A stretch of DNA of 64,000 bases, from positions 4,216,001 to 4,280,000 of the forward strand of contig NZ_CP066218.1 in NCBI RefSeq assembly GCF_016313185.1. The letters are read 5' to 3'. This DNA comes from Mycolicibacterium baixiangningiae (lineage in GTDB: Bacteria > Actinomycetota > Actinomycetes > Mycobacteriales > Mycobacteriaceae). Shown one piece after another: positions 1 to 64,000 of this stretch; position 1 is the first letter of the stretch, and each line of letters starts with the position of its first letter. The translations under genes and the position numbers were made by a program. Under the pieces are notes generated by a model. It was not told the origin of the DNA. It saw nothing but the letters and a program-made list of their open reading frames with translations, and searched no databases.

Positions 1-2
1 CG

Positions 3-548
3 ATCGTCGTGACCGGGGCCAGCGGGGGCGTCGGATCGGTCAGCGTCGACCTGTTGTCCGCCCTGGGGTACCAGGTCGTGGCCTCCACCGGGAAGCCGCA
101 GCTGACCGACCTGCTGCGCAGTCTGGGCGCCGCCGAGGTGATCGGCCGTCTCCCGGAGGATCCGGACGCCAAGCCCCGCCCTCTCGGCAAGACGCGGTGG
201 GCCGGCGCCGTGGACTGCGTGGGCGGTGCCACTCTCGCCGACGTGCTGAGCACGCTCGCCTACGGCGGCGCGGTGGCGGCCAGCGGGCTGACCGGTGGAC
301 CCGGGCTCAACACGACGGTGCTGCCCTTCATCCTGCGCGGCGCGGCCCTACTCGGCATCGACTCGGTCCAGCTGCCGATCGGACCCCGGCGCGAGCTGTG
401 GGCGAAAATCGCAGGTCCCCTCAAACCACCGCACCTCGCCGACTTCTCCCACGACGTCGACGTCAAGGACGTGGTGGAGGTGATCGACGAGGTGCGTGCC
501 GGCCGGTACTCCGGCCGCGCGGTCGTACGGGTGGCCGGCGGCTTCTGA
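3..548 (+). CDS. YhdH/AcuI-type NADPH:quinone or acrylyl-CoA reductase, 5'-truncated by window edge
   Basis: Only the last 181 codons are present, in frame from base 3; the N-terminal catalytic domain lies outside the window. The visible part opens in the Rossmann NADP-binding domain (VVTGASGGVGS, then VVASTGKP and LGAAEVIGR) and ends GRAVVRVAG, as in the zinc-independent medium-chain dehydrogenases of the YhdH/AcuI type (about 325 residues complete). These enzymes reduce acryloyl-CoA or quinones with NADPH; the substrate here cannot be told. The gene ends in a GC-rich hairpin and converges on the antigen 85 gene. Confidence 0.85.
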   Translation: MVVTGASGGVGSVSVDLLSALGYQVVASTGKPQLTDLLRSLGAAEVIGRLPEDPDAKPRPLGKTRWAGAVDCVGGATLADVLSTLAYGGAVAASGLTGGPGLNTTVLPFILRGAALLGIDSVQLPIGPRRELWAKIAGPLKPPHLADFSHDVDVKDVVEVIDEVRAGRYSGRAVVRVAGGF

Positions 549-557
549 CCGCCGGCC
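533..557. terminator. stop-codon hairpin between convergent genes
   Basis: A perfect 9-bp GC stem (GGCCGGCGG at 533-541 with CCGCCGGCC at 549-557) has the seven-base loop CTTCTGA, which contains the stop codon of the upstream gene. There is no T-tract. Position and symmetry suit a bidirectional mycobacterial terminator between this gene and antigen 85 (stop at 568). Termination activity is inferred. Confidence 0.55.
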
Positions 558-567
558 CCTCACCAGC

Positions 568-1922
<1,355 letters not shown>

Positions 1923-2309
1923 ATGCCCGGTCTACGCGACACCGTCACCCATACCTTTCAGAAACGCATCGCCAACCCGGTGATGCGCCGGTTGCCGTTC
2001 CAGACCCTGCTGGAGACCACCGGCCGAAAATCCGGTCTACCGCGGCGGACACCTCTGGGCGGCAAGCAAATCGGCGATCACTTCTGGTTCGTCTCGGAGT
2101 TCGGTGAGCGGTCGCAGTACGTCCGCAACATCGCCGCCGATCCCCATGTGCGGGTGCGGCTGCGCGGGCGGTGGCACACGGGTGTGGCACACCTGCTACC
2201 CGAGGACGATCCGCACGCCCGGTTGCGAGAACTCCCTCAGCTCAACAGCTTCGGCGTCCGCACTTTCGGCACGGACCTGCTCACGGTGCGGGTGGACCTG
2301 ACCGACTGA
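1923..2309 (+). CDS. deazaflavin (F420)-dependent nitroreductase family protein
   Basis: 128-aa protein of the Ddn/FDOR split-barrel family, which uses coenzyme F420 (or binds flavins) to reduce quinones, nitro compounds or other lipophilic substrates. Family-typical segments are the TTGRKSGLPRRTPL strand, then FWFVSEFGE, QYVRNIAADPHVRVR and a closing beta segment. The ATG at 1923 is chosen because AGGAGG lies just upstream; the longer frame from 1830 adds a low-complexity N-terminus. Its last 29 bases overlap the convergent SRPBCC gene. Confidence 0.88.
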   Translation: MPGLRDTVTHTFQKRIANPVMRRLPFQTLLETTGRKSGLPRRTPLGGKQIGDHFWFVSEFGERSQYVRNIAADPHVRVRLRGRWHTGVAHLLPEDDPHARLRELPQLNSFGVRTFGTDLLTVRVDLTD

Positions 2310-2775
2310 GTTGCGCCAGAGTGGCCAGGTGACCCAGGGAATTGTCGAGATGGTCTCGCCCGAAGGGTGGGAAAGCAATGTCCTCCCGCAGGTACGCCGG
2401 CACCGCCGACCAGTCGTAGGTCAGCGTGACCTCGGTGCGGGACGAGCCGCGCGGAGTCAGGTCGTAACGCCAGATCCAGCCGCCGAATTCGATCTCTTCG
2501 CCGTTGTCCTGACCCGGCTCCCAGGCGATGACGTGGGGCGGGTCGAACGCCACCACCTTGTTCGCCATCTCGTAGTGGCCGTCGGGAAGGTTGTCGTGGT
2601 ACATCGCGATTCGGAAGATCTGCCCCCGGGCGGTCAGCATGGCGCCGTCGAGCGATTCGCGTACCCACCCCGTGCCGTCGATCGCGGCGTGGGAAGCCGG
2701 GTCGGCGAGCACAGCGAAGACGGCGTCCGCCGGTGCGTCGACGGTCGTTTTCGCGGTCATCACGTCGTTCTGCAT
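2281..2775 (-). CDS. SRPBCC-fold (polyketide cyclase/START-like) protein
   Basis: 164 aa with the SRPBCC layout: an N-terminal strand TTVDAPADAVFAVLAD, central FRIAMYHDNLPDGHYEMANKVVAFDPP, the GWIWRYDLTP strand, and a long C-terminal helix ending HLATLAQL. Such proteins bind hydrophobic ligands in a helix-grip cavity; no catalytic function can be assigned. GAGGAG lies 7 bases upstream of the ATG at 2775 and supports this start. It is divergent from the dioxygenase operon, so it may share its control region and bind an intermediate of that pathway (inference). Confidence 0.8.
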   Translation of the reverse strand: MQNDVMTAKTTVDAPADAVFAVLADPASHAAIDGTGWVRESLDGAMLTARGQIFRIAMYHDNLPDGHYEMANKVVAFDPPHVIAWEPGQDNGEEIEFGGWIWRYDLTPRGSSRTEVTLTYDWSAVPAYLREDIAFPPFGRDHLDNSLGHLATLAQLSRSGPPAP

Positions 2776-2863
2776 TCAGGCACTCCTCTTTCGTGGTCTC
2801 GTTCAGAGGCAGACCGCACCGCTGCTGAGAAGTCATCGCCGACCCTTGTGCCGGCCCGAAGAT

Positions 2864-2881
2864 AAAAGTAACGTCAGTTTT
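2864..2881. promoter_or_regulatory. candidate operator of the catabolic operon
   Basis: AAAAGTAACGTCAGTTTT is an 18-bp imperfect palindrome centred on ACGT (14 of 18 positions symmetric), in the AT-rich gap between divergent starts at 2775 and 2924. It is a plausible site for the TetR protein encoded inside the operon (7368-7985). The link is inferred from position only. Confidence 0.4.
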
Positions 2882-2923
2882 AGTTTGGCTCCGCTGGTCC
2901 ACCGCATGTCATTGGAGACTCCG

Positions 2924-4030
2924 ATGGAATCGTTCGTTCACCTGCGCAAAGGCAAAACGCCGCGGCGGCCGCACGCCGATCTCGACGGCCAGAAGGACGA
3001 CGAACTCGGTCGCGGAGGGTTCACCGGACGCACCGCGAACATGTACCGGCGCAACGACCCCACCGCTTTTCGCACCGTCGGACCGCTGCGCCCCCTCGAC
3101 GTCCTCGGCGATCAACTCAAACCCGGTGACGCCACGGACGCGAACGGCGCGCCGCTGCTGATGTTCTCGAATGCCGACTGTCAGGTGCTGCTGTCCCGGC
3201 GCACCGAGGAGATGCCCTACTTCGCCCGCTATGTCGACGGCGATCTACTGTCGTTCGTGCACACCGGTTCCGGGCTGTTCGAGACGGAGTTCGGACCGCT
3301 GCGTTACCGCGCGGGCGATTGGGTGTACATACCGAAGGCCTGCACCTTCCGGCAGATCCCTGACACCGAGTCCACGCTGCTGATGATCCAGTCCACCGAA
3401 GAGTTCCGCGTCCCGCCGCCCGGCCCGCTCGGCAGGCACTTCCCCTTCGACCCGACCCAGGCCGCGATCCCCGATCCGTTGCCCATCGATGACGGCACCG
3501 GCCCGCAGGTCGACGGCGAGTACGAGGTCAGGCTGTTCCATGAGGGTGGGCCGACATCGCTGTTCTACCAACATCATCCGCTCGACGTCGAAGGATGGCG
3601 CGGGGACAACTTCGCGTTCACCTTCAACATCAGCGACTACCACGTCATCACCTCCGACAGCGTGCATCTGCCGGCCACCGCGCATCTGTTCATGCAGGCC
3701 ACCGGGGTGTACGTGATGAACTTCCTACCGAAACCGGCCGAAGGCGTACCCGGCACCGAACGCACCCCCTGGTATCACCGCAATGTCGACTACGACGAGA
3801 TCGCGTTCTTCCACGGCGGCACGCTGTACGGCATTCCGATGCCGCCCGGGCTGATCTCCCACGCACCACAGGGGGTGCACCACGGCGCGCCGGAGAAGGC
3901 GCGAGAACGCGCCCGCCGCAAGTTCGACGAATTCACCCGGGTCGACTGGCAGGTCATCGCCGTCGACACCCGCAGACGGCTGATCCCCTCACCGGAAGTG
4001 CTCGCCAACGATCTGGGGCAGCATTCGTGA
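2924..4030 (+). CDS. hmgA: homogentisate 1,2-dioxygenase family ring-cleavage enzyme (short form)
   Basis: A non-heme Fe(II) dioxygenase of the homogentisate dioxygenase cupin family, which opens homogentisate to maleylacetoacetate. At 368 aa it is shorter than the 430-445 aa eukaryotic and proteobacterial enzymes. Probable iron ligands are H285 (WYHRN), E292 (YDEIAF) and H319 or H320 (VHHGAP); the His-to-Glu spacing is one residue longer than in the human enzyme. The ATG at 2924 (MESFVHLRKG) has GGAG just upstream; an ATG at 2906 is possible. First gene of an overlapping operon; no maleylacetoacetate isomerase or fumarylacetoacetase follows, so the substrate may be a homogentisate analogue. 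Confidence 0.85.
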   Translation: MESFVHLRKGKTPRRPHADLDGQKDDELGRGGFTGRTANMYRRNDPTAFRTVGPLRPLDVLGDQLKPGDATDANGAPLLMFSNADCQVLLSRRTEEMPYFARYVDGDLLSFVHTGSGLFETEFGPLRYRAGDWVYIPKACTFRQIPDTESTLLMIQSTEEFRVPPPGPLGRHFPFDPTQAAIPDPLPIDDGTGPQVDGEYEVRLFHEGGPTSLFYQHHPLDVEGWRGDNFAFTFNISDYHVITSDSVHLPATAHLFMQATGVYVMNFLPKPAEGVPGTERTPWYHRNVDYDEIAFFHGGTLYGIPMPPGLISHAPQGVHHGAPEKARERARRKFDEFTRVDWQVIAVDTRRRLIPSPEVLANDLGQHS

Positions 4031-5262
4031 CGACCGCCGTACGCCACGAATACGACCGCATCCCCTATCTCGTTGCCTACCAGAACACTTCAGGAGTGCG
4101 TGACGTTTACGGCGGCGTGGCCGAACTGGTCGTGCTGGAGAGCCACCTGCTGCGGCCGCGCGACAGACCCAGTGACACCGTGCTGATGTTCATGCACCCG
4201 ATCGGCGGCGGGGCCTACCTGCCGATGATGAACGCGCTGGCCAAGGCCGGCCACCATGTCATCTACTGCAACAGCCGATTCCGCGGCACCGATTCGGCGC
4301 TGCTGATGGAGAAGGTCGTCGAGGACCTCGGCGAGGCGATCAAGGACGCCAAGAACCGGCTGGGCTACGAGAAGGTGGTCCTCGCCGGTTGGAGCGGCGG
4401 TGGGTCGCTGTCGGTGTTCTACCAGCAGCAAGCTCAGCACCCGACCGTGACCGCGAGCCCGTCCGGCGACGGGCCCGATCTGACGACGCTGGGTTTGATC
4501 CCCGCCGACGGGATGATGCTGCTGGCCGCGCACATCAGCCGCCACGGCACGCTGACCGAATGGCTCGACGCCTCGATCCTCGACGAGTCCGATCCCAGCG
4601 ACCGCGACCCCGAACTCGACCTGTACAACCCGGACAACCCCCACCAACCGCCGTACACCGCCGAATTCCTCGAGCGATACCGGGCCGCCCAGATCGCGAG
4701 GAATCGGCGAATCACCGCGTGGGTCAAGGACAAACTGGCCGAACTGAGAACCAGCGGACTGCCCGGGGCGGATGTTGCAGAGTTCGCGTTCGTCGTGCAC
4801 GGCACCATGGCCGATCCCCGTTGGCTGGACCCGACCGTCGACCCCAACGACCGGGCGCCGGGCACCTGCTACCTCGGCGACCCGCGGGTGGTGAACATGA
4901 GCCCGGTGGGGTTGGCCCGGTTCTGCACGTTGCGCAGTTGGCTGTCTCAGTGGAGCTACGACGACGCCAACGGCGACGCGGTCAAGGCAGGCGCCGACGT
5001 CGCGGTGCCCGCGCTGGTGATCGGCAACCTCGCCGACGACGCGTGCACGCCCAGCCACACGCGCCGACTCTTCGAGGCGATCGGCCACCCCGACAAGGAG
5101 ATGCACGAGATCGCAGGGGCCAACCACTACTACTCCGGACCCGGCCAACGTGAGACGCTGCGGGAAGCGGTCGGGATCTGCACCGAGTGGCTGCACCGGC
5201 ACGGGTTCTCGACTCCGGAGGGCAGGAGCGAAGCGACCCGGGATTCGACGGAGGGTGTATGA
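4027..5262 (+). CDS. alpha/beta hydrolase in the dioxygenase operon
   Basis: 411 aa starting at the GTG that overlaps the dioxygenase stop (GTGA), which implies translational coupling. The nucleophile elbow is GWSGGG (S123); HPIGGG near residue 57 is the probable oxyanion loop. A late Asp (LADDACTPSH) and His (GANHYYSG) complete the triad. It probably hydrolyses an ester, lactone or C-C bond in the product of the preceding dioxygenase. Substrate unknown; the large insert between strands 5 and 6 (LDASILDESDPSDRDPELD onward) should form a lid. Confidence 0.85.
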   Translation: MTTAVRHEYDRIPYLVAYQNTSGVRDVYGGVAELVVLESHLLRPRDRPSDTVLMFMHPIGGGAYLPMMNALAKAGHHVIYCNSRFRGTDSALLMEKVVEDLGEAIKDAKNRLGYEKVVLAGWSGGGSLSVFYQQQAQHPTVTASPSGDGPDLTTLGLIPADGMMLLAAHISRHGTLTEWLDASILDESDPSDRDPELDLYNPDNPHQPPYTAEFLERYRAAQIARNRRITAWVKDKLAELRTSGLPGADVAEFAFVVHGTMADPRWLDPTVDPNDRAPGTCYLGDPRVVNMSPVGLARFCTLRSWLSQWSYDDANGDAVKAGADVAVPALVIGNLADDACTPSHTRRLFEAIGHPDKEMHEIAGANHYYSGPGQRETLREAVGICTEWLHRHGFSTPEGRSEATRDSTEGV

Positions 5263-6458
5263 CAGGCGCGCTGGACGGTATCCGGGTCATCGAGATCGGC
5301 ACGCTGATCTCCGGTCCCTTCGCTGGACGGTTGCTCGGCGACATGGGGGCCGAGGTGCTCAAGATCGAGCCGCCCGGAGTCCCCGATCCGCTGCGCACCT
5401 GGGGGCAGGCCGAACTCGACGGCCACCGTTTCTTCTGGACCGTGCACGCCCGCAACAAGAAAGCGATCACGCTGGATCTGCGCACCGAGCGCGGCCGGGA
5501 CATCTTCCTCGACCTCGTCGAGCAGACCGACGTCATCGTCGAGAACTTCCGGCCCGGCACGCTCGAGCGCTGGAATCTCGGCTACGACGTCCTGCACGCG
5601 CGGAACAAGGGCATCATCCTGGTGCGCGTGTCGGGGTACGGCCAGACCGGGCCCGACGCGCACCGCGCCGGGTACGCATCCGTCGCCGAAGCCGCCAGCG
5701 GCCTGCGTCACCTCAACGGCTTCCCGGGCGGTCCCCCGCCGCGCCTGGCGCTGTCGCTCGGCGACACCCTGGCCGGGATGTTCGCCACACAGGGTGCGCT
5801 CGCGGCGCTGTACCGGCGCACCGTCACAGGTGAGGGCCAGGTGGTCGACACCGCGCTCACCGAATCCTGCCTGGCCGTACAGGAATCCACGATCCCCGAC
5901 TATGACGTGGGCGGTGTCGTGCGGGGCCCGTCGGGCACCCGGCTCGAAGGCATCGCCCCGTCCAACATCTACCGCACCGCCGACGACAGCTGGGTGGTCA
6001 TCGCCGCCAACCAGGACACCGTCTTCCGCCGGTTGTGCGCCGCGATGGGACAACCCGAACTGGTGATCGACGACCGGTTCGCCGATCACCGTGCGCGCGG
6101 CCGCAATCAGGACGAACTGGACAAGATCATCGGGGACTGGGCGGCCGGGCGTCAGCCCGGCGACATCATCGAGACACTGTCAGCGGCCGGGGTCATCGCG
6201 GGCCCGATCAACACCGTCGCCGACGTCGTCGACGATCCCCAGCTGCGGGCGCGGGGCATGATCGCCGAGCACTGGGACGAACGCGTCGAACGCACGGTCA
6301 TGGGGCCCGGCATCGTGCCGGTGCTCTCGGAATCGCCGGGCAGCATCCGCAACGCGGGTCCGGCGTACCCGGGTCAGCACAACGACGAGGTGTACGCCGG
6401 GATTCTCGGCAAGACCGCCGACGAGCTGGCCGAGCTGCGCGCCGAGGGGGTGCTGTGA
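5259..6458 (+). CDS. class III (CaiB/BaiF) CoA-transferase
   Basis: 399 aa of the family III CoA-transferases, which move CoA from a donor thioester to a carboxylic acid through an aspartyl-CoA mixed anhydride. Family hallmarks seen are the N-terminus LDGIRVIEIGTLISGPFAGR, LGDMGAEVLKIEPP, ARNKKAITLDLRTERGR, VIVENFRPGTLERW and the C-terminal GPINTVADVVDDPQL. The ATG overlaps the hydrolase stop (ATGA). With the lyase that follows it resembles glutarate/HMG-type CoA-transferase plus HMG-CoA lyase pairs, suggesting it activates a free (hydroxy)dicarboxylic acid. Substrate not assignable from sequence. Confidence 0.92.
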   Translation: MTGALDGIRVIEIGTLISGPFAGRLLGDMGAEVLKIEPPGVPDPLRTWGQAELDGHRFFWTVHARNKKAITLDLRTERGRDIFLDLVEQTDVIVENFRPGTLERWNLGYDVLHARNKGIILVRVSGYGQTGPDAHRAGYASVAEAASGLRHLNGFPGGPPPRLALSLGDTLAGMFATQGALAALYRRTVTGEGQVVDTALTESCLAVQESTIPDYDVGGVVRGPSGTRLEGIAPSNIYRTADDSWVVIAANQDTVFRRLCAAMGQPELVIDDRFADHRARGRNQDELDKIIGDWAAGRQPGDIIETLSAAGVIAGPINTVADVVDDPQLRARGMIAEHWDERVERTVMGPGIVPVLSESPGSIRNAGPAYPGQHNDEVYAGILGKTADELAELRAEGVL

Positions 6459-7360
6459 GCGAACTGCCCGCCAAGGTCGACATCCGCGAGGTCTCGCTGC
6501 GCGACGGCCTCCAGATCGAACAGCCCATCCCTCTGTCGGCGAAGCTCGAATTGCTCGAAGCCGTCGTGGCGACCGGCGTCCGTGAGGTGGAGGCGACCGC
6601 ATTCGTCTCCCCGTCGAAAGTGCCTGCGCTGGCCGACGCCGCCGAACTGGCCGCGGAGCTGGCCCGGTTCGACGGCGTCGAGTTCTCGGCATTGGTGGCC
6701 AGCCCCAACGGCGCCAAGCGCGCCATCGCGGCCGGGCTGCGCTCGATCGAGTACGTGGTGTCGGCCGCCGACGGACACAGCCGGGCCAACGTCGGGCGGT
6801 CCTCCGCGGAGGCCGCCGCACAGATCCCCGACATCGCGGCCATCGCCCACGACAGCGGCGCCACCGTCGAAGTGATCATCGCAACCGCATGGGACTGCCC
6901 GTTCGACGGCCCGACACCGCCGGACCGCGTACTCGGGATCGTCGATGCCGCAGTGGGTTTCGGTGTCGACCGGGTCGCGATCGCCGACACCATCGGCACC
7001 GCGACTCCCCGACGGGTCGGCGATCTCGTCGCGCTGGTGCGCCCCCGCATCGACGGCGTGCCGCTCGGCGCCCACTTCCACAACACCCGCGGCGCGGGCC
7101 TGGCCAGCGCCTATGCGGCGGTGCAGAGCGGGGTCACACGGCTGGACGCGTCGGTGGGCGGGCTGGGCGGCTGTCCCTTCGCGCCGGGCGCCAGCGGCAA
7201 CATCGCCACCGAGGATCTCGTCTACCTGCTGCGCGACAGCGGGATCGACAGCGATGTCGACCTGCAGGCCGCGATCGGGGCCGCCCACGTCGCCCGCCGG
7301 GTCGTCGGCCACGACCTGCCCAGTGCGCTGCTGCGCGCCGGGGACCGGATCATCGGCTGA
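6455..7360 (+). CDS. hydroxymethylglutaryl-CoA lyase family enzyme
   Basis: 301-aa TIM-barrel lyase of the HMG-CoA lyase branch of the DRE-TIM superfamily. The catalytic set is complete: SLRDGLQ with R16, the metal-binding HFHNTRG motif, and GGLGGCPFAPGASGN carrying the active-site Cys. It cleaves 3-hydroxy-3-methylglutaryl-CoA to acetyl-CoA and acetoacetate, or a related hydroxyacyl-CoA. The GTG start overlaps the CoA-transferase stop (GTGA). Context (CoA-transferase upstream, acyl-CoA dehydrogenase and kinase downstream) suggests a terminal carbon-carbon cleavage step in one pathway. Confidence 0.9.
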   Translation: MSELPAKVDIREVSLRDGLQIEQPIPLSAKLELLEAVVATGVREVEATAFVSPSKVPALADAAELAAELARFDGVEFSALVASPNGAKRAIAAGLRSIEYVVSAADGHSRANVGRSSAEAAAQIPDIAAIAHDSGATVEVIIATAWDCPFDGPTPPDRVLGIVDAAVGFGVDRVAIADTIGTATPRRVGDLVALVRPRIDGVPLGAHFHNTRGAGLASAYAAVQSGVTRLDASVGGLGGCPFAPGASGNIATEDLVYLLRDSGIDSDVDLQAAIGAAHVARRVVGHDLPSALLRAGDRIIG

Positions 7361-7367
7361 GCGCGGT

Positions 7368-7985
7368 ATGGCCCCGGAGTCGTCGACGCTGAGCAGCAAG
7401 GGCCGCCAGACCCGCGATGCCATCGAGCAAGCGGCCCGAAAGCTGTTCGCCGAACGCGGCTTCCACGGGACCACGCTGGCCGACATCACCTCGGCGGCCG
7501 GACGATCGCCCGCGGTGTTCTACCGCTACTTCGACGACAAAGAGGATCTGCTGGCCGCGCTGGCGCAGTCATTCCTGCACGACGTCGTCGCCCCATCGGG
7601 ATCCGGTGTGCCCCTGCCGGCTTCGCCCGACGACGGCGAGTTCTTCACCACGGTGGTCACCGGTTACTGGAACATCTTCAAGCAGAACATCGGCATCATG
7701 ATCGCGGTCGCCCAGCTCGCGGCCGCCCAACAGCGCTTCGCCGACCTGCAGCACGAGTTCCGGCGGTTCGGCATGGACGTCATCGCTGCATCGATCCTTC
7801 ACGCGCAGGAGCAGGGTTACGGCGCCGACCTCAACGCGGAGTACACGGCGGCGGCGATCGCGCTGCTCTTCGAGAACTTCACCGTCGTCATGGTCGGCAA
7901 CTCGGGTCTCGGACTGCAGATGAGCGACGCCGACGCGATCGCCACGCTGTCGACCATCTGGAAGAAGACGCTGTACGGCTTCTGA
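7368..7985 (+). CDS. TetR family regulator inside the catabolic operon
   Basis: 205 aa. The N-terminal helix-turn-helix is typical (TRDAIEQAARKLFAERGF, TLADITSAAGRSPAVFYRYF) and is followed by an all-helical ligand domain. The ATG at 7368 is 7 bases after the lyase stop and the gene is co-directional with the operon, so it is probably an autoregulated local repressor sensing a pathway CoA ester (inference). The best nearby palindrome is at 2864-2881. Confidence 0.9.
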   Translation: MAPESSTLSSKGRQTRDAIEQAARKLFAERGFHGTTLADITSAAGRSPAVFYRYFDDKEDLLAALAQSFLHDVVAPSGSGVPLPASPDDGEFFTTVVTGYWNIFKQNIGIMIAVAQLAAAQQRFADLQHEFRRFGMDVIAASILHAQEQGYGADLNAEYTAAAIALLFENFTVVMVGNSGLGLQMSDADAIATLSTIWKKTLYGF

Positions 7986-8010
7986 CCGGACGACTCAAAG
8001 GAGAGTTCTC

Positions 8011-9249
8011 GTGGATTTCACCCTTCCGGACCACCTGCCCGGTGTGCTCGAGGAGATCGACGCGTTCATCGAGGCGGAGATCAAACCGCTCGAACGTGAG
8101 CACATGCAGTATTTCGACCGCCACCGCGAGTACGCCCGCACCGACTGGGAGAACGGCGGTATCCCGCAGCGCGCGTGGGAAGATCTGCTCGACGAGATGC
8201 GCAGGCGCGCCGATGCAGCCGGCTGGCTACGGTACGGGTTGCCGGCGCAGTTCGGTGGCCGCGACGGCTCCAACATCGACATGGCCGTCATCCGGGAGCA
8301 CCTGGCGCGCAAGGGACTCGGCCTGCACAACGACCTGCAGGACGAGTCGTCGATCGTCGGCAACTTCCCGCAGGTGATCATGATGGACCGGTTCGGCACC
8401 GAAGCGCAGAAGACCGAATGGATCGAGGCCATGCTCACCGGCGAGCGGTCGATGGCCTTCGGGCTCACCGAACCCGACCACGGTTCGGACGCGACGTGGC
8501 TGGAGACCCGCGCCGAACGCGACGGTGACGGCTGGGTCATCAACGGCACGAAGCGGTGGAACACCGGCGTGCACCGCGCCACCCACGACCTGATCTTCGC
8601 CCGCACCTCCGGCGACCAGGGGCAGGCCCGCGGCATCACCGCATTCGTGGTGCCCACCGACACACCGGGTTTCGAGGTGCCGTACTACTGGTGGACGTTC
8701 AACATGCCCACCGACCACGGCGAGGTGGTGCTCACCGACGTCCGGGTGCCCGACGACGCCATCCTCGGCGAGGTCGACCGCGGCCTCGAGGTGGGCCAGA
8801 CCTTCCTGCACGAGAACAGGATCCGGCAGGCCGCCAGCAGCCTGGGCGCCGCGCAGTACTGCATCGACCGCGCGGTCGGCTACGCCGGACAGCGCATGGT
8901 GTTCGGGAAGCCGTTGGCGGTCAACCAGGCCGTGCAGTGGCCGCTGGTCGAGCTGCAGACCGAGGCGCAGATGGTGCGCCTGCTGGTCTACTACGCCGCC
9001 ACCGAGCTGGACCGCAGCCACCACATGGAGGTCTCCGACAAGGTGTCGATGGCGAACTACCGCGCCAACCGCCTGGTGTGCGAGGCCGCCGACCGGGCGA
9101 TGCAGGTGCACGGCGGCGTCGGCTACAGCCGCCACGAACCGTTCGAACACATCTACCGCCACCACCGGCGCTACCGCATCACCGAGGGAGCCGAGGAGAT
9201 CCAGATCCGCCGGGTCGCGCAACGGCTGTTCGGATTCGGCCGCACGTGA
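8011..9249 (+). CDS. acyl-CoA dehydrogenase (ACAD10/11- or LvaC-like context)
   Basis: 412-aa FAD enzyme with the standard acyl-CoA dehydrogenase signatures: AFGLTEPDHGSDATW, a beta domain with WVINGTKRWNTG, and the C-terminal QVHGGVGYSRHEPFEHIYR plus ITEGAEEIQIRRVAQRLFG. AAAGGAG lies 7 bases before the GTG start at 8011. It overlaps the next gene (APH-type kinase) by GTGA. In ACAD10/11 and the Pseudomonas lva system, a dehydrogenase of this kind acts on 4-phosphorylated acyl-CoA, eliminating phosphate; the same role is proposed here from gene order. Confidence 0.92.
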   Translation: MDFTLPDHLPGVLEEIDAFIEAEIKPLEREHMQYFDRHREYARTDWENGGIPQRAWEDLLDEMRRRADAAGWLRYGLPAQFGGRDGSNIDMAVIREHLARKGLGLHNDLQDESSIVGNFPQVIMMDRFGTEAQKTEWIEAMLTGERSMAFGLTEPDHGSDATWLETRAERDGDGWVINGTKRWNTGVHRATHDLIFARTSGDQGQARGITAFVVPTDTPGFEVPYYWWTFNMPTDHGEVVLTDVRVPDDAILGEVDRGLEVGQTFLHENRIRQAASSLGAAQYCIDRAVGYAGQRMVFGKPLAVNQAVQWPLVELQTEAQMVRLLVYYAATELDRSHHMEVSDKVSMANYRANRLVCEAADRAMQVHGGVGYSRHEPFEHIYRHHRRYRITEGAEEIQIRRVAQRLFGFGRT

Positions 9250-10205
9250 AAGCAGAACTCGAGGCGGTGCTGCGTCCGCTGCTCGGTGACGTGACCGTCG
9301 AGAACCTCACCACGCTGACCGGTGGCGCGAGCCGGACGACGTGGGCTTTCGACGCCGTCACCGCCGACGCGACGAGCAAGCTGATCCTGCGCACCGGCCC
9401 GCCCGACGAGGTGCACGCCGGGATGGAACTCGAGGCGCGGGCACAACAGCGCGCGGCCGAGGCGGGCGCGCCCGTCCCCCACATCCTGACCGCCGACAAC
9501 GACCCTGCGGCACTGGGCAATCCGTATCTGATCTGCGGGGCGATCGGCGGTGAGACGATCGTCCGCCGGATCTACCGCTCGCTCGACGACGCCGGACGGG
9601 CCCGGTTGCTGACCCAGTGTGCCGCAGCGCTGGCGGCTGTTCACCGCGCCGATCCGCGCGGTATCGGGCTTGCCCAAACCGACCAGCTGGCCGGGTGGCG
9701 TGAACGCCTCGACGAGATAGGCGACACCACAGCCACTTTCGAGTGGGCGTTCCGCCGGCTGGCAGCTCATCGACCGCCGCCGTCAGCGCACCGGCTGGTG
9801 CACGGCGACTTCCGCATGGGCAACCTGATCGTCGACGACAAAGGGCTCGCGGCAGTCCTCGACTGGGAGCTCGTGCACGTCGGCGAGATCTACGAGGACC
9901 TCGCGTGGTTCTGCATCAGGGCGTGGCGGTTCGGCGCCTCGGGGGCGCTCGGTGCCGGTGGGCTGGGCAGTGTCGAGGACTTCCTCACCGCCTACGAGAC
10001 GGCCAGCGGGGAGGCACTCGACCGATCGGCGTTCCGCTGGTGGCTGACGGTCGCGACGCTGCAGTGGGGGGTCATCTGCCGGTACCAGGCCGAGCGCCAC
10101 CTCAGCGGCCAGACCCCGTCGGTCGAACTGGCCGCGATCGGACGGCGCGTCTGTGAGACCGAATGGGATCTGCTCGATCTGCTCGAGGGCAGCGGGCCAC
10201 GATGA
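9246..10205 (+). CDS. APH-type phosphotransferase (hydroxyacyl-CoA kinase candidate)
   Basis: 319 aa of the aminoglycoside phosphotransferase/choline kinase fold. The Brenner motif HGDFRMGN and metal-binding DWEL (AAVLDWELVHVGEIYEDLAW) are intact; the N-lobe contains LTGGASRTTWAF. Starts at the GTG overlapping the dehydrogenase stop and ends overlapping the DUF6285 start. Between an acyl-CoA dehydrogenase and a small partner protein, the likeliest role is phosphorylation of a 4-hydroxyacyl-CoA, as by LvaA or the kinase domain of ACAD10/11, rather than antibiotic resistance. Not proven from sequence. Confidence 0.88.
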   Translation: MKAELEAVLRPLLGDVTVENLTTLTGGASRTTWAFDAVTADATSKLILRTGPPDEVHAGMELEARAQQRAAEAGAPVPHILTADNDPAALGNPYLICGAIGGETIVRRIYRSLDDAGRARLLTQCAAALAAVHRADPRGIGLAQTDQLAGWRERLDEIGDTTATFEWAFRRLAAHRPPPSAHRLVHGDFRMGNLIVDDKGLAAVLDWELVHVGEIYEDLAWFCIRAWRFGASGALGAGGLGSVEDFLTAYETASGEALDRSAFRWWLTVATLQWGVICRYQAERHLSGQTPSVELAAIGRRVCETEWDLLDLLEGSGPR

Positions 10206-10552
10206 CCGGGCCTCCGTGGCTGTACGGCAGGCCGACCGCGGCCGAACTCGTCGCGGCGGTCGCCGACTTCCTCGACAACGAGGTGCGCGCCGCCACGGAC
10301 GGAAGTGTGAGCTTCCACGCCCGGGTGGCCGCGAATGTGCTGCGCACCGTCGAACGCGAACTCACCGACGCGTCCGCCGCCGAGGCGGTCGGTGCGCTGA
10401 CCGAACTCGGGTTCCCCGACGAGGCACACCTGGCGGCGGCCATCCGCGCCGGTGAGCTCGACGCCCGCGAACCCGAGGTGCTGACGACGCTGCGCGCCGT
10501 GGTCCGCCACCGGCTGGCAGTGGCACATCCGGGCTACGACCGGGCCGACTGA
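10202..10552 (+). CDS. DUF6285-like small protein, kinase partner candidate
   Basis: 116-aa soluble, mostly helical protein (PTAAELVAAVADFLDNEV, FHARVAANVLRTVERE, AAAIRAGELDAREPEV, VVRHRLAVAHPGY). It matches my memory of DUF6285 proteins encoded beside APH-type kinases and acyl-CoA dehydrogenases. The ATG overlaps the kinase stop (ATGA), so the two are probably made together. The Pseudomonas lva operon also has a small protein (LvaB) needed by its kinase; equating the two is an inference. Last gene of the operon, converging on a methyltransferase. Confidence 0.8.
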   Translation: MTGPPWLYGRPTAAELVAAVADFLDNEVRAATDGSVSFHARVAANVLRTVERELTDASAAEAVGALTELGFPDEAHLAAAIRAGELDAREPEVLTTLRAVVRHRLAVAHPGYDRAD

Positions 10553-10565
10553 GCACGCGATGCGG

Positions 10566-11198
10566 TCAGGTCCGCCGCACCCGCGCCAACCAGGCCGGCT
10601 CCTCGACACGGGCACCGACGGGCAGTCCGAGCGCGTCGGCGTGCGCCGGACCGACCACCCCGCGGTAGGTCGTCGTCTCGAGCGCCTCGATCCGCCAGCC
10701 GTCGGTGAACGCGGTGCGGACGTCGACCTCGCTGACCTGCGGTCCGAAGCCCCGCCCGGCGTCGGAGAGCGCCAGCACGTGCACGAGCGCACCGGGACGG
10801 CACACCGAGCGCAGGCTGTCCACGTAGCGCACGCGGTCGGTGTCGTCGAAGACGTGGAAGAGCGCACTGTCGATGACGGTGTCGAAACGGGGGCCGCCAC
10901 CCAGGCGCGTGGCGTCTGCCACCTCGAATCGGGCCGCGACCCCGCGTCCGGCCGCGTTGTGTCCGGCCAGGTCGACGGCCCGGGCGGAGAAGTCGATGCC
11001 CAGTACGTCGTAGCCCAGGTCGGTGAGCAGGATCGTGTGCTCGCCGGCGCCGCACCCGGCGTCGAGAACCGCACCGCTGATGGCGCCGCGACGCTCGAGT
11101 TCGACGATCGCGGGTTGCGGTTCGCCGATCACCCAGGGTGCGGCACCACCGGCATAGGCATCGTCGAACAGGGATTTCGAGGGTGTTGTCTCAGGCAT
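10566..11198 (-). CDS. class I SAM-dependent methyltransferase
   Basis: 210 aa. Rossmann-fold methyltransferase with motif I VLDAGCGAGEHTILL, motif II DVLGIDFS, the acidic FEVADATRLG loop and motif IV FDTVIDSALFHVF. The N-terminal SLFDDAYAGGAAPWVIGEPQPAI is typical of a group of small actinobacterial methyltransferases of unknown substrate. Divergent from the SnoaL-like gene (start 11251), convergent with the catabolic operon (13-bp gap). Function beyond methyl transfer unknown. Confidence 0.85.
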   Translation of the reverse strand: MPETTPSKSLFDDAYAGGAAPWVIGEPQPAIVELERRGAISGAVLDAGCGAGEHTILLTDLGYDVLGIDFSARAVDLAGHNAAGRGVAARFEVADATRLGGGPRFDTVIDSALFHVFDDTDRVRYVDSLRSVCRPGALVHVLALSDAGRGFGPQVSEVDVRTAFTDGWRIEALETTTYRGVVGPAHADALGLPVGARVEEPAWLARVRRT

Positions 11199-11250
11199 GT
11201 CCGCATTGTCGTACCTGAACGGCGCTTCAGGTCAACGGAAGGGACCCACG

Positions 11251-11682
11251 ATGGCTGACATACCGGCTGACGTCCTCGACGAGGTGGCCGACCGACTCTT
11301 CGCCGCCATCGAGCGCAGCGACACCGCCGCCGTCGAGGCGCTGTGGGCCGAGAACGTGCTGGTGTGGCACTCCGGTGACCGGCGCGACAACGACCGCGCC
11401 CGGGCGCTTCGGGTGATCTTCTGGTTCATCGGCCACACCGCCGACCGCCGCTACGAGATCCTGGACCGGCGCCGGTTCGGAGACGGATTCGTCCAGCAGC
11501 ACATCCTGCACGCCACCGGCACCAACGGGGGTTCGATCGCGATGCGGGTGTGCATCGTGATCGTCGTGGGTGCTGACGGTCTGATCACCCGGATCGACGA
11601 ATACTTCGACCCGGCGGAGATGGCTCCGTTGCTCGGCGACACGCCCGAGTCGGGCAGCGCGGCAGACAAATTCCCCGAGTAG
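11251..11682 (+). CDS. SnoaL/NTF2-like protein
   Basis: 143 aa with the alpha+beta cone fold pattern of SnoaL-like proteins: an N-terminal helix (LDEVADRLFAAIERSD), VEALWAENVLVWHSGD, then strands ending LITRIDEYFDPAEMAPLL. The ATG at 11251 is preceded by GGAAGGGA (11237-11244), favouring it over the upstream in-frame codon at 11197. These proteins are small ligand-binding or isomerase enzymes; no substrate is assigned. The C-terminal 20 residues are disordered-looking. Confidence 0.75.
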   Translation: MADIPADVLDEVADRLFAAIERSDTAAVEALWAENVLVWHSGDRRDNDRARALRVIFWFIGHTADRRYEILDRRRFGDGFVQQHILHATGTNGGSIAMRVCIVIVVGADGLITRIDEYFDPAEMAPLLGDTPESGSAADKFPE

Positions 11683-11717
11683 GTCGCCGACACGGGCACA
11701 GCCGTTAGCATCGGCCC

Positions 11718-12119
11718 ATGGCAGCACCGCCCCGATCGCTGCGGATCCTGGTCTACAGCGACAACCCGCAGACGCGGGAGGCAGTGCAATTGGCGCTGGG
11801 CAGGCGGGTTCACCCCGAGTTGCCCGAGTTGAGCTACCTCGACGTGGCTACCGCGCCGATGGTGATCAAACAGCTCGACGCAGGCGGTTTCGACCTGGCC
11901 ATCCTGGACGGCGAAGCCACCCCGGCGGGCGGTATCGGTCTGGCCAAGCAGATCAAGGACGAGATTGCCGATTCTCCGCCGATCCTGGTGCTGACCGGCC
12001 GGGCGGACGACGCCTGGCTGGCCTCCTGGTCGCGCGCGGAAGCGGCCGTACCGCACCCGATCGACCCCATCCGCCTCGGTGACGCGGTCGTATCGTTGCT
12101 GCGGCTGTCCGTGCAGTAG
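11718..12119 (+). CDS. orphan receiver-like protein, Rv3143 type
   Basis: 133 aa with a CheY-like alpha/beta outline (RILVYSDNPQTREAV, GFDLAILDGEATPAGG, PPILVLTGRADDAWLASW, HPIDPIRLGDAVVSLL) and no output domain. D64 is at the phosphorylation position, but the usual acidic pair is reduced to S14-D15 and the conserved Lys before Pro is replaced (VPHPID), so classical phosphotransfer is doubtful. It sits just upstream of nuoA, the same place as Rv3143 in M. tuberculosis. A role linked to complex I is conjecture. Confidence 0.8.
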   Translation: MAAPPRSLRILVYSDNPQTREAVQLALGRRVHPELPELSYLDVATAPMVIKQLDAGGFDLAILDGEATPAGGIGLAKQIKDEIADSPPILVLTGRADDAWLASWSRAEAAVPHPIDPIRLGDAVVSLLRLSVQ

Positions 12120-12120
12120 C

Positions 12121-12155
12121 GAACCACCCAAACCCGCTGTGGCCCTGCGTGGTTC
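12121..12155. terminator. hairpin after the receiver gene
   Basis: GAACCAC (12121-12127) pairs perfectly with GTGGTTC (12149-12155) across a 21-base loop, starting one base after the receiver stop codon. Loop length and absence of a T-tract make it a weak terminator call. It separates the receiver gene from the nuo promoter region (12156-12288). Confidence 0.3.
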
Positions 12156-12288
12156 ACGCATGACCGCCCGCGCCGGCGCCATACGCCGCGATAGTGACCG
12201 ATACTAACCAAAGCTGTGGCGCAGATCGCAAACATCGCTAGGCTGTGGGTTAGCTCACATCGACAGCCCGAGGGAGCGTTTGGCCGGT

Positions 12289-12663
12289 ATGGACCTCTAC
12301 ACGCCGATCCTGGTGCTCGGCGCCATTGCGGCGGTGTTCGCAGTGGTGTCGGTGGTGATCGCCGGGGTGATCGGTCCGACGCGCTACAACCGGGCAAAAC
12401 TCGAGGCCTACGAGTGCGGCATCGAACCGTTGGCGCCGACCGGCGCCAACGCACAGGCGACGGGCCAGCGTTTCCCGATCAAGTACTACCTCACGGCGAT
12501 GTTGTTCATCGTGTTCGACATCGAGATCGTGTTCCTCTACCCGTGGGCCGTGGCATTCGACAGCCTCGGCATGTTCGCACTCGTCGAGATGCTGTTGTTC
12601 ATGCTCACCGTGTTCGTGGCCTACGCGTACGTGTGGCGTCGGGGAGGGCTCAATTGGGACTAG
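12289..12663 (+). CDS. nuoA: NADH-quinone oxidoreductase subunit A
   Basis: 124-aa membrane subunit of complex I with three TM helices: residues about 5-27, [21 protein letters not shown], and [20 protein letters not shown]. The conserved EAYECGIEP loop and [12 protein letters not shown] segment identify it. The ATG at 12289 ([10 protein letters not shown]) matches the usual mycobacterial N-terminus, although GAGGGAG (12270-12276) is also compatible with the TTG at 12280. First gene of the nuoA-N operon; its 3' end overlaps nuoB by 10 bases. Confidence 0.95.
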
Positions 12664-13208
12664 AGGAACGGTTGCCGGGCGGCATCCTGTTGTCGACGGT
12701 CGAGAAGGTCGCGGGCTATGTGCGCAGCGGTTCGCTGTGGCCCGCCACGTTCGGCCTCGCCTGCTGCGCGATCGAGATGATGTCCACCGCCGGGCCGAGG
12801 TTCGACATCTCCCGGTTCGGGATGGAGCGCTTCTCGGCGACACCCCGGCAGGCCGATCTGATGATCGTTGCCGGCCGGGTCAGCCAGAAGATGGCACCGG
12901 TGCTGCGCCAGATCTACGACCAGATGGCCGAACCGAAATGGGTGCTGGCGATGGGAGTCTGCGCATCCTCGGGCGGCATGTTCAACAACTACGCGATCGT
13001 GCAGGGTGTCGACCACATCGTCCCGGTGGACATCTATCTGCCCGGGTGTCCCCCGCGGCCGGAGATGCTGCTCCACGCAATCATCAAGCTGCACGAGAAG
13101 ATTCAGCAGATGCCGCTCGGCGTCAATCGGGACGAGGCCGTCCGGGCGGCCGAACAGGCCGCGCTGGCCGTGCCGTCCACGATCGAACTGAAGGGCCTGC
13201 TGCGGTGA
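12654..13208 (+). CDS. nuoB: NADH-quinone oxidoreductase subunit B
   Basis: 184-aa peripheral subunit carrying cluster N2, which hands electrons to menaquinone. All four ligands are present: C37 and C38 (GLACCAIEM), C103 (GVCASSGG) and C132 (PGCPPRPE). The TTG start at 12654 lies inside nuoA; it gives [10 protein letters not shown] and the usual mycobacterial length. Confidence 0.97.
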
Positions 13209-13900
13209 CGGAGGCAGACAAGGCCACCGGGAACGGCGCGGGCGACCCCGACATCATCGGTGTGCGCCGGGGGATGTTCGGCGCCAGGGACTCCGGGGAC
13301 ACCTCGGGGTACGGCAGGCTGATCCGGCCGGTGGCGCTGCCGGGCGGTTCACCGCGCCCCTACGGCGGCTATTTCGATGCGGTCGTCGACGCGCTGACCG
13401 ACGCGCTGGGACAGGACGGCTACGAGGCGTCGATCGAACGCGTCGTCGTGTACCGCGACGAACTGACGCTCGAAATCGCCCGTGCCCAACTGCCTGCCGT
13501 CGCCGGTGCGCTGCGCGATGACGCAGCCCTGCGGTTCGAGCTGTGCCTCGGGGTCAGCGGTGTGCACTACCCAGCCGACGCCGGCCGCGAACTGCACGCG
13601 GTCTACCCGCTGATGTCCATCACCCACAACCGGCGGATCCGGCTCGAAGTGGCCGCCCCCGACGGGGATCCGCACATCCCGTCCCTGTTCGGGGTGTATC
13701 CGACCACCGACTGGCACGAGCGCGAGACCTACGACTTCTTCGGCATCATCTTCGACGGGCACCCGTCGCTCACCCGGATCGAGATGCCCGACGACTGGGT
13801 CGGGCACCCACAGCGCAAGGACTACCCGCTGGGCGGCATCCCCGTCGAGTACCACGGCGCCCGGATACCACCGCCCGACGAGCGGAGGGCCTACAACTGA
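13205..13900 (+). CDS. nuoC: NADH-quinone oxidoreductase subunit C
   Basis: 231-aa peripheral-arm subunit of the 30-kDa family. The signature is [23 protein letters not shown], near residue 180; the N-terminal 50 residues ([21 protein letters not shown]) are an actinobacterial extension. The GTG overlaps the nuoB stop (GTGA). Separate from NuoD, unlike the fused NuoCD of enterobacteria. Confidence 0.96.
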
Positions 13901-15240
13901 TGAACACTCCCCCTGACCCGCACGCCGCGGGCGGTGATGCGCGCAGCGGCACCGACACCGTCGTGGTGGTCGGCGGCGAAGACTGGGAACAGGTGATCGC
14001 CGCCGCCGAACAGGCACAGGCCGGCGAACGCATCGTCGTCAACATGGGTCCGCAGCATCCGTCGACCCACGGGGTGCTGAGGTTGATCCTCGAGATCGAG
14101 GGCGAGACGATCACCGAAGCCCGTTGCGGCATCGGCTATCTGCACACCGGGATCGAGAAGAACCTGGAGTACCGGAACTGGACGCAGGGCGTCACCTTCG
14201 TCACGCGGATGGATTACCTGTCACCGTTCTTCAACGAAACCGCCTACTGCCTCGGCGTGGAGAAACTCCTCGGGGTCACCGAGGCGATCCCGGAGCGCGT
14301 CAACGTGATCCGGGTGATGTTGATGGAACTCAACCGGATCTCATCGCATCTGGTCGCGCTGGCGACGGGCGGTATGGAACTCGGTGCGATGAGTGCGATG
14401 TTCTACGGCTTCCGGGAACGCGAAGAGATCCTGTCGGTGTTCGAGATGATCACCGGGCTGCGGATGAACCACGCCTACATCCGGCCGGGCGGCCTCGCCG
14501 CCGACCTGCCCGACGGTGCTGTGCCCCGCATCCGCGAACTGCTCGCACTGCTGCCCGGACGACTGCGCGACCTGGAGAACCTACTCAACGAGAACTACAT
14601 CTGGAAGGCGCGCACGCAGGGCATCGGCTACCTCGACCTGGCCGGCTGCATGGCGCTCGGCATCACCGGCCCGGTGCTGCGCTCGACCGGTCTGCCGCAC
14701 GATCTGCGCCGCGCGCAACCCTACTGCGGCTACGAGAACTACGACTTCGACGTGATCACCGACGACGGCTGCGACGCCTACGGCCGTTACCTCATCCGGG
14801 TCAAGGAGATGCGCGAATCGCTCAAGATCGTCGCGCAGTGTGTCGACCGGCTCGAACCCGGGCCGGTCATGATCGAGGACAAGAAGCTGGCGTGGCCGGC
14901 CGACCTCACATTGGGACCCGACGGTCTGGGGAACTCACCGGAGCACATCGCCCGCATCATGGGACATTCGATGGAGGGCCTGATCCACCACTTCAAGCTG
15001 GTGACAGAAGGCATCCGGGTGCCGGCGGGGCAGGTGTACACGGCGGTCGAATCGCCGCGCGGCGAGCTGGGGGTGCACATGGTCTCCGACGGCGGCACGC
15101 GCCCGTATCGCGTCCACTACCGCGACCCGTCGTTCACGAATCTGCAGGCGGTCGCGGCGATGTGTGAGGGCGGGATGGTCGCCGACGCGATCTCTGCCGT
15201 CGCCTCGATCGACCCCGTCATGGGCGGGGTGGATAGATGA
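13900..15240 (+). CDS. nuoD: NADH-quinone oxidoreductase subunit D
   Basis: 446-aa 49-kDa subunit lining the quinone cavity with NuoB. Core motifs are [53 protein letters not shown] and the C-terminal DPVMGGVDR. About 45 extra N-terminal residues (Asp/Gly/Ala-rich) precede the core. Its ATG shares one base with the nuoC stop (TGATG). Confidence 0.97.
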
Positions 15241-16082
15241 TCTTCCTCGAACTCGGGCAGCGACCGGAAGAACCCGGTCCGCCGATCAACGGGCCCGGAT
15301 CGTATCCGGCTGACGTCACCGCACGCCTCGCCGACGACGCCGCCCGCATCATCGCGCGTTATCCGCAGGACCGGTCGGCACTGCTGCCGCTGCTGCACCT
15401 GGTGCAGTCCGAGGACGGGTGCCTCACCGCCGCGGGAATCGCGTTCTGCGCCAGCCGGCTTGGATTGAGCGGTGCCGAGGTGACGGCGGTCGCGACGTTC
15501 TACTCGATGTACCGGCGCACCCCGGCGGGTGACTACCTGGTCGGGGTCTGCACCAACACACTGTGCGCGGTCATGGGCGGCGACGAGATTCTCGACGCAC
15601 TGCAGGACCATCTCGGCGTGCACGCCGGACAGACCACCGGGGACGGCCGGATCACCCTGGAGCACATCGAATGCAACGCGGCCTGCGACTACGCACCGGT
15701 GCTCATGGTGAATTGGGAGTTCTTCGACAACCAGACGCCGGAATCAGCACGTGAGCTCGTCGATGCGCTGCGCGCCGGCGACGCCGCCACACCCACTCGT
15801 GGCGCGCCGCTGTGCACGTTCCGGGAGACCGCGCGCACACTCGCCGGGCTCGTCGACCCGCGGACAGTCACCAACCCCGGCGGCACGGGTGATGCGACGC
15901 TGGCCGGGCTGCGGGTGGCGCGCGCGAACGGAATGTCCGCCCCGGATCCTGCGAGCGCCGACAGTGAAGGCACACAACCGGATCCGAGGGTCACCGAGGC
16001 GGCCGACGCCACCAGGGACGAACCCGCGCCCGCGCCCACGGAGAACGTGCCGGGCAAACCTGTCAACGGGTCGGCCCCATGA
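15237..16082 (+). CDS. nuoE: NADH-quinone oxidoreductase subunit E with long C-terminal tail
   Basis: 24-kDa subunit of the NADH dehydrogenase module binding [2Fe-2S] cluster N1a through CTNTLC and CNAAC. At 281 aa it is much longer than the roughly 165-aa enterobacterial form: the last 100 residues form an Ala/Pro/Asp-rich, probably disordered extension ([18 protein letters not shown]). Starts at an ATG overlapping the nuoD stop and overlaps nuoF at its end. Confidence 0.96.
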
Positions 16083-17395
16083 CCGCCCTCACCCCGGTGC
16101 TGAGCCGGTTCTGGGACGAACCGGAGCCGTGGACCCTGGATACCTACCGCCGGCACGACGGATACCGCGCGCTGGAGCAGGCGCTGGGCATGGATCCCGA
16201 CGACGTCATCGCCACCGTCAAGGATTCGGGGCTGCGCGGACGCGGTGGTGCGGGTTTCCCCACCGGCACCAAGTGGTCGTTCATACCCCAGGGCGACGAC
16301 GGGCCAGGCGCCAAACCGCACTATCTGGTCGTCAACGCCGACGAGTCGGAACCCGGGACGTGCAAGGACATCCCGCTGCTGATGACCACGCCGCACTTCC
16401 TCGTGGAGGGGGCGATCATCGCCGCCTACGCGATCCGGGCCCATCACGCGTTCATCTACGTCCGCGGCGAGGTGGTGCCGGTGCTGCGGCGGCTGCAGGC
16501 CGCCGTCGCCGAAGCCTACGAGGCGGGGTATCTGGGCACCGACATCTGCGGATCAGGCTTCGATCTCGACCTGATCGTGCACGCGGGGGCCGGGGCGTAC
16601 ATCTGCGGTGAGGAAACCGCCCTGCTCGACTCGCTCGAAGGCCGTCGCGGCCAGCCCAGGCTGCGCCCGCCGTTCCCCGCGGTGGCCGGCCTCTACGCGT
16701 GCCCGACCGTGGTCAACAACGTCGAGTCGATCGCGAGTGTGCCGCCGATCCTGCTGGGCGGCATCGACTGGTTCCGTTCCATGGGGTCGGAAAAATCGCC
16801 TGGCTTCACGCTGTATTCGCTGTCGGGCCACGTCGTCCGCCCGGGTCAGTACGAGGCGCCGCTGGGGATCACGCTGCGCGAGCTGCTCACCTACGCCGGC
16901 GGTGTCCGGCCGGGGCACGAGCTGAAGTTCTGGACGCCGGGCGGGTCGTCGACGCCGCTGCTGACCGGTGAACACCTCGACGTGCCCCTCGATTACGAGG
17001 GGATGGCCTCGGTGGGGTCGATGCTGGGCACCAAGGCGCTGCAGATCTTCGACGAGACCACCTGCGTGGTGCGCGCCGTACGCCGCTGGACGCAGTTCTA
17101 CGCCCACGAATCCTGCGGTAAATGCACGCCGTGTCGCGAAGGCACCTACTGGCTCACGCAGATCTATGCCCGCCTCGAGAGTGGCGCCGCCACCGAGGCC
17201 GACGTCGACAAGCTGCTCGACATCTCCGACACCCTTCTCGGGAAGTCGTTCTGCGCGTTGGGAGACGGTGCGGCGAGCCCGATCATCTCGTCGATCAAAT
17301 TCTTCCGCGACGAGTATCTCGCGCACCTCAAAGGCGGCTGCCCGTTCGACCCGCACGCCTCGACGCTGATGGCGGGACGGGAGGTGGGGGTGTGA
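16079..17395 (+). CDS. nuoF: NADH-quinone oxidoreductase subunit F (NADH/FMN)
   Basis: 438-aa subunit that oxidises NADH and carries FMN and [4Fe-4S] cluster N3. The FMN/NADH site is GLRGRGGAGFPTGTKW and NADESEPGTCKD, with GAGAYICGEETALL; the cluster ligands are ESCGKCTPCREG plus the Cys in GKSFCALGDG. Start overlaps nuoE (ATGA). The end, GREVGV, is echoed 107 bp downstream just before nuoG. Confidence 0.97.
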   Translation: MTALTPVLSRFWDEPEPWTLDTYRRHDGYRALEQALGMDPDDVIATVKDSGLRGRGGAGFPTGTKWSFIPQGDDGPGAKPHYLVVNADESEPGTCKDIPLLMTTPHFLVEGAIIAAYAIRAHHAFIYVRGEVVPVLRRLQAAVAEAYEAGYLGTDICGSGFDLDLIVHAGAGAYICGEETALLDSLEGRRGQPRLRPPFPAVAGLYACPTVVNNVESIASVPPILLGGIDWFRSMGSEKSPGFTLYSLSGHVVRPGQYEAPLGITLRELLTYAGGVRPGHELKFWTPGGSSTPLLTGEHLDVPLDYEGMASVGSMLGTKALQIFDETTCVVRAVRRWTQFYAHESCGKCTPCREGTYWLTQIYARLESGAATEADVDKLLDISDTLLGKSFCALGDGAASPIISSIKFFRDEYLAHLKGGCPFDPHASTLMAGREVGV

Positions 17396-17497
17396 GCGCT
17401 CCGAACGACACCGCGCTCGCCGAGTGTGCGGTGTCATCCGCGACACGCCGCGCTATGCGTACGAAACCGCACATTCGCGGCGGACGAGAGGTGGGGG
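17375..17497 (+). repeat. MIRU-like insertion between nuoF and nuoG
   Basis: GGACGGGAGGTGGGGG (17375-17390, end of nuoF) recurs with one mismatch at 17482-17497 just before nuoG, a 107-bp offset. The segment between holds an imperfect inverted repeat (17420-17435 with 17463-17478, 13 of 16 pairs). Its motif at 17425-17450 matches 28518-28543 downstream of the enoyl-CoA hydratase gene at 24 of 26 bases. This looks like a short interspersed element that inserted, or duplicated sequence, inside the operon. Confidence 0.55.
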
Positions 17498-17502
17498 CCT
17501 AG
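17392..17502 (+). CDS. 36-aa coupled ORF bridging nuoF and nuoG
   Basis: A GTG at 17392 overlaps the nuoF stop (GTGA), and the frame ends TAG directly abutting the nuoG ATG (TAGATG). The peptide starts MSAPNDTALAECAVSS and ends REVGA, mimicking the nuoF C-terminus REVGV. It is basic, has no recognisable domain, and is made mostly of repeat-derived sequence. Most likely it keeps ribosomes moving from nuoF to nuoG rather than encoding a functional peptide, as described for MIRU elements in mycobacteria. Confidence 0.4.
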   Translation: MSAPNDTALAECAVSSATRRAMRTKPHIRGGREVGA

Positions 17503-19896
17503 ATGACGCAGACCGCCGATACGGGCACGCCGAGCGCACCACCGGTCGACATGGTGGAACTGACCATCGACGGCGCCACGGTCAGCGTGCCGAAGGGCAC
17601 GTTGGTGATCCGTGCCGCCGAATTGATCGGCGTCCAGATCCCCCGCTTCTGCGACCACCCGTTGCTCGACCCCGTGGGGGCATGCCGGCAGTGCCTCGTC
17701 GAGGTCGAGGGCCAGCGCAAACCGATGGCGTCCTGCACCACCACGGTGAGCCAGGACATGGTGGTGCACACCCAGTTCAGCTCGGAGGCAGCCGACAAGG
17801 CCCAGCGCGGCGTCATGGAACTGCTGCTGATCAACCACCCGCTCGACTGCCCGGTCTGCGACAAGGGCGGTGAATGCCCGCTGCAGAACCAGGCCATGTC
17901 CAACGGCCGCGCCGAAACCCGGTTCACCGACGTCAAACGCACGTTCCCGAAACCGATCAACATCAGCTCCCAGGTGCTGCTGGACCGCGAGCGTTGCGTG
18001 CTGTGCGCGCGGTGCACCCGGTTCTCCCAGCAGATCGCCGGTGACCCGTTCATCGAGCTGCTGGAACGCGGTGCGCTGCAACAGGTCGGCATCGCGCCCG
18101 GTGAGCCGTTCCAGTCCTACTTCTCCGGCAACACGGTGCAGATCTGCCCGGTCGGTGCGCTCACCGGGACCGCATACCGGTTCCGCGCCCGGCCCTTCGA
18201 CCTGGTGTCGAGCCCCAGCGTCTGCGAGCACTGCGCCTCCGGGTGCGCACAGCGCACCGACCACCGCCGCGGAAAGGTGTTGCGCCGGTTGGCCGGTGAC
18301 GACCCGCAGGTCAACGAGGAATGGAACTGCGACAAGGGCCGCTGGGCCTTCACCTACCCGACCGTGGGCGACCGGATCACCACACCGCACGTCCGCGACA
18401 CCCACGGCACGCTGCGGCCGGCGTCGTGGCCGGAGGCGCTCGCCGTGGCGGCGGCCGGACTGGCCGCCGCGGAAGGCCGGTCGGGTGTGGTGGTCGGCGG
18501 CCGGGCCACCGTCGAGGACGCGTACGCCTACGCGAAGTTCGCCCGAATGGTGCTCGACACCAACGACGTCGACTTCCGCGTGCGACCACACAGTGCCGAG
18601 GAGGCCGATTTCCTCGCCGCCCATGTCGCGGGCCGTCCGATGGAGGTCACCTACTCCGACCTGGAGAACGCGCCGGCGGTGCTGCTGGCGGGGTTCGAAC
18701 CCGAGGACGAATCGCCGATCGTGTTCCTGCGGCTGCGCAAGGCGGTTCGCAAACACGGGCTTCAGGTGCTCTCCGTCGCGCCGTTCGCCGGCCGCGGGCT
18801 GACCAAGCTGGCCGGCCGGCTCGTCGCCGCAGCGCCCGGCGGTGAAGCGGCCGCCCTCGAGGGGTTGGCCGACGAGGCTCTGCTGGCGCTACCCGGTGCG
18901 GTCATCCTCGTCGGCGAGCGGTTGGCCACCGCACCGGGCGCATTGACCGCCGCGGCGCGGCTGGCGGCCACGACAGGTGCGCGGCTGGCGTGGATTCCGC
19001 GGCGCGCCGGTGAGCGCGGCGCCGTGGAGGCCGGCGCGCTGCCCACGCTGCTTCCCGGCGGCCGTCCGGTCGCCGACACCGCGGCCCGCGCCGAGCTGGC
19101 GGCGGCCTGGCACACCAACGCGCTGCCGGGCACCCAGGGCCGCGACACCGGCGGAATCCTCGACGCGGCACGATCCGGGGCCCTGGGCGCGTTGGTGGTC
19201 GGCGGTGTCGAGCCGGCCGACCTGCCCGACCCGGACGCCGCGCTCGCCGCGCTGGCGGCGACGCCGTTCGTGGTCAGTCTCGAGGTCCGCGAGAGCGATG
19301 TCACCCGGTCCGCCGATGTGGTGTTCCCGGTGGCGCCGGTCGCCGAGAAGGGCGGCGCGTTCCTCGACTGGGAGGGGCGGCTGCGTCCCTTCGGACCGGC
19401 GTTGCGCAGCAACGCGATTCCCGATCTGCGGGTGCTGCACTTCCTCGCCGACGAGCTGGGAGTCGACCTCGGCCTGCCGGACGCACCCGCCGCGGGCGCG
19501 GAACTGGCCCGGCTCGGATGGTGGGACGGGCCGCGCGCAGCGCTCCGGCACGAGGCGACGGCCCCGCCGGAGCCCGGCCCCGGTCAGGCGGTGCTGGCGG
19601 GCTGGCGGATGCTCCTGGACCTCGGACGGATGCAGAACGGGGAACCGCACCTCGCCGGCACCGCGCCGGCCGCCGTCGTCCGGCTGTCCCCGCGTACCGC
19701 CGACGACATCGGGGCGACACCCGGTGATCCGGTCACCGTCAGCACCCAGCGCGGGCAGATCACGCTTGCGCTGGCGGTGACCGACATGCCCGACGACGTC
19801 GTCTGGCTGCCGTTGAACTCCGCGGGCTCGCAGGTGCATCGCCAACTCGGGGTGAGCATTGGCGCCGTCGTGTCGATCGGCCGGGCCGCCTCGTGA
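17503..19896 (+). CDS. nuoG: NADH-quinone oxidoreductase subunit G
   Basis: 797-aa Fe-S subunit. The N-terminal [2Fe-2S] N1b ligands are in [16 protein letters not shown] and the following [18 protein letters not shown] and CVLCARC serve the N5/N4 region. CEHCASGC followed 27 residues later by Cys (CX2CX3CX27C) shows the extra off-pathway cluster N7 is retained. A degenerate molybdopterin-oxidoreductase-like domain fills the rest. GAGGTGGGGG precedes the ATG, although the repeat insertion created this leader. Confidence 0.96.
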
Positions 19897-21119
19897 CCTA
19901 CCCCGACCCCACCCTCTTCGGTCACGACCCCTGGTGGCTGATCCTCGCCAAGGCCGTCGGCGTGTTCGTGTTCCTGCTACTGACCGTGCTGTCGGCCATC
20001 CTGATCGAGCGGAAGGTGCTGGGCCGCATGCAGATGCGGTTCGGCCCGAACCGGGTCGGCCCCAAGGGGCTGCTGCAGTCCCTGGCCGACGGCATCAAAC
20101 TGGCCCTCAAGGAGGGTCTCACACCGGCAGGCGTTGACAGACCCATCTACCTGCTCGCCCCGGTCATCTCGGTCATCCCGGCTTTCATGGCGTTCGCCGT
20201 GATCCCGATGGGCGGCGAGGTGTCGGTGTTCGGCCACCGCACCCCACTGCAATTGACCGATCTCGCGGTCGCGGTGCTCTACATCCTCGCCGTCACCTCC
20301 GTTGGGGTGTACGGCATCGTGCTCGCGGGCTGGGCGTCCGGGTCGACGTATCCGCTTCTCGGCGGGCTACGTTCGAGTGCGCAGGTGGTGTCGTACGAGA
20401 TCGCGATGGCATTGTCGTTCGCCACCGTGTTCCTCTACGCCGGCACGATGTCGACCTCCGGCATCGTCGCCGCACAGCACGGAACCTGGTACGTATTCCT
20501 GCTACTGCCGTCTTTCCTGGTCTACGTGATGGCGATGGTCGGTGAAACCAACCGGGCACCTTTCGATCTCCCCGAAGCCGAGGGCGAACTGGTCGGCGGT
20601 TTCCACACCGAGTACTCGTCGCTGAAGTTCGCGATGTTCATGCTCGCCGAATACGTCAACATGACGACGGTGTCGGCGCTCGCCACCACGATGTTCCTCG
20701 GCGGCTGGCACGCCCCGTGGCCGATCAGCATGTGGGACGGCGCCAACTCCGGGTGGTGGCCGCTGCTGTGGTTCACCGCGAAAGTGTGGGTGTTCCTGTT
20801 CGTCTTCATCTGGCTGCGGGGCACGCTGCCGCGGTTGCGCTACGACCAGTTCATGGCGATCGGGTGGAAGATGCTGATTCCGGTGTCCCTGGCGTGGATC
20901 ATGGTCGTCGCCACCGCACACGCCGTGCGCGACCAGGGGTACGACGGGTGGGCCCGCGGCCTGCTCATCGCCGGCACCGTCGCGACATTCCTGCTCACCG
21001 CCGTCCTGTGGCGCACCATGCGGTTCCGTGCCGACCGCACCGTGCCCGACCGCACCTCCGCGGACATCTTCCCCATTCCGCCGATACCCGAGGCCACCAG
21101 GGAGACAACCGATGCCTAA
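19893..21119 (+). CDS. nuoH: NADH-quinone oxidoreductase subunit H
   Basis: 408-aa, 8-TM membrane subunit at the base of the quinone tunnel. Typical segments are [59 protein letters not shown] and [17 protein letters not shown]. The GTG overlaps the nuoG stop; the 3' end overlaps nuoI by 8 bases. Confidence 0.97.
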
Positions 21120-21636
21120 GCTCTGGGACGCCGTCGCCGGCTTCGCCGTCACGTTCGGCACCATGTTCAAGAAGCCGATCACCGAGGAGTATCCGGAGAA
21201 GCCCGGCCCGGTCGCACCCCGGTATCACGGCCGTCACCAACTCAACCGCTACCCCGACGGCCTCGAGAAGTGCATCGGGTGCGAACTGTGCGCCTGGGCC
21301 TGTCCCGCCGACGCCATCTACGTCGAAGGCGCCGACAACACCGTCGACGAACGCTATTCCCCCGGTGAACGTTACGGCCGCGTCTACCAGATCAACTATC
21401 TGCGCTGCATCGGCTGCGGTCTGTGCATCGAGGCGTGCCCGACGCGGGCGCTGACCATGACCAATGAGTACGAGATGGCCGACGATAACCGCGCGGACCT
21501 CATCTGGGGCAAGGACAAACTGCTCGCGCCGCTGGGCGAAGGCATGCAGGCACCGCCGCACCCCATGGCGCACGGCGCCACCGATGACGACTACTACCTG
21601 GGCCAGGTCGGACCGGTCACCGAGGACGTCACATGA
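21112..21636 (+). CDS. nuoI: NADH-quinone oxidoreductase subunit I
   Basis: 174-aa ferredoxin-like subunit with two [4Fe-4S] clusters (N6a/N6b): [12 protein letters not shown] and [18 protein letters not shown] (21099-21104) supports the ATG at 21112 rather than the longer frame from 21028. The acidic C-terminal tail is typical of actinobacteria. Confidence 0.97.
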
Positions 21637-22403
21637 CCCCGGACATGCTGGTGCTCGCCGCGGACGGCGCAGCACGTACCTCCACCACCGAGGCCGTCGT
21701 GTTCTGGATCGTCGGGGGCATCGCGCTGATCGGGGCGATCGGTGTGGTGTCCGCGCCGAAGGCGGTGTATTCGGCGATCTTCCTCGCGGCCACGATGATC
21801 TCGCTCGCCGTGCTCTACATCGCCCAGGAGGCGCTGTTCCTCGGGGTGGTGCAGGTGGTGGTCTACACCGGCGCCGTGATGATGCTGTTCCTGTTCGTGC
21901 TGATGCTCGTCGGCGTGGACTCGTCGGAGTCCCTGGTGGAAACGATTCGGGGACAACGGGTGGCGGCGATCGTCATCGGCATCGGATTTGGGGTGCTGCT
22001 GATCGCGGGTATCGGCACCGTCTCGACTGCTGGTTTCACCGGGCTGCCCGACGCCAACAGCGGCGGCAACGTCGAAGGGTTGGCGGCACTCATCTTCACC
22101 CGTTACCTGTGGGCGTTCGAGCTCACCGGCGCCCTGCTGATCACCGCGGCGCTGGGCGCGATGGTCCTGGCACATCGCGAACGCTTCGAACACCGCAAGA
22201 CTCAGCGGGAGCTGTCCATCGAACGCTTCCAGGACGGCGGGCATGCCACCCCGATGCCGAATCCCGGTGTGTACGCGCGCCACAACGCCGTCGACATGCC
22301 CGGTCGGCTGCCGGACGGCAGCGGGGCGAAGTCGTCGGTGAGCACGATCCTGCACCCCCGCGCGGTGCCCCCCTCGGATGAGGGAAGGAACGGCCGGTCG
22401 TGA
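21633..22403 (+). CDS. nuoJ: NADH-quinone oxidoreductase subunit J
   Basis: 256-aa membrane subunit with five TM helices, including the pi-bulge helix [33 protein letters not shown] region (position about 55-90). The last 70 residues are a hydrophilic tail ([20 protein letters not shown]). Overlaps nuoI by ATGA and nuoK by GTGA. Confidence 0.96.
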
Positions 22404-22699
22404 ACCCCGACAACTACCTCTACCTGTCCGCGCTGCTGTTCACCATCGGCGCCGCGGGAGTGCTGTTGCGCCGCAACGTCATCGTCGTGTTCATGTGTGT
22501 GGAGTTGATGCTCAATGCGGCCAACCTCGCATTCGTGGCGTTCTCACGTATGCACGGTCAGCTGGACGGCCAGGTGGTGGCCTTCTTCACGATGGTGGTG
22601 GCCGCCTGTGAGGTGGTGATCGGGCTCGCCATCATCATGACGATCTACCGGGCCCGCCGGTCGGCTTCGGTCGACGACGCCAATCTGCTGAGGCATTGA
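22400..22699 (+). CDS. nuoK: NADH-quinone oxidoreductase subunit K
   Basis: 99-aa, three-TM antiporter-like subunit with the conserved membrane glutamates in [14 protein letters not shown] and [13 protein letters not shown]. The GTG start at 22400 overlaps nuoJ. Six bases separate it from nuoL. Confidence 0.96.
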
Positions 22700-22705
22700 G
22701 CGCCG

Positions 22706-24586
22706 ATGACCACTGGAGTGTGGCTGCTCATCGCGCTTCCCCTGGCCGGTGCCGTCGTCCTGCTGCTGGCGGGGCGCCGCTCCGACCGGTGGGGTCATCT
22801 GCTCGGCACCGCCGCGGCGGTCGCCTCGTTCGTCGTGGGCGCGGTGCTGTTCACCGGCATGCTCGGCCGCCCCGCCGAGGACCGCGCCGTCCACGAGAAC
22901 CTGTTCTCGTGGGTGCCGGTCGGCGAACTGCAGGTCGATTTCGGCCTGCACCTCGACCAGCTGTCGGTGTGTTTCGTCCTGCTGATCACCGGGGTGGGCT
23001 CGCTGATCCACATCTACTCGATCGGCTACATGGCCGACGACCCCGGACGCAGGCGGTTCTTCGCCTACCTCAACCTGTTCCTGGCCGCGATGCTGCTGCT
23101 GGTGCTGGCGGACAACTATCTCGGCCTCTACGTCGGGTGGGAGGGCGTGGGCCTCGCGTCGTATCTGCTGATCGGGTTCTGGTCGCACAAGCCGTCGGCG
23201 GCGACGGCCGCGAAGAAAGCGTTCATCGTCAACCGCGTCGGCGACATGGGGTTGGCGATCGCGCTGATGGTCATGTTCGCCACCGTCGGGTCGGTGTCGT
23301 TCGCCGGAGTCTTCGGCGCCGCGGCGCAACTCGGAGAGGGCACGCTCACCGCGATCGGTCTGCTGCTCCTCCTCGGCGCCTGCGGCAAGTCGGCCCAGGT
23401 GCCGTTGCAGTCCTGGCTGGGTGACGCGATGGAGGGGCCGACGCCGGTGTCGGCGCTGATCCACGCCGCCACGATGGTCACCGCAGGGGTGTACCTGATC
23501 GTGCGTTCCGGCCCGATCTTCGACGCCGCCCCGACCGCGCAAACGGCCGTCGTGATCGTGGGCGCCGTGACGCTGCTGTACGGGGCGATCATCGGCTGCG
23601 CCAAGGACGACATCAAGAAGGCGCTGGCCGCATCCACCATGAGCCAGATCGGCTACATGGTGCTGGCCGCCGGACTCGGCCCCGCCGGATACGCCTTCGC
23701 GATCATGCACCTGCTCACCCACGGGTTCTTCAAGGCCGGCCTGTTCCTCGGCGCCGGATCGGTCATGCACGCGATGAACGACGAGGTGGACATGCGCCGG
23801 TACGGCGGTCTGCGCAAGGCGCTGCCGGTCACGTTCGCCACCTTCGGACTCGGCTACCTGGCCATCATCGGGGTGCCGCCGCTGGCCGGGTTCTTCTCCA
23901 AGGACGGCATCATCGAAGCCGCGCTGGGTGCCGGTGGCGTGAAGGGCTGGTCCCTCGGCGGTGCGGCGATCCTCGGTGCCGGCATCACCGCGTTTTACAT
24001 GACGCGGGTGATGCTGATGACGTTCTTCGGTGAGAAGCGCTGGGCTCCCGGGGCGAGCCCGCACGAGGCGCCGGCGGTGATGACCGGTCCGATGATCGTG
24101 CTCGCGATCGGGTCCGTGGCGTCGGGCGGGCTGCTGGCGATCGGCGGGACACTCTCGCACTGGCTGGAACCGGTGGTCGGCACGCACGAGGAGGCACACG
24201 CGGTGCCGGTGGTGGTGGCCACCGTGCTGATCCTGTCGGTCGTCGCCGTGGGTATCGCGATCGCCTACCGCATGTACGCGACGCGTGCGGTGCCCGCCGA
24301 CGTCCCCGCGGGTTCGGCCCTCACGGTCGCCGCGCGCCGCGACCTGTACGGCGATACGTTCAACGAAGGCGTGTTCATGCGGCCCGGTCAGGCTTTCACG
24401 GCAGCTGTGGTGACCGTGGACGACCGCGCCGTGGACGGCGCCGCGACCGGGCTCGCCACGCTGGTGGGCCGGGCGTCGGACGGATTGCGCCGTCTGCAAA
24501 CCGGATTCGCGCGGTCCTACGCGCTGGGCATGCTCGGCGGTGCCGCGCTCATCGTGGCGGCGATCCTGGTGGTGAACCTGTGGTGA
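22706..24586 (+). CDS. nuoL: NADH-quinone oxidoreductase subunit L
   Basis: 626-aa antiporter-like proton-pumping subunit with the long lateral helix at the C-terminus. Key motifs are [15 protein letters not shown] with its membrane Glu, [42 protein letters not shown] and [10 protein letters not shown]. Ends overlapping nuoM. Confidence 0.97.
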
Positions 24587-26142
24587 CGCCGTGGCTGAGC
24601 GTGCTGTGGGCGGCGCCGATCGTCGGCGCCGGCGCGGTGATGCTGGTCCCGGGCGGCCGTCGCACGCTGGCGAAGTGGGTCGCGCTCGCGGTGTCGCTGC
24701 TGGCGCTGGGAGTCACCGCGGTCGTCGCCGTCGGCTTCGACCCCGGCGGGGAGCAGTACCAGTTCGTCGAATCACGCCCCTGGATACCGTCGTTCGGCAC
24801 CGGTTACATCCTGGGCGTGGACGGCATCGCCCTGGCCCTGATCGTGCTGACCGCGGTGCTCGTCCCGCTGCTCATCATCGCGGGGTGGAACGACGCCGAC
24901 ACCGCACCGCAGGGCCGTTCGGTCCACACCTACCTCGCGCTGACACTCGCGGTCGAGGGCATGGTGTTCATGTCGCTGGTAGCCCTCGACGTGCTGCTGT
25001 TCTACGTGTTCTTCGAAGCCATGCTGATCCCGATGTACTTCCTCATCGGCGGGTTCGGGGCCGACCGTGTCGCCGCGTCCAAGGCCGCGGTGAAGTTCCT
25101 GCTGTACAACCTGTTCGGCGGGCTGATCATGCTGGCGGCGGTGATCGGGCTGTACGTCACCACAGCGGGCAGCGACGCATTCGGTGGCGGCACCTTCGAC
25201 TTCCGGGCGATCGTGTCGGCGGTGGCCGCCGGGGACTTCGGGGTGGACCCCGCGGTGCTCAACTTGATGTTCCTCGGGTTCATGTTCGCCTTCGCGGTCA
25301 AGGCACCGCTGTGGCCGTTGCACCGCTGGTTGCCCGACGCCGCCGTCGAAGCCACCCCCGCCAGTGCGGTGTTGATGATGGCGGTGATGGACAAGGTCGG
25401 CACCTTCGGCATGCTCCGCTACTGCCTGCAGTTGTTCCCCGACGCCGCAACGCTGTTCCGTCCCTTGATCATCACGCTCGCGGTGGTCGGCATCATCTAC
25501 GGCGCGGTGGTCGCGATCGGCCAGACCGACATGATGCGGCTGATCGCGTACACGTCGATCTCACACTTCGGGTTCATCATTTTGGGCATCTTCGTCATGA
25601 CGAGCCAGGGCCAGTCCGGTTCGGCGCTGTACATGGTGAACCACGGGATCTCCACCGCGGCACTGTTCCTCATCGCCGGCTTCCTCGTCTCGCGCCGGGG
25701 GTCGCGGCTCATCGCCTCCTACGGCGGTGTGCAGAAGGTGGCGCCGGTGCTGGCGGGCACCTTCCTCATCGCGGGGTTGGCCACGTTGTCGCTGCCCGGT
25801 CTGGCGCCGTTCATCAGTGAATTCCTGGTGCTCATCGGCACATTCACCCGATACCCCGTACTCGCCGTGCTCGCCGCCACCGCTTTGGTGCTCTCCGCGA
25901 TCTACGTGCTGTGGATGTACCAGCGGATGATGACCGGACCGGTGAAGGAAGGCAACGAACGGCTGCGCGACCTGGTACCCCGCGAACTCGCCGTCGTCGC
26001 CCCGCTCATCGCGCTGCTGCTGGTGTTGGGGATCTATCCGAAACCGGCGCTCGACGTGATCGATCCGGCGGTCGGACACACGCTCGCGACCATCAACCAG
26101 CCCGACCCGGCGCCGACGCTGGCAGAGGGGGCCACCCCGTGA
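24583..26142 (+). CDS. nuoM: NADH-quinone oxidoreductase subunit M
   Basis: 519-aa antiporter-like subunit. The signature is [20 protein letters not shown] (membrane Glu), [40 protein letters not shown] and [13 protein letters not shown]. Two adjacent GTG codons (24580, 24583) are possible starts; 24583 gives the GTGA overlap used throughout this operon. Confidence 0.96.
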
Positions 26143-27713
26143 TTCCCACCCCCACCGTCGAATACGGTCTGCTCTCCCCCATGCTCATCGTGGTCGGCGC
26201 CGCGATCGCCGGGGTGCTGATCGAAGCGTTCCTGCCCCGACGCAGCCGTTACGCCGCCCAGGTCACGCTCGCGCTCGCGGCCACGGTGGGCGCGCTCGCC
26301 GCCGTCGTCATCCTGGCCCGGCAACTGTCGGGTGAGGTCGGCCGGTCCGCCGTCATGGGATCGGTGGCGATCGACCGGCCCGCACTGTTCCTGCAGGGCA
26401 CCATCCTGATCGTCGCCGTACTCGGAATCCTGCTGATCGCCGAACGCAGCAACCCGTCCGGAGCCGAGAACGACGACAGCGCAACGGGACTCGACGCATT
26501 CACACCGCAGGCCTCGGCGGTGCCGGGCAGCGTGGCCGAACGGGTCGCCACCCGCGCCGGGGTGGCGCAGACCGAGGTGTTCCCGCTGACCATGTTCGCC
26601 GTCGCCGGCATGCTGCTGTTCCCCGCGGCCGACGATCTGCTCACCATGTTCATCGCACTCGAGGTGCTCTCGCTACCGCTGTACCTGCTGTGCGGGCTCG
26701 CCCGCCGCCGGCGCCTGCTCTCCCAGGAGGCGGCGCTGAAGTACTTCCTGCTCGGCGCGTTCTCCTCGGCGTTCTTCCTCTACGGCGCCGCGATGCTCTA
26801 CGGGTACGCCGGGACACTCGACCTGCGGGGAATCGCCGCGGTGGTCTCCGAGGGCACCGGCAGGACCTCGGTGGCGTTGACCGGCACCGGCCTGATCCTG
26901 GTTGGGGTCCTGTTCAAAGTCGGTGCCGCGCCCTTCCACTCGTGGATCCCCGACGTCTATCAGGGCGCACCGACTCCGGTGACCGCGTTCATGGCGGCCG
27001 CCACCAAGATCGCGGCGTTCGGCGCGATGCTGCGGATCTTCTACGTGGCGTTGCCCGAACTGCGCGCCGACTGGCGCCCGGTGCTGTGGGCGATTGCGAT
27101 CCTGACCATGGTGGTCGGCACCGTGACGGCGGTGACGCAGACCGACGTCAAGCGGATGCTGGCCTATTCGGCGATCGCCCACTCGGGGTTCATCCTCACC
27201 GGCGTGATCGCCGAGAACCGGCCGGGCCTGTCGTCGGTGCTGTTCTATCTGTTCGCCTACGGGTTCTCCACAGTCGGGGCATTCGCGGTGGTCGGTTTCG
27301 TGCGCGACGCCGACGGCGAGGAGGACACGGCGATGGCCCGCTGGGCAGGGCTCGGCAGACGCAATCCCCTCGTCGGCGCGGTGTTCTCGCTGTTTCTGCT
27401 GGCGTTCGCCGGAATTCCGTTGACCAGCGGCTTCGTCAGCAAGTTCGCGGTGTTCAAAGCGGCGGGCGAGGGCGGCGCGATACCGCTCGTGGTGGTCGGC
27501 GTCATCGCCAGCGCGGTCGCCGCCTACTTCTACGTGCGCGTCATCGTCTTGATGTTCTTCACCGACCCGCCGGCCGACCCGCCGCAGATCGTCGTACCCA
27601 GCGGGTTGACCACCGCGGCCGTCACCGTCACCGCGGCGGTGACGCTGGCCCTCGGCGCCCTGCCCCAGCCGGTGCTCGACCTGGCCAACAGCGCCGACCA
27701 GTTCCTGCGTTAG
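26139..27713 (+). CDS. nuoN: NADH-quinone oxidoreductase subunit N
   Basis: 524-aa antiporter-like subunit, last gene of the operon. FIALEVLSLPLYLLCGLAR, KVGAAPFHSWIPDVYQGAPTP and QTDVKRMLAYSAIAHSGFIL identify it. A hydrophilic insert of about 45 residues (RSNPSGAENDDSATGLDAF onward) between early TM helices is longer than in E. coli. Starts at a GTG overlapping nuoM. Confidence 0.96.
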   Translation: MIPTPTVEYGLLSPMLIVVGAAIAGVLIEAFLPRRSRYAAQVTLALAATVGALAAVVILARQLSGEVGRSAVMGSVAIDRPALFLQGTILIVAVLGILLIAERSNPSGAENDDSATGLDAFTPQASAVPGSVAERVATRAGVAQTEVFPLTMFAVAGMLLFPAADDLLTMFIALEVLSLPLYLLCGLARRRRLLSQEAALKYFLLGAFSSAFFLYGAAMLYGYAGTLDLRGIAAVVSEGTGRTSVALTGTGLILVGVLFKVGAAPFHSWIPDVYQGAPTPVTAFMAAATKIAAFGAMLRIFYVALPELRADWRPVLWAIAILTMVVGTVTAVTQTDVKRMLAYSAIAHSGFILTGVIAENRPGLSSVLFYLFAYGFSTVGAFAVVGFVRDADGEEDTAMARWAGLGRRNPLVGAVFSLFLLAFAGIPLTSGFVSKFAVFKAAGEGGAIPLVVVGVIASAVAAYFYVRVIVLMFFTDPPADPPQIVVPSGLTTAAVTVTAAVTLALGALPQPVLDLANSADQFLR

Positions 27714-27723
27714 CGTGCCTGTC

Positions 27724-28497
27724 ATGACGTCGCTTGTGCTGGTGGCCGACGTCGGCCCCGTTCGACTGCTGACCATGAACCGGGCGGCGGCCCGAAATGC
27801 GCTCAGCCGCGACCTCATTCGGGCTCTGTACACCGCGCTGTCCGACGCCGACGCCGACGATTCGGCGCGCGCGGTGGTGCTGACCGGCGCCGACCCGGCG
27901 TTCTGCGCCGGTGTGGACCTCAAGGAGGCCGCCCGCGACGGCGCGGACTACTTCGCCGAATTCCAGTCGCAGAGTTGCATCGCGCGGGTCGCGGAGATGC
28001 GCACGCCGATCGTCGGGGCCGTCAACGGCGCGGTGTTCACCGGCGGCCTCGAGATGGCGCTGGGCTGCGACTTCCTGATCGCCTCGGAGCGTGCGGTGTT
28101 CGCCGACACCCACGCCCGCGTCGGCATCCTGCCCGGCGGTGGGATGACGGCGCGGCTGCCGCAGGTCGTCGGCGCCGCGATGGCGCGGCGGTTGTCGATG
28201 ACCGGCGAGGTGGTCGATGCGGCGCGGGCGGAGAGTATCGGTTTGGTGACCGAGGTCGTCGCCCACGACCGACTGCTCGACCGCGCGTTCGAGTTGGCCG
28301 GTCAGATCGCCGAGGTGCCGGCGGCCACGATAATTGGGCTCAAGGAGATCTACCGGCGCGGGACCGACGGAGTCATCTCTCCCGCGCTGGCCGCCGAACA
28401 GGACATCGCAGGCGCGCAGGACCGCGACCTCAGCGGTCTCGGCGCGCGATTCGACAGTGTGACGGCACGCAACCGCGCCCAGATCAGCTCCGACTAG
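27724..28497 (+). CDS. enoyl-CoA hydratase/isomerase family protein
   Basis: 257-aa crotonase-fold protein. The oxyanion-hole segments are DPAFCAGVDLKEA and VNGAVFTGGLEMALGCDFLIAS; VGILPGGGMTARLPQVVG and a C-terminal helical region follow. The two usual hydratase glutamates are reduced to one candidate in the GLEMAL helix, while the other position reads PGGGM, so hydratase activity versus another crotonase reaction is open. Starts 10 bases after nuoN at ATG 27724 (a GTG at 27715 is also in frame). Position after nuoN may allow read-through transcription. Confidence 0.85.
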   Translation: MTSLVLVADVGPVRLLTMNRAAARNALSRDLIRALYTALSDADADDSARAVVLTGADPAFCAGVDLKEAARDGADYFAEFQSQSCIARVAEMRTPIVGAVNGAVFTGGLEMALGCDFLIASERAVFADTHARVGILPGGGMTARLPQVVGAAMARRLSMTGEVVDAARAESIGLVTEVVAHDRLLDRAFELAGQIAEVPAATIIGLKEIYRRGTDGVISPALAAEQDIAGAQDRDLSGLGARFDSVTARNRAQISSD

Positions 28498-28517
28498 GTC
28501 ACGTCACCCACCGCGAT

Positions 28518-28543
28518 TGTGCGGTTTCATACGCGACACGCCG
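28518..28543 (+). repeat. second copy of the 26-bp interspersed motif
   Basis: Matches 17425-17450 (inside the nuoF-nuoG insertion) at 24 of 26 bases, beginning TGTGCGGT and ending GCGACACGCCG. It lies in the 135-bp gap after the enoyl-CoA hydratase stop. The complementary octamer ACCGCACA follows at 28557-28572, so it can also fold into a loose hairpin. The rest of the gap shows no coding signal. Confidence 0.5.
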
Positions 28544-28632
28544 GTCGCGGCGGATCGCACCGCACACCGGGCGACGGCAACCGCGGCGGTGGGGCCAGCC
28601 GACGCACTGGGCGCTCCTGTGACGACTGGGTG

Positions 28633-29373
28633 TCACCACGGGTAGATGGCGCCGGTGTCACCGAGAAACTGAGCCGTCGGACCGTTGTCGTCGATCATGG
28701 CCATGGTCACTGCCACCTTGGCGCCGTCTGCCGGATCGCCGGCCCCTGGGGTGGGCAGCCCGCCGTTGAGTTCGGTCGCCCGGTAGCCCGGGCAGACAGC
28801 GTTCACTTTGATGCCGTACGCACAGAACTCGTTGGCGTACAGCACGGTCAGTGCATTCAATGCGGCTTTGGACGCTTGATAGGCAGCCTGGTTCAACTTC
28901 GTCAGCTCGATGTCGGGGTCAGCCATCAGTGCGATCGATCCCATCCCGCTCGAGACGTTGACGATCCGGGGCGAACTCGACATGCGGAGCAACGGCAGGA
29001 ATGCGTTGGTGACGGTCACCGCCCCGAAGACGTTGGTCTCGAACGTACGTCGAAGATCTTCGACGGTCACCTTCGATGCGGGATCCAGCCCGCTGGTGAT
29101 GGCGGCATTGTTGACCAGGATGTCCAGCCGGCCGCTCTCCCGGCCCACCTGTTCGGCGGCCGCGAGCACCGACGGGGCATCGGTAACGTCGATCTGGACG
29201 AATCGCACGTCGAGTCCCCGCTCGGTCAGCATGCCGGATGCCGCTCGGCCGCGGGCGGCATCTCGGGCAGCCAGATAGACGTGGACTCCGTGCTGCGCGA
29301 GTTGGCCGACAATGTGGTGGCCGATTCCCTTGTTGCCGCCGGTGACCAGGGCGACTCTGGCAGTGGTGCTCAT
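28633..29373 (-). CDS. short-chain dehydrogenase/reductase, XRE-controlled
   Basis: 246-aa classical SDR: cofactor motif TGGNKGIG (residues 11-18), NNAAITSG, catalytic Ser in VNVSSGMGS and YQASK. The Arg after the first strand (AARDAARGR) suggests NADP(H). It resembles carbonyl-reductase-like SDRs. Start taken at ATG 29373 (MSTTARVALVTGG); the upstream extension to 29439 runs into the divergent promoter. It is divergent from an MmyB-type regulator, a common pairing in actinobacteria. Confidence 0.9.
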   Translation of the reverse strand: MSTTARVALVTGGNKGIGHHIVGQLAQHGVHVYLAARDAARGRAASGMLTERGLDVRFVQIDVTDAPSVLAAAEQVGRESGRLDILVNNAAITSGLDPASKVTVEDLRRTFETNVFGAVTVTNAFLPLLRMSSSPRIVNVSSGMGSIALMADPDIELTKLNQAAYQASKAALNALTVLYANEFCAYGIKVNAVCPGYRATELNGGLPTPGAGDPADGAKVAVTMAMIDDNGPTAQFLGDTGAIYPW

Positions 29374-29402
29374 GAGCCCACGGTGGCGCGGTTGGCGTGT
29401 CC

Positions 29403-29429
29403 GTGCCAGACACAAGTTGTGCCAGCCAC
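29403..29429. promoter_or_regulatory. direct-repeat operator between SDR and XRE genes
   Basis: GTGCCAGACAC (29403-29413) and GTGCCAGCCAC (29419-29429) are direct repeats with one mismatch, 16 bp apart, in the 86-bp divergent gap. The first also overlaps the inverted pair GTGTC/GACAC. Likely binding site of the adjacent XRE regulator. Confidence 0.45.
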
Positions 29430-29459
29430 CGATCGGCACGTGGAGGCATACTCGGAATC

Positions 29460-30347
29460 ATGGATCAACAGCCCATGGCGCGCTTCCTTCGCGACCGTCG
29501 GGCCCGGCTTCGGCCCGACGATGTCGACCTGCCCCGTGACGGACCACGCCGGACGACCGGCCTTCGGCGCGAAGAAGTCGCGGCATTGGCGCATATTTCC
29601 GAGTCGTATTACGCCCGGCTCGAACAAGCTCGCGCCTCCCGGCCATCAGTCGAGGTGCTCAACAGCCTCAGCCAAGCGCTGAAATTGAGCGATGACGAAC
29701 GCGCCCTGTTCTTCACCCTGTGTGGACGCTCGCCGGAGGAAGACAATGCCCGGCCGCGACGCGACGTCGCGCCGAGCGTTCTCGATCTCATCCATCGCAT
29801 GCCCCATACCGCCGCACTGATCCTCGACGCGAAGTACGACATCCTCGCATGGAATCCGTTGGCGTCAGCTCTCTTCGGCGATCTGTCGTCCATCTCGGGG
29901 CAGGAGCGCAACCTCATACGAGCATTCTTTCTCGAGCCTGACCCCTCCCGACGCCACCACGGCGTCAGCGGAAGCGAGGACTTCGCGAGGTTCGCCGCCA
30001 GCCAGCTCCGCACCGTCGCCGAGCGTTACCCCCGCGACCGCGACGTACGGGCTCTGATCGACGAACTCCGCTCAGCCAGCTCGGAATTCAACGCGTTGTG
30101 GCGGCAGGTCGATGTTGTCGTGCCGCGCCACCAGATCAAGTCCATGACTCATGCGGTGGTCGGACCGATCGACATGCACTGCAACTTGCTGATGATCCCG
30201 GATCGCGACCAGCTGATGATTCTCTTCACCGCCGATCCGGGGACGTCGTCGCACCGTGCGCTCTCCCTGTTGTCGGTCATCGGCGATCAGGACATGGCGC
30301 TCGTCGCCGTCGACGGTACGGACGTCGCGCGCTCGGCGATCCGGTAG
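29460..30347 (+). CDS. XRE family regulator with MmyB-like ligand-binding domain
   Basis: 295 aa. The N-terminal helix-turn-helix (RRTTGLRREEVAALAHISES then YYARLEQARASRPSVEVLNS) is followed by an MmyB-like C-terminal PAS-type domain (AALILDAKYDILAWNPLASA, HAVVGPIDMHCNLLMIPDRD). Such regulators usually repress a divergent oxidoreductase gene, here the SDR. GGAGG at 29442-29446 is rather far (13 bases) from the ATG at 29460. Ligand unknown. Confidence 0.88.
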   Translation: MDQQPMARFLRDRRARLRPDDVDLPRDGPRRTTGLRREEVAALAHISESYYARLEQARASRPSVEVLNSLSQALKLSDDERALFFTLCGRSPEEDNARPRRDVAPSVLDLIHRMPHTAALILDAKYDILAWNPLASALFGDLSSISGQERNLIRAFFLEPDPSRRHHGVSGSEDFARFAASQLRTVAERYPRDRDVRALIDELRSASSEFNALWRQVDVVVPRHQIKSMTHAVVGPIDMHCNLLMIPDRDQLMILFTADPGTSSHRALSLLSVIGDQDMALVAVDGTDVARSAIR

Positions 30348-30367
30348 CCGCCCCCGAGGTCGAACAT

Positions 30368-30559
30368 ATGAAGTCGCCATGCGTTTCGCCGGACCCTGCG
30401 GTGTTCCACCGAACCCTCGCCCCGCAACGAGATCCTGGGGACGTGCGCGGCGAAGCCACCGACGATCTGCGCCTTGTCGTCGACGGCGACCGGTTGACCG
30501 AGAACTTCACCCGTCCCGGCGGGACGCGGATCACCATCGTCTTCGAGCGTCTGGGGTGA
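30368..30559 (+). CDS. possible 63-aa hypothetical protein
   Basis: An ATG-initiated frame with strong GC bias at codon third positions, ending LTENFTRPGGTRITIVFERLG. No domain recognised. It fills most of the 250-bp gap between the XRE gene and the ABC ATPase and may be a real small gene or the tail of a decayed one. No good ribosome site was seen. Confidence 0.3.
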   Translation: MKSPCVSPDPAVFHRTLAPQRDPGDVRGEATDDLRLVVDGDRLTENFTRPGGTRITIVFERLG

Positions 30560-30599
30560 TCGGCACGTAGGCCAAGGACGTGTTGGCAACGCACGAACC

Positions 30600-31406
30600 T
30601 CAGCCGACAGCGGAGTCGACCGCCGGCACGGCCTGGGCGAACCAGCGGCCGTTGCTCGTCGCGATGGTGATCGGATGGTCGAAGCACGCGCTGATCGCCT
30701 CGGAGGTGAGCACGCTGCGCGCCGCGCCCTGAGTGACGATCCGGCCGTCGCGCAGCAGCAGCGCATGTGACGTCGTCGCCGGGATCTCCTCGATGTGGTG
30801 GGTGACGAGCACAGTGGCGAGCTGCGGATCCGAGCGGCGCAATCCGTCCATGGCGGCCAGGAGTTGTTCGCGCGCAGCCAGATCCAGACCGGTAGCCGGC
30901 TCGTCGAGGATGAGCAGGTGCGGTGCGCCGATCAGCGCACGGGCGATCAGCGTCCGGCCGCGCTCCCCCTGCGACATCACCTGCCACGAGGCCCCGGCGC
31001 GGTCGGCGAGCCCCAGGGAGGCGATCAGCTCGTCGGCGCGGCGGACCTGCCCGGCGGTCGGTGACCAGCGCGGGACGAAGTCCGGGGTGTTCGTCAGCCC
31101 GGTCAGCACGACCTCACGCGCGGTCAGCGGGGCGTCGACCCGGTGGCGGGGGTTGACGTGACCGATGTGGGTGCGCAGCTCCCGCATGTCCACCCGGCCC
31201 AGTCGGTGACCGAGTACGTCGACCGTTCCGCTGGTGGGATGCGCGACGGCACCGAACAGGTTCAGCAGCGTGCTCTTACCCGCACCGTTCGGACCGAGGA
31301 CCACCCAGCGTTGCCCGGCCTCGATGGTCACCGAGACGTCGGCGAGCAGATGGCGCCCGCCGCGGACCACGCCGATCCCCTCGGCACGCAACACGGTCGG
31401 GCTCAT
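30600..31406 (-). CDS. ABC transporter ATP-binding protein without cognate permease
   Basis: 268 aa. Walker A GPNGAGKST (about residue 38), Q-loop region HIGHVNPRH, signature MSQGERGRT (a variant of LSGGQ), Walker B LLILDEPATGLD and H-loop THH are all present. No permease lies nearby, so it may serve a distant transporter or, like ModF-type ATPases, a non-transport role. Its ATG overlaps the stop of the PIG-L deacetylase gene (ATGA), so the two are co-translated. Confidence 0.88.
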   Translation of the reverse strand: MSPTVLRAEGIGVVRGGRHLLADVSVTIEAGQRWVVLGPNGAGKSTLLNLFGAVAHPTSGTVDVLGHRLGRVDMRELRTHIGHVNPRHRVDAPLTAREVVLTGLTNTPDFVPRWSPTAGQVRRADELIASLGLADRAGASWQVMSQGERGRTLIARALIGAPHLLILDEPATGLDLAAREQLLAAMDGLRRSDPQLATVLVTHHIEEIPATTSHALLLRDGRIVTQGAARSVLTSEAISACFDHPITIATSNGRWFAQAVPAVDSAVG

Positions 31407-32089
31407 GACGTACTCCTGGTGCGGGTGAGGATGAATTCAACGGTCGGGCGGCCACCGAACTCCGGACGGCCGGCGGTGGCCTCTTCCACCTGCCGGCGCG
31501 CCTGCGCGTACACCGGTGTCGTGGGATCGAGCACCGACAGGTAACGCTCGTGGGCGGCCAACGATTCCACCGCGACGTCGACGAAGCCGTCGACCACCTC
31601 ACCATGGGTGCCGCCGGGGCCGTTCTCGAACAGCCAGCGGGGTGGTTCGACCAGCGAGTCATAGGCGGCGGTGACGGCGGTGGCGAATTCGATGTGGTCG
31701 CGCTGATTCGGCTGGCCCGGCGCCCACTCTGGTCCGCTGAAGATGGTGACGACGACGTCGGGCGCCACCGCCTCGAGGGTGTCGACGATCCTGTCCCGCA
31801 GCGCCGGGGTGTCGCGGATACGGCTGTCGGGGAAGTCCCAGAACGTCACGTCGTCGACCCCGACGATCCCGGCCGACCGGATCTGCTCCCGCTCGCGCAG
31901 CGGGCCGGCCACCTGCGGCGCCAGCCCCTCGATACCGGCCTCACCCCGCGACGCCAGTGCATAGTGCACGCGCCTGCCTTCCGAGGTCCATTTCGCCACC
32001 GCGGCGCCGATGCCGTACTCGGGGTCGTCAGGGTGGGGTACCAGCACCAGCGCGGTGTGCCAGTCGCCCGGAAAGGGTTGCAGCGTCAC
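31403..32089 (-). CDS. PIG-L/LmbE family deacetylase
   Basis: 228 aa. The zinc-binding HPDDPEYG motif near residue 18 and a later His-containing segment (NQRDHIEFATAV) define the LmbE fold, which removes N-acetyl groups from sugar amines (MshB and Mca are mycobacterial members). The substrate here is not evident. GTG start at 32089; no better start in frame. Operon with the ABC ATPase downstream. Confidence 0.88.
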   Translation of the reverse strand: MTLQPFPGDWHTALVLVPHPDDPEYGIGAAVAKWTSEGRRVHYALASRGEAGIEGLAPQVAGPLREREQIRSAGIVGVDDVTFWDFPDSRIRDTPALRDRIVDTLEAVAPDVVVTIFSGPEWAPGQPNQRDHIEFATAVTAAYDSLVEPPRWLFENGPGGTHGEVVDGFVDVAVESLAAHERYLSVLDPTTPVYAQARRQVEEATAGRPEFGGRPTVEFILTRTRSTS

Positions 32090-32137
32090 CGGGTCATGTC
32101 ACCACACCGCGGACTGAAGTGGTGACGCAGGAACCCC

Positions 32138-32416
32138 TCACCGCGGCTGGGCGTGCTCGGCGCCCAGGCCGGCCGCGCTCACGATATCGGGGGCGATCCC
32201 CGTGCGTCGGCTGACGGCGGCGACCAACTCGTCGTAGGTCCGGCACAGAACTGTCGAGCCGGTCGCGGCCCGGACAGTCCAGCCGGACGGGAACGCGTCG
32301 ACCCGGTCGCGCGCCATCAGCTCGGACAGCCGCCGGGCGACCGCCGACCTGCGCCGCGGACCCCTGACCAACTCGGCCGCCCAATCCGGCGGTGCGCCGC
32401 CACATCCACCGCACAT
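32138..32416 (-). CDS. small Cys-rich conserved hypothetical protein
   Basis: 92 aa beginning MCGGCGGAPPDW, then ARRLSELMARDRVDAFPSGW, WTVRAATGSTVLCRTYDELV and a C-terminal helix. The N-terminal CxxC pair could bind a metal but a complete site is not seen. It lies 48 bp upstream of the PIG-L gene on the same strand and is probably co-transcribed. No function assigned. Confidence 0.6.
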   Translation of the reverse strand: MCGGCGGAPPDWAAELVRGPRRRSAVARRLSELMARDRVDAFPSGWTVRAATGSTVLCRTYDELVAAVSRRTGIAPDIVSAAGLGAEHAQPR

Positions 32417-32492
32417 CAGGGCATCACACCCCCTTTGATCGCCAGCTGAGCCCAGACGCCTTCGGTGCGTCGGGAACTGACATGAGACTCTG

Positions 32493-32504
32493 CCCTTCGA
32501 AGGG
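32493..32504. terminator. short palindrome after the deacetylase gene
   Basis: CCCTTCGAAGGG is a perfect 12-bp palindrome 2 bases beyond the stop of the minus-strand deacetylase gene. It could form a small stem-loop; there is no T-tract. Confidence 0.3.
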
Positions 32505-32506
32505 GA

Positions 32507-33385
32507 TCAGTTGCGGGGACGCCGCTTCTTGAAGTCTTCGGCGATGGTGTCGAAATTGGCCCAGGTGACGCCGTCATGGGAGTTGATGTGCTCGATCAGG
32601 CGCTCGAGCATGAGAAGGACCTGGGGCCGTCCAGATACGTCCGGGTGGATGGTGAACGTGAAGACCGCGTACTCGGATTCGCGATACACCCAGTCGAATT
32701 GGTCCCGCCACATCTCCTCGATATGGCGCGGGTTGACGAAGCCGTGGCTGTTCGGGCTGCCCTTGATGAACATCATCGGGGGCAGGTCGTCGAGATACCA
32801 GCTCGCTGGAATCTCGACGAGGTCGGTCTCCTCACCGCGCACCAGCGGCTTCATCCACTCCGCGGCCGGCTTGTCATAGTCGATCGGCGTCCAGGAGTCG
32901 CCGACGCGCACGTAGTACGGCTCGAAGTCGCGGTGCATCAGCGAGTGGTCATAGGTGATGCCGCGCTCCACGAGGAGTTCGTTCGTGACCCTGCTGAACT
33001 CCCACCACGGCGCGACATACCCGGTCGGCCGCTTGCCGGTGCGGGAAGTGATGAGATCCAGGCAGTAATCGAGGATTTCGGACTCCTGCTCGCGCGTCAT
33101 CGCGATCGGATTCTCGTGGCTGTAGCCGTGCACACCGATTTCGTGTCCCGAGGCGACGACCGCGTCGAACTGTTCGGGGAAGGTCTCGATGGAGTGGCCC
33201 GGCCAGAACCAGGTGGCGGGCAGGTTGTAGCGCTCCAGCAGTGCGTTGAGGCGGGGCACACCGACCTCGCCGGCGAACACGCCGCGGGAGATGTCCCCGG
33301 GCGAGTTCTCGCCCCCGTAGGAACCGAGCCAACCGCCGACGGCGTCGACGTCGATGCCGAACGCCACGAAGATTTCTTTCGCCAT
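32507..33385 (-). CDS. NodB-like polysaccharide deacetylase family hydrolase
   Basis: 292-aa TIM-barrel-like metal hydrolase of the NodB superfamily, the branch that includes PuuE-type allantoinases, cyclic-imide hydrolases and HpPgdA. The catalytic Asp lies in [10 protein letters not shown] and the metal His pair in [20 protein letters not shown] and [13 protein letters not shown] complete the barrel. AAGGAG lies inside the last codons of the upstream asparaginase gene (3-bp gap), so the two form one operon. Pairing with an asparaginase favours a small amide or imide substrate over a polysaccharide (inference). Confidence 0.85.
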
Positions 33386-33388
33386 TGG

Positions 33389-34387
33389 TCATTCCTCCTT
33401 GTTGTCTGCGTAGGTTGCGATCATCGATCTGACACGCGCTACGTCTGCCCTGTTCTCAGACAGCCACAGCGCCAACAGCATTCGCAGCTGCGATGCGGGT
33501 AGCCCCGAGGCGGTCGGGACCCCGGCGGCCACCAGGTCGGCACCGCCGCCATCGCCGTACACGCCCTCCACCGGTCCCTCGGCGACCCTGGTCGACAGCA
33601 CCACCGCCACGTCATCGCCGACCAGCTCGCGGACGGCGGCCACCACGACCGGATTTGCGTTACCGATCCCGGTGCCCGCCAGCACGATTCCCCGGGCGCC
33701 TGCCGCAACGGCGGCGGTGAGCAACGCTGCGTCAGCGCCGGGGTACATCTCGATCAGGTCGACACGGGTGCCGTCGAACCGTGCGGTCGGCCGCGGGAGC
33801 GGCGCGGGTCGCCGGGGGACGGCCCTGATCAGCACCGTGCCGTCCGAGACGTCGCCGACCTCGCCGCCGACGACCGAATGGAATGCATCCAAGGCCGTGG
33901 TGTGGACCTTGCGCGTGCCCCGGGCGGGAAGCACTCGGCCGGCGAAGGCGATCAGCACGCCGAGACCTCGGCAGTCCGGCGCCGCGGCCGTGAGGATCGC
34001 GTCCGCGAGGTTTCGGGGTCCGTCGCCGTCGAGTGCGTCGCTTGCCCGCTGCGCACCGGTGAGGACGAGCGGTCGCGGATCGCCGTGGACGAGGTCCAGC
34101 AGGATCGCGGTCTCCTCCATCGTGTCGGTGCCGTGGGTGATCACGATGCCGTCAACAGGGTCCTGCCGGCGCTGGAGCAAACCGGCCACGGCGTCGCTGA
34201 TGGACCTGATGTGCCCGAGGGTCATCCGATAGGAACCCACCGTCATCAGATCGTGGGTTTCCACGTCGATGTCGCTGATGCGCGCACTCTCGACAAGCGC
34301 CTCGGCGTTGCGGGTGGCGACGACGCCGCCCCGGGTGGCGGTCGAGGCGATGGTGCCGCCGGTGGCTAGGACGGCAACCCGTGTCAT
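33389..34387 (-). CDS. L-asparaginase family protein (type II-like)
   Basis: 332 aa. Both threonine nucleophile regions and the catalytic partners are present: T12 (LATGGTIAS), T87-D88 (ITHGTDTMEET) and K160 (TRKVHTTALDAFHS). Hydrolyses asparagine or a related amide to ammonia and acid; no signal peptide from this start, so probably cytoplasmic. The ATG at 34387 gives the family N-terminus; the upstream frame crosses the operator region. Operon with the NodB-like hydrolase, divergent from a LacI regulator. Confidence 0.9.
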   Translation of the reverse strand: MTRVAVLATGGTIASTATRGGVVATRNAEALVESARISDIDVETHDLMTVGSYRMTLGHIRSISDAVAGLLQRRQDPVDGIVITHGTDTMEETAILLDLVHGDPRPLVLTGAQRASDALDGDGPRNLADAILTAAAPDCRGLGVLIAFAGRVLPARGTRKVHTTALDAFHSVVGGEVGDVSDGTVLIRAVPRRPAPLPRPTARFDGTRVDLIEMYPGADAALLTAAVAAGARGIVLAGTGIGNANPVVVAAVRELVGDDVAVVLSTRVAEGPVEGVYGDGGGADLVAAGVPTASGLPASQLRMLLALWLSENRADVARVRSMIATYADNKEE

Positions 34388-34424
34388 CGCGCATTCTGAA
34401 GAGGCATATTCCGAGTGAACCACA

Positions 34425-34478
34425 GCACAAACATTGTGCACAATCGTTTGTGTAGCTTTAGCCAAACGTTTGTGTAAC
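34425..34478. promoter_or_regulatory. LacI-type operator cluster
   Basis: Two near-identical 16-mers, CAATCGTTTGTGTAGC (34441-34456) and CAAACGTTTGTGTAAC (34463-34478), are 22 bp apart, two helical turns. The second contains the perfect palindrome CAAACGTTTG; the first is the right half of a 29-bp inverted repeat (34425-34453) centred on TTGTGCACAA. The region is AT-rich and lies between divergent asparaginase and LacI genes. Confidence 0.65.
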
Positions 34479-34538
34479 TCGGCGCTTAACATTCGGCGCC
34501 TTGTTAATGTGGTGGCCACATCACGGAGGTGGTTGGCG

Positions 34539-35579
34539 TTGGCGTCACATCAGGGCCCGATGACCCTACGCAAGATCGCCGCTGAGCTCGGCGTGAGTCC
34601 CTCCACGGTGTCCCGGGTGCTGGCCACACCGGGTCGCGATGCCCTGCGATGGGGCTCGGCGGACACCGTCGCCCGCATCCGCGCATTCGCCGAGGAGCAT
34701 GGCTACTCCCCCAACCCCCAGGCGTCGAGCCTGCGCACGCGACGGTCCGGCCTCATCGGCGTCCTGGTGCCACGGCTGCAGGACTACGTGCTGGCGACGA
34801 TCTACGAGGGCATCGAGGAGGCCGCCTCAGAAGCCGGGCTGTCGACGTTCGTCACCAACTCCCGCGACATCGCCGAGACCCAGCGCGCGCGCACCCGAAT
34901 GATGATCGACCGCCGTGTAGACGGGTTGATCTACGGAGACGCCCATCTCGACCATCGGTTCCTCGACGAAGTGCACCAACAGGGCATCAAGTTCGCCTTG
35001 GTGTCGCGCACCGCGGGGAACTATCCGTCGGCGACGGTCGACGACTACAAGGGCGGCCGACTGGTGGGCCACCACCTCGCCGAGACCGGCCGCCGTGACG
35101 TGGCGATCCTGGCGGGCCTCGAGTTCACCTCGACGGCCCGTGATCGCAGCGGCGGTTGCCTCGACGCGCTGGGCGATCACGGAATTCACGTCCCGCCCGA
35201 GCGCGTCGTCTACTCGGGGTTCGACCCTGCCGGAGGGCGCGCCGCGATGGAACGGATTCTGGCCGGCGGTCCGGTTCCCGACGCGATCTTCGCGACGAAC
35301 GACTTCGCCGCGATCGGGGCGTTCGGAGTATTGCGCGACCGGGGAATTCACGTTCCCGGCGACGTCGCGCTCGTCGGCTACAACGACACGCCGCTCGCCG
35401 AAGGCGGTGCTGTCCCCCTCACCACCATCCGCTCGCCGATGCACGAAATGGGCCGTTGCGCAGTCGGATTACTGTTGGAGGTACTTGCCGGCCGAGAGCC
35501 GGAGTCAGTTGTCCTCGAACCGGAACTGATCATCCGGAGCAGCAGTATGACAACCTCCGCCGCGGGCGTATCGCACTGA
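34539..35579 (+). CDS. LacI family transcriptional regulator
   Basis: 346 aa with N-terminal helix-turn-helix TLRKIAAELGVSPSTVSRVL, the hinge region (YSPNPQASSLRTRRSGLIGV) and a periplasmic-binding-protein-like effector domain (AIFATNDFAAIGAFGVLRDR, VALVGYNDTPLAEGG). GGAGG at 34525-34529 is 9 bases before the TTG at 34539, which is preferred to the ATG at 34560. Probably represses the divergent asparaginase/deacetylase operon and itself. Effector unknown. Confidence 0.9.
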   Translation: MASHQGPMTLRKIAAELGVSPSTVSRVLATPGRDALRWGSADTVARIRAFAEEHGYSPNPQASSLRTRRSGLIGVLVPRLQDYVLATIYEGIEEAASEAGLSTFVTNSRDIAETQRARTRMMIDRRVDGLIYGDAHLDHRFLDEVHQQGIKFALVSRTAGNYPSATVDDYKGGRLVGHHLAETGRRDVAILAGLEFTSTARDRSGGCLDALGDHGIHVPPERVVYSGFDPAGGRAAMERILAGGPVPDAIFATNDFAAIGAFGVLRDRGIHVPGDVALVGYNDTPLAEGGAVPLTTIRSPMHEMGRCAVGLLLEVLAGREPESVVLEPELIIRSSSMTTSAAGVSH

Positions 35580-35583
35580 GCTG

Positions 35584-36186
35584 TCATGCCACCACACCGC
35601 GGGTGACGATGGCGGCCGTCTGATCGACCCATGCATCGTCGAGTTCACCGGCGGGCACCAGCAGCAGTCGCAACATGGTGGCGCCGCCGATGACCTCGAT
35701 CAACCGGTCGGGGTCGACGTCACCGTGCACCTCCCCCCGGGCGACGGCGTCGGCGAGCCGGACGCGCACCGCCGCGAAAAGACCGGAGAACCGCGCCATC
35801 ACCCGCGCGTTGAGGTCGGCGTCACCGGCCATATCGGCGATCAGCCCGGGCAGGGCAGCCCGCACGACCGGGCTGGTGAACACGTCGCGGGCGGCGCCGA
35901 TCATCGCCCGCACGTCCGCGCCGATGTCACCGGCGGGTGCGGTCAGCGCGCTCGGCGCGGCGGGAAACGCCGCTTCGTGCACCAGCTCCGCCTTACTCGA
36001 CCAGCGGCGGTAGATGGCCGTCTTGGTGGTGCCCGCCCGCTCGGCCACCGCGGCCATGGTCAGATTCGAATAACCGATTTCCGCAAGCAGATCCGCGGTG
36101 GCGCGCAGTATGGCAGCGTCGATACGCGGATCCCGGGGACGTCCCGCGGTCTGGACCTTGTCAACCGGAGACGGGTCTGTTTTCAT
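35584..36186 (-). CDS. TetR family regulator
   Basis: 200 aa; helix-turn-helix LTMAAVAERAGTTKTAIYRRW near residues 40-60 and a helical C-terminal domain ending WVDQTAAIVTRGV. The ATG at 36186 (MKTDPSPVDK) is taken; the frame stays open upstream across the kinase gene but is out of context there. Divergent from a kinase/unknown-protein pair and likely to control it. Ends 4 bp from the LacI gene stop. Confidence 0.9.
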   Translation of the reverse strand: MKTDPSPVDKVQTAGRPRDPRIDAAILRATADLLAEIGYSNLTMAAVAERAGTTKTAIYRRWSSKAELVHEAAFPAAPSALTAPAGDIGADVRAMIGAARDVFTSPVVRAALPGLIADMAGDADLNARVMARFSGLFAAVRVRLADAVARGEVHGDVDPDRLIEVIGGATMLRLLLVPAGELDDAWVDQTAAIVTRGVVA

Positions 36187-36188
36187 AA

Positions 36189-36205
36189 CGCTACTCACCG
36201 TATCG
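36189..36205. promoter_or_regulatory. candidate TetR operator
   Basis: CGCTAC (36189-36194) and GTATCG (36200-36205) are inverted arms with 5 of 6 pairs around a 5-base spacer, directly upstream of the TetR ATG in the 55-bp divergent gap. Confidence 0.35.
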
Positions 36206-36208
36206 TAA

Positions 36209-37392
<1,184 letters not shown>

Positions 37393-37393
<1 letters not shown>

Positions 37394-38532
37394 TGCTCGG
37401 TCCCATGGACGAATTCCCGGTTCACCAGGTCCCGCAGCCGATCGCCTGGCCCGGGTCGTCGGACCGCAACTTCTACGACCGGTCGTATTTCAACGCCCAC
37501 GACCGCACCGGTGACATCTTCCTCATCACCGGCATCGGCTACTACCCGAACCTCGGGGTCAAGGACGCGTTCGTGCTGGTGTCCCGCCGCGGTGGCGGTG
37601 AGAAGGGGTTGCTCGGTGACACGCACACCGCCGTGCACCTGTCCGACGGCATCGACCAGGACCGGCTGAACCAGCACGTCGGCAACTATCGCGTGGAGGT
37701 CAGTGAACCACTGCGCAGGCTGCGGGTCGTGATGGACGACACCGACGGCGTCGCAGTCGATCTCACCTGGGAGGGACTGTACGACGTCGTGCAGGAGCAG
37801 CCGCACATCATGCGGGCAGGCAACCGGGTCACGCTGAATGCCCAGCGGTTCGCGCAGGTGGGCGCCTGGAGCGGGCGAATCCTCATCGACGGTGACGAGA
37901 TCGCCGTCGACCCGCAGTCCTGGATCGGTACCCGGGACCGCTCGTGGGGTATCCGGCCCGTCGGTGAGGCCGAACCCGCCGGACGCCCCGCCGATCCGCC
38001 GTTCGAGGGCATGTGGTGGCTCTACGTCCCGATGGCGTTCGAGGACTTCGCGATCGTGCTGATCATCCAGGAGGATCCGAGCGGCTTCCGTTCACTCAAC
38101 GACTGCACCCGGGTCTGGCGCGACGGGCGCGTCGAGCAACTGGGCTGGCCGCGGGTGAAGATCCACTACACGTCGGGCACCCGAATCCCCTACGGCGCCA
38201 CCATCGAGGCCACCACCGGTGACGGCACACCGCTCGTGTTCGAGGTGGAGTCCAAACTGCCGGTGCCCATCCACATCGGGGCCGGCTACGGCGGTGACTC
38301 CGACTGGTTGCACGGGGTGTGGAAGGGCGAGAAGTTCACCGAGCGTGTGGATTACGACCTGAGTGACCCGTCGGTGTCGGGGCGCGCGATGTTCGGCGTG
38401 ATCGACCACGTCGGCCGGGCGACGTGTTCGATCGACGGCCGCACGGTCGAGGGGTGGGGGCTGTTCGAGCACGGCGCACTCGGTCGCCACGACCCGTCGG
38501 GCTTCGCCGATTGGCTCACCGTGGCGCCGTGA
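37393..38532 (+). CDS. conserved protein of unknown function, coupled to the kinase gene
   Basis: 379 aa, rich in beta strands. Repeated features such as GTRDRSWGIRPVG, WWLYVPMAFEDFAIV, LIIQEDPSGF and GWGLFEHGALGRH recall AttH/CrtC-type two-domain lipocalin-like proteins, in which an RSWG motif is common, but I cannot confirm the family. No signal peptide or TM segment. The ATG overlaps the kinase stop, indicating joint function. Its 3' end overlaps the convergent MFS gene by 17 bp. Confidence 0.75.
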
Positions 38533-39661
38533 CGGTGGTATCGGCCGCAGGCCGCAGCAACAGTGCCAGGAGACCGCAGAATGCGCAGGCGCCGAACGCC
38601 ACACGGGCACCGGCGGTGTCGATGAGCGCGCCCACGGTCGGCGCGCTCAGCGCCTGCCCCACGGCCAGGGTGAAGAACGACAACCCGACCCCGAACGCCG
38701 TGCGGTCCGGGTAGACGCGCACGCTCCACAGCAGGAGCAGGCCGGACATGGCGACATAGGCGGCGCCGAATACACCGGGCGCCACCAAGATCACGACGGT
38801 GTGGGACGGCGCAACGGCCAGCGTCAGCGTCGCTGCCGCCATGGCCACCGTCGTCACCGCCCACGCCGCTCGCAGACCGATCCGCTCCACGAGCACGCCA
38901 CCGAATGCTCCGGCGATACCCGCAGCGCCGAGCACCGTCCACGCGGCGGAGGACACGAACGGCCCGGCGCCGCCGACCGTGGTGATCACATCCCGGCCGA
39001 AGTTCCACATCGCGATGCTGGCGACCCCGGCGATCAGCGATGCTGTCATCAACCCGAAAATGCCCGGGGGCGTGGCTTTTCCGCGCGGACCGTCGCTGCC
39101 GGACGCCGGCGTCGACGGGAGTGCCACGGCCGTCCACACCGTCACCGCAGCCGTGATCACCCCGAATAGCGCCCAGGCGATACGCCAGTGACCGAAGAGC
39201 AGGAACGCGATGGGGCCGGATACAACCACGCCGATGCCGGTGCCGGCGTTCACGATCGTCTGGGCCCGGTCGGCCACCGCTCCGCGCATCAACTGTGCGA
39301 CGGCGGCGGCAAGCGGCGGCGAGGCGATCCCGGTGCTGCACCCGGCCACCAGCACCCCCACCGCCAGGAACGGGGCCGAGGGTGCGGTGGCGACGACGGA
39401 CAGACCGACCGTGGCCACGATTCCGGCGCCGATGGCGACGCGCCTCGGCCCGACCCGTTCGGTGAGCACCAGGCTGGCGACGATCGCGACGCAGTACCCG
39501 ACGTAGCTACCGGCACCGATGAGGCCGAACGTCGTGGACGTCAGCGCGAACGTGTCGGTGAAGACGGGCGAGAACAATCCGTAGGCGAACCGCGCGAACC
39601 CGTAGCAGCAGCCGATCAGGCAGGCACCCGCGCCGACGAGGGAGTAGAACGATCGTTGCAT
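38516..39661 (-). CDS. MFS transporter
   Basis: 381 aa with about 12 predicted TM helices and the loop-2/3 motif GSYVGYCVAIVASLVLTERVGPRR. The N-half holds FARFAYGLFSPVF, similar to YbfB/CynX-like MFS members. Substrate unknown, probably efflux. The ATG at 39661 is only 18 bp from the divergent TetR start, so the promoter of one gene must overlap the other gene. Confidence 0.88.
   Translation of the reverse strand: MQRSFYSLVGAGACLIGCCYGFARFAYGLFSPVFTDTFALTSTTFGLIGAGSYVGYCVAIVASLVLTERVGPRRVAIGAGIVATVGLSVVATAPSAPFLAVGVLVAGCSTGIASPPLAAAVAQLMRGAVADRAQTIVNAGTGIGVVVSGPIAFLLFGHWRIAWALFGVITAAVTVWTAVALPSTPASGSDGPRGKATPPGIFGLMTASLIAGVASIAMWNFGRDVITTVGGAGPFVSSAAWTVLGAAGIAGAFGGVLVERIGLRAAWAVTTVAMAAATLTLAVAPSHTVVILVAPGVFGAAYVAMSGLLLLWSVRVYPDRTAFGVGLSFFTLAVGQALSAPTVGALIDTAGARVAFGACAFCGLLALLLRPAADTTVTAPR
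38517..38537. terminator. hairpin across two overlapping stop codons
   Basis: CACCGT (38517-38522) pairs with ACGGTG (38532-38537) around a 9-base loop. The plus-strand stop (38530-38532) and minus-strand stop (38516-38518) both fall in or next to the element, so it could end both transcripts. Confidence 0.35.
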
Positions 39662-39679
39662 TCTAGTTACGATGGCACG

Positions 39680-40240
39680 GTGTCCACGCAACAGCAACCC
39701 GCCCGCCTCCGGCTGCTGCAGGCTGCCGACGAACTGTTCTACGGGCGCGGCATCGCGAACACCGGCGTGGATGCCGTCATCGAGAGAGCCGGCGTCGCCA
39801 CCGGTTCGCTGTACAAGAACTTCCGCGGCAAGGACGACCTCGTCGCCGCCTACCTCGCCGACCGCGACCACCGCTGGCGCGAACTGTGGGAGACGTGCAT
39901 CGACGCCGAGGCCGATCCCGAGCAGCGGGTGCTGGCCATCTTCACCGCGGTCGAACGGTGGAGTTCGACGACATCGCTGTCCCGCGGCTGCGCCCACGTC
40001 GCGGCCGCGACCCAGTTACCGCCGGGCCATCCGGGTGTCACCGTCGTGGCTGATCACAAGCGCTATGTCGTCGCCCGGCTGGCCCGCGAGGTGGCCGCCG
40101 CCGGCCGCACGGATGCCGATGTGACCGCGCGCGACATCGCCCTGGTCTATGACGGCATGCTCAGTGCGCTGGCGGTAAGGGTCGAGCCGGATCCGGTCGG
40201 GCGGGCCCGGCGAATCGCCCGCGGGTTGCTGCACTCGTGA
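39680..40240 (+). CDS. TetR family regulator, divergent from MFS transporter
   Basis: 186 aa with helix-turn-helix IANTGVDAVIERAGVATGSL and YKNFRGKDDL, TetR/AcrR type similar to regulators of efflux genes. The GTG at 39680 has no ribosome site; TAGTTAC 10 bases upstream could act as -10 for a leaderless transcript. It probably represses the MFS gene. The stop codon is the first base triplet of a palindromic repeat. Confidence 0.88.
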   Translation: MSTQQQPARLRLLQAADELFYGRGIANTGVDAVIERAGVATGSLYKNFRGKDDLVAAYLADRDHRWRELWETCIDAEADPEQRVLAIFTAVERWSSTTSLSRGCAHVAAATQLPPGHPGVTVVADHKRYVVARLAREVAAAGRTDADVTARDIALVYDGMLSALAVRVEPDPVGRARRIARGLLHS

Positions 40241-40298
40241 TTTCGGCGTGACCGGTCGCGCTAGACGCGACTACTCACGCCGAAATCGCTCGGTCGGC
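40237..40298. repeat. 62-bp palindromic repeat, copy 1 (terminator-like)
   Basis: Arms 40239-40261 and 40265-40287 (23 bp each, 19 paired) flank a TAG loop and include part of the TetR stop codon. The whole 62 bp matches 48672-48733 with only four differences. Likely a transcription terminator for the TetR gene and also a dispersed repeat; the two copies enclose the GntR/ABC/RidA/ALDH cluster. Confidence 0.65.
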
Positions 40299-40345
40299 AA
40301 CGCGGCTGTATCCACCTGTTGACAACTAGTATCCGTCTACCTACG

Positions 40346-40359
40346 TTATGTATACATAA
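40346..40359. promoter_or_regulatory. GntR operator (perfect 14-bp palindrome)
   Basis: TTATGTATACATAA is perfectly symmetric and strikingly AT-rich for this genome, 29 bp upstream of the gntR start. It fits FadR/VanR-type sites of the TGTATACA kind. Likely autoregulation and control of the transport cluster. Confidence 0.7.
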
Positions 40360-40387
40360 TCGACGGAACGGATCCGAAAGAAGCGTC

Positions 40388-41035
40388 ATGGGTACATCTA
40401 CAGTCGGCAGTGCAGTGGTGGACGGGCTGCGCCACGCCCTGCTGACCGGTGAGATCCGTCCAGGCGTCAAGCTTTCGCAGTCCAGGCTGGCGGAGCAGTT
40501 CGGGGTGAGCCGTATCCCGGTACGCGAGGCGATGCAGACCCTCGTGGCCGAGGGGCTGGTGGAAACGATCAACGGTGCGCAATACGCGCGCCGGTTGTCG
40601 ATCCTGGAACTGCAGGAACTCTACGAGATGCGGATGGCCGTCGAGCCGAACCTGACCCAGGTCGCCGTCGCCGACCTCGGTAAGGCCGAGATCATCCAGA
40701 TGTCACAGTATTTCGACGTCATGTCGGAGACCGAGGACGTCGTCGAGTGGCTCGAGGCCAACGCCAATTTCCACGCGACCATCTATCACCGCGCCAACCG
40801 GCCGATGACCATTGCCCATGTCGACCAGCTACGCAAACTGGCCGACCGGTACCTCTACCTCCACCTCGCGGTGATCGGCAACGTCGAGCATCTGCAGGTC
40901 GAGCACGCCGCGATCCTGGACGCCGCCAAGGCCGGTGACGGCCCGCGGCTGAACGAACTTACGCGTACCCATCTGGAGACGTCGCACGAATTCATCGTGC
41001 GCTATTTACTCGCCAACGTTGAGGCGGGCGCGTAG
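40388..41035 (+). CDS. GntR family (FCD/VanR-like) regulator
   Basis: 215 aa: winged helix with SQSRLAEQFGVSRIPVREAM and an FCD effector domain (LYEMRMAVEPNLTQVAVADL, NANFHATIYHRANRPM, HAAILDAAKAGDGPRLNELT), whose His/Asp residues usually bind a metal. The ATG at 40388 is taken. First gene of the 40.4-48.7 kb cluster and probably its substrate-responsive regulator. Confidence 0.92.
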   Translation: MGTSTVGSAVVDGLRHALLTGEIRPGVKLSQSRLAEQFGVSRIPVREAMQTLVAEGLVETINGAQYARRLSILELQELYEMRMAVEPNLTQVAVADLGKAEIIQMSQYFDVMSETEDVVEWLEANANFHATIYHRANRPMTIAHVDQLRKLADRYLYLHLAVIGNVEHLQVEHAAILDAAKAGDGPRLNELTRTHLETSHEFIVRYLLANVEAGA

Positions 41036-41143
41036 GAGCGCCTGCTCCACCGGAGCAGTGCGTGTGAAGCACCCCCGATCGTCTTGCAGCCCGTCGCCCC
41101 GACCGCTGCTGCATGACGAATGCCCGAAATGAAAGGGAGAGCG

Positions 41144-42394
41144 TTGATCAACAACAAAGCCGCTCTTGGAATTCTCGCGAGTTCAGCGATGTTCCTTGCC
41201 GCGTGCAGCGGCGGCGGTTCCGGCGCAGACGGTGACGCCGTCAAGTTCGGCTGGCTGAATGGGATCACCGGCGACTACTCGTCGTACTACGAGCCGTCGC
41301 AAGCCGCCGTCACCATCGCGATCGACGAGATCAACGACAACGGAGGCGTACTCGGCAAGCCGGTCGAGCTGGTCACGGCCGACAACCTTTCGACCGTGGA
41401 AGGCGCGGTGCAGGGCTTCTCCCGCCTCGTCGACGTCGAAGGTGTCGTCGCGGTGGGCGGTGTGGAGTCCACCGGTGGCCTCGCGGTCCTCGACAGCGCC
41501 ACCGAATTGGAGATCCCCCTCTTCTGCCCCGGCTGCGGCACACCGGAACTGGACAAGCAGACCAGCGAATTCGTCTGGCGTATCACCGGATCTGACACCG
41601 ACGGCGGCACCATCGCCGCCCAGTTCGCCCGTGACTCCGGAGTCAAGCGGGTGGCGATCATGGCGCAGAACACCGAGGGAATGTCGGAGCCCGCCGACAT
41701 CTTCAAGAAGGTGTTCACCGAGGGAACCGGCGGCGAAGTGGTCGCCGACGTCCGGTTCAACCCGGGCCGCTCGTCCTATCAAGCCGAACTCGCCCAGGCC
41801 TTCGAAGCGAAGCCCGACGCGGTGTATCTCGCCGCGGGCCACGAGGCGGCGTCGGTCATCTTCCGCGAGTGGCAACGCCGCGGCTATGGCGGAAAGTTCT
41901 TCGTCTCACCGGATCTGGTGACCCCACCGATCGGCGGGCTGATGCCCGAACTCGAAGATGGCGTCGCCATCGGCGCGATCACCGCATACGACATCGACAC
42001 GCCCGCCTACAAGAGTTTCGCCGAGCGGTTCAAGGCCGAGACGGGCCAGGATCCCGCGGCGGGTGTATACGACGCCAACCAGTACGACCAGTACATCACG
42101 CTGGCACTCGCGATCACCAAGGCGCAGAGCACCGAGGGCGCGGCCATCGCCGCGGCGGTTCCGGAGGTGCTCAACGAAGGGGGCACCGTCGTGTACTCGT
42201 ACGCCGACGGCGTCAAGGAGCTCGAGGCAGGCAACGAGATCAACTACCAGGGTGCATCGGGTTCGTTGGACCTCAACGAGTTCGGCAGCCTTGCCGCGCC
42301 GCTGTTCGGTGAGCAGTTCATCATCGACGGTGCCTGGCAGCAGGTCAAGGTGCTCGAACTGGATCCCAAGCTCCGCGAGATCGTCCAGAAGTGA
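41144..42394 (+). CDS. ABC transporter substrate-binding lipoprotein (LivK/UrtA type)
   Basis: 416 aa with a lipoprotein signal MINNKAALGILASS ending in the lipobox LAAC (C21), then a type I periplasmic-binding domain (GDYSSYYEPSQAAVTIAIDE, INDNGGVLGKPVEL, DEINDNGG). AAAGGGAG at 41132-41139 favours the TTG at 41144; ATGs at 41120 and 41129 are in frame alternatives with no ribosome site. It delivers a small amide, amino acid or aromatic acid to the permeases downstream; the ligand is not assignable. Confidence 0.92.
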   Translation: MINNKAALGILASSAMFLAACSGGGSGADGDAVKFGWLNGITGDYSSYYEPSQAAVTIAIDEINDNGGVLGKPVELVTADNLSTVEGAVQGFSRLVDVEGVVAVGGVESTGGLAVLDSATELEIPLFCPGCGTPELDKQTSEFVWRITGSDTDGGTIAAQFARDSGVKRVAIMAQNTEGMSEPADIFKKVFTEGTGGEVVADVRFNPGRSSYQAELAQAFEAKPDAVYLAAGHEAASVIFREWQRRGYGGKFFVSPDLVTPPIGGLMPELEDGVAIGAITAYDIDTPAYKSFAERFKAETGQDPAAGVYDANQYDQYITLALAITKAQSTEGAAIAAAVPEVLNEGGTVVYSYADGVKELEAGNEINYQGASGSLDLNEFGSLAAPLFGEQFIIDGAWQQVKVLELDPKLREIVQK

Positions 42395-42466
42395 TGGTTG
42401 CCGGCGGTCACCGATGGATCCGGTGACCGCCGGCGAATCCACCCGCACCCGGAAAGACGGTATGAC

Positions 42467-43330
42467 GTGCAGTATGTGATATTCGGCCTGGTCACCGGAA
42501 GCATCCTCGCGATGGCGACGGTCGGGTTCTCCATGGTCCGCCAGACTGAGGGCTTCCTCAACATCGCCCACGGTCAGTTCCTCGCGCTGGCAGCCTTCCT
42601 CGGCCTGTACGCGTCGCGGGACTGGGGCATGCCGACGTGGGCCGCCGCCCTGTTCGCCGCCATCGCCACCGGACTGGCCGCGGTGGTGCTCTCGATCGTC
42701 ATCTTCGAGCCCATCCGCCAGAAAGGCGTTCTGGTCCAGCTCTTCTCGTCGGTGGGCGTCGCGTACGTCATCTACGGAGCGCTCGTGATGATCTTCGGCG
42801 CCAACCTGCAGCACTTCGAGGTGTCGTTCGGCGCCTCCTACGACGTGCTCGGTATGCAGATCTCCTTCGGGGAGCTGGCGATTATCGTGACGGCCGCGGT
42901 GTCGATCCTCGCGCTGCACCTGTTCCTGACCAGGACGCCGGCGGGTATCTCGATCCGCGCGGTCGCCAGCAATCCGGACCTCGCCAGGGTCCGGGGCATC
43001 TCCACCCGAACCGTGTCCTACCAGGTGTGGTTCATCGCGGGGTTCCTCGCGGGCCTCGCCGGGGTCATGATCGGGATCATCGGGTCCGTCGGCCCCGAAC
43101 TCGGTTGGCAGAACATCATTCTGGTTCTGGCCGCAGCGGTGCTGGGCGGTCTGGGAAGTACCTACGGTGTCATCGTCGCCAGCCTGTTCCTCGGCCTGGC
43201 GATGGACCTCAGTGCGCTCCTCATCCCGACGTCGTACCGCTCCGTGGTCGCGTTCGCCGCTCTCATCATCGTTCTGCTGGTCAGGCCGAGCGGCCTGTTC
43301 AGCGTCAGGCAGCGAAAGCAGGCCGCGTAA
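42467..43330 (+). CDS. branched-chain-amino-acid-type ABC permease (LivH family)
   Basis: 287 aa with about 8 TM helices. LivH hallmarks are YVIFGLVTGSILAMATVGFS, GFLNIAHGQFLALAAFLGLY, IRAVASNPDLARVRGI and VLGGLGSTYGVIVASL. GTG start at 42467, with GGAAAG about 10 bases upstream. Ends sharing a base with the second permease gene (TAATG). Confidence 0.92.
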   Translation: MQYVIFGLVTGSILAMATVGFSMVRQTEGFLNIAHGQFLALAAFLGLYASRDWGMPTWAAALFAAIATGLAAVVLSIVIFEPIRQKGVLVQLFSSVGVAYVIYGALVMIFGANLQHFEVSFGASYDVLGMQISFGELAIIVTAAVSILALHLFLTRTPAGISIRAVASNPDLARVRGISTRTVSYQVWFIAGFLAGLAGVMIGIIGSVGPELGWQNIILVLAAAVLGGLGSTYGVIVASLFLGLAMDLSALLIPTSYRSVVAFAALIIVLLVRPSGLFSVRQRKQAA

Positions 43331-44310
43331 TGAACTCCTTGTTCGTCTTCCTCATCGGTGTGCTGACGCTGGCCGCCATCTACGGTGCGCTGGCCATGGT
43401 GCTCAACCTCGTCGCCGGGTGGGCGGGGATGTGGGACCTCGGCGTTGCGGGCCTGGTGGCCGTCGCCGCCTACTCGTACATCCTGCTCACCCAGACAAAG
43501 GTCGATGGTCTCTGGTTCTCACCGGGCTGGCCCATGGCGGCGGGAATCGTCGGTGCGGCGGTGATCACCGCGGTGGCCGCCCTGCTGATCGCGTTGCCGG
43601 CCATCCGGTTACGCGGTGAGTTCTTCCTGATCACCACCCTCGCCTTCGCCGAGGTGATCCACCAGATCGCGGTGAGCGAGACCCGGTTGACCCGCGGGAC
43701 CACCGGCTTCTCCTCCATCGACCGTCCGTTCAAAGACCTGGTCCCCGCCGCCGACTACCGACTGCTGCTGCTGGGCATGGCCGTGGCGGTCGCCGCGGCG
43801 ATCTACCTGCTGACCAACCGGCTCGCCAAGACGCCGTTCGTGAGGCTCCTGCGGGCCAGTCGCGACAACGAGGCCGTCGCCCGTTCACTGGGGAAGAACG
43901 TGGTGCGCTACCGGATCATCACCTATGTCTTCGCGGGTGGGCTGATCGGCGTCATCACCCCGCTGTACCTGTGGCACGTCCGCAGTGTGGTGCCGTCGCT
44001 GTTCGTCTCCGAACTCACATTCGTCGTGTGGACCGCCCTGGTGATCGGTGGCGTCGCGAGCCGCAAGGGGCCGTTGATCGGCGCCGTCCTGCTGATCGTG
44101 TGCACCGAACTGCTGACCTTCCTGCAGGGTTCGGCCGAGTACGCGCAGATGCTCGCGGCCACCCGCCCGATGATCCTGGGCCTTCTGCTGATCCTGGTGC
44201 TGCGGTTCCGCAATGAGGGCCTGGTGAGCGAGCGGTCGTCGTTCCGGCTGACCGAGCGAGATCTGGGATCGCCGATCACTGCCGATCGAAAGAGGGTGAA
44301 GGCCAGATGA
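43330..44310 (+). CDS. branched-chain-amino-acid-type ABC permease (LivM family)
   Basis: 326 aa with about 9-10 TM helices. Typical are NLVAGWAGMWDLGVAGLVAV, PAIRLRGEFFLITTLAFAEV, RASRDNEAVARSLGKNVVRY and the final GPLIGAVLLIV. The basic C-tail (ADRKRVKAR) overlaps the ATPase gene start. Forms the heterodimeric channel with the LivH-type permease. Confidence 0.92.
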   Translation: MNSLFVFLIGVLTLAAIYGALAMVLNLVAGWAGMWDLGVAGLVAVAAYSYILLTQTKVDGLWFSPGWPMAAGIVGAAVITAVAALLIALPAIRLRGEFFLITTLAFAEVIHQIAVSETRLTRGTTGFSSIDRPFKDLVPAADYRLLLLGMAVAVAAAIYLLTNRLAKTPFVRLLRASRDNEAVARSLGKNVVRYRIITYVFAGGLIGVITPLYLWHVRSVVPSLFVSELTFVVWTALVIGGVASRKGPLIGAVLLIVCTELLTFLQGSAEYAQMLAATRPMILGLLLILVLRFRNEGLVSERSSFRLTERDLGSPITADRKRVKAR

Positions 44311-45086
44311 GTTCTCGAACCGACACGGACATCGCCCTGCGAGCGAGCAAGGTCAGCAAGTCATTCGGTGGTGTGCACGCCGTCGCCGACGTGTCCATCG
44401 ATGCCCCGAAGGGCACGATCACCGCGGTCATCGGTCCCAACGGTGCAGGCAAGACCAGCTTGTTCAACGTCCTGACCGGGTTCGATCAGGCCGACACCGG
44501 CGAGGTCACCCTGTTCGGCAAGCGGATCGAGCGTGAGCCGGCCTGGAAGATCGCCCGCTCGGGTATGGTGCGGTCCTTCCAGACGCCGGTGGGCTTCCCG
44601 CTGCTGTCGGTGTGGGAGAACCTGATGACCGCGGGGGCCGACGCGTCGGAATCACTGTGGCGCGGTCTGTTCCGGCGCGGTCAATGGCGCGGTCTGGAAC
44701 GTGACACCGCAGCGCGCGCGGACGCCCTGCTCACCGAGCTGGGCTTGGCCTCGGTCAAGGATCAGCGGTTGGAGGATCTGACCGCGGGCCAGACGAAGCT
44801 CGTGGACTTCGCGCGCCTGCTGATGGTCGAACCGCAGATGGTGCTGCTCGACGAACCCGCGGCGGGCGTCGCCCCCAGTGGTATCGGGCGGCTGGCCGAA
44901 CAGGTCAGGAACCTGCGGGAGCGCGGCATCACGCTGCTCATCATCGACCACAACATCCAGTTCGTCTTCGAGGTGTCCGAATACATCTACGTGATGGCCG
45001 AGGGCCGTGTGGTGGTGTCCGGCACCCCCAAGGAGATCGCCGAACATCCGATGGTCGCCGAAATCTATCTCGGGAGCTCGAAATGA
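44307..45086 (+). CDS. ABC transporter ATPase (LivG family)
   Basis: 259 aa: Walker A GPNGAGKTS, LivG-type signature DLTAGQTKLVDFARLL, Walker B MVLLDEPAAGV and H-loop IIDHNIQFVFEV. It overlaps the permease by ATGA. The signature LTAGQ replaces the usual LSGGQ. Confidence 0.93.
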   Translation: MSSRTDTDIALRASKVSKSFGGVHAVADVSIDAPKGTITAVIGPNGAGKTSLFNVLTGFDQADTGEVTLFGKRIEREPAWKIARSGMVRSFQTPVGFPLLSVWENLMTAGADASESLWRGLFRRGQWRGLERDTAARADALLTELGLASVKDQRLEDLTAGQTKLVDFARLLMVEPQMVLLDEPAAGVAPSGIGRLAEQVRNLRERGITLLIIDHNIQFVFEVSEYIYVMAEGRVVVSGTPKEIAEHPMVAEIYLGSSK

Positions 45087-45805
45087 CGGTCCTGGACGTA
45101 CGGGAGCTGACCGCCGGCTACGGCAAACTGCCGGTGATCCACGAGGTCTCGCTCTCGGTGCGAGCCAACGAGACGGTAGCGCTGGTGGGGCCCAACGGCG
45201 CGGGCAAGTCGACCCTGCTGAAGTCGGTGTTCGGTCTGGTCACGCCGATGTCGGGGCGCGTCGAGTTCATGGGCACCGACCTGGGGACGGTGGCCACCGC
45301 TGCGATGGTCAAACTCGGCATGGCCTATGTACCGCAGGGCGGCAACACCTTTCCCGCCCTCTCCGTCGAGGAGAACCTGCGGGTGGCGTTGATGCCCAAC
45401 GGCCGCGCGAAGATGAGCGCCGGGATCGATACCGCCTTCGACCGATTCCCCTCGCTGCGCAAGCGCCGCAACAGCAGCGCGTCCACCCTGTCCGGTGGCG
45501 AACGGCAGATGCTCGCCGTCGCGGGTGCGCTGGCGTCCGAGCCGAAACTGGTGGCGCTCGACGAGCCCACCACCGGACTGGCGCCGACGATCGTGCAGGA
45601 ACTGATCGGCCGGATCGCCGAGGCCACCGGTGACGGAGTCGGCGTGCTGTGGGTGGTCGAGGAGAACCCTGCGGTGATCCTGCCGCACTGCGACCGAGTC
45701 CACATCATGCAGGGCGGCCGGATCAGCGCCGAACAGGCGGTGGCCACCGTCCTCGAGGACGAGGGACTCCGGAAGTTGTTCTTCGGCATCGACGAAGCGC
45801 ACTGA
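45083..45805 (+). CDS. ABC transporter ATPase (LivF family)
   Basis: 240 aa: Walker A GPNGAGKST, LAYVPQGGNTFPALSVEENL-like Q-loop region, signature LSGGERQM, Walker B LVALDEPTTGLAP, and a divergent H-loop (WVVEENPA). Starts at an ATG overlapping the LivG-type gene. The gene ends in a strong hairpin, so downstream expression may be reduced. Confidence 0.93.
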   Translation: MTVLDVRELTAGYGKLPVIHEVSLSVRANETVALVGPNGAGKSTLLKSVFGLVTPMSGRVEFMGTDLGTVATAAMVKLGMAYVPQGGNTFPALSVEENLRVALMPNGRAKMSAGIDTAFDRFPSLRKRRNSSASTLSGGERQMLAVAGALASEPKLVALDEPTTGLAPTIVQELIGRIAEATGDGVGVLWVVEENPAVILPHCDRVHIMQGGRISAEQAVATVLEDEGLRKLFFGIDEAH

Positions 45806-45814
45806 CCGCTTCGT
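45792..45814. terminator. stop-codon hairpin after the ABC transporter genes
   Basis: ACGAAGCG (45792-45799) and CGCTTCGT (45807-45814) form a perfect 8-bp stem whose 7-base loop contains the stop codon. No T-tract. A second small hairpin (AGGCC/GGCCT, 45821-45835) follows. Confidence 0.5.
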
Positions 45815-45863
45815 GCCACCAGGCCCACGCGGCCTGTCGATAAACATCAACTCATTCGAAATG

Positions 45864-45885
45864 GGCGGGGCGACCCGCCGGGAGG
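45864..45885 (+). promoter_or_regulatory. GC hairpin abutting the RidA gene ribosome-binding site
   Basis: GGCGGG (45864-45869) and CCCGCC (45874-45879) pair perfectly around a GCGA (GNRA) tetraloop, immediately followed by GGGAGG (45880-45885), the ribosome site for the ATG at 45895. The stem could stabilise the 5' end or set ribosome access. Confidence 0.4.
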
Positions 45886-45894
45886 TAGTTCAGC

Positions 45895-47091
45895 ATGTCC
45901 TACGCCAGCAGCGAGTCTCACACCGTCGAAGCGATCCTCGACGAACGGGTATTCATCAGCGACGGCCTGGTCTTCGTCTCCGGGTTGACCGCTGCGGATC
46001 CGGGAACGGGCATCCCCGAGCAGGCTTCGGTCTCAAAGGAATTCCCGTACTACGGCGCCGACATCCAGAAGCAGACCACGTACCTTCTGGAGAAGCTCAC
46101 GCGTCTGCTGGAGACGCAGGGCTGCGGGCTGGAAGACGTGGTGAAGACCCAGGTCTTCATCACCGATTGCCGGCTGTTCGACGCATTCGATCAGGTATGG
46201 AAGCGGTTTTTCCCGGTACCGCCGCCGCGGACCACCGTTGGTGTCGGCGCCGAGGCGATGGCGATTCCCGGCGCACTGGTCTCGGTGGATGTCATCGCCG
46301 CGCGGCCGGACGTGCTGAACATCCGCCACCTCGACAGCCCGCGGCTGCCCAAACCGTTGGCCAACTACACACCGTGTGTCGCAGCGGGTGACTGGCTGTT
46401 CCTGGCCGGCCAGCTGCCCACGGAATTCGGAGCCACCGGCCTGGCCCCGGCAGCGCAGGTGAATCCTTCTTTCCCGCAGCACTTCTCGCCGTTCCTGGCG
46501 CAGGCGAAGTACACCATCGGCGTGTGCCGGACGTTGCTGGAGGATTCGGGCAGCGACTGGGACCACGTTGTCCGGGTGCACGTCTTCCTCAAGAACATGG
46601 CCGACGCGCCGCTGTTCGAGGCGTTGTGGGAGGACATGTTCGACGGCGCGGCCCCGCCACACCTGGTGCTCGGCGTCGAAGAACTTCTCACCGGCGGTGC
46701 GCAGATCGAGATCGACGTGATCGCTGTGCGCACCGGTACCGCCATGGCGCAGGCCGCGAGCAATGTGACAGCGCCTGCGGGGCAGTCGATTTCGACCAGA
46801 GGTCTGGGCTTCACCCGGTTCTCCGTCGCCCAGGTGGAGGTCGGCGAATCCGACCACCGTCTGTTCGCGGTGTCAGGGGCGGTACGGGCTGCCTTGGAGT
46901 GCGCAGCCGCACAGGCCGGCGACAACGCCGAACCGCTCAAGGTGCACGCCTTCCTGCCGCAGCCGACCGACGTGTACGCGTTCGGTCGGGTCGTGCTGGA
47001 CACGGCCGCGGCGGGCGCCGCGATCACCACCTCACCGTCGGTCGACGCGTCGAACCTCGGCCTCGAAATCGTCTACCGCGTTGGCGCGTGA
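45895..47091 (+). CDS. triple-domain RidA/YjgF protein
   Basis: 398 aa containing two clear and one degenerate RidA/YjgF domains in tandem: residues about 14-140, 147-285 and 300-398. RidA proteins deaminate reactive enamine/imine intermediates as homotrimers, using an Arg in a PxRxxV context at subunit interfaces. Domain 1 keeps it (PPRTTVGVG, R112), domain 2 has His instead (PPHLVLGVEE, H256), and domain 3 lacks the loop but keeps the final strand (LEIVYRVGA). GGGAGG is well placed. The gene sits between the transporter and an aldehyde dehydrogenase, suggesting a catabolic role in metabolising the imported compound. Confidence 0.85.
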   Translation: MSYASSESHTVEAILDERVFISDGLVFVSGLTAADPGTGIPEQASVSKEFPYYGADIQKQTTYLLEKLTRLLETQGCGLEDVVKTQVFITDCRLFDAFDQVWKRFFPVPPPRTTVGVGAEAMAIPGALVSVDVIAARPDVLNIRHLDSPRLPKPLANYTPCVAAGDWLFLAGQLPTEFGATGLAPAAQVNPSFPQHFSPFLAQAKYTIGVCRTLLEDSGSDWDHVVRVHVFLKNMADAPLFEALWEDMFDGAAPPHLVLGVEELLTGGAQIEIDVIAVRTGTAMAQAASNVTAPAGQSISTRGLGFTRFSVAQVEVGESDHRLFAVSGAVRAALECAAAQAGDNAEPLKVHAFLPQPTDVYAFGRVVLDTAAAGAAITTSPSVDASNLGLEIVYRVGA

Positions 47092-47142
47092 CCTCCCGCG
47101 TCGATACGCAGAACTGAACGAGAGATGAAGGAACACACCACA

Positions 47143-48660
47143 ATGCTCACCGAACAAACGCCCACCGAACAGCTCACCGCCGAGAAGCTTCTGATCGACG
47201 GACGTGAGGTCGAAGGGCACGGGCAGCTCATCGACGTCGTCAACCCCGCGACGGGTCAGCCGTTCGCCCGATGCCACTGCGCCGATGCCTCCGACATCGA
47301 CGCCGCCGTCGCGGCGGGGCAGGCCGCGTTCGACTCGGGCGTCTGGCGGGACGCCCCGATCCACGAACGGGCCAAGACCCTGAACCGATTCGCCGATCTC
47401 CTCGAGGCGAACATGGCCGAGTTGTACCGCCTGGAGACGGTGAACAACGGTCGCCCGATCACCGAGACCAAGGCTCAGATCACCCGGCTGCCGGAGTGGT
47501 ACCGCTACAACGCGGCGCTGCTGCTCGCCGATCGCACGTCCGTGGTGCCGATGACCGGCCCGTACCACTCGTACACGACGCGGATGCCGCTCGGCGTCGT
47601 GGGGATCCTGTCCTCGTTCAACCACCCGCTGATGATCGCCTCGAAGAGCTTGGCGCCCGCGCTCGCCACGGGGAACAGCGTGGTGCTCAAACCGTCTGAG
47701 CAGACACCGCTGACCGCATTGGTCGTCGGCAAGTTGGCGCTCGAGGCCGGGGTCCCGCCGGGAGTGCTCAATGTGGTGCCCGGACTCGGCCCGACCGCCG
47801 GTGTGCGGTTGGTCGAGCATCCGCAGGTGAAGAAGGCCGTGTTCACCGGAGGCACCGAACCCGGCCGCTCGATCGCGGTGGCCACCGCGCAGCGGTTCGC
47901 GAAAGCCACTCTGGAACTGGGCGGCAAGAGCCCCGTACTCGTCTTCGACGACACCCCGGTCGACGTCGCGGCCCGTGGCACGGCGTTCGGCGGGTTCGTC
48001 GGCGCAGGCCAGACGTGCATCGCCGGCACTCGGCTGATCGTGCAATCCACGATCTACGACGAGTTCGTCGACCATCTGGTTGCGGCCGCCGAGGCCATCC
48101 GCATCGGTGACCCGGACCTGGCGGAAACCCAATTGGGACCGGTCATCTCGGAGCGTGCGCGACGGCGCATCCTCGACTACGTCGACCTCGGGGTCTCCGA
48201 GGGCGCCGTGGTCGCGACAGGCGGACGGCCGGCCGAGGTCAGTGGTCTCGACGGGTTCTTCGTGCAGCCGACGGTGTTGCATGACGTCCACAACGGGATG
48301 CGGGTGGCCCGGGAGGAGATCTTCGGACCGGTGCTCGTGGTGATCCCGTTCGACGACGAGGACCAGGCGGTCGACATCGCCAACGATTCCGACTTCGGGC
48401 TGGGTTCGTCGATCTGGACCCGCGACGTCGCCCGGGCCCACCGCGTGGCCTCGCGCCTCGAACAGGGCATCGTCTGGGTCAATGACCACCACCGGCTCGA
48501 TCCGGCCTCGCCGTGGGGTGGTGTACGCGAGTCCGGGCAGGGACGTGAAGGAGGGTGGGAATCGTTCCACGACTTCACCCAGGTCCGCAGTGTCACCGTG
48601 CGCACCAGCCCCGACGACGTGGACTGGTATGGCGGTGTCGGGCAGGAACGCTTGAACTGA
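47143..48660 (+). CDS. aldehyde dehydrogenase (NAD(P)-dependent)
   Basis: 505 aa ALDH superfamily enzyme that oxidises an aldehyde to the acid. Catalytic Cys292 (GQTCIAG), general base Glu258 (LELGGKSP) and N160 (FNHPL) are in place; the cofactor loop FTGGTEPGRSIAVA is present. AAGGA at 47128-47132 suits the ATG at 47143; an ATG at 47125 adds six residues. Last gene of the GntR cluster, followed by the second palindromic repeat. Confidence 0.93.
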   Translation: MLTEQTPTEQLTAEKLLIDGREVEGHGQLIDVVNPATGQPFARCHCADASDIDAAVAAGQAAFDSGVWRDAPIHERAKTLNRFADLLEANMAELYRLETVNNGRPITETKAQITRLPEWYRYNAALLLADRTSVVPMTGPYHSYTTRMPLGVVGILSSFNHPLMIASKSLAPALATGNSVVLKPSEQTPLTALVVGKLALEAGVPPGVLNVVPGLGPTAGVRLVEHPQVKKAVFTGGTEPGRSIAVATAQRFAKATLELGGKSPVLVFDDTPVDVAARGTAFGGFVGAGQTCIAGTRLIVQSTIYDEFVDHLVAAAEAIRIGDPDLAETQLGPVISERARRRILDYVDLGVSEGAVVATGGRPAEVSGLDGFFVQPTVLHDVHNGMRVAREEIFGPVLVVIPFDDEDQAVDIANDSDFGLGSSIWTRDVARAHRVASRLEQGIVWVNDHHRLDPASPWGGVRESGQGREGGWESFHDFTQVRSVTVRTSPDDVDWYGGVGQERLN

Positions 48661-48671
48661 GCCCGATCTGT

Positions 48672-48733
48672 GTGATTTCGGCGTGACCGGTCGCGCTAGG
48701 CGCGACCAGTCACGCCGAAATCGCCCGGTCGGC
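48672..48733. repeat. 62-bp palindromic repeat, copy 2 (terminator-like)
   Basis: Arms 48674-48696 and 48700-48722 pair at 22 of 23 positions around a TAG loop. It lies between the ALDH gene and the convergent monooxygenase gene, whose last six codons and stop (48710-48712) are inside it. Four differences from copy 1 at 40237-40298, same orientation. Confidence 0.65.
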
Positions 48734-50191
48734 GGGGACCCGTCCGAACACCATCGACTCCTCGATGCGATCGAAGCGGTGGTCGATCGCGTCGAGCACG
48801 TAGTTGTGCCGCACGTTCCACGGCCGCTGCGTGCCGGATTTCGGCAGCGCGTGCGGCGCCCGCGCGACGTATCCGGCGTTGATGTTCCACGCCGGCTTCT
48901 CCGCCATCGGTTTGTCGCCGAGGTGCGGGAAGGCGTGGGTGTAGCCGTGGTCGTCCATGAACGCGACGAGTCGGGCGAACGCCCGCGCGGTGAGGTCGGC
49001 GCGCAGCGTCCACGACGCGTTGATGTAGCCCACGCACCACGCCAGATTCGGCACCTCTTCGAGCATGTGCTCCTTGTAGACGAACCGGTCCTGCGGTTTG
49101 AACTCCGCACCGTCGATGCTCAGCGCGACGCCGCCGAGCGCCTGCAGCTGCAGTCCGGTGGCGGTGACGATCACCTCGGCGTCGATGCGCTGACCCGAGC
49201 GCAGGACGATCCCGTGCTCGTCGAATGTCTCGATGTGATCGGTGACGACGTCGGCCCGCCCGTCGGCGATCGCCGTGTACAGATCGTCGTCGAGGCTCAG
49301 GCACATGCGCTGATCCCACGGGCCGTAGCGCGGCTTGAAGTGCACGTCGACCGGATAGCCCTCGGGCAGGGTCTTGGCGGCCTGGTTGCGGACGAACCAG
49401 CGCACCGCGCCCGGCGCTTTGCGCGACAGCGCATACGTGGAGACGATGAACGCCAGGTTGTAGAACCGCACGAGGTGGAACGCGAGCCGCGCCGGGACCA
49501 CCTTCCGGATGGCCTGCACCACCGGGTTGATCCGCGGTGCGGACAGCACATAGGTGGGCGAGCGCTGCAGCATGGTGACGTGGCCGGCCTGGTGGGTGAG
49601 CGACGGGATCAGGCTGATCGCGGTGGCGCCGCTACCGATCACCACGACGTGCTTACCTGCGTAGTCGAGCGATTCCGGCCAGTGCTGCGGGTGGACGACC
49701 TCGCCGGCGAACCTGTCGATACCCGGGAACTCGGGGCGGTAGGGCTCGTCGTAGTTGTAGTAACCGGTGCCGAAGAACAGGAACCGGCTGCGGTAGGACC
49801 GCTGGTGTCCGTCGTGCGCGGTGTGCACGGTCCAGGTGTCGGTGGCCGAATCCCAGTTCGCCGACAGCACGTGGGTGTCGAACCGGATGTGGGAGTCGAT
49901 GCCGTGCTTGCGGGCGGTCTCGGTGAGGTAGTGACGGATGTCGGCGCCGTCGGCGACGTTCTCCGGCCGGGTCCATCGCTCGAACGGGAAACTCAGCGTG
50001 AAGATATCGCTGTCTGAGCGAATTCCAGGGTAGCGGAACAGGTCCCAGGTGCCACCGATGCGGGCGCGGCGCTCCAGGATGGTGTACGTCAGGTGCGGGT
50101 TTTTCTCCTGGAGCCGGTAGGCCGCGCCTATGCCCGATATGCCTGCACCGATGATCAGGACATCGGTCTGATCAGCATCGACGCTGCTCAT
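48710..50191 (-). CDS. FAD-dependent Baeyer-Villiger-type monooxygenase (EthA/MymA-like)
   Basis: 493 aa. FAD motif GAGISGIGAAY (from residue 15), GGTWDLFRYPGIRSDSD, the Baeyer-Villiger fingerprint FAGEVVHPQHW, the NADPH motif VVVIGSGATAISL, and VTATGLQLQALGG. Overall very like mycobacterial EthA and MymA, which oxidise ketones to esters or activate thioamides. GGAGG lies just upstream of the ATG at 50191. The C-terminal residues RAISA are encoded by the palindromic repeat. Confidence 0.93.
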   Translation of the reverse strand: MSSVDADQTDVLIIGAGISGIGAAYRLQEKNPHLTYTILERRARIGGTWDLFRYPGIRSDSDIFTLSFPFERWTRPENVADGADIRHYLTETARKHGIDSHIRFDTHVLSANWDSATDTWTVHTAHDGHQRSYRSRFLFFGTGYYNYDEPYRPEFPGIDRFAGEVVHPQHWPESLDYAGKHVVVIGSGATAISLIPSLTHQAGHVTMLQRSPTYVLSAPRINPVVQAIRKVVPARLAFHLVRFYNLAFIVSTYALSRKAPGAVRWFVRNQAAKTLPEGYPVDVHFKPRYGPWDQRMCLSLDDDLYTAIADGRADVVTDHIETFDEHGIVLRSGQRIDAEVIVTATGLQLQALGGVALSIDGAEFKPQDRFVYKEHMLEEVPNLAWCVGYINASWTLRADLTARAFARLVAFMDDHGYTHAFPHLGDKPMAEKPAWNINAGYVARAPHALPKSGTQRPWNVRHNYVLDAIDHRFDRIEESMVFGRVPADRAISA

Positions 50192-50310
50192 GGAACCTCC
50201 ATTGGTCCGCTTACGTACCGACCCCCACCATAGGGCGCGCCCATGCGGCGCGTCGACGATCTGGGCCGAACAACGCCGTCAGGACCTGCGCGTCGTGAGA
50301 GCCTGGTCGT

Positions 50311-51663
50311 ATGACGGGGGCAACGGAGGCCGATGTCGTCGTGGTGGGTGCCGGGTTCGCCGGACTCACGGCGGCCCGCGAACTCACCCGCCGCGGCCAC
50401 CACGTCGTGGTGCTCGAGGGACGCGATCGGGTCGGCGGGCGGGCGTACACCACCACGGTCGCCGGCACCCCGGTCGATCTCGGCGCGACGTTCGTCGGGC
50501 CCACCCAGGACGCGGTCCTCGCGCTGGCCGCCGAACTGCACTGTGAAACCGTCCGCACGTTCAGTCGCGGGAAGAACCTCATCCGCTGGCGCGGGCGGGT
50601 GCGCTCCTACCGCAGCACGGTCCCGCGTCTGTCGATCATCGAACTGCTCGACGTCTCCCGGATCCAGTGGCGGTTCGAGCGGTTGTGCAGACAGATCCCG
50701 GTCGCCACGCCGTGGACCGCGCCGGGCGCTCACCGACTCGACGAACTGAGCCTCGAAGGGTGGCTGCGTTCGGTGCACGCGAGCGCCTCGACCCGCGACC
50801 TGATGGCGATCATGTCCCGGGTGACGTGGGGGTGTGAACCCGGGGCGGTCTCGCTGCTGCACGCCGTGCGCTACGTCAAGGCGGCCGGCGGTATCGGGCG
50901 CATGCTCGACGTGGAAGGCGGCGCGCAGCAGGACCGGTTCCCGGGCGGCACCCAGCAGATCGCCTCGCGGATGGCCGCGGAATTGGGCGACCGGGTGCGC
51001 ACCGGGGCGCCGGTGCGACGGATTCAACGGCACACCGACGGGATGCTGCAGGTCGACACCGACCAGGGCCGGACGACGGCGCGCGCGGTGATCGTCGCCG
51101 TCGCGCCCGCCCACCGCGACGCGATCGTGTTCGAGCCGCCACTGCCCGCCGAATGCACCGATCTGGCCACGCACTGGCCTCAGGGCCGGCTGAGCAAGGC
51201 CTACGCCGCCTACGACAGACCGTTCTGGCGGGACGGGGGGTGTTCGGGCGAGGCGCTCTCCGACGAGGGCCCGGTGTTCATCACCTTCGACGTGAGCCCG
51301 TCGGACGACGGTCCGGGGATCCTGCTCGGGTTCACCGACGCTACGGCGTTCGACCTGTTGTCGCCCGAAGATCGCCGGCAGAGTGCGATCGACGGGTTCA
51401 CCGCGCTGTTCGGCGATCCCGCCGCGTCCCCGATCGACTACGTCGACCACCTGTGGGGCGCCGAGGCGTTCGCACCGGGTGGCCCGACGGCCGCGGTGCC
51501 GCCCGGCGCCTGGACGGCCTACGGCCGGTGCCTGCGCACCCCGGTCGACGGAATCCATTGGGCAGGAACGGAAACCGCGGATCAGTGGACGGGTTTCCTC
51601 GACGGCGCCGTGCGCTCGGGATGGCGGGCCGCCGCCGAGGTGCACGAGCGGTTGTCACGTTAG
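50311..51663 (+). CDS. aofH: flavin monoamine oxidase, AofH-like
   Basis: 450 aa flavin amine oxidase closely resembling Rv3170 (AofH) along its length: [80 protein letters not shown] and [20 protein letters not shown]. It oxidises amines to aldehydes with FAD, giving ammonia and peroxide. The ATG at 50311 is used; ribosome site weak. Divergent from the monooxygenase (119-bp gap). Confidence 0.92.
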
Positions 51664-51764
51664 GAAGCCGGTTTCAGGATGTGGCGCGGCGCGCCGTTGA
51701 CCTCGTCGGGCCGTTCCAGGATGGCGCCGGCGTCGAGCGGCACCGCGGCACGGGCGTCGATCAC
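51660..51764 (-). pseudogene. possible 34-codon gene remnant
   Basis: A minus-strand frame from GTG 51764 to TAA 51660 reads VIDARAAVPLDAGAILERPD and ends PRHILKPAS. It has strong third-position GC bias and a coding-like composition, with an in-frame stop just upstream. It may be the preserved 3' end of a deleted gene, or a chance frame. No family recognised. Confidence 0.25.
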
Positions 51765-51808
51765 CCCGGGATGTTAAATGGTCTCCGTCGACGGAAAGGA
51801 AGGCGACC

Positions 51809-52780
51809 ATGCGCGCGGTCCAGATTGCCCGATTAGACGGTCCCGGCTCGGTGCAGGTCGTCGAAGTCGACGAACCCGATGCCACCGACCAGGTGCTGAT
51901 CGATGTGCACGCCGCTGGTGTGGCGTTTCCCGACGCCCTCCTGTCGCGGGGGCTCTACCAGTACAAGCCGGACCTGCCGTTCACGCCGGGCGCCGAGATC
52001 GCCGGCGTGGTGCGCAGCGCCCCCGCCGACTCGGGGATATCGGTAGGCGACCGCGTCGCCGGGCTGACGATGCTGTCAGGCGGAATGGCCGAAGTTGTTG
52101 CGCTGCCGCCTGATCGGGTGTTTCCCCTACCTGACGTGGTGTCGTTCGAAGCCGGCGCTGGTCTGCTCTTCAACGATCTGACGGTGCACTGCGCACTGCG
52201 CACCCGCGGCCGTCTGACATCGGGCGAGACCGTACTCGTGCACGGCGCTGCGGGCGGCATCGGCACCTCGACACTGCGGTTGGCCCCGGCGTTCGGCGCC
52301 GCGCGCACCATTGCCGTCGTCAGCACCGAGGAGAAGATCGCGGTGGCCAGGGCGGCGGGCGCCGACGACGTGGTCCTGGCAGACGGTTTCAAAGACGCGG
52401 TCAAGGAGTTGACGGGTGGGCGCGGCGTCGACGTCGTGGTCGACCCTGTCGGCGGTGACCGGTTCACCGATTCGCTGCGGTCACTCGCCCCGGGCGGGCG
52501 CCTGCTCGTCATCGGTTTCACCGGCGGCGACATTCCCACGGTGAAGGTGAATCGGCTGCTGCTCAACAACGTCGATGTCGTCGGAGTCGGTTGGGGCGCA
52601 TGGACTTTCACCCATCCCGGTTACGTTCGGGAGCAGTGGGCGGAACTCGAGCCGCTACTTGCCTCCGGGGCGGTGTCGGCACCGAAGCCCGACGTCTACC
52701 CGCTCGAACGGGCGGCGGAGGCGATCGCGGCACTCGAAAACCGAACCGCGAGAGGCAAAGTCGTCATCGCGGTGCGGTGA
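51809..52780 (+). CDS. zinc-independent quinone oxidoreductase (MDR superfamily)
   Basis: 323 aa; NADPH-binding HGAAGGIGTSTLRLA, GADDVVLADGF, DVVVDPVGGDRF and the QOR-like VKVNRLLLNNVDVVGVGWG. Probably an NADPH:quinone or enone reductase. AAAGGAAGG precedes the ATG, itself preceded by the palindrome CCGTCGACGG (51785-51794) beside the ribosome site. Converges on the secreted-protein gene. Confidence 0.9.
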   Translation: MRAVQIARLDGPGSVQVVEVDEPDATDQVLIDVHAAGVAFPDALLSRGLYQYKPDLPFTPGAEIAGVVRSAPADSGISVGDRVAGLTMLSGGMAEVVALPPDRVFPLPDVVSFEAGAGLLFNDLTVHCALRTRGRLTSGETVLVHGAAGGIGTSTLRLAPAFGAARTIAVVSTEEKIAVARAAGADDVVLADGFKDAVKELTGGRGVDVVVDPVGGDRFTDSLRSLAPGGRLLVIGFTGGDIPTVKVNRLLLNNVDVVGVGWGAWTFTHPGYVREQWAELEPLLASGAVSAPKPDVYPLERAAEAIAALENRTARGKVVIAVR

Positions 52781-52785
52781 CGCGC

Positions 52786-53253
52786 TCAGGGCGTGGTGAT
52801 GTAGTCCATCGGCGGACCGCCCGGCCCGACGGCGGACTGGTCGGCCACGGCGGTCGCGACCGACTGGCCGGCCTGGACGGTGGCGAAGACGGCCACGCGG
52901 TCGTCGACGTCGAACGACGCGGCGGGGCTGGCAGGGTGCTGGCGATCGACGGTCACGGCGGTGGTGTTCGGCGTGATTCGGTAGGTCTGGATGAGGCCGT
53001 TGTCGCTGCGCGTGGTGACCGAGTCCGCGCTCACGGCGATGACCGTGCCGTGCTGCGTGACCGGCGCACTGCTGGTGGCCTGCGGCGCTTCGGCCGGAGC
53101 CGAGGCGGGCTCGGGTGCGGAGAAGTGGACGACCGCACCGGCGAGAACGCCTGCCGAGGCGACGGCGAACGACAGCGACCCGCCCACGACCACGGGCCAG
53201 TTCGTCGTCCGGCGTTGGGTCATCGGTGCTGGTGACCGGTGTCTTCCGCTCAT
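52786..53253 (-). CDS. membrane-anchored or secreted protein with DUF5666-like beta domain
   Basis: 155 aa: basic N-terminus, one TM or signal helix (WPVVVGGSLSFAVASAGVLA), a Pro/Ala-rich linker and a C-terminal beta domain (HGTVIAVSADSVTTRSDNGL, FDVDDRVAVFATVQAGQS), which recalls DUF5666-type modules; the family call is tentative. GGAG about 10 bases upstream favours the ATG at 53253 over those at 53280 and 53223. The gap upstream (53254-53452) is AT-rich and probably holds its promoter; nothing else was seen there. Confidence 0.65.
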   Translation of the reverse strand: MSGRHRSPAPMTQRRTTNWPVVVGGSLSFAVASAGVLAGAVVHFSAPEPASAPAEAPQATSSAPVTQHGTVIAVSADSVTTRSDNGLIQTYRITPNTTAVTVDRQHPASPAASFDVDDRVAVFATVQAGQSVATAVADQSAVGPGGPPMDYITTP

Positions 53254-53452
53254 ACCTCTGCGCTCCACGAAGTTGTGCATGTATGGGGGTTTTTACCCAT
53301 CCACTTTCAAGAACAAACAGCATTCACCCAGCAAAAGCTTCCCGCACCCCCTCTGACCTGCACGAAAGCCCTCGTTAATTCGTGCCGATCCGCCTCGCTG
53401 AAGGTGCCATTCGGCCAATATCGGCACCGCGTCCCGTTACTCCGCCGGCGCC

Positions 53453-54193
53453 TCAGCCCTGCACGCTCGGACGGATCGTCAGTTCACCGATCTCGACGTC
53501 GGCGGGCGCCTCGATGGCGAACACCATCGCTTCCGCGACCGCCCCGGGATCGAGGCCGAAGTCGTTCATCGAGCCGCGGATCCGGTCGCGCAGCGCGGGG
53601 TCGTCGATCGAGCTGTCCAGATCGGTGTTGACGAAGCCCGGGGAAATCGCCGTCGTCCGTATCGCTCCGTCGGTGGATTCCTGGCGGAGGGCTTCGAGCA
53701 CAGTGCGCACGGCGTTCTTCGTCGCGGCGTACACCCCCAGGTCCGGCACGATCTTCAGGCCCGCGGTCGACACGGTCGTGACGAAGTGACCATGGCCCTG
53801 TCGTCGGAAGATAGGCAGCGCCGCGGCGATGCCGTGCAGGACGCCGCGCAGGTTGACGTCGATCATCGCCGACCAGCCCTCGACGTCGAGGTCCGCGATG
53901 GGGCCGATCTTGCTGATGCCGGCGTTGTTGACCAGGACATCGAGTCGTCCGAACTCCTCGACCGCCCGGTCCGCCAGGCGCCGGACGTCGTCGAGGCGGG
54001 TGACATCGGTCGAGCAGGCCACCGCGATTCCGCCGGAATCGCGGATGTCGGCGACGAGTCGCTCGAGGTGGTCGGCACGGCGCGCACCGAGGACGACGGC
54101 AGCGCCACGCTGGGCGAGCAGGCGGCCGGCTGCCGCACCGATGCCGCTGCTGGCCCCCGTGATGGCGACGATTTTCTGGGTGTTCGATGGCAT
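53453..54193 (-). CDS. short-chain dehydrogenase/reductase divergent from TetR
   Basis: 246 aa classical SDR: ITGASSGIGAAAGRL, NNAGISKIGP, catalytic Ser in TTVSTAGLK, YAATK and SPGFVNTDL. The ARRADHLERL segment suggests NADP(H). Resembles YdfG/serine-dehydrogenase-like reductases. Its promoter region carries the tandem GGACACGTGTCC sites next to the TetR gene. Confidence 0.92.
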   Translation of the reverse strand: MPSNTQKIVAITGASSGIGAAAGRLLAQRGAAVVLGARRADHLERLVADIRDSGGIAVACSTDVTRLDDVRRLADRAVEEFGRLDVLVNNAGISKIGPIADLDVEGWSAMIDVNLRGVLHGIAAALPIFRRQGHGHFVTTVSTAGLKIVPDLGVYAATKNAVRTVLEALRQESTDGAIRTTAISPGFVNTDLDSSIDDPALRDRIRGSMNDFGLDPGAVAEAMVFAIEAPADVEIGELTIRPSVQG

Positions 54194-54219
54194 GGCTGAA
54201 CCCTCGCTTCGGCTAAAGT

Positions 54220-54263
54220 GGACACGTGTCCCCTTACCGGTCCACCGTACTGGACACGTGTCC
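54220..54263. promoter_or_regulatory. twin TetR operators
   Basis: The perfect 12-bp palindrome GGACACGTGTCC occurs twice, at 54220-54231 and 54252-54263, 32 bp apart (three helical turns). Outer flanks CTAAA and TTTAG make the whole a larger inverted structure. It lies between divergent SDR and TetR starts, so one regulator could control both. Confidence 0.75.
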
Positions 54264-54284
54264 GTTTAGCTCGAGGTGTGCGCG

Positions 54285-54830
54285 GTGAAGCGCCGCAGCG
54301 ATGCCGAACAGAACCGAGCGCGGATTCTGGCGACGGCGCGTGAGCGCATCGTCGCCTCCCACGACGTGAAGATGAACGAGATCGCCAAGGCGGCAGGCGT
54401 CGGCCAGGGCACGCTCTATCGCCACTTCCCCACTCGCGAGGTACTACTGGCGGAGGTCTATCGCGACGACGTCGACGCGCTCGTCGCCGCCGCGTCCGAA
54501 CTCCTTGCCCAGCACACGCCCATCGAGGCACTGGCCCTGTGGTTCGGCAGGGTCGCGGACTACGCCCGGGTCAAGCGCCAGGTGTTCGCCGCCGCAACGG
54601 ATTCCGCACGCAACGAACTCGCCGGCCACAGCGCAGGACCGATCGACGACGCGGTTACCGCGCTACTGCAGGCCGGTAAGGCCGAAGGCCAGATCCGTCG
54701 TGACATCGATTCCCGGGACGTGGTTTTGCTACTGGGCTTCCTGACCCGCCTCGACGATGCGGAATGGGAGAGCCGGACGCATCGTGTTCTGGACGTGATC
54801 CTGGCGGGACTGGAGGCAAAGTCGCTATGA
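54285..54830 (+). CDS. TetR family regulator coupled to a 2-hydroxyacid dehydrogenase
   Basis: 181 aa; helix-turn-helix KMNEIAKAAGVGQGTLYRHF, then a helical domain typical of the TetR_C33/YcdC-like group that often controls oxidoreductases. GAGGTG at 54273-54278 supports the GTG at 54285; GTG 54276 is the alternative. Its stop overlaps the start of the next gene (ATGA), which is uncommon for a regulator and suggests a feedback unit. Confidence 0.9.
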   Translation: MKRRSDAEQNRARILATARERIVASHDVKMNEIAKAAGVGQGTLYRHFPTREVLLAEVYRDDVDALVAAASELLAQHTPIEALALWFGRVADYARVKRQVFAAATDSARNELAGHSAGPIDDAVTALLQAGKAEGQIRRDIDSRDVVLLLGFLTRLDDAEWESRTHRVLDVILAGLEAKSL

Positions 54831-57679
54831 ACAGCATCGTCACCGAGCTCACGGCCATGGGCATCGATGTGGACACCTCCACCCGGCGGCGGGCGGAGTA
54901 CGCCTTCGACGCGTCCAACTATCGCCTCCCGCCACTGGGGGTGATATTCCCGCGTTCGATCGAGGACGTGGTGCAGACGGTTCGGGTGTGCGCGGCCCAC
55001 CGCGTGCCGGTGACGAGCCGAGGTGGCGGAACTTCGTTGGCCGGCAACGCGATCGGCCGTGGTCTGGTGCTCGACTTCTCCCGGCACATGAACGCAGTGG
55101 CCCGCGTCGACGAGCCGGCACGCACCGCCTACGTCCAGCCCGGCATCGTCCTCACCGATCTTCAGCGGCACGTCCAGCGCGCGACAGCTGAACGGCTCAC
55201 GTTCGCGCCGGATCCGTCGAGCAAGTCCAGGGCCACCGTCGGTGGTGCGATAGGGAACGACGCGTGCGGGAACCACTCGGTGCGCTACGGCCGCACCTCC
55301 GACCACGTCGTGGCGCTCGACGTGGTCACCGCGGCCGGGCACCGTCTCACCGCCACGAGCGACGGGGTGTACGCCACCGACCCGGCCGATGACTCCGCGG
55401 TCGCCGCAGCCGAACGCATCACCGCCGACCTCCGTTCACTGACCGACGGACACCTCGCCGAGTTCCGGCTCGAGCTGGCGCGCTTCCCCAGGCAGGTGTC
55501 CGGTTACCACCTCGCGAACCTCCTGCCGGAGAACGGCTTCCACGTGGCGCGGGCGCTGGTCGGAACCGAGGGCACCTGTGCGGTCGTCGTCGGCGCCACG
55601 GTGTCACTCGTGCCGGTGGCGCCGTCCGCCATGTTGCTGTGCCTGGGCTACGCGGATTTGGTCGACGCCGCACGGGACAACTCGTTGATCCTGCGCTACT
55701 CCCCCGCCGCCATCGAAGGCATCGACTCGTTGATCGTCGACACCATGCGCCATCGGCGAGGCCCCGAATCCGTGACGGGGCTTCCGGCGGGCAACGCGTG
55801 GCTCTACGTCGACATCGACGGCGAAGACCGCGCCGAGGTGGAAGCGCGCGGGGCAGAGCTGGTGGCCGAATTGCACCGCGCGGGACGGCTGATCGAGGCC
55901 CGGGTGGTGGCCGACCCCGCCGAACGCGCGTCACTGTGGCGGGTACGCGAAGACGGCGCCGGGTTGTCGGCCCGCCTGGTCGACGGCGGAGAGTCGTGGA
56001 CCGGCTGGGAGGATTCGGCGGTCGCCCCCGATCAGCTGGCCGACTACCTGGTCGCGATCAAGGCCCTGCTCGCCGAGTTCGGGCTCACCGGCGTCATGTA
56101 CGGACACTTCGGCGCAGGGTGCATGCACATTCGCATCGACTTCGACCAGCGGACCGAGCAGGGCCGCGACGTCATGTCGCGCTTCATTCGCCGCGCGGCC
56201 GAACTGTGCGTGCGATTCGGCGGTTCGATGTCGGGTGAACACGGCGACGGCCGTGCGCGCTCGGAGCTGCTGCCGCTGATGTACAGCCCGGCCACCATGG
56301 CGGCGTTCTCCCGCTTCAAGCGGATCTGGGACCCGCTCGGCATCCTGAACCCCGGATCCATCGTCGATCCCGAACCGCTGCTGGACAACCTGTCTCTGTC
56401 AGGGGTGGACGGGCGCGACTGGCCGACCTCCTTCGAACTCACCCCGACCCACGACGTTCCGGTCGCGCCGTTCGTCCACGCGGTACAGGGCTGCATCGGG
56501 GTGGGCCGCTGCCGCGCGTCGAGCGGCGGCGTGATGTGTCCGAGCTTCCGCGCCACCGGCGACGAGAAGGACTCCACCCGCGGACGTGCGCGTGCCCTCC
56601 AGGAGATGGTGCGCAACTCCCCGACCGTCGCCGACGGCTGGCGCTCCGAGGACGTCAAGGAATCACTCGACCTGTGCCTGTCGTGTAAGGCCTGTTCCAC
56701 CGACTGCCCGGTGGGCGTCGACATGGCCACCTACAAGTCCGAGTTCCTCGACCACTACTACAGCGGCCGCCGCAGGCCGATGTCGCACTACACGCTCGGA
56801 TGGCTGCCCACGTGGCTCGAACTGACCACCCGGATGGCGCCGCTGGTCAATCTGCTCACCCGGGGACGGATGGGACGGATGGCGGCCCGGACGGGTGGTC
56901 TCACCCCGCACCGCACGCTGCCGGCGTTCGCCTCCGCCCGACAGATCCGGCGGGAGCTCCCGGCCGCCGGCACCGAGGGTGACGTCGTCCTCCTGGCCGA
57001 CACCTTCACCCGTGGGTTCCGCCCGGAGGTGGCCGGCGCCGCGGCCCGCGTGCTGGCAGACGCGGGACTGTCCACCGAGTGCCGCACGGACGCCTGCTGC
57101 GGCCTGACGTGGATCTCGACAGGCCAACTGACCAAGGCCAAACGGCGCCTCGCGAAAGCGGCCGAGGTGCTCGACGACGGCACCGACCGGCCGATCGTCG
57201 TCCTCGAACCGAGTTGCGCCGCGGCGTTTCGCACAGACTTGCCGGAACTCATCCACACCGACGCCGCTCGCCGGGTCGCCGCGCGGATCCACACTTTCGC
57301 CCAGATGGTCGCCGATTCAGCGGAAAAGGGTTGGCGACCGGACCATCAGCTTCCGGATGAGGTGACGGTCCAGACGCATTGCCACGAATACGCGGTCTTC
57401 GGCGCGGCCGCGCAGCGCAAGGCCCTGCAGGCACTCGGAGTCAGCAGGGTTCGTGAGGCGACCGGATGTTGCGGTGTAGCAGGGAATTTCGGGTTCGAGA
57501 AGGATCACTACGACGTCAGCATGAAAGTCGCCGAGCAGGGTCTCGCGCCAGCCCTGCGTGAGACGCCGGCCGACGCCGCTGTGCTCACCGACGGATTCAG
57601 CTGTCAGATGCAGGTCCGCCAGTTGGACGCCGATCGCTCGTCACTGCACCTCGCACAACTCCTCGACCCGAGGCGGTGA
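54827..57679 (+). CDS. FAD/Fe-S 2-hydroxyacid dehydrogenase (YdiJ/D-2-hydroxyglutarate or D-lactate dehydrogenase type)
   Basis: 950-aa fusion. Residues about 35-290 are an FAD_binding_4 (PCMH) domain (TSRGGGTSLAGNAIG, DPSSKSRATVGGAIGND); 290-540 an FAD-oxidase C domain (YGHFGAGCMHIRIDF, GEHGDGRARSELLP). C617, C620, C623 and C627 (CLSCKACSTDCP) bind one 4Fe-4S cluster, with a second set near residue 555 (CIGVGRCRASSGGVMCP). The last 250 residues are CCG-type heterodisulfide-reductase-like domains (DACCGLTW, GCCGVAGNFG). Oxidises a D-2-hydroxyacid to the 2-oxoacid, passing electrons to the respiratory chain. GGAGG lies 10 bases upstream; overlaps the TetR stop. Confidence 0.9.
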   Translation: MNSIVTELTAMGIDVDTSTRRRAEYAFDASNYRLPPLGVIFPRSIEDVVQTVRVCAAHRVPVTSRGGGTSLAGNAIGRGLVLDFSRHMNAVARVDEPARTAYVQPGIVLTDLQRHVQRATAERLTFAPDPSSKSRATVGGAIGNDACGNHSVRYGRTSDHVVALDVVTAAGHRLTATSDGVYATDPADDSAVAAAERITADLRSLTDGHLAEFRLELARFPRQVSGYHLANLLPENGFHVARALVGTEGTCAVVVGATVSLVPVAPSAMLLCLGYADLVDAARDNSLILRYSPAAIEGIDSLIVDTMRHRRGPESVTGLPAGNAWLYVDIDGEDRAEVEARGAELVAELHRAGRLIEARVVADPAERASLWRVREDGAGLSARLVDGGESWTGWEDSAVAPDQLADYLVAIKALLAEFGLTGVMYGHFGAGCMHIRIDFDQRTEQGRDVMSRFIRRAAELCVRFGGSMSGEHGDGRARSELLPLMYSPATMAAFSRFKRIWDPLGILNPGSIVDPEPLLDNLSLSGVDGRDWPTSFELTPTHDVPVAPFVHAVQGCIGVGRCRASSGGVMCPSFRATGDEKDSTRGRARALQEMVRNSPTVADGWRSEDVKESLDLCLSCKACSTDCPVGVDMATYKSEFLDHYYSGRRRPMSHYTLGWLPTWLELTTRMAPLVNLLTRGRMGRMAARTGGLTPHRTLPAFASARQIRRELPAAGTEGDVVLLADTFTRGFRPEVAGAAARVLADAGLSTECRTDACCGLTWISTGQLTKAKRRLAKAAEVLDDGTDRPIVVLEPSCAAAFRTDLPELIHTDAARRVAARIHTFAQMVADSAEKGWRPDHQLPDEVTVQTHCHEYAVFGAAAQRKALQALGVSRVREATGCCGVAGNFGFEKDHYDVSMKVAEQGLAPALRETPADAAVLTDGFSCQMQVRQLDADRSSLHLAQLLDPRR

Positions 57680-57689
57680 CACCACGTGA

Positions 57690-58391
57690 TCACCAACCCG
57701 GGGCGATGTTCGACGATTGCGCGTGCCCGCCCGCGCCGGGGTCCCCGAGTTCGGCGGCGATCGACACCACCAGGCCGCCGAGCATGAACGCAGTGATCGC
57801 CGCGACCAAGGTTGCCGTGCTGAACGAGGGGATGAATCTTCTTGCGCCGGCGAGGTTTTGGCCGCCGTGGTGGTATTCGTGGGTCAGCGCGTGGCCTTTG
57901 CCTCTGCGGAGCAGGGAGCGGTTGACCGGATAGGCGGCGAGGAACGCCGCGCCGAGCGCGATCATCATGGCGACCCAGAAGACCGCATTGACCAAGCCGG
58001 CGTCCATCGCGCCGGGAATGACGGCCATGACGAGGTTGTCGACGATCTCCATGGTCAGGATCGACAAGGTGTCGGCCGCCAGCACGACACTCAGTGCGGT
58101 GCCGAGCGCGAGGCCGGCCTTGAGTAGCGGCAGCGTCGAGAGCGCGTAGCCGAACAGGAAGGCCAACGCGACGGCGAGTCCGATCGTGGCCAGGTTGCTC
58201 AGGCCGAGCACGGTGCCGATGATCAGGCCGGCGATCTCGCCGATCGCACACCCGGTGAGGCAGTGCAGCGTCGCGCTGAGCGCCATCGCGTTGACATTGA
58301 AATTGACATTGACATTGCCACCGTGTCCGTGGTGCGCGTGGCCGGCTGGCGAGTGGTCCATGCCGTCATGATCGTGGGCGTGCACGGTCAT
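57690..58391 (-). CDS. His-rich DUF4396 membrane protein
   Basis: 233 aa. The first 25 residues are a metal-binding-like His/Asp tract (HAHDHDGMDHSPAGHAHHGH), then an alternating NVNVNFNVN segment and four to six TM helices, with the DUF4396 hallmark HCLTGCAIGEIAGL. Likely in the cytoplasmic membrane and concerned with a transition metal, because two CsoR-type palindromes lie directly upstream. GGAG six bases before the ATG at 58391 fixes the start. Converges on the dehydrogenase gene (10-bp gap). Confidence 0.8.
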   Translation of the reverse strand: MTVHAHDHDGMDHSPAGHAHHGHGGNVNVNFNVNAMALSATLHCLTGCAIGEIAGLIIGTVLGLSNLATIGLAVALAFLFGYALSTLPLLKAGLALGTALSVVLAADTLSILTMEIVDNLVMAVIPGAMDAGLVNAVFWVAMMIALGAAFLAAYPVNRSLLRRGKGHALTHEYHHGGQNLAGARRFIPSFSTATLVAAITAFMLGGLVVSIAAELGDPGAGGHAQSSNIAPGW

Positions 58392-58414
58392 CATCTGCTC
58401 CTTCGCCGGAATGC

Positions 58415-58455
58415 ATACCCTGTGGGGGTATCTGCACCGTACCCCTGGGGGGTAT
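58415..58455. promoter_or_regulatory. tandem CsoR/RcnR-type metal operators
   Basis: ATACCC-N5-GGGTAT (58415-58431) and GTACCC-N5-GGGTAT (58439-58455) share arm sequence and spacing and are 24 bp apart. This is the GC-tract palindrome layout known for CsoR-family metal sensors. They lie between the divergent DUF4396 and GTPase genes; no csoR gene is in the window. Confidence 0.7.
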
Positions 58456-58518
58456 ACCGCGCAAGGGTCGGTCGCCAAAGCAGCCCGCCGCGGCCGTCGC
58501 GTGTTGCAGGCTGAAGAG

Positions 58519-60186
58519 ATGACGGCGGCCATGGACCTCCTCGATGCGGTGGCCGCCCTCGGCTCGGCGCTCGACCGGACGACGTTTCCGCTCCCGGCGC
58601 CGTCGGCCTGGCCCGCCGAGCGTGACCGCCGGGAGTTGACCGGACAGCTCGCCGACTACCTCATCCCGCGGTTGCGGAGCATCGACGCTCCGCTGCTGGC
58701 GGTGGTCGGCGGTTCGACCGGTGCGGGCAAGTCGACGCTGATCAACTCACTCGTCGGCGCCGACGTCAGCCAGTCGGGCGTGCTGCGCCCGACCACCCGC
58801 GGCCCGGTCATCGTCTGTCATCCGACCGATCTGCAGTGGTTCACCGACGACCGGATCCTGCCGCAACTGCCGCGGTCGGCGGGGCCGGACGGCCTGCGGC
58901 TGGCGCCCCACCCGGGGATCGGGCCCGGCCTCGCACTGCTCGACGCCCCGGACATCGACAGTGTCGTGAGCACCAACCGCGAGCTCGCGGGCACGTTGCT
59001 GGCCGCCGCCGATCTGTGGATCTTCCTCACCACGGCGGCCCGCTACGCCGACGCCGTGCCGTGGCACATGCTGCACACCGCACGTGACCGCGGCACCGCG
59101 ATCGCCGTCGTCCTGGACCGCTGCCCGCCCGAGGCCGTCCACGACGTCGCGGGACACCTGTCGGACATGCTCGCCGCGGGCGGGCTCAACGGGGCTCCGC
59201 TGTTCGTGATCGTCGAGCAGTCGCTACGCAACGGGCGGCTGAAGGAGAAGTCGATCGCGCCGATCCGCGACTGGCTCGGCGGCCTCACCGCCGACGCCGA
59301 ACAGCGGGCATCGGTGGTGCGCTACACGCTTGACGGTGCGCTGCGCAGCCTCCCGCCTCGTACGTACGCCCTGGCCGGCGCGGCCGACGATCAGGCCGAC
59401 GTCCGCGCCCAACTGGGGTCGTGCGTGCAGTCCTCCTACGACGGGGCGCTCGCACGGGTCGACGAGGCGATCCGCGACGGCGCCATGCTGCGCGGCGAGG
59501 TGCTGGCGCGCTGGCAGGACGTGGTGGGCACCGGCGAATTCCTGCGCCGGCTGGAATCCCGGGTCGGTCGGATCCGCGACCGCATGGTCTCCGCGGTGAC
59601 CGGGCGGTCGACTCCGGTGGAGGAACTGGGGTCGGCGTTGGAGAGCGGCATCGCCACGGTCGTGCGCGCCGCGGTCGAGGACGCCAGCGAAGCGGCCTAC
59701 GGGTGCTGGGCGCGCCATCAGGCGGGCGCCCTCCTGCTCACCGACGAATTATCCCATCCCGCAGCGGGTTTGCCGGAGGCCGTCGAGCGGCTGGTCCGCG
59801 ACTGGGAGGGTTTCGTGCTCGAACTCGTCCGCACCGAGGGTGCCTCGAAGCGGTCAGGGGCACGGTTGGCGTCCTACGGCGTCAACGGCGCCGGGCTGGT
59901 CGTGATGCTCGCGGTGTTCAGCCAGACGGCCGGGTTGACCGGTGCGGAGATCGCCGTCGCCGGCGGCACCACGGTGGCCAGCCAGAAGGTGTTGGAGGCC
60001 ATCTTCGGTGAGCAGGCCGTCCGCGGTCTGGCCCGGCAGGCCCGCGACGAACTCCTGGCCCGCGTCGGCCAGTTGCTGGCCGAGGACTCCGCCCGGTACC
60101 ACCAGGTCCTCGGATCGGCGTCCTCGGCGGTGAGCGGTGACGAGCTACGCGCGGCCGCGAATCGTGTTGCGGCGGTGCTGCAGTGA
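58519..60186 (+). CDS. dynamin/YfjP-like GTPase, first of pair
   Basis: 555 aa with P-loop GGSTGAGKSTLINS, a G3-like DAPDIDSV and a helical C-terminal half; a hydrophobic segment (GLVVMLAVFSQTAGLTGAEI) near residue 490 may touch the membrane. The G4 position reads VVLDRCP, not N/TKxD, so guanine specificity is uncertain. The ATG at 58519 is taken because the frame upstream covers the metal operators. Overlaps the next GTPase gene by GTGA. Function unknown; such pairs occur in many actinobacteria. Confidence 0.82.
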   Translation: MTAAMDLLDAVAALGSALDRTTFPLPAPSAWPAERDRRELTGQLADYLIPRLRSIDAPLLAVVGGSTGAGKSTLINSLVGADVSQSGVLRPTTRGPVIVCHPTDLQWFTDDRILPQLPRSAGPDGLRLAPHPGIGPGLALLDAPDIDSVVSTNRELAGTLLAAADLWIFLTTAARYADAVPWHMLHTARDRGTAIAVVLDRCPPEAVHDVAGHLSDMLAAGGLNGAPLFVIVEQSLRNGRLKEKSIAPIRDWLGGLTADAEQRASVVRYTLDGALRSLPPRTYALAGAADDQADVRAQLGSCVQSSYDGALARVDEAIRDGAMLRGEVLARWQDVVGTGEFLRRLESRVGRIRDRMVSAVTGRSTPVEELGSALESGIATVVRAAVEDASEAAYGCWARHQAGALLLTDELSHPAAGLPEAVERLVRDWEGFVLELVRTEGASKRSGARLASYGVNGAGLVVMLAVFSQTAGLTGAEIAVAGGTTVASQKVLEAIFGEQAVRGLARQARDELLARVGQLLAEDSARYHQVLGSASSAVSGDELRAAANRVAAVLQ

Positions 60187-61763
60187 CGCTCACCGACCGG
60201 CTGGCGGCGTTGTCGTCGGTGGCGGCCCTTGGCACCGGCCGGCTCCCCGAGGACGTGCTCGCCGACGTGCGCAGTCTTGACGCCCGCGCCGGGACGCGGC
60301 TGCGGTTGTCGGGTGAGCACACCGTGGTGGCGCTGGCGGGTGCGACCGGAAGCGGGAAGTCCTCGTTGTTCAACGCGATTGCGGGGGCGCCACTGGCGCA
60401 GGTGGGCATCCGGCGGCCGACGACGTCGGCGACGCAGGCCGTCGTCTTCGGACCGTCCCCCGCCGCGGAACTCCTCGACTGGCTGGAGATCCGGAACCGC
60501 CAGGCCGCCGATGCGTCGACCGCCCCGCAGCTGTCCGGGCTGCTGTTGCTCGACCTGCCCGACCACGACTCCGTCGAGGCGGCGCACCGCGCCGAAGTGG
60601 ACCGGCTGATCCGCCTCGTCGACGCGTTCGTCTGGGTGCTCGACCCGCAGAAGTACGCCGACGCCGTCCTGCACGACGAGTACCTGCGTCCGCTGGCGGC
60701 GCACCGCGAGGTGATGGTCGTCGTCCTCAACCAGGCCGACCGGCTTTCCCTGCCCGACCTGGCGTCGTGCATGCACGACCTGCACCGCCTCCTCGCCGAG
60801 GACGGCCTGACGGGCGTGCCGGTGCTAGCCACGACAGCCGTCAAACCGGACGGGGCGTCGGAGTTGCACGAGTTCCTGGTGTCCACCGTGGCCGATCACC
60901 GGGCGCGCACGGCCCGGGTCAGTGCCGATCTGGACGCGATGGCCGCCCGGCTGACCCCGCTGGTCCCCACGCGGCGGTCGGAACCCGCCCTGCGGGACGC
61001 CGAGCGGCATCTGCGCGGTTCACTCGCCGGCGCGGCCGCGGTTCCGACGGTGGTCGATGCCGTCGGCCGGGCCTACACCCGCCGCGGTCTGGCCGCGACC
61101 GGGTGGCCGCCGGTGCGCTGGGTGACCAAGTTCCGCCCGGATCCGTTGCGCCGTCTCGGACTGGGTGCCTCCGACGCCCAGGGCGAGGTCCTACGGCGAA
61201 CGTCGATGCCCTCGGGGTCGGCGGCGTCGCGGGCCGGGGTCGACAGTGCGGTGCGGGCACTGGCCGACACCGCATCCGACGGGCTGCCCGCACCGTGGCC
61301 GCGAATCATGCGCGAGGCAGCGAGATCTCACGCCGAAGCCGTCCCCGATGCGCTGGACAGGGTGGTCGGCGGGGCCGATCTCGGGATGGCCAGGACGCCG
61401 CGCTGGTGGCGGCTGTTCGGGGCCCTGCAGTGGCTGCTGATCGCCGTGGCCGTGGCGGGCGGTGTGTGGTTGGGTGCGCTCGCGGTGTTGGCGTACCTGC
61501 AGATCGACCTCGACGCCCCGGAGTTCGGACCGTTCGCGTTGCCGACCGTCCTGTTCATCGGTGGACTCGGACTGGGCCTGCTTCTTCGGGTCCTGGTGCG
61601 GCCGTTCGTGGCGGTGGGCGCGGCGCGACGCCGTCGACGGGTGGCCTCCGAGTTGCACCGACGCGTCGACGGCGTGGCCGAGGAATTGGTGCTGGCGCCG
61701 TTACGAAATGAGCTGTCGCTCTACGGGCAGCTGTCGGCGGCGGTGCACGGCGTCGGCCGCTGA
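60183..61763 (+). CDS. membrane-anchored dynamin/YfjP-like GTPase, second of pair
   Basis: 526 aa. P-loop GATGSGKSSLFN, G3 DLPDHDS and G4 NQAD are canonical, so GTP binding is likely. Two TM helices near residues 415-475 (WLLIAVAVAGGVWLGALAVL, LFIGGLGLGLLLRVLV) anchor it, followed by a basic tail. With its soluble partner upstream it resembles IniA/IniC and DynA/DynB two-gene dynamin-like systems in general layout, though sequence identity cannot be judged here. Confidence 0.85.
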   Translation: MTLTDRLAALSSVAALGTGRLPEDVLADVRSLDARAGTRLRLSGEHTVVALAGATGSGKSSLFNAIAGAPLAQVGIRRPTTSATQAVVFGPSPAAELLDWLEIRNRQAADASTAPQLSGLLLLDLPDHDSVEAAHRAEVDRLIRLVDAFVWVLDPQKYADAVLHDEYLRPLAAHREVMVVVLNQADRLSLPDLASCMHDLHRLLAEDGLTGVPVLATTAVKPDGASELHEFLVSTVADHRARTARVSADLDAMAARLTPLVPTRRSEPALRDAERHLRGSLAGAAAVPTVVDAVGRAYTRRGLAATGWPPVRWVTKFRPDPLRRLGLGASDAQGEVLRRTSMPSGSAASRAGVDSAVRALADTASDGLPAPWPRIMREAARSHAEAVPDALDRVVGGADLGMARTPRWWRLFGALQWLLIAVAVAGGVWLGALAVLAYLQIDLDAPEFGPFALPTVLFIGGLGLGLLLRVLVRPFVAVGAARRRRRVASELHRRVDGVAEELVLAPLRNELSLYGQLSAAVHGVGR

Positions 61764-61766
61764 GGC

Positions 61767-62522
61767 TCACGCATGACCGAGCACCAGCATCTCGCCGGTG
61801 AGCGCGCCCTCGGCGAGCAGGTCCGCGATGCGTCCGCTCTGGCGTTCGGCCAACTGCCAGGCCCGCGAGGTGCCGTGCCGATCGCTCAGCGCGTCGGTGA
61901 CCGCGTCGACGCGCTCGGTCCACTCCTTCGGGATGCCCGGCAGATCGGCTGTGCTCCGCCACTTCTGGATCTGCAGGCCGGCGTCGCCGATCAATCCGGT
62001 CAGCTCGGCCCTGGTCGGGAAGTGGTTGCCCTCAGGCTGTTTGGTCAGCAGCGGCTCACGGGCCACGAACGCGAGCAGCGCGATGCGTCCCGGCGGCCGC
62101 ACCGTCCGGCGCATCTCGGCGAGCAGTTCCACCTGATGCGGCGTCGTACACAACACACCCAGCGACCAGGCGGCGTCGACACACGCATCCGCCAGCGGCA
62201 ACGCGGACCCGACCGCCTGCACGACGGGGAATCCGAACAGGGTGCGCGCCGCGCGGCAGGCGCCCGCTTCCGGTTCGACGAGCACCGGCTCCAGCGAGAC
62301 CGCTTGTGCGGCATAGGCAGCCGGTCCGCCGACGCCGGCGCCGCAGTCGAGCAGCGAGTCGTCTGAGGTCAACGCCAACTGGTCGATCAGCCAGTCCAGG
62401 GCGGCCGGGCTTCCGCTGCCCCGGCAGCCCGCGGGGATGTGGTACTCCGGCCCCAGATCCGCGGCCACCTGCGCCGTCCACTCGGCCACGGTGTCGAACT
62501 CGGCGTCCATCGCTTCGGTCAT
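61767..62522 (-). CDS. SAM-dependent methyltransferase coupled to an MTHFR-like gene
   Basis: 251 aa: motif I SLLDCGAGVGGPAAYAA, VLVEPEAGACRAARTLF, AVGSALPLADACVDAAW and post-motif LLAEMRRTVRPPGRIALLAF. Resembles small-molecule (sterol/UbiE-like) methyltransferases. The ATG overlaps the stop of the MTHFR-like gene upstream on the same strand (ATGA), suggesting methyl-group supply and use in one pathway (inference). Substrate unknown. Confidence 0.85.
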   Translation of the reverse strand: MTEAMDAEFDTVAEWTAQVAADLGPEYHIPAGCRGSGSPAALDWLIDQLALTSDDSLLDCGAGVGGPAAYAAQAVSLEPVLVEPEAGACRAARTLFGFPVVQAVGSALPLADACVDAAWSLGVLCTTPHQVELLAEMRRTVRPPGRIALLAFVAREPLLTKQPEGNHFPTRAELTGLIGDAGLQIQKWRSTADLPGIPKEWTERVDAVTDALSDRHGTSRAWQLAERQSGRIADLLAEGALTGEMLVLGHA

Positions 62523-63532
62523 GCAGCCTCCTGGGCCTTGATGAGCCGGCCGACCTCCGCCTTGATCTCCGCACCCTCCCGGGTGCCGGAGGCGGACGCC
62601 GAGCCGGAAACGTTGACGCCCTCGACGCCGTCGATCGACAGCAGCGCCCGCGCCTCGGCGACGGCGGCCGCGATCCCCGCCGACACCGGATCCGCCGCCC
62701 CGAGGACCTCCTCCACCACCGCCTGGTCGAGTTCGAGGCCGGGCAGGCCCTGCAGGACGGCGGCGGAGACGACATCGGTGAACACCGCGACCGCGGCGAC
62801 CACCGGGATCGACAACCCGCCCGCCCGCGCGGACGCCATGAAGTCGGCGATGGTCTGGGGAAATGGCACGTGGTTGAGTACCGCGATGCTCGCCCCGGCG
62901 CGCTGTTTCTCGACCAGACGGGCCGGCCGGGCGTGCACCGGCGGCGCGGTGGGAGTCTCCGGGACCACCGGGACCATGCCGACCGAGGCCGCCAGCGAGA
63001 CCAGCCGTGGCCCGTCGAGGTCGAAGGTCTGCGTGACATCCGGGCGCACGTCGTACCCGCGGCCGTCGCCGGTTACGCACAGCACGGTGCTGACACCGAT
63101 CGTGCGCAGCCCACGCAGTTCCTGTTCGAGGACGATGCGGTTGCGGTCCCGGCACGACAGCGTGATGACCGGGGACACCCCGGCCTCGAGCAGCAGACGG
63201 CCCATCAGCGTCGGCGGGAAGTCCGGCCGGTTCTGGTGCTCGCCGACGAGGACGGCGTCACACGAGTGCGCGAGGACGGCGGCGGTCGCGGCGGCGTCGT
63301 CCTCGTCGAACGGTGTGCAGCTGAAGTCGGTGAGGACGAGTGGCGCCGGTGCGGGCTGCGGCGCCGGTGCGACGCCCGACCAGGGCACGACGTCGGGAAA
63401 GGCGCAGGGGCCCGTGCGCATTTCGCACTGCCCGTCGGGTCGGACACCGCCGCAGGGCCCGTACTGCATCCGCTTGGGACATTGCAGGTCCGTCGACAAC
63501 GTCGCCCCTCCACAGTCGCTCGTTCGAGCCAT
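62519..63532 (-). CDS. MetF-like protein with N-terminal MTHFR-type Cys domain
   Basis: 337 aa from ATG 63532. A Cys-rich N-terminal module (LQCPKRMQYGPCGGV, GQCEMRTGPC) matches the motif that is usually C-terminal in bifunctional MTHFR-type proteins. It is followed by a methylenetetrahydrofolate reductase-like TIM barrel (LVGEHQNRPDFP, VITLSCRDRNRIVLEQEL, VLCVTGDGRGYDV). ATGs at 63598 and 63604 extend the N-terminus across the palindrome at 63581-63596 and are less likely. Probably one-carbon metabolism; MTHFR activity itself is not established. Confidence 0.75.
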   Translation of the reverse strand: MARTSDCGGATLSTDLQCPKRMQYGPCGGVRPDGQCEMRTGPCAFPDVVPWSGVAPAPQPAPAPLVLTDFSCTPFDEDDAAATAAVLAHSCDAVLVGEHQNRPDFPPTLMGRLLLEAGVSPVITLSCRDRNRIVLEQELRGLRTIGVSTVLCVTGDGRGYDVRPDVTQTFDLDGPRLVSLAASVGMVPVVPETPTAPPVHARPARLVEKQRAGASIAVLNHVPFPQTIADFMASARAGGLSIPVVAAVAVFTDVVSAAVLQGLPGLELDQAVVEEVLGAADPVSAGIAAAVAEARALLSIDGVEGVNVSGSASASGTREGAEIKAEVGRLIKAQEAA

Positions 63533-63580
63533 GTACCCGGCGGATCGCCCTCCCAAGCGAATCCCGCACGCCGCCGCGTA

Positions 63581-63639
63581 GTCAACGACTGTTGACATCT
63601 GCAATGGGCCGGTCTAACGTCTAATTCAACAGATGTTGA
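63581..63639 (+). promoter_or_regulatory. promoter with twin TCAAC-N4-GTTGA operators
   Basis: GTCAACGACTGTTGAC (63581-63596) and TCAACAGATGTTGA (63626-63639) share TCAAC-N4-GTTGA. For the plus-strand gene, TTGACA (63592-63597) and TAACGT (63615-63620) are separated by exactly 17 bp, a consensus-like sigma-A promoter. The first palindrome overlaps the -35 and the second the probable start region, a layout expected of repression. Confidence 0.65.
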
Positions 63640-63661
63640 CTTGCGCGAAGGAGCCGTTCGC

Positions 63662-64000
63662 ATGACCGTGACCGCCATCCAGATCGGGCTCGACCCCGGG
63701 GTGATCGACTACACCTCCCCGGATTTCGCCCAGTTCGCCGGCCTGTCCAAAGACGCGCTGCGCGCGGCCAACGACAGGAACGTCGACGAGTTGCGCGCCG
63801 CCGGCTACCACGTTGACAACTGCCTCGTCGACTTCGGTGAGGCGGGTGCTGACAAGGCGCGGAATTGGCTGGGCGCCAGGCACTATGACGCGGTCTTGAT
63901 CGGCGCCGGGATACGCCTGATCGCCGGCAACACGTTGCTGTTCGAGGCGATCGTCAACGCCGCGCACACGGCCCAGCCGGGTTGCCGGTTCGTGTTCAAC
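63662..64000 (+). CDS. conserved hypothetical protein, 3'-truncated by window edge
   Basis: 113 codons are visible from the ATG at 63662, with GAAGGAG 8 bases upstream. The protein begins MTVTAIQIGLDPGVIDY and contains FAGLSKDALRAANDRNVDEL, AGYHVDNCLVDFGEAG and HYDAVLIGAGIRLIAGNTLL. The fold looks alpha/beta; no family recognised. Under the strongest consensus promoter in the window and a probable local repressor; the repressor gene may lie just beyond the end. Confidence 0.7.
   Translation, partial: MTVTAIQIGLDPGVIDYTSPDFAQFAGLSKDALRAANDRNVDELRAAGYHVDNCLVDFGEAGADKARNWLGARHYDAVLIGAGIRLIAGNTLLFEAIVNAAHTAQPGCRFVFN

Follow-up and report, generated by a model that had tools for sequence, protein, structure and literature searches.

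We have found that most sampled species of a much-studied genus have a set of eight genes that looks like an undescribed pathway. Most mycobacteria examined carry the set under joint control, and it is best read as an undescribed aromatic-catabolic regulon with a hydroquinone-type substrate. The set probably opens an aromatic compound and, aided by a kinase, converts the fragments further in the form of CoA esters. We give an even chance to the fuller reading that it is one TetR-controlled mycobacterial catabolic regulon of three modules: ring opening (module 1), CoA transfer and lyase cleavage (module 2), and a kinase, a DUF6285 protein and a dehydrogenase (module 3). No description of the eight-gene cluster was seen in the titles and abstract openings listed from open-licence PMC papers, and DUF6285 occurs in none of the open-licence PMC papers.

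Gene content and conservation

The window, the whole 64-kb stretch of DNA that was analysed, holds eight co-directional genes on the (+) strand at positions 2924-10552 (Table 1). Their coordinates, strand and content were borne out by Pfam matches and an open reading frame check, which found zero internal stops. A preliminary description had counted eight genes, mostly overlapping, and both points stand: 4-bp overlaps occur at five of the seven junctions, and the two junctions flanking tetR are gaps of 7 and 25 bp. Its list named only seven of the genes and left the eighth, tetR, unnamed. Consensus scans returned one promoter-like site against 0.3 expected, within the first gene, and three terminator-like sites against 2.7 expected.

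Table 1 Features of the eight-gene locus (positions in the window)
Feature	Positions	Strand	Evidence
Palindromic operator-like site AAAGTAACGTCAGTTTTAGTTT in promoter region, presumed TetR site	2865..2886		Alignment and pattern match
HGD-clade cupin dioxygenase, HgmA_N family, 368 aa	2924..4030	+	Predicted Fe ligands H285, E292, H320
Serine alpha/beta hydrolase, 411 aa	4027..5262	+	Predicted triad S123, D337, H367
Class III (CaiB-type) CoA-transferase, 399 aa	5259..6458	+	PF02515, 398 bits
HMG-CoA-lyase-type lyase (HMGL-like), 301 aa	6455..7360	+	NF004283, 280.8 bits
TetR-family regulator, 205 aa	7368..7985	+	PF00440, 62 bits
Acyl-CoA dehydrogenase (ACAD), separate subfamily	8011..9249	+	PF00441/02770/02771; ENRIRQAASSLGA; Glu at catalytic position
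APH-type small-molecule kinase, 319 aa	9246..10205	+	PF01636, 118 bits; HGDxxxxN and DWE motifs
DUF6285 protein, 116 aa	10202..10552	+	PF19802, 88 bits

Conservation of the eight-gene order far exceeds chance. Among loci picked for having the dioxygenase gene, all eight genes stand in order at 16/16 loci of the same genus and at 65 of the 80 loci listed from named genomes, and the co-conservation check suggested in the preliminary description thus came out in its favor. The 65 include a Jongsikchunia locus (L149), with no nuo genes found in the 21 kb examined there. The dioxygenase is present in 174 of 198 genus genomes, or in 170 without four weak matches (G323, G630, G662 and G704) whose best E values are only 1e-97 to 1e-119. 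Comparison of the dioxygenase and dehydrogenase match tables by hand, with no script, gave both genes in 172 of the 198 genomes, neither in 9, the dehydrogenase only in 15 and the dioxygenase only in 2 (168, 9, 19 and 2 with the weak matches set aside), the dioxygenase-lacking status of G709, G717, G734 and G738 being taken from their presence in the dehydrogenase table only. Partial copies, or the paralogue of the M. avium plasmid type, give E values in the range of the four weak matches.

A presumed operator and the modularity of the set

The TetR-family regulator of the operon is presumed to bind the palindromic 22-bp site in the promoter region. An alignment of the sequences upstream of 20 distinct full operons, window included, contains the site (21 entries, L160 repeating L035). 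The upstream sequence of L104 departs from the aligned site. A regex match placed the site 5' of the dioxygenase gene in 76/80 distinct loci, five duplicate loci having been removed first; the pattern was written after viewing the 20 sequences, and an independent test is therefore given only by the remaining loci and three second sites. There is a single match in the window, and elsewhere in 1.58 Mb there are only three further matches, all 47-48 bp before tetR, at loci (L043, L045 and L046) where the operon is split by two foreign genes, one of them on the opposite strand. Since the only other copies of the operator-like site precede tetR in split operons, one regulon is supported, with both halves of the set apparently under one shared regulation. 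The split at all three loci seems to stem from a single insertion. One locus (L215) keeps the operator-like site with tetR missing, and another (L216) keeps tetR with the site missing.

The gene set is modular and its modules are separable. Contexts were inspected in six of nine dehydrogenase-only genomes (G082, G621, G315, G709, G656 and G626, the last ending at a contig end); in the other six of the 15 the dehydrogenase is more distant (E about 1e-178 to 1e-182). G621, G315 and G656 keep the genes for the CoA-transferase, lyase, dehydrogenase, kinase and DUF6285 protein without those for the dioxygenase, hydrolase and TetR, and G082 retains only dehydrogenase, kinase and DUF6285. Because several species keep modules 2 and 3 without module 1, these two must have a use of their own. 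DUF6285 is missing in 5/5 tested genomes of other lineages that carry the dioxygenase clade, and in seven distant genomes that have the dehydrogenase no dioxygenase match exceeds 36% identity. Among the loci listed, the dioxygenase gene lies next to the hydrolase gene in other actinobacteria and in two MAGs, one of Myxococcota and one of Deltaproteobacteria, and ring-aromatising (KstD/ChcC-like) or phenol-hydroxylating (HpaB-like) genes lie near the pair in Pseudonocardia (L084), a Rhodococcus MAG (L086) and L048. These observations speak against one indivisible pathway, parts being missing in some species and found apart in other lineages.

It is possible, though less likely than the single regulon, that two unrelated units merely have a locus and a regulator in common: one would be a pair for cleaving aromatic rings, the other a unit for hydroxy-dicarboxylates (the CoA-transferase, the lyase, the dehydrogenase, the kinase and the DUF6285 protein) serving other acids. 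Some species keep one unit without the other, the two sit in different genomes outside the family, and a Variovorax plasmid carries a hydrolase-CaiB-HMGL trio without the dioxygenase, all of which suits two units; the same operator-like site on both halves of the split operons and the co-conservation in mycobacterial loci holding the dioxygenase speak against them.

The kinase, DUF6285 and dehydrogenase genes

The kinase was aligned to the ACAD11 kinase domain 8v3v (E 5.5e-6), and the alignment shows its catalytic motifs, HGDFRMGN ... DWE, to be intact as in LvaA-type kinases. DUF6285 has only one copy found in the window genome, and of 22 distinct loci with DUF6285, 21 have an APH gene beside it. 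The dehydrogenase subfamily, found in at least 13 of 296 genomes with at most six candidates per genome scored, occurs only alongside DUF6285 (13/13 genomes, against DUF6285 in 21/198 overall).

PMC12440821 gives the mouse ACAD11 residues R626, H634, R637 and D753, the last being the catalytic Asp. Aligned via two LvaC-type proteins, the window dehydrogenase has F, Q, S and E at these positions, with QAAS in place of the HCMR motif. The Thermus protein is an independent control that has HCMR and the Arg626 and Asp753 equivalents; the second comparison protein, from the window genome, was found by its HCMR pattern and so gives independent evidence for the Arg and the Asp only. The signature ENRIRQAASSLGA, with an invariant Arg272 in the window protein, is present in all 15 family members aligned and missing from both LvaC-type proteins. 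Judged by these residues, the window dehydrogenase belongs to a subfamily distinct from LvaC/ACAD10/11. Of the last three genes, described earlier as Lva-like, the kinase retains that likeness in its motifs and its alignment; the dehydrogenase does not, as the residue test (F, QAAS, E) finds HCMR, Arg626 and the catalytic Asp missing, and LvaC membership was rejected on that ground. Because the LvaC/ACAD11 residues are missing, 4-phosphate elimination by this enzyme is not supported.

The route first proposed, in which ring opening leads to LvaABC-like 4-phosphorylation and phosphate elimination by the kinase and dehydrogenase and then to aldol cleavage, is therefore unlikely. The APH-DUF6285 pair with its intact kinase motifs speaks for it, as does the same pair in Thermus thermophilus, which adjoins a dehydrogenase with HCMR and Asp, and Arg272 might stand in for the missing residues; equivalents of all four ACAD11 residues are nevertheless lacking, and Pfam matches among the eight genes include no LvaE ligase- or LvaD reductase-like gene.

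The dioxygenase and homogentisate catabolism

The dioxygenase carries the database name homogentisate 1,2-dioxygenase (HGD), which is doubtful. It has the HGD fold and, by alignment, a predicted two-His-one-Glu iron site, H-E-H being what we take to be the iron ligands in HGD; the His-Glu spacing is one residue more than in long HGD, as in other short HGDs. The AF2 model is moderate (mean pLDDT 74.3). The protein nevertheless forms a clade separate from HGDs (0.99) and misses the TIGR01015 equivalog cut-off with 37.1 of 510.75 bits, a cut-off that accepted short HGDs (Vibrio's) may also miss. The equivalent of P. putida HGD His361, presumably a residue near the substrate, is A, D, S or V in 13/13 clade members read and His in 8/8 readable distinct other short HGDs.

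The profile for 4-HPP dioxygenase (HPPD), TIGR01263, was over cut-off in 0/41 genus genomes, window genome included; weaker matches, most of them partial, occur in all 41, and three genomes, the window's not among them, match nearly the whole profile at ~100 of 277 bits. Fumarylacetoacetase (TIGR01266) had 0 matches in the window genome, a weakly controlled negative with 0/14 controls over cut-off and 5 matching below, and HgmA_C (PF04209) had 0 matches there, with 1/14 control genomes positive. As far as these profiles reach, the preliminary description's statement that the usual homogentisate enzymes are absent holds, and the dioxygenase, placed in a separate clade and with these partners not found, is probably other than the ordinary homogentisate enzyme. 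Ordinary homogentisate (tyrosine) catabolism with its missing enzymes elsewhere, to which the fold, the Fe ligands, the sub-cut-off HPPD-like matches and the weak fumarylacetoacetase control lend something, was rejected as very improbable given the partners not found, the separate clade and the lost His361 equivalent.

Proposed pathway

The hydrolase has its predicted catalytic triad, and its fold matches are mostly esterases and lipases among the best 50 listed. The enzyme is esterase-like in look, and its C-C bond cleavage is a supposition. No substrate is indicated by the annotated neighbours of its relatives on plasmids. The nearest NCBIfam model to the CoA-transferase is succinate-glutarate CoA-transferase (NF052585), whose equivalog cut-off is missed with 244.5 of 750 bits; the lyase passes the NF004283 subfamily cut-off of 246 bits.

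The reactions, their order, the substrate and the binding of the site by TetR are inferred. In module 1, the HGD-clade Fe(II) dioxygenase would open the ring of a hydroquinone- or gentisate-like para-diphenol, probably one other than homogentisate, to give a diketo acid for the serine hydrolase to split. In module 2, the CoA-transferase would load CoA onto the released carboxylate and the HMG-CoA-lyase-type enzyme would cut a tertiary 3-hydroxyacyl-CoA, giving acetyl-CoA. In module 3, the APH kinase and DUF6285 protein may phosphorylate a hydroxyacyl-CoA, and the dehydrogenase may complete entry into beta-oxidation.

A tentative, more specific version takes the substrate to be an alkyl- or prenyl-hydroquinone, such as a head group of the tocopherol or plastoquinone type with a hydroxylated methyl-branched acyl chain. 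Opened in an aerobic pathway by what would be a new class of HGD-like dioxygenase, it would yield a tertiary hydroxy-dicarboxylate for CoA transfer, APH-DUF6285 phosphorylation, the new dehydrogenase subfamily and the HMG-CoA-lyase-type cut, all under one TetR. The idea of such a substrate comes from chemical logic only, and nothing relevant to it appears among the open-licence PMC papers listed.

If this reading is right, the regulon would add a ring-cleavage route and, next to LvaABC/ACAD10/11, another type of hydroxyacyl-CoA processing by phosphorylation, with a natural switch made of TetR and the presumed 22-bp site. Natural strains with partial sets make the order of steps testable.

Comparison with known systems

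The dioxygenase shares with HGD the cupin fold, the H-E-H ligand positions and, if our reading holds, a para-diphenol substrate, but differs in its own clade, its low TIGR01015 score and its lost His361 equivalent; in the genome, HPPD and fumarylacetoacetase were not found, and an alpha/beta hydrolase partner takes the latter's place. HsaC and HsaD of steroid catabolism are an extradiol dioxygenase and C-C hydrolase pair. In the window, too, an alpha/beta hydrolase follows a ring-cleaving dioxygenase, and some lineages add KstD-like and acyl-CoA genes, whereas the window's dioxygenase is HGD-type and its hydrolase best matches esterases and lipases in fold. In dicarboxylate activation and retro-Claisen cleavage by a SUGCT-type CoA-transferase and HMG-CoA lyase, the parallel is a CaiB-type transferase adjoining an over-cut-off lyase; here, however, the transferase is far under the equivalog cut-off and the two are operonic with ring cleavage. 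LvaABC of Pseudomonas putida, ACAD10 and ACAD11 combine a 4-hydroxyacyl-CoA kinase with a phosphate-eliminating dehydrogenase. An APH kinase and an ACAD are co-operonic in the window too, and LvaC-type dehydrogenases in other bacteria are also accompanied by APH-DUF6285 pairs; the window dehydrogenase, in contrast, has Glu, lacks HCMR and belongs to another subfamily, and its set is joined to ring cleavage, a CoA-transferase and a lyase and includes no ligase or keto-acid reductase.

Results

Conservation and layout of the operon

The eight co-directional genes noted in the preliminary description form a real, conserved set, for which no published description was found in a search of open-licence papers. 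Neighboring genes overlap by 4 bp at five junctions, with gaps of 7 and 25 bp around tetR. The source genome is a single contig of 6.18 Mb, and the two genes just beyond the window edge upstream of the operon are presumably fadE24 and fadE23 (Mycobacterium gene names).

Features of the operon and its surroundings (window coordinates)
Feature	Position	Strand	Assignment
Conserved palindrome	2865-2886		Upstream of dioxygenase gene; alignment of upstream regions
Eight-gene set	2924-10552	+	Pfam, in order: HgmA_N dioxygenase, alpha/beta hydrolase, CoA-transferase III, HMGL-like, TetR, acyl-CoA dehydrogenase, APH, DUF6285
fadB4-like gene	Upstream of operon		
SnoaL-like gene	Downstream of operon		Pfam
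nuoA, nuoB, further nuo genes	Downstream of operon		ORFs read as such
Short response-regulator-like ORF	11718-12119, directly upstream of nuoA		By eye

All 16 of 16 same-genus loci, picked for holding the dioxygenase, have the eight genes in the same order. A collection of named genomes was scanned with a dioxygenase alignment, and the complete ordered set (≥45% identity) was present at 65 of the best 80 loci; those best matches to the window dioxygenase that have named records come from Mycobacterium and Mycolicibacterium. Among the 15 incomplete loci, three (L099, L135, L150) carry the first four to six genes before the sequence ends, L128 has the operon without tetR, and nine carry the dioxygenase and hydrolase alone, adjoining in eight and 6.5 kb apart in L082. 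L087 has an adjoining pair with the dioxygenase at 44%, and in L083 the dioxygenase was seen with no other operon gene. Jongsikchunia kroppenstedtii (L149) has the full set, with no match to nuo genes in the 21 kb fetched.

A shared operator-like site

A conserved palindrome (window copy AAAGTAACGTCAGTTTTAGTTT) precedes the dioxygenase gene, and a relaxed pattern of it was found ≤200 bp upstream of that gene in 76/80 distinct loci. It was missed in L103, L104 and L124, which keep tetR and a near match by eye, and in L128, which has neither tetR nor palindrome. The remaining sequence of the loci (1.58 Mb in all) gave three further matches, at L043, L045 and L046, and the reversed sequences of the same loci gave none. 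In these three loci the lyase gene and tetR are separated by two genes identified by eye, one S4-domain-like and the other, on the opposite strand, methyltransferase-like; the insertion probably represents one event, since the three genomes share it. In each, the second palindrome starts 47-48 bp upstream of where tetR likely starts, so that the tetR-dehydrogenase-kinase-DUF6285 half has its own copy. This is the best evidence that one signal would serve both operon halves, and the operon is probably co-regulated.

The link between tetR and the palindrome is weaker. Among five loci without tetR, the palindrome is missing in four and present in L215; the leader itself is gone in L186 and L217, and is present with no palindrome match in L128 and L214. 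L216 keeps tetR with the leader replaced.

The dioxygenase-hydrolase pair

The most widespread core of the operon is its dioxygenase, of the homogentisate dioxygenase (HGD) clade, with the hydrolase. Among the best 80 loci the two adjoin in Pseudonocardia (2), a Rhodococcus MAG, Streptomyces, Actinocorallia, Nocardioides, Gordonia, one Myxococcota MAG and one Deltaproteobacteria MAG. Nearby are a KstD/ChcC-like flavoprotein in Pseudonocardia L084 and Rhodococcus L086, an OYE-type flavoenzyme in the former, and an HpaB-type protein with two acyl-CoA dehydrogenases in genome G139 (L048), neighbors compatible with a route in which a phenol or hydroquinone is made first and its ring then cleaved. 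Across 11 hydrolase sequences a Ser-Asp-His set is invariant. The hydrolase structure model (mean pLDDT 85.3) matches mainly esterases and lipases, so C-C hydrolysis is proposed from gene order.

Mycobacterium avium plasmid pP7a (NZ_CP076857.1; L059, L065) encodes paralogues of the dioxygenase (HGD clade, 47%) and hydrolase (53%) ~40 kb apart, among P450, ferredoxin, aldehyde dehydrogenase, CoA-ligase and CaiB genes. Relatives of both paralogues lie ~9-10 kb apart in L049, L050 and L052 (family f14).

Modularity and gene loss

Comparison by hand of two result sets for 198 genus genomes gave both dioxygenase and dehydrogenase in 172, neither in 9, dehydrogenase only in 15 and dioxygenase only in 2, one of the latter being a draft of 70% completeness. 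Leaving out four weak dioxygenase matches changes these numbers to 168, 9, 19 and 2. Five of the reduced loci read were informative, and their absences form a nested series starting at the 5' side: in G709 the dioxygenase is gone and the hydrolase, adjoining a PPE-like gene, is shortened; G621, G315 and G656 are without dioxygenase, hydrolase and tetR; and G082 keeps dehydrogenase, kinase and DUF6285 alone. L214 (G621) follows L116 collinearly through roughly codon six of the dioxygenase gene and again from the CoA-transferase start, so that the old operon leader now precedes the CoA-transferase; a second gap takes out tetR. Nested loss from the upper end agrees with an upper and a lower pathway part, although deletion geometry could also be its cause.

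L214 (around 12949) and L215 (around 7541-8976) both lack the dioxygenase and hydrolase but differ in their break points; each has dioxygenase-start remnants in front of the CoA-transferase gene. Four reduced loci with genes listed (L186, L214, L216, L217) have a second MDR-type gene (zinc alcohol dehydrogenase-like by eye, ~323-332 aa) after fadB4; the window has none there.

In G031, dioxygenase-hydrolase-CoA-transferase and dehydrogenase-APH-DUF6285 occupy different contigs, and in G139 DUF6285 and the dioxygenase are 187 kb apart. In five other genomes that carry the dioxygenase clade (four from the one family f14, one from genus g23), DUF6285 was absent from all five. Among seven distant dehydrogenase carriers, four had no dioxygenase match; the other three each had only one, at 27-36% identity and not included in the tree. 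A Variovorax plasmid carries a hydrolase-CaiB-HMGL trio, and the 21 kb viewed there include no gene annotated as an HGD. On this plasmid (Variovorax sp. PBL-E5 plasmid 3; L070, 4505-13325), genes for an enoyl-CoA hydratase, a FadD3-type ligase, two acyl-CoA dehydrogenases, a member of the operon's hydrolase family, CaiB and HMG-CoA lyase stand in a row.

Discussion

A proposed pathway

On the simplest account, one TetR would control both an upper part, in which the ring is cleaved and hydrolysis follows, and a lower part fed by it, which comprises CoA transfer, lyase, dehydrogenase and kinase and would also be usable alone for other hydroxy acids. The lyase scores over the HMG-CoA lyase cut-off, an assignment that would imply a tertiary 3-hydroxyacyl-CoA, while the kinase would imply a hydroxyacyl-CoA not directly usable by beta-oxidation; together these suggest a methyl-branched, isoprenoid-like chain. 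The HGD fold in turn points to a hydroquinone ring, so the boldest, speculative candidate substrate would be a prenylated hydroquinone.

Dehydrogenase, kinase and DUF6285

LvaC and ACAD10/11 are dehydrogenases that eliminate phosphate from 4-phosphoacyl-CoA. Arg626, an HCMR motif and catalytic Asp753 are given as their marks in PMC12440821. The corresponding positions were read by aligning the window dehydrogenase not with LvaC or ACAD11 themselves but with two dehydrogenases that have Arg, HCMR and Asp: one from the window's genome (L079), picked by its HCMR pattern and so bearing it by construction, and one from Thermus thermophilus (L072), beside an APH-DUF6285 pair. The window enzyme has F, QAAS and E there, so the LvaC-like step previously attributed to it fails this residue test. 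The earlier pathway interpretation is therefore partly supported: the gene set is conserved and probably co-regulated, but this step is unsupported and the linear pathway is hypothetical.

The signature ENRIRQAASSLGA plus RYRITEG is common to 15/15 aligned members of the window dehydrogenase subfamily, down to 61% identity. Next to the motif stands an invariant Arg272 that might bind phosphate instead, so the chemistry may still be phosphorylative. The subfamily occurs at E≤1e-100 in 13/296 genomes of the phylum. DUF6285 is present in 13/13 of these against 21/198 in the DUF6285 sample, a count that overstates independence because the 13 come from only three families (f1, f67, f52); in five (G360, G365, G415, G435, G475) the dehydrogenase is on another contig or distant from DUF6285. 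APH adjoins DUF6285 in 21/22 distinct DUF6285 loci, the exception being below the family cut-off. Within 1.5 kb, seven of the 22 have a window-type and three (L170, L180, L184) an LvaC-like dehydrogenase; the APH-DUF6285 pair thus partners at least two dehydrogenase kinds, of which the window's is not LvaC-like.

The window's genome also encodes an LvaC/ACAD10/11-type dehydrogenase with HCMR and Asp (L079 7142-8395; ~157 kb on its contig), a few kb from a HAD-like (haloacid-dehalogenase-like, by eye) gene. On Thermus thermophilus HB8 pTT27 (L072, 4844-7971), an LvaC-type dehydrogenase (HCMR, Asp), APH kinase, DUF6285 and histidine phosphatase follow one another, making up a naturally occurring LvaABC-like unit to which a phosphatase gene is added. 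Unlike LvaC and ACAD10/11, the window dehydrogenase has no equivalents of Arg626, HCMR and Asp753.
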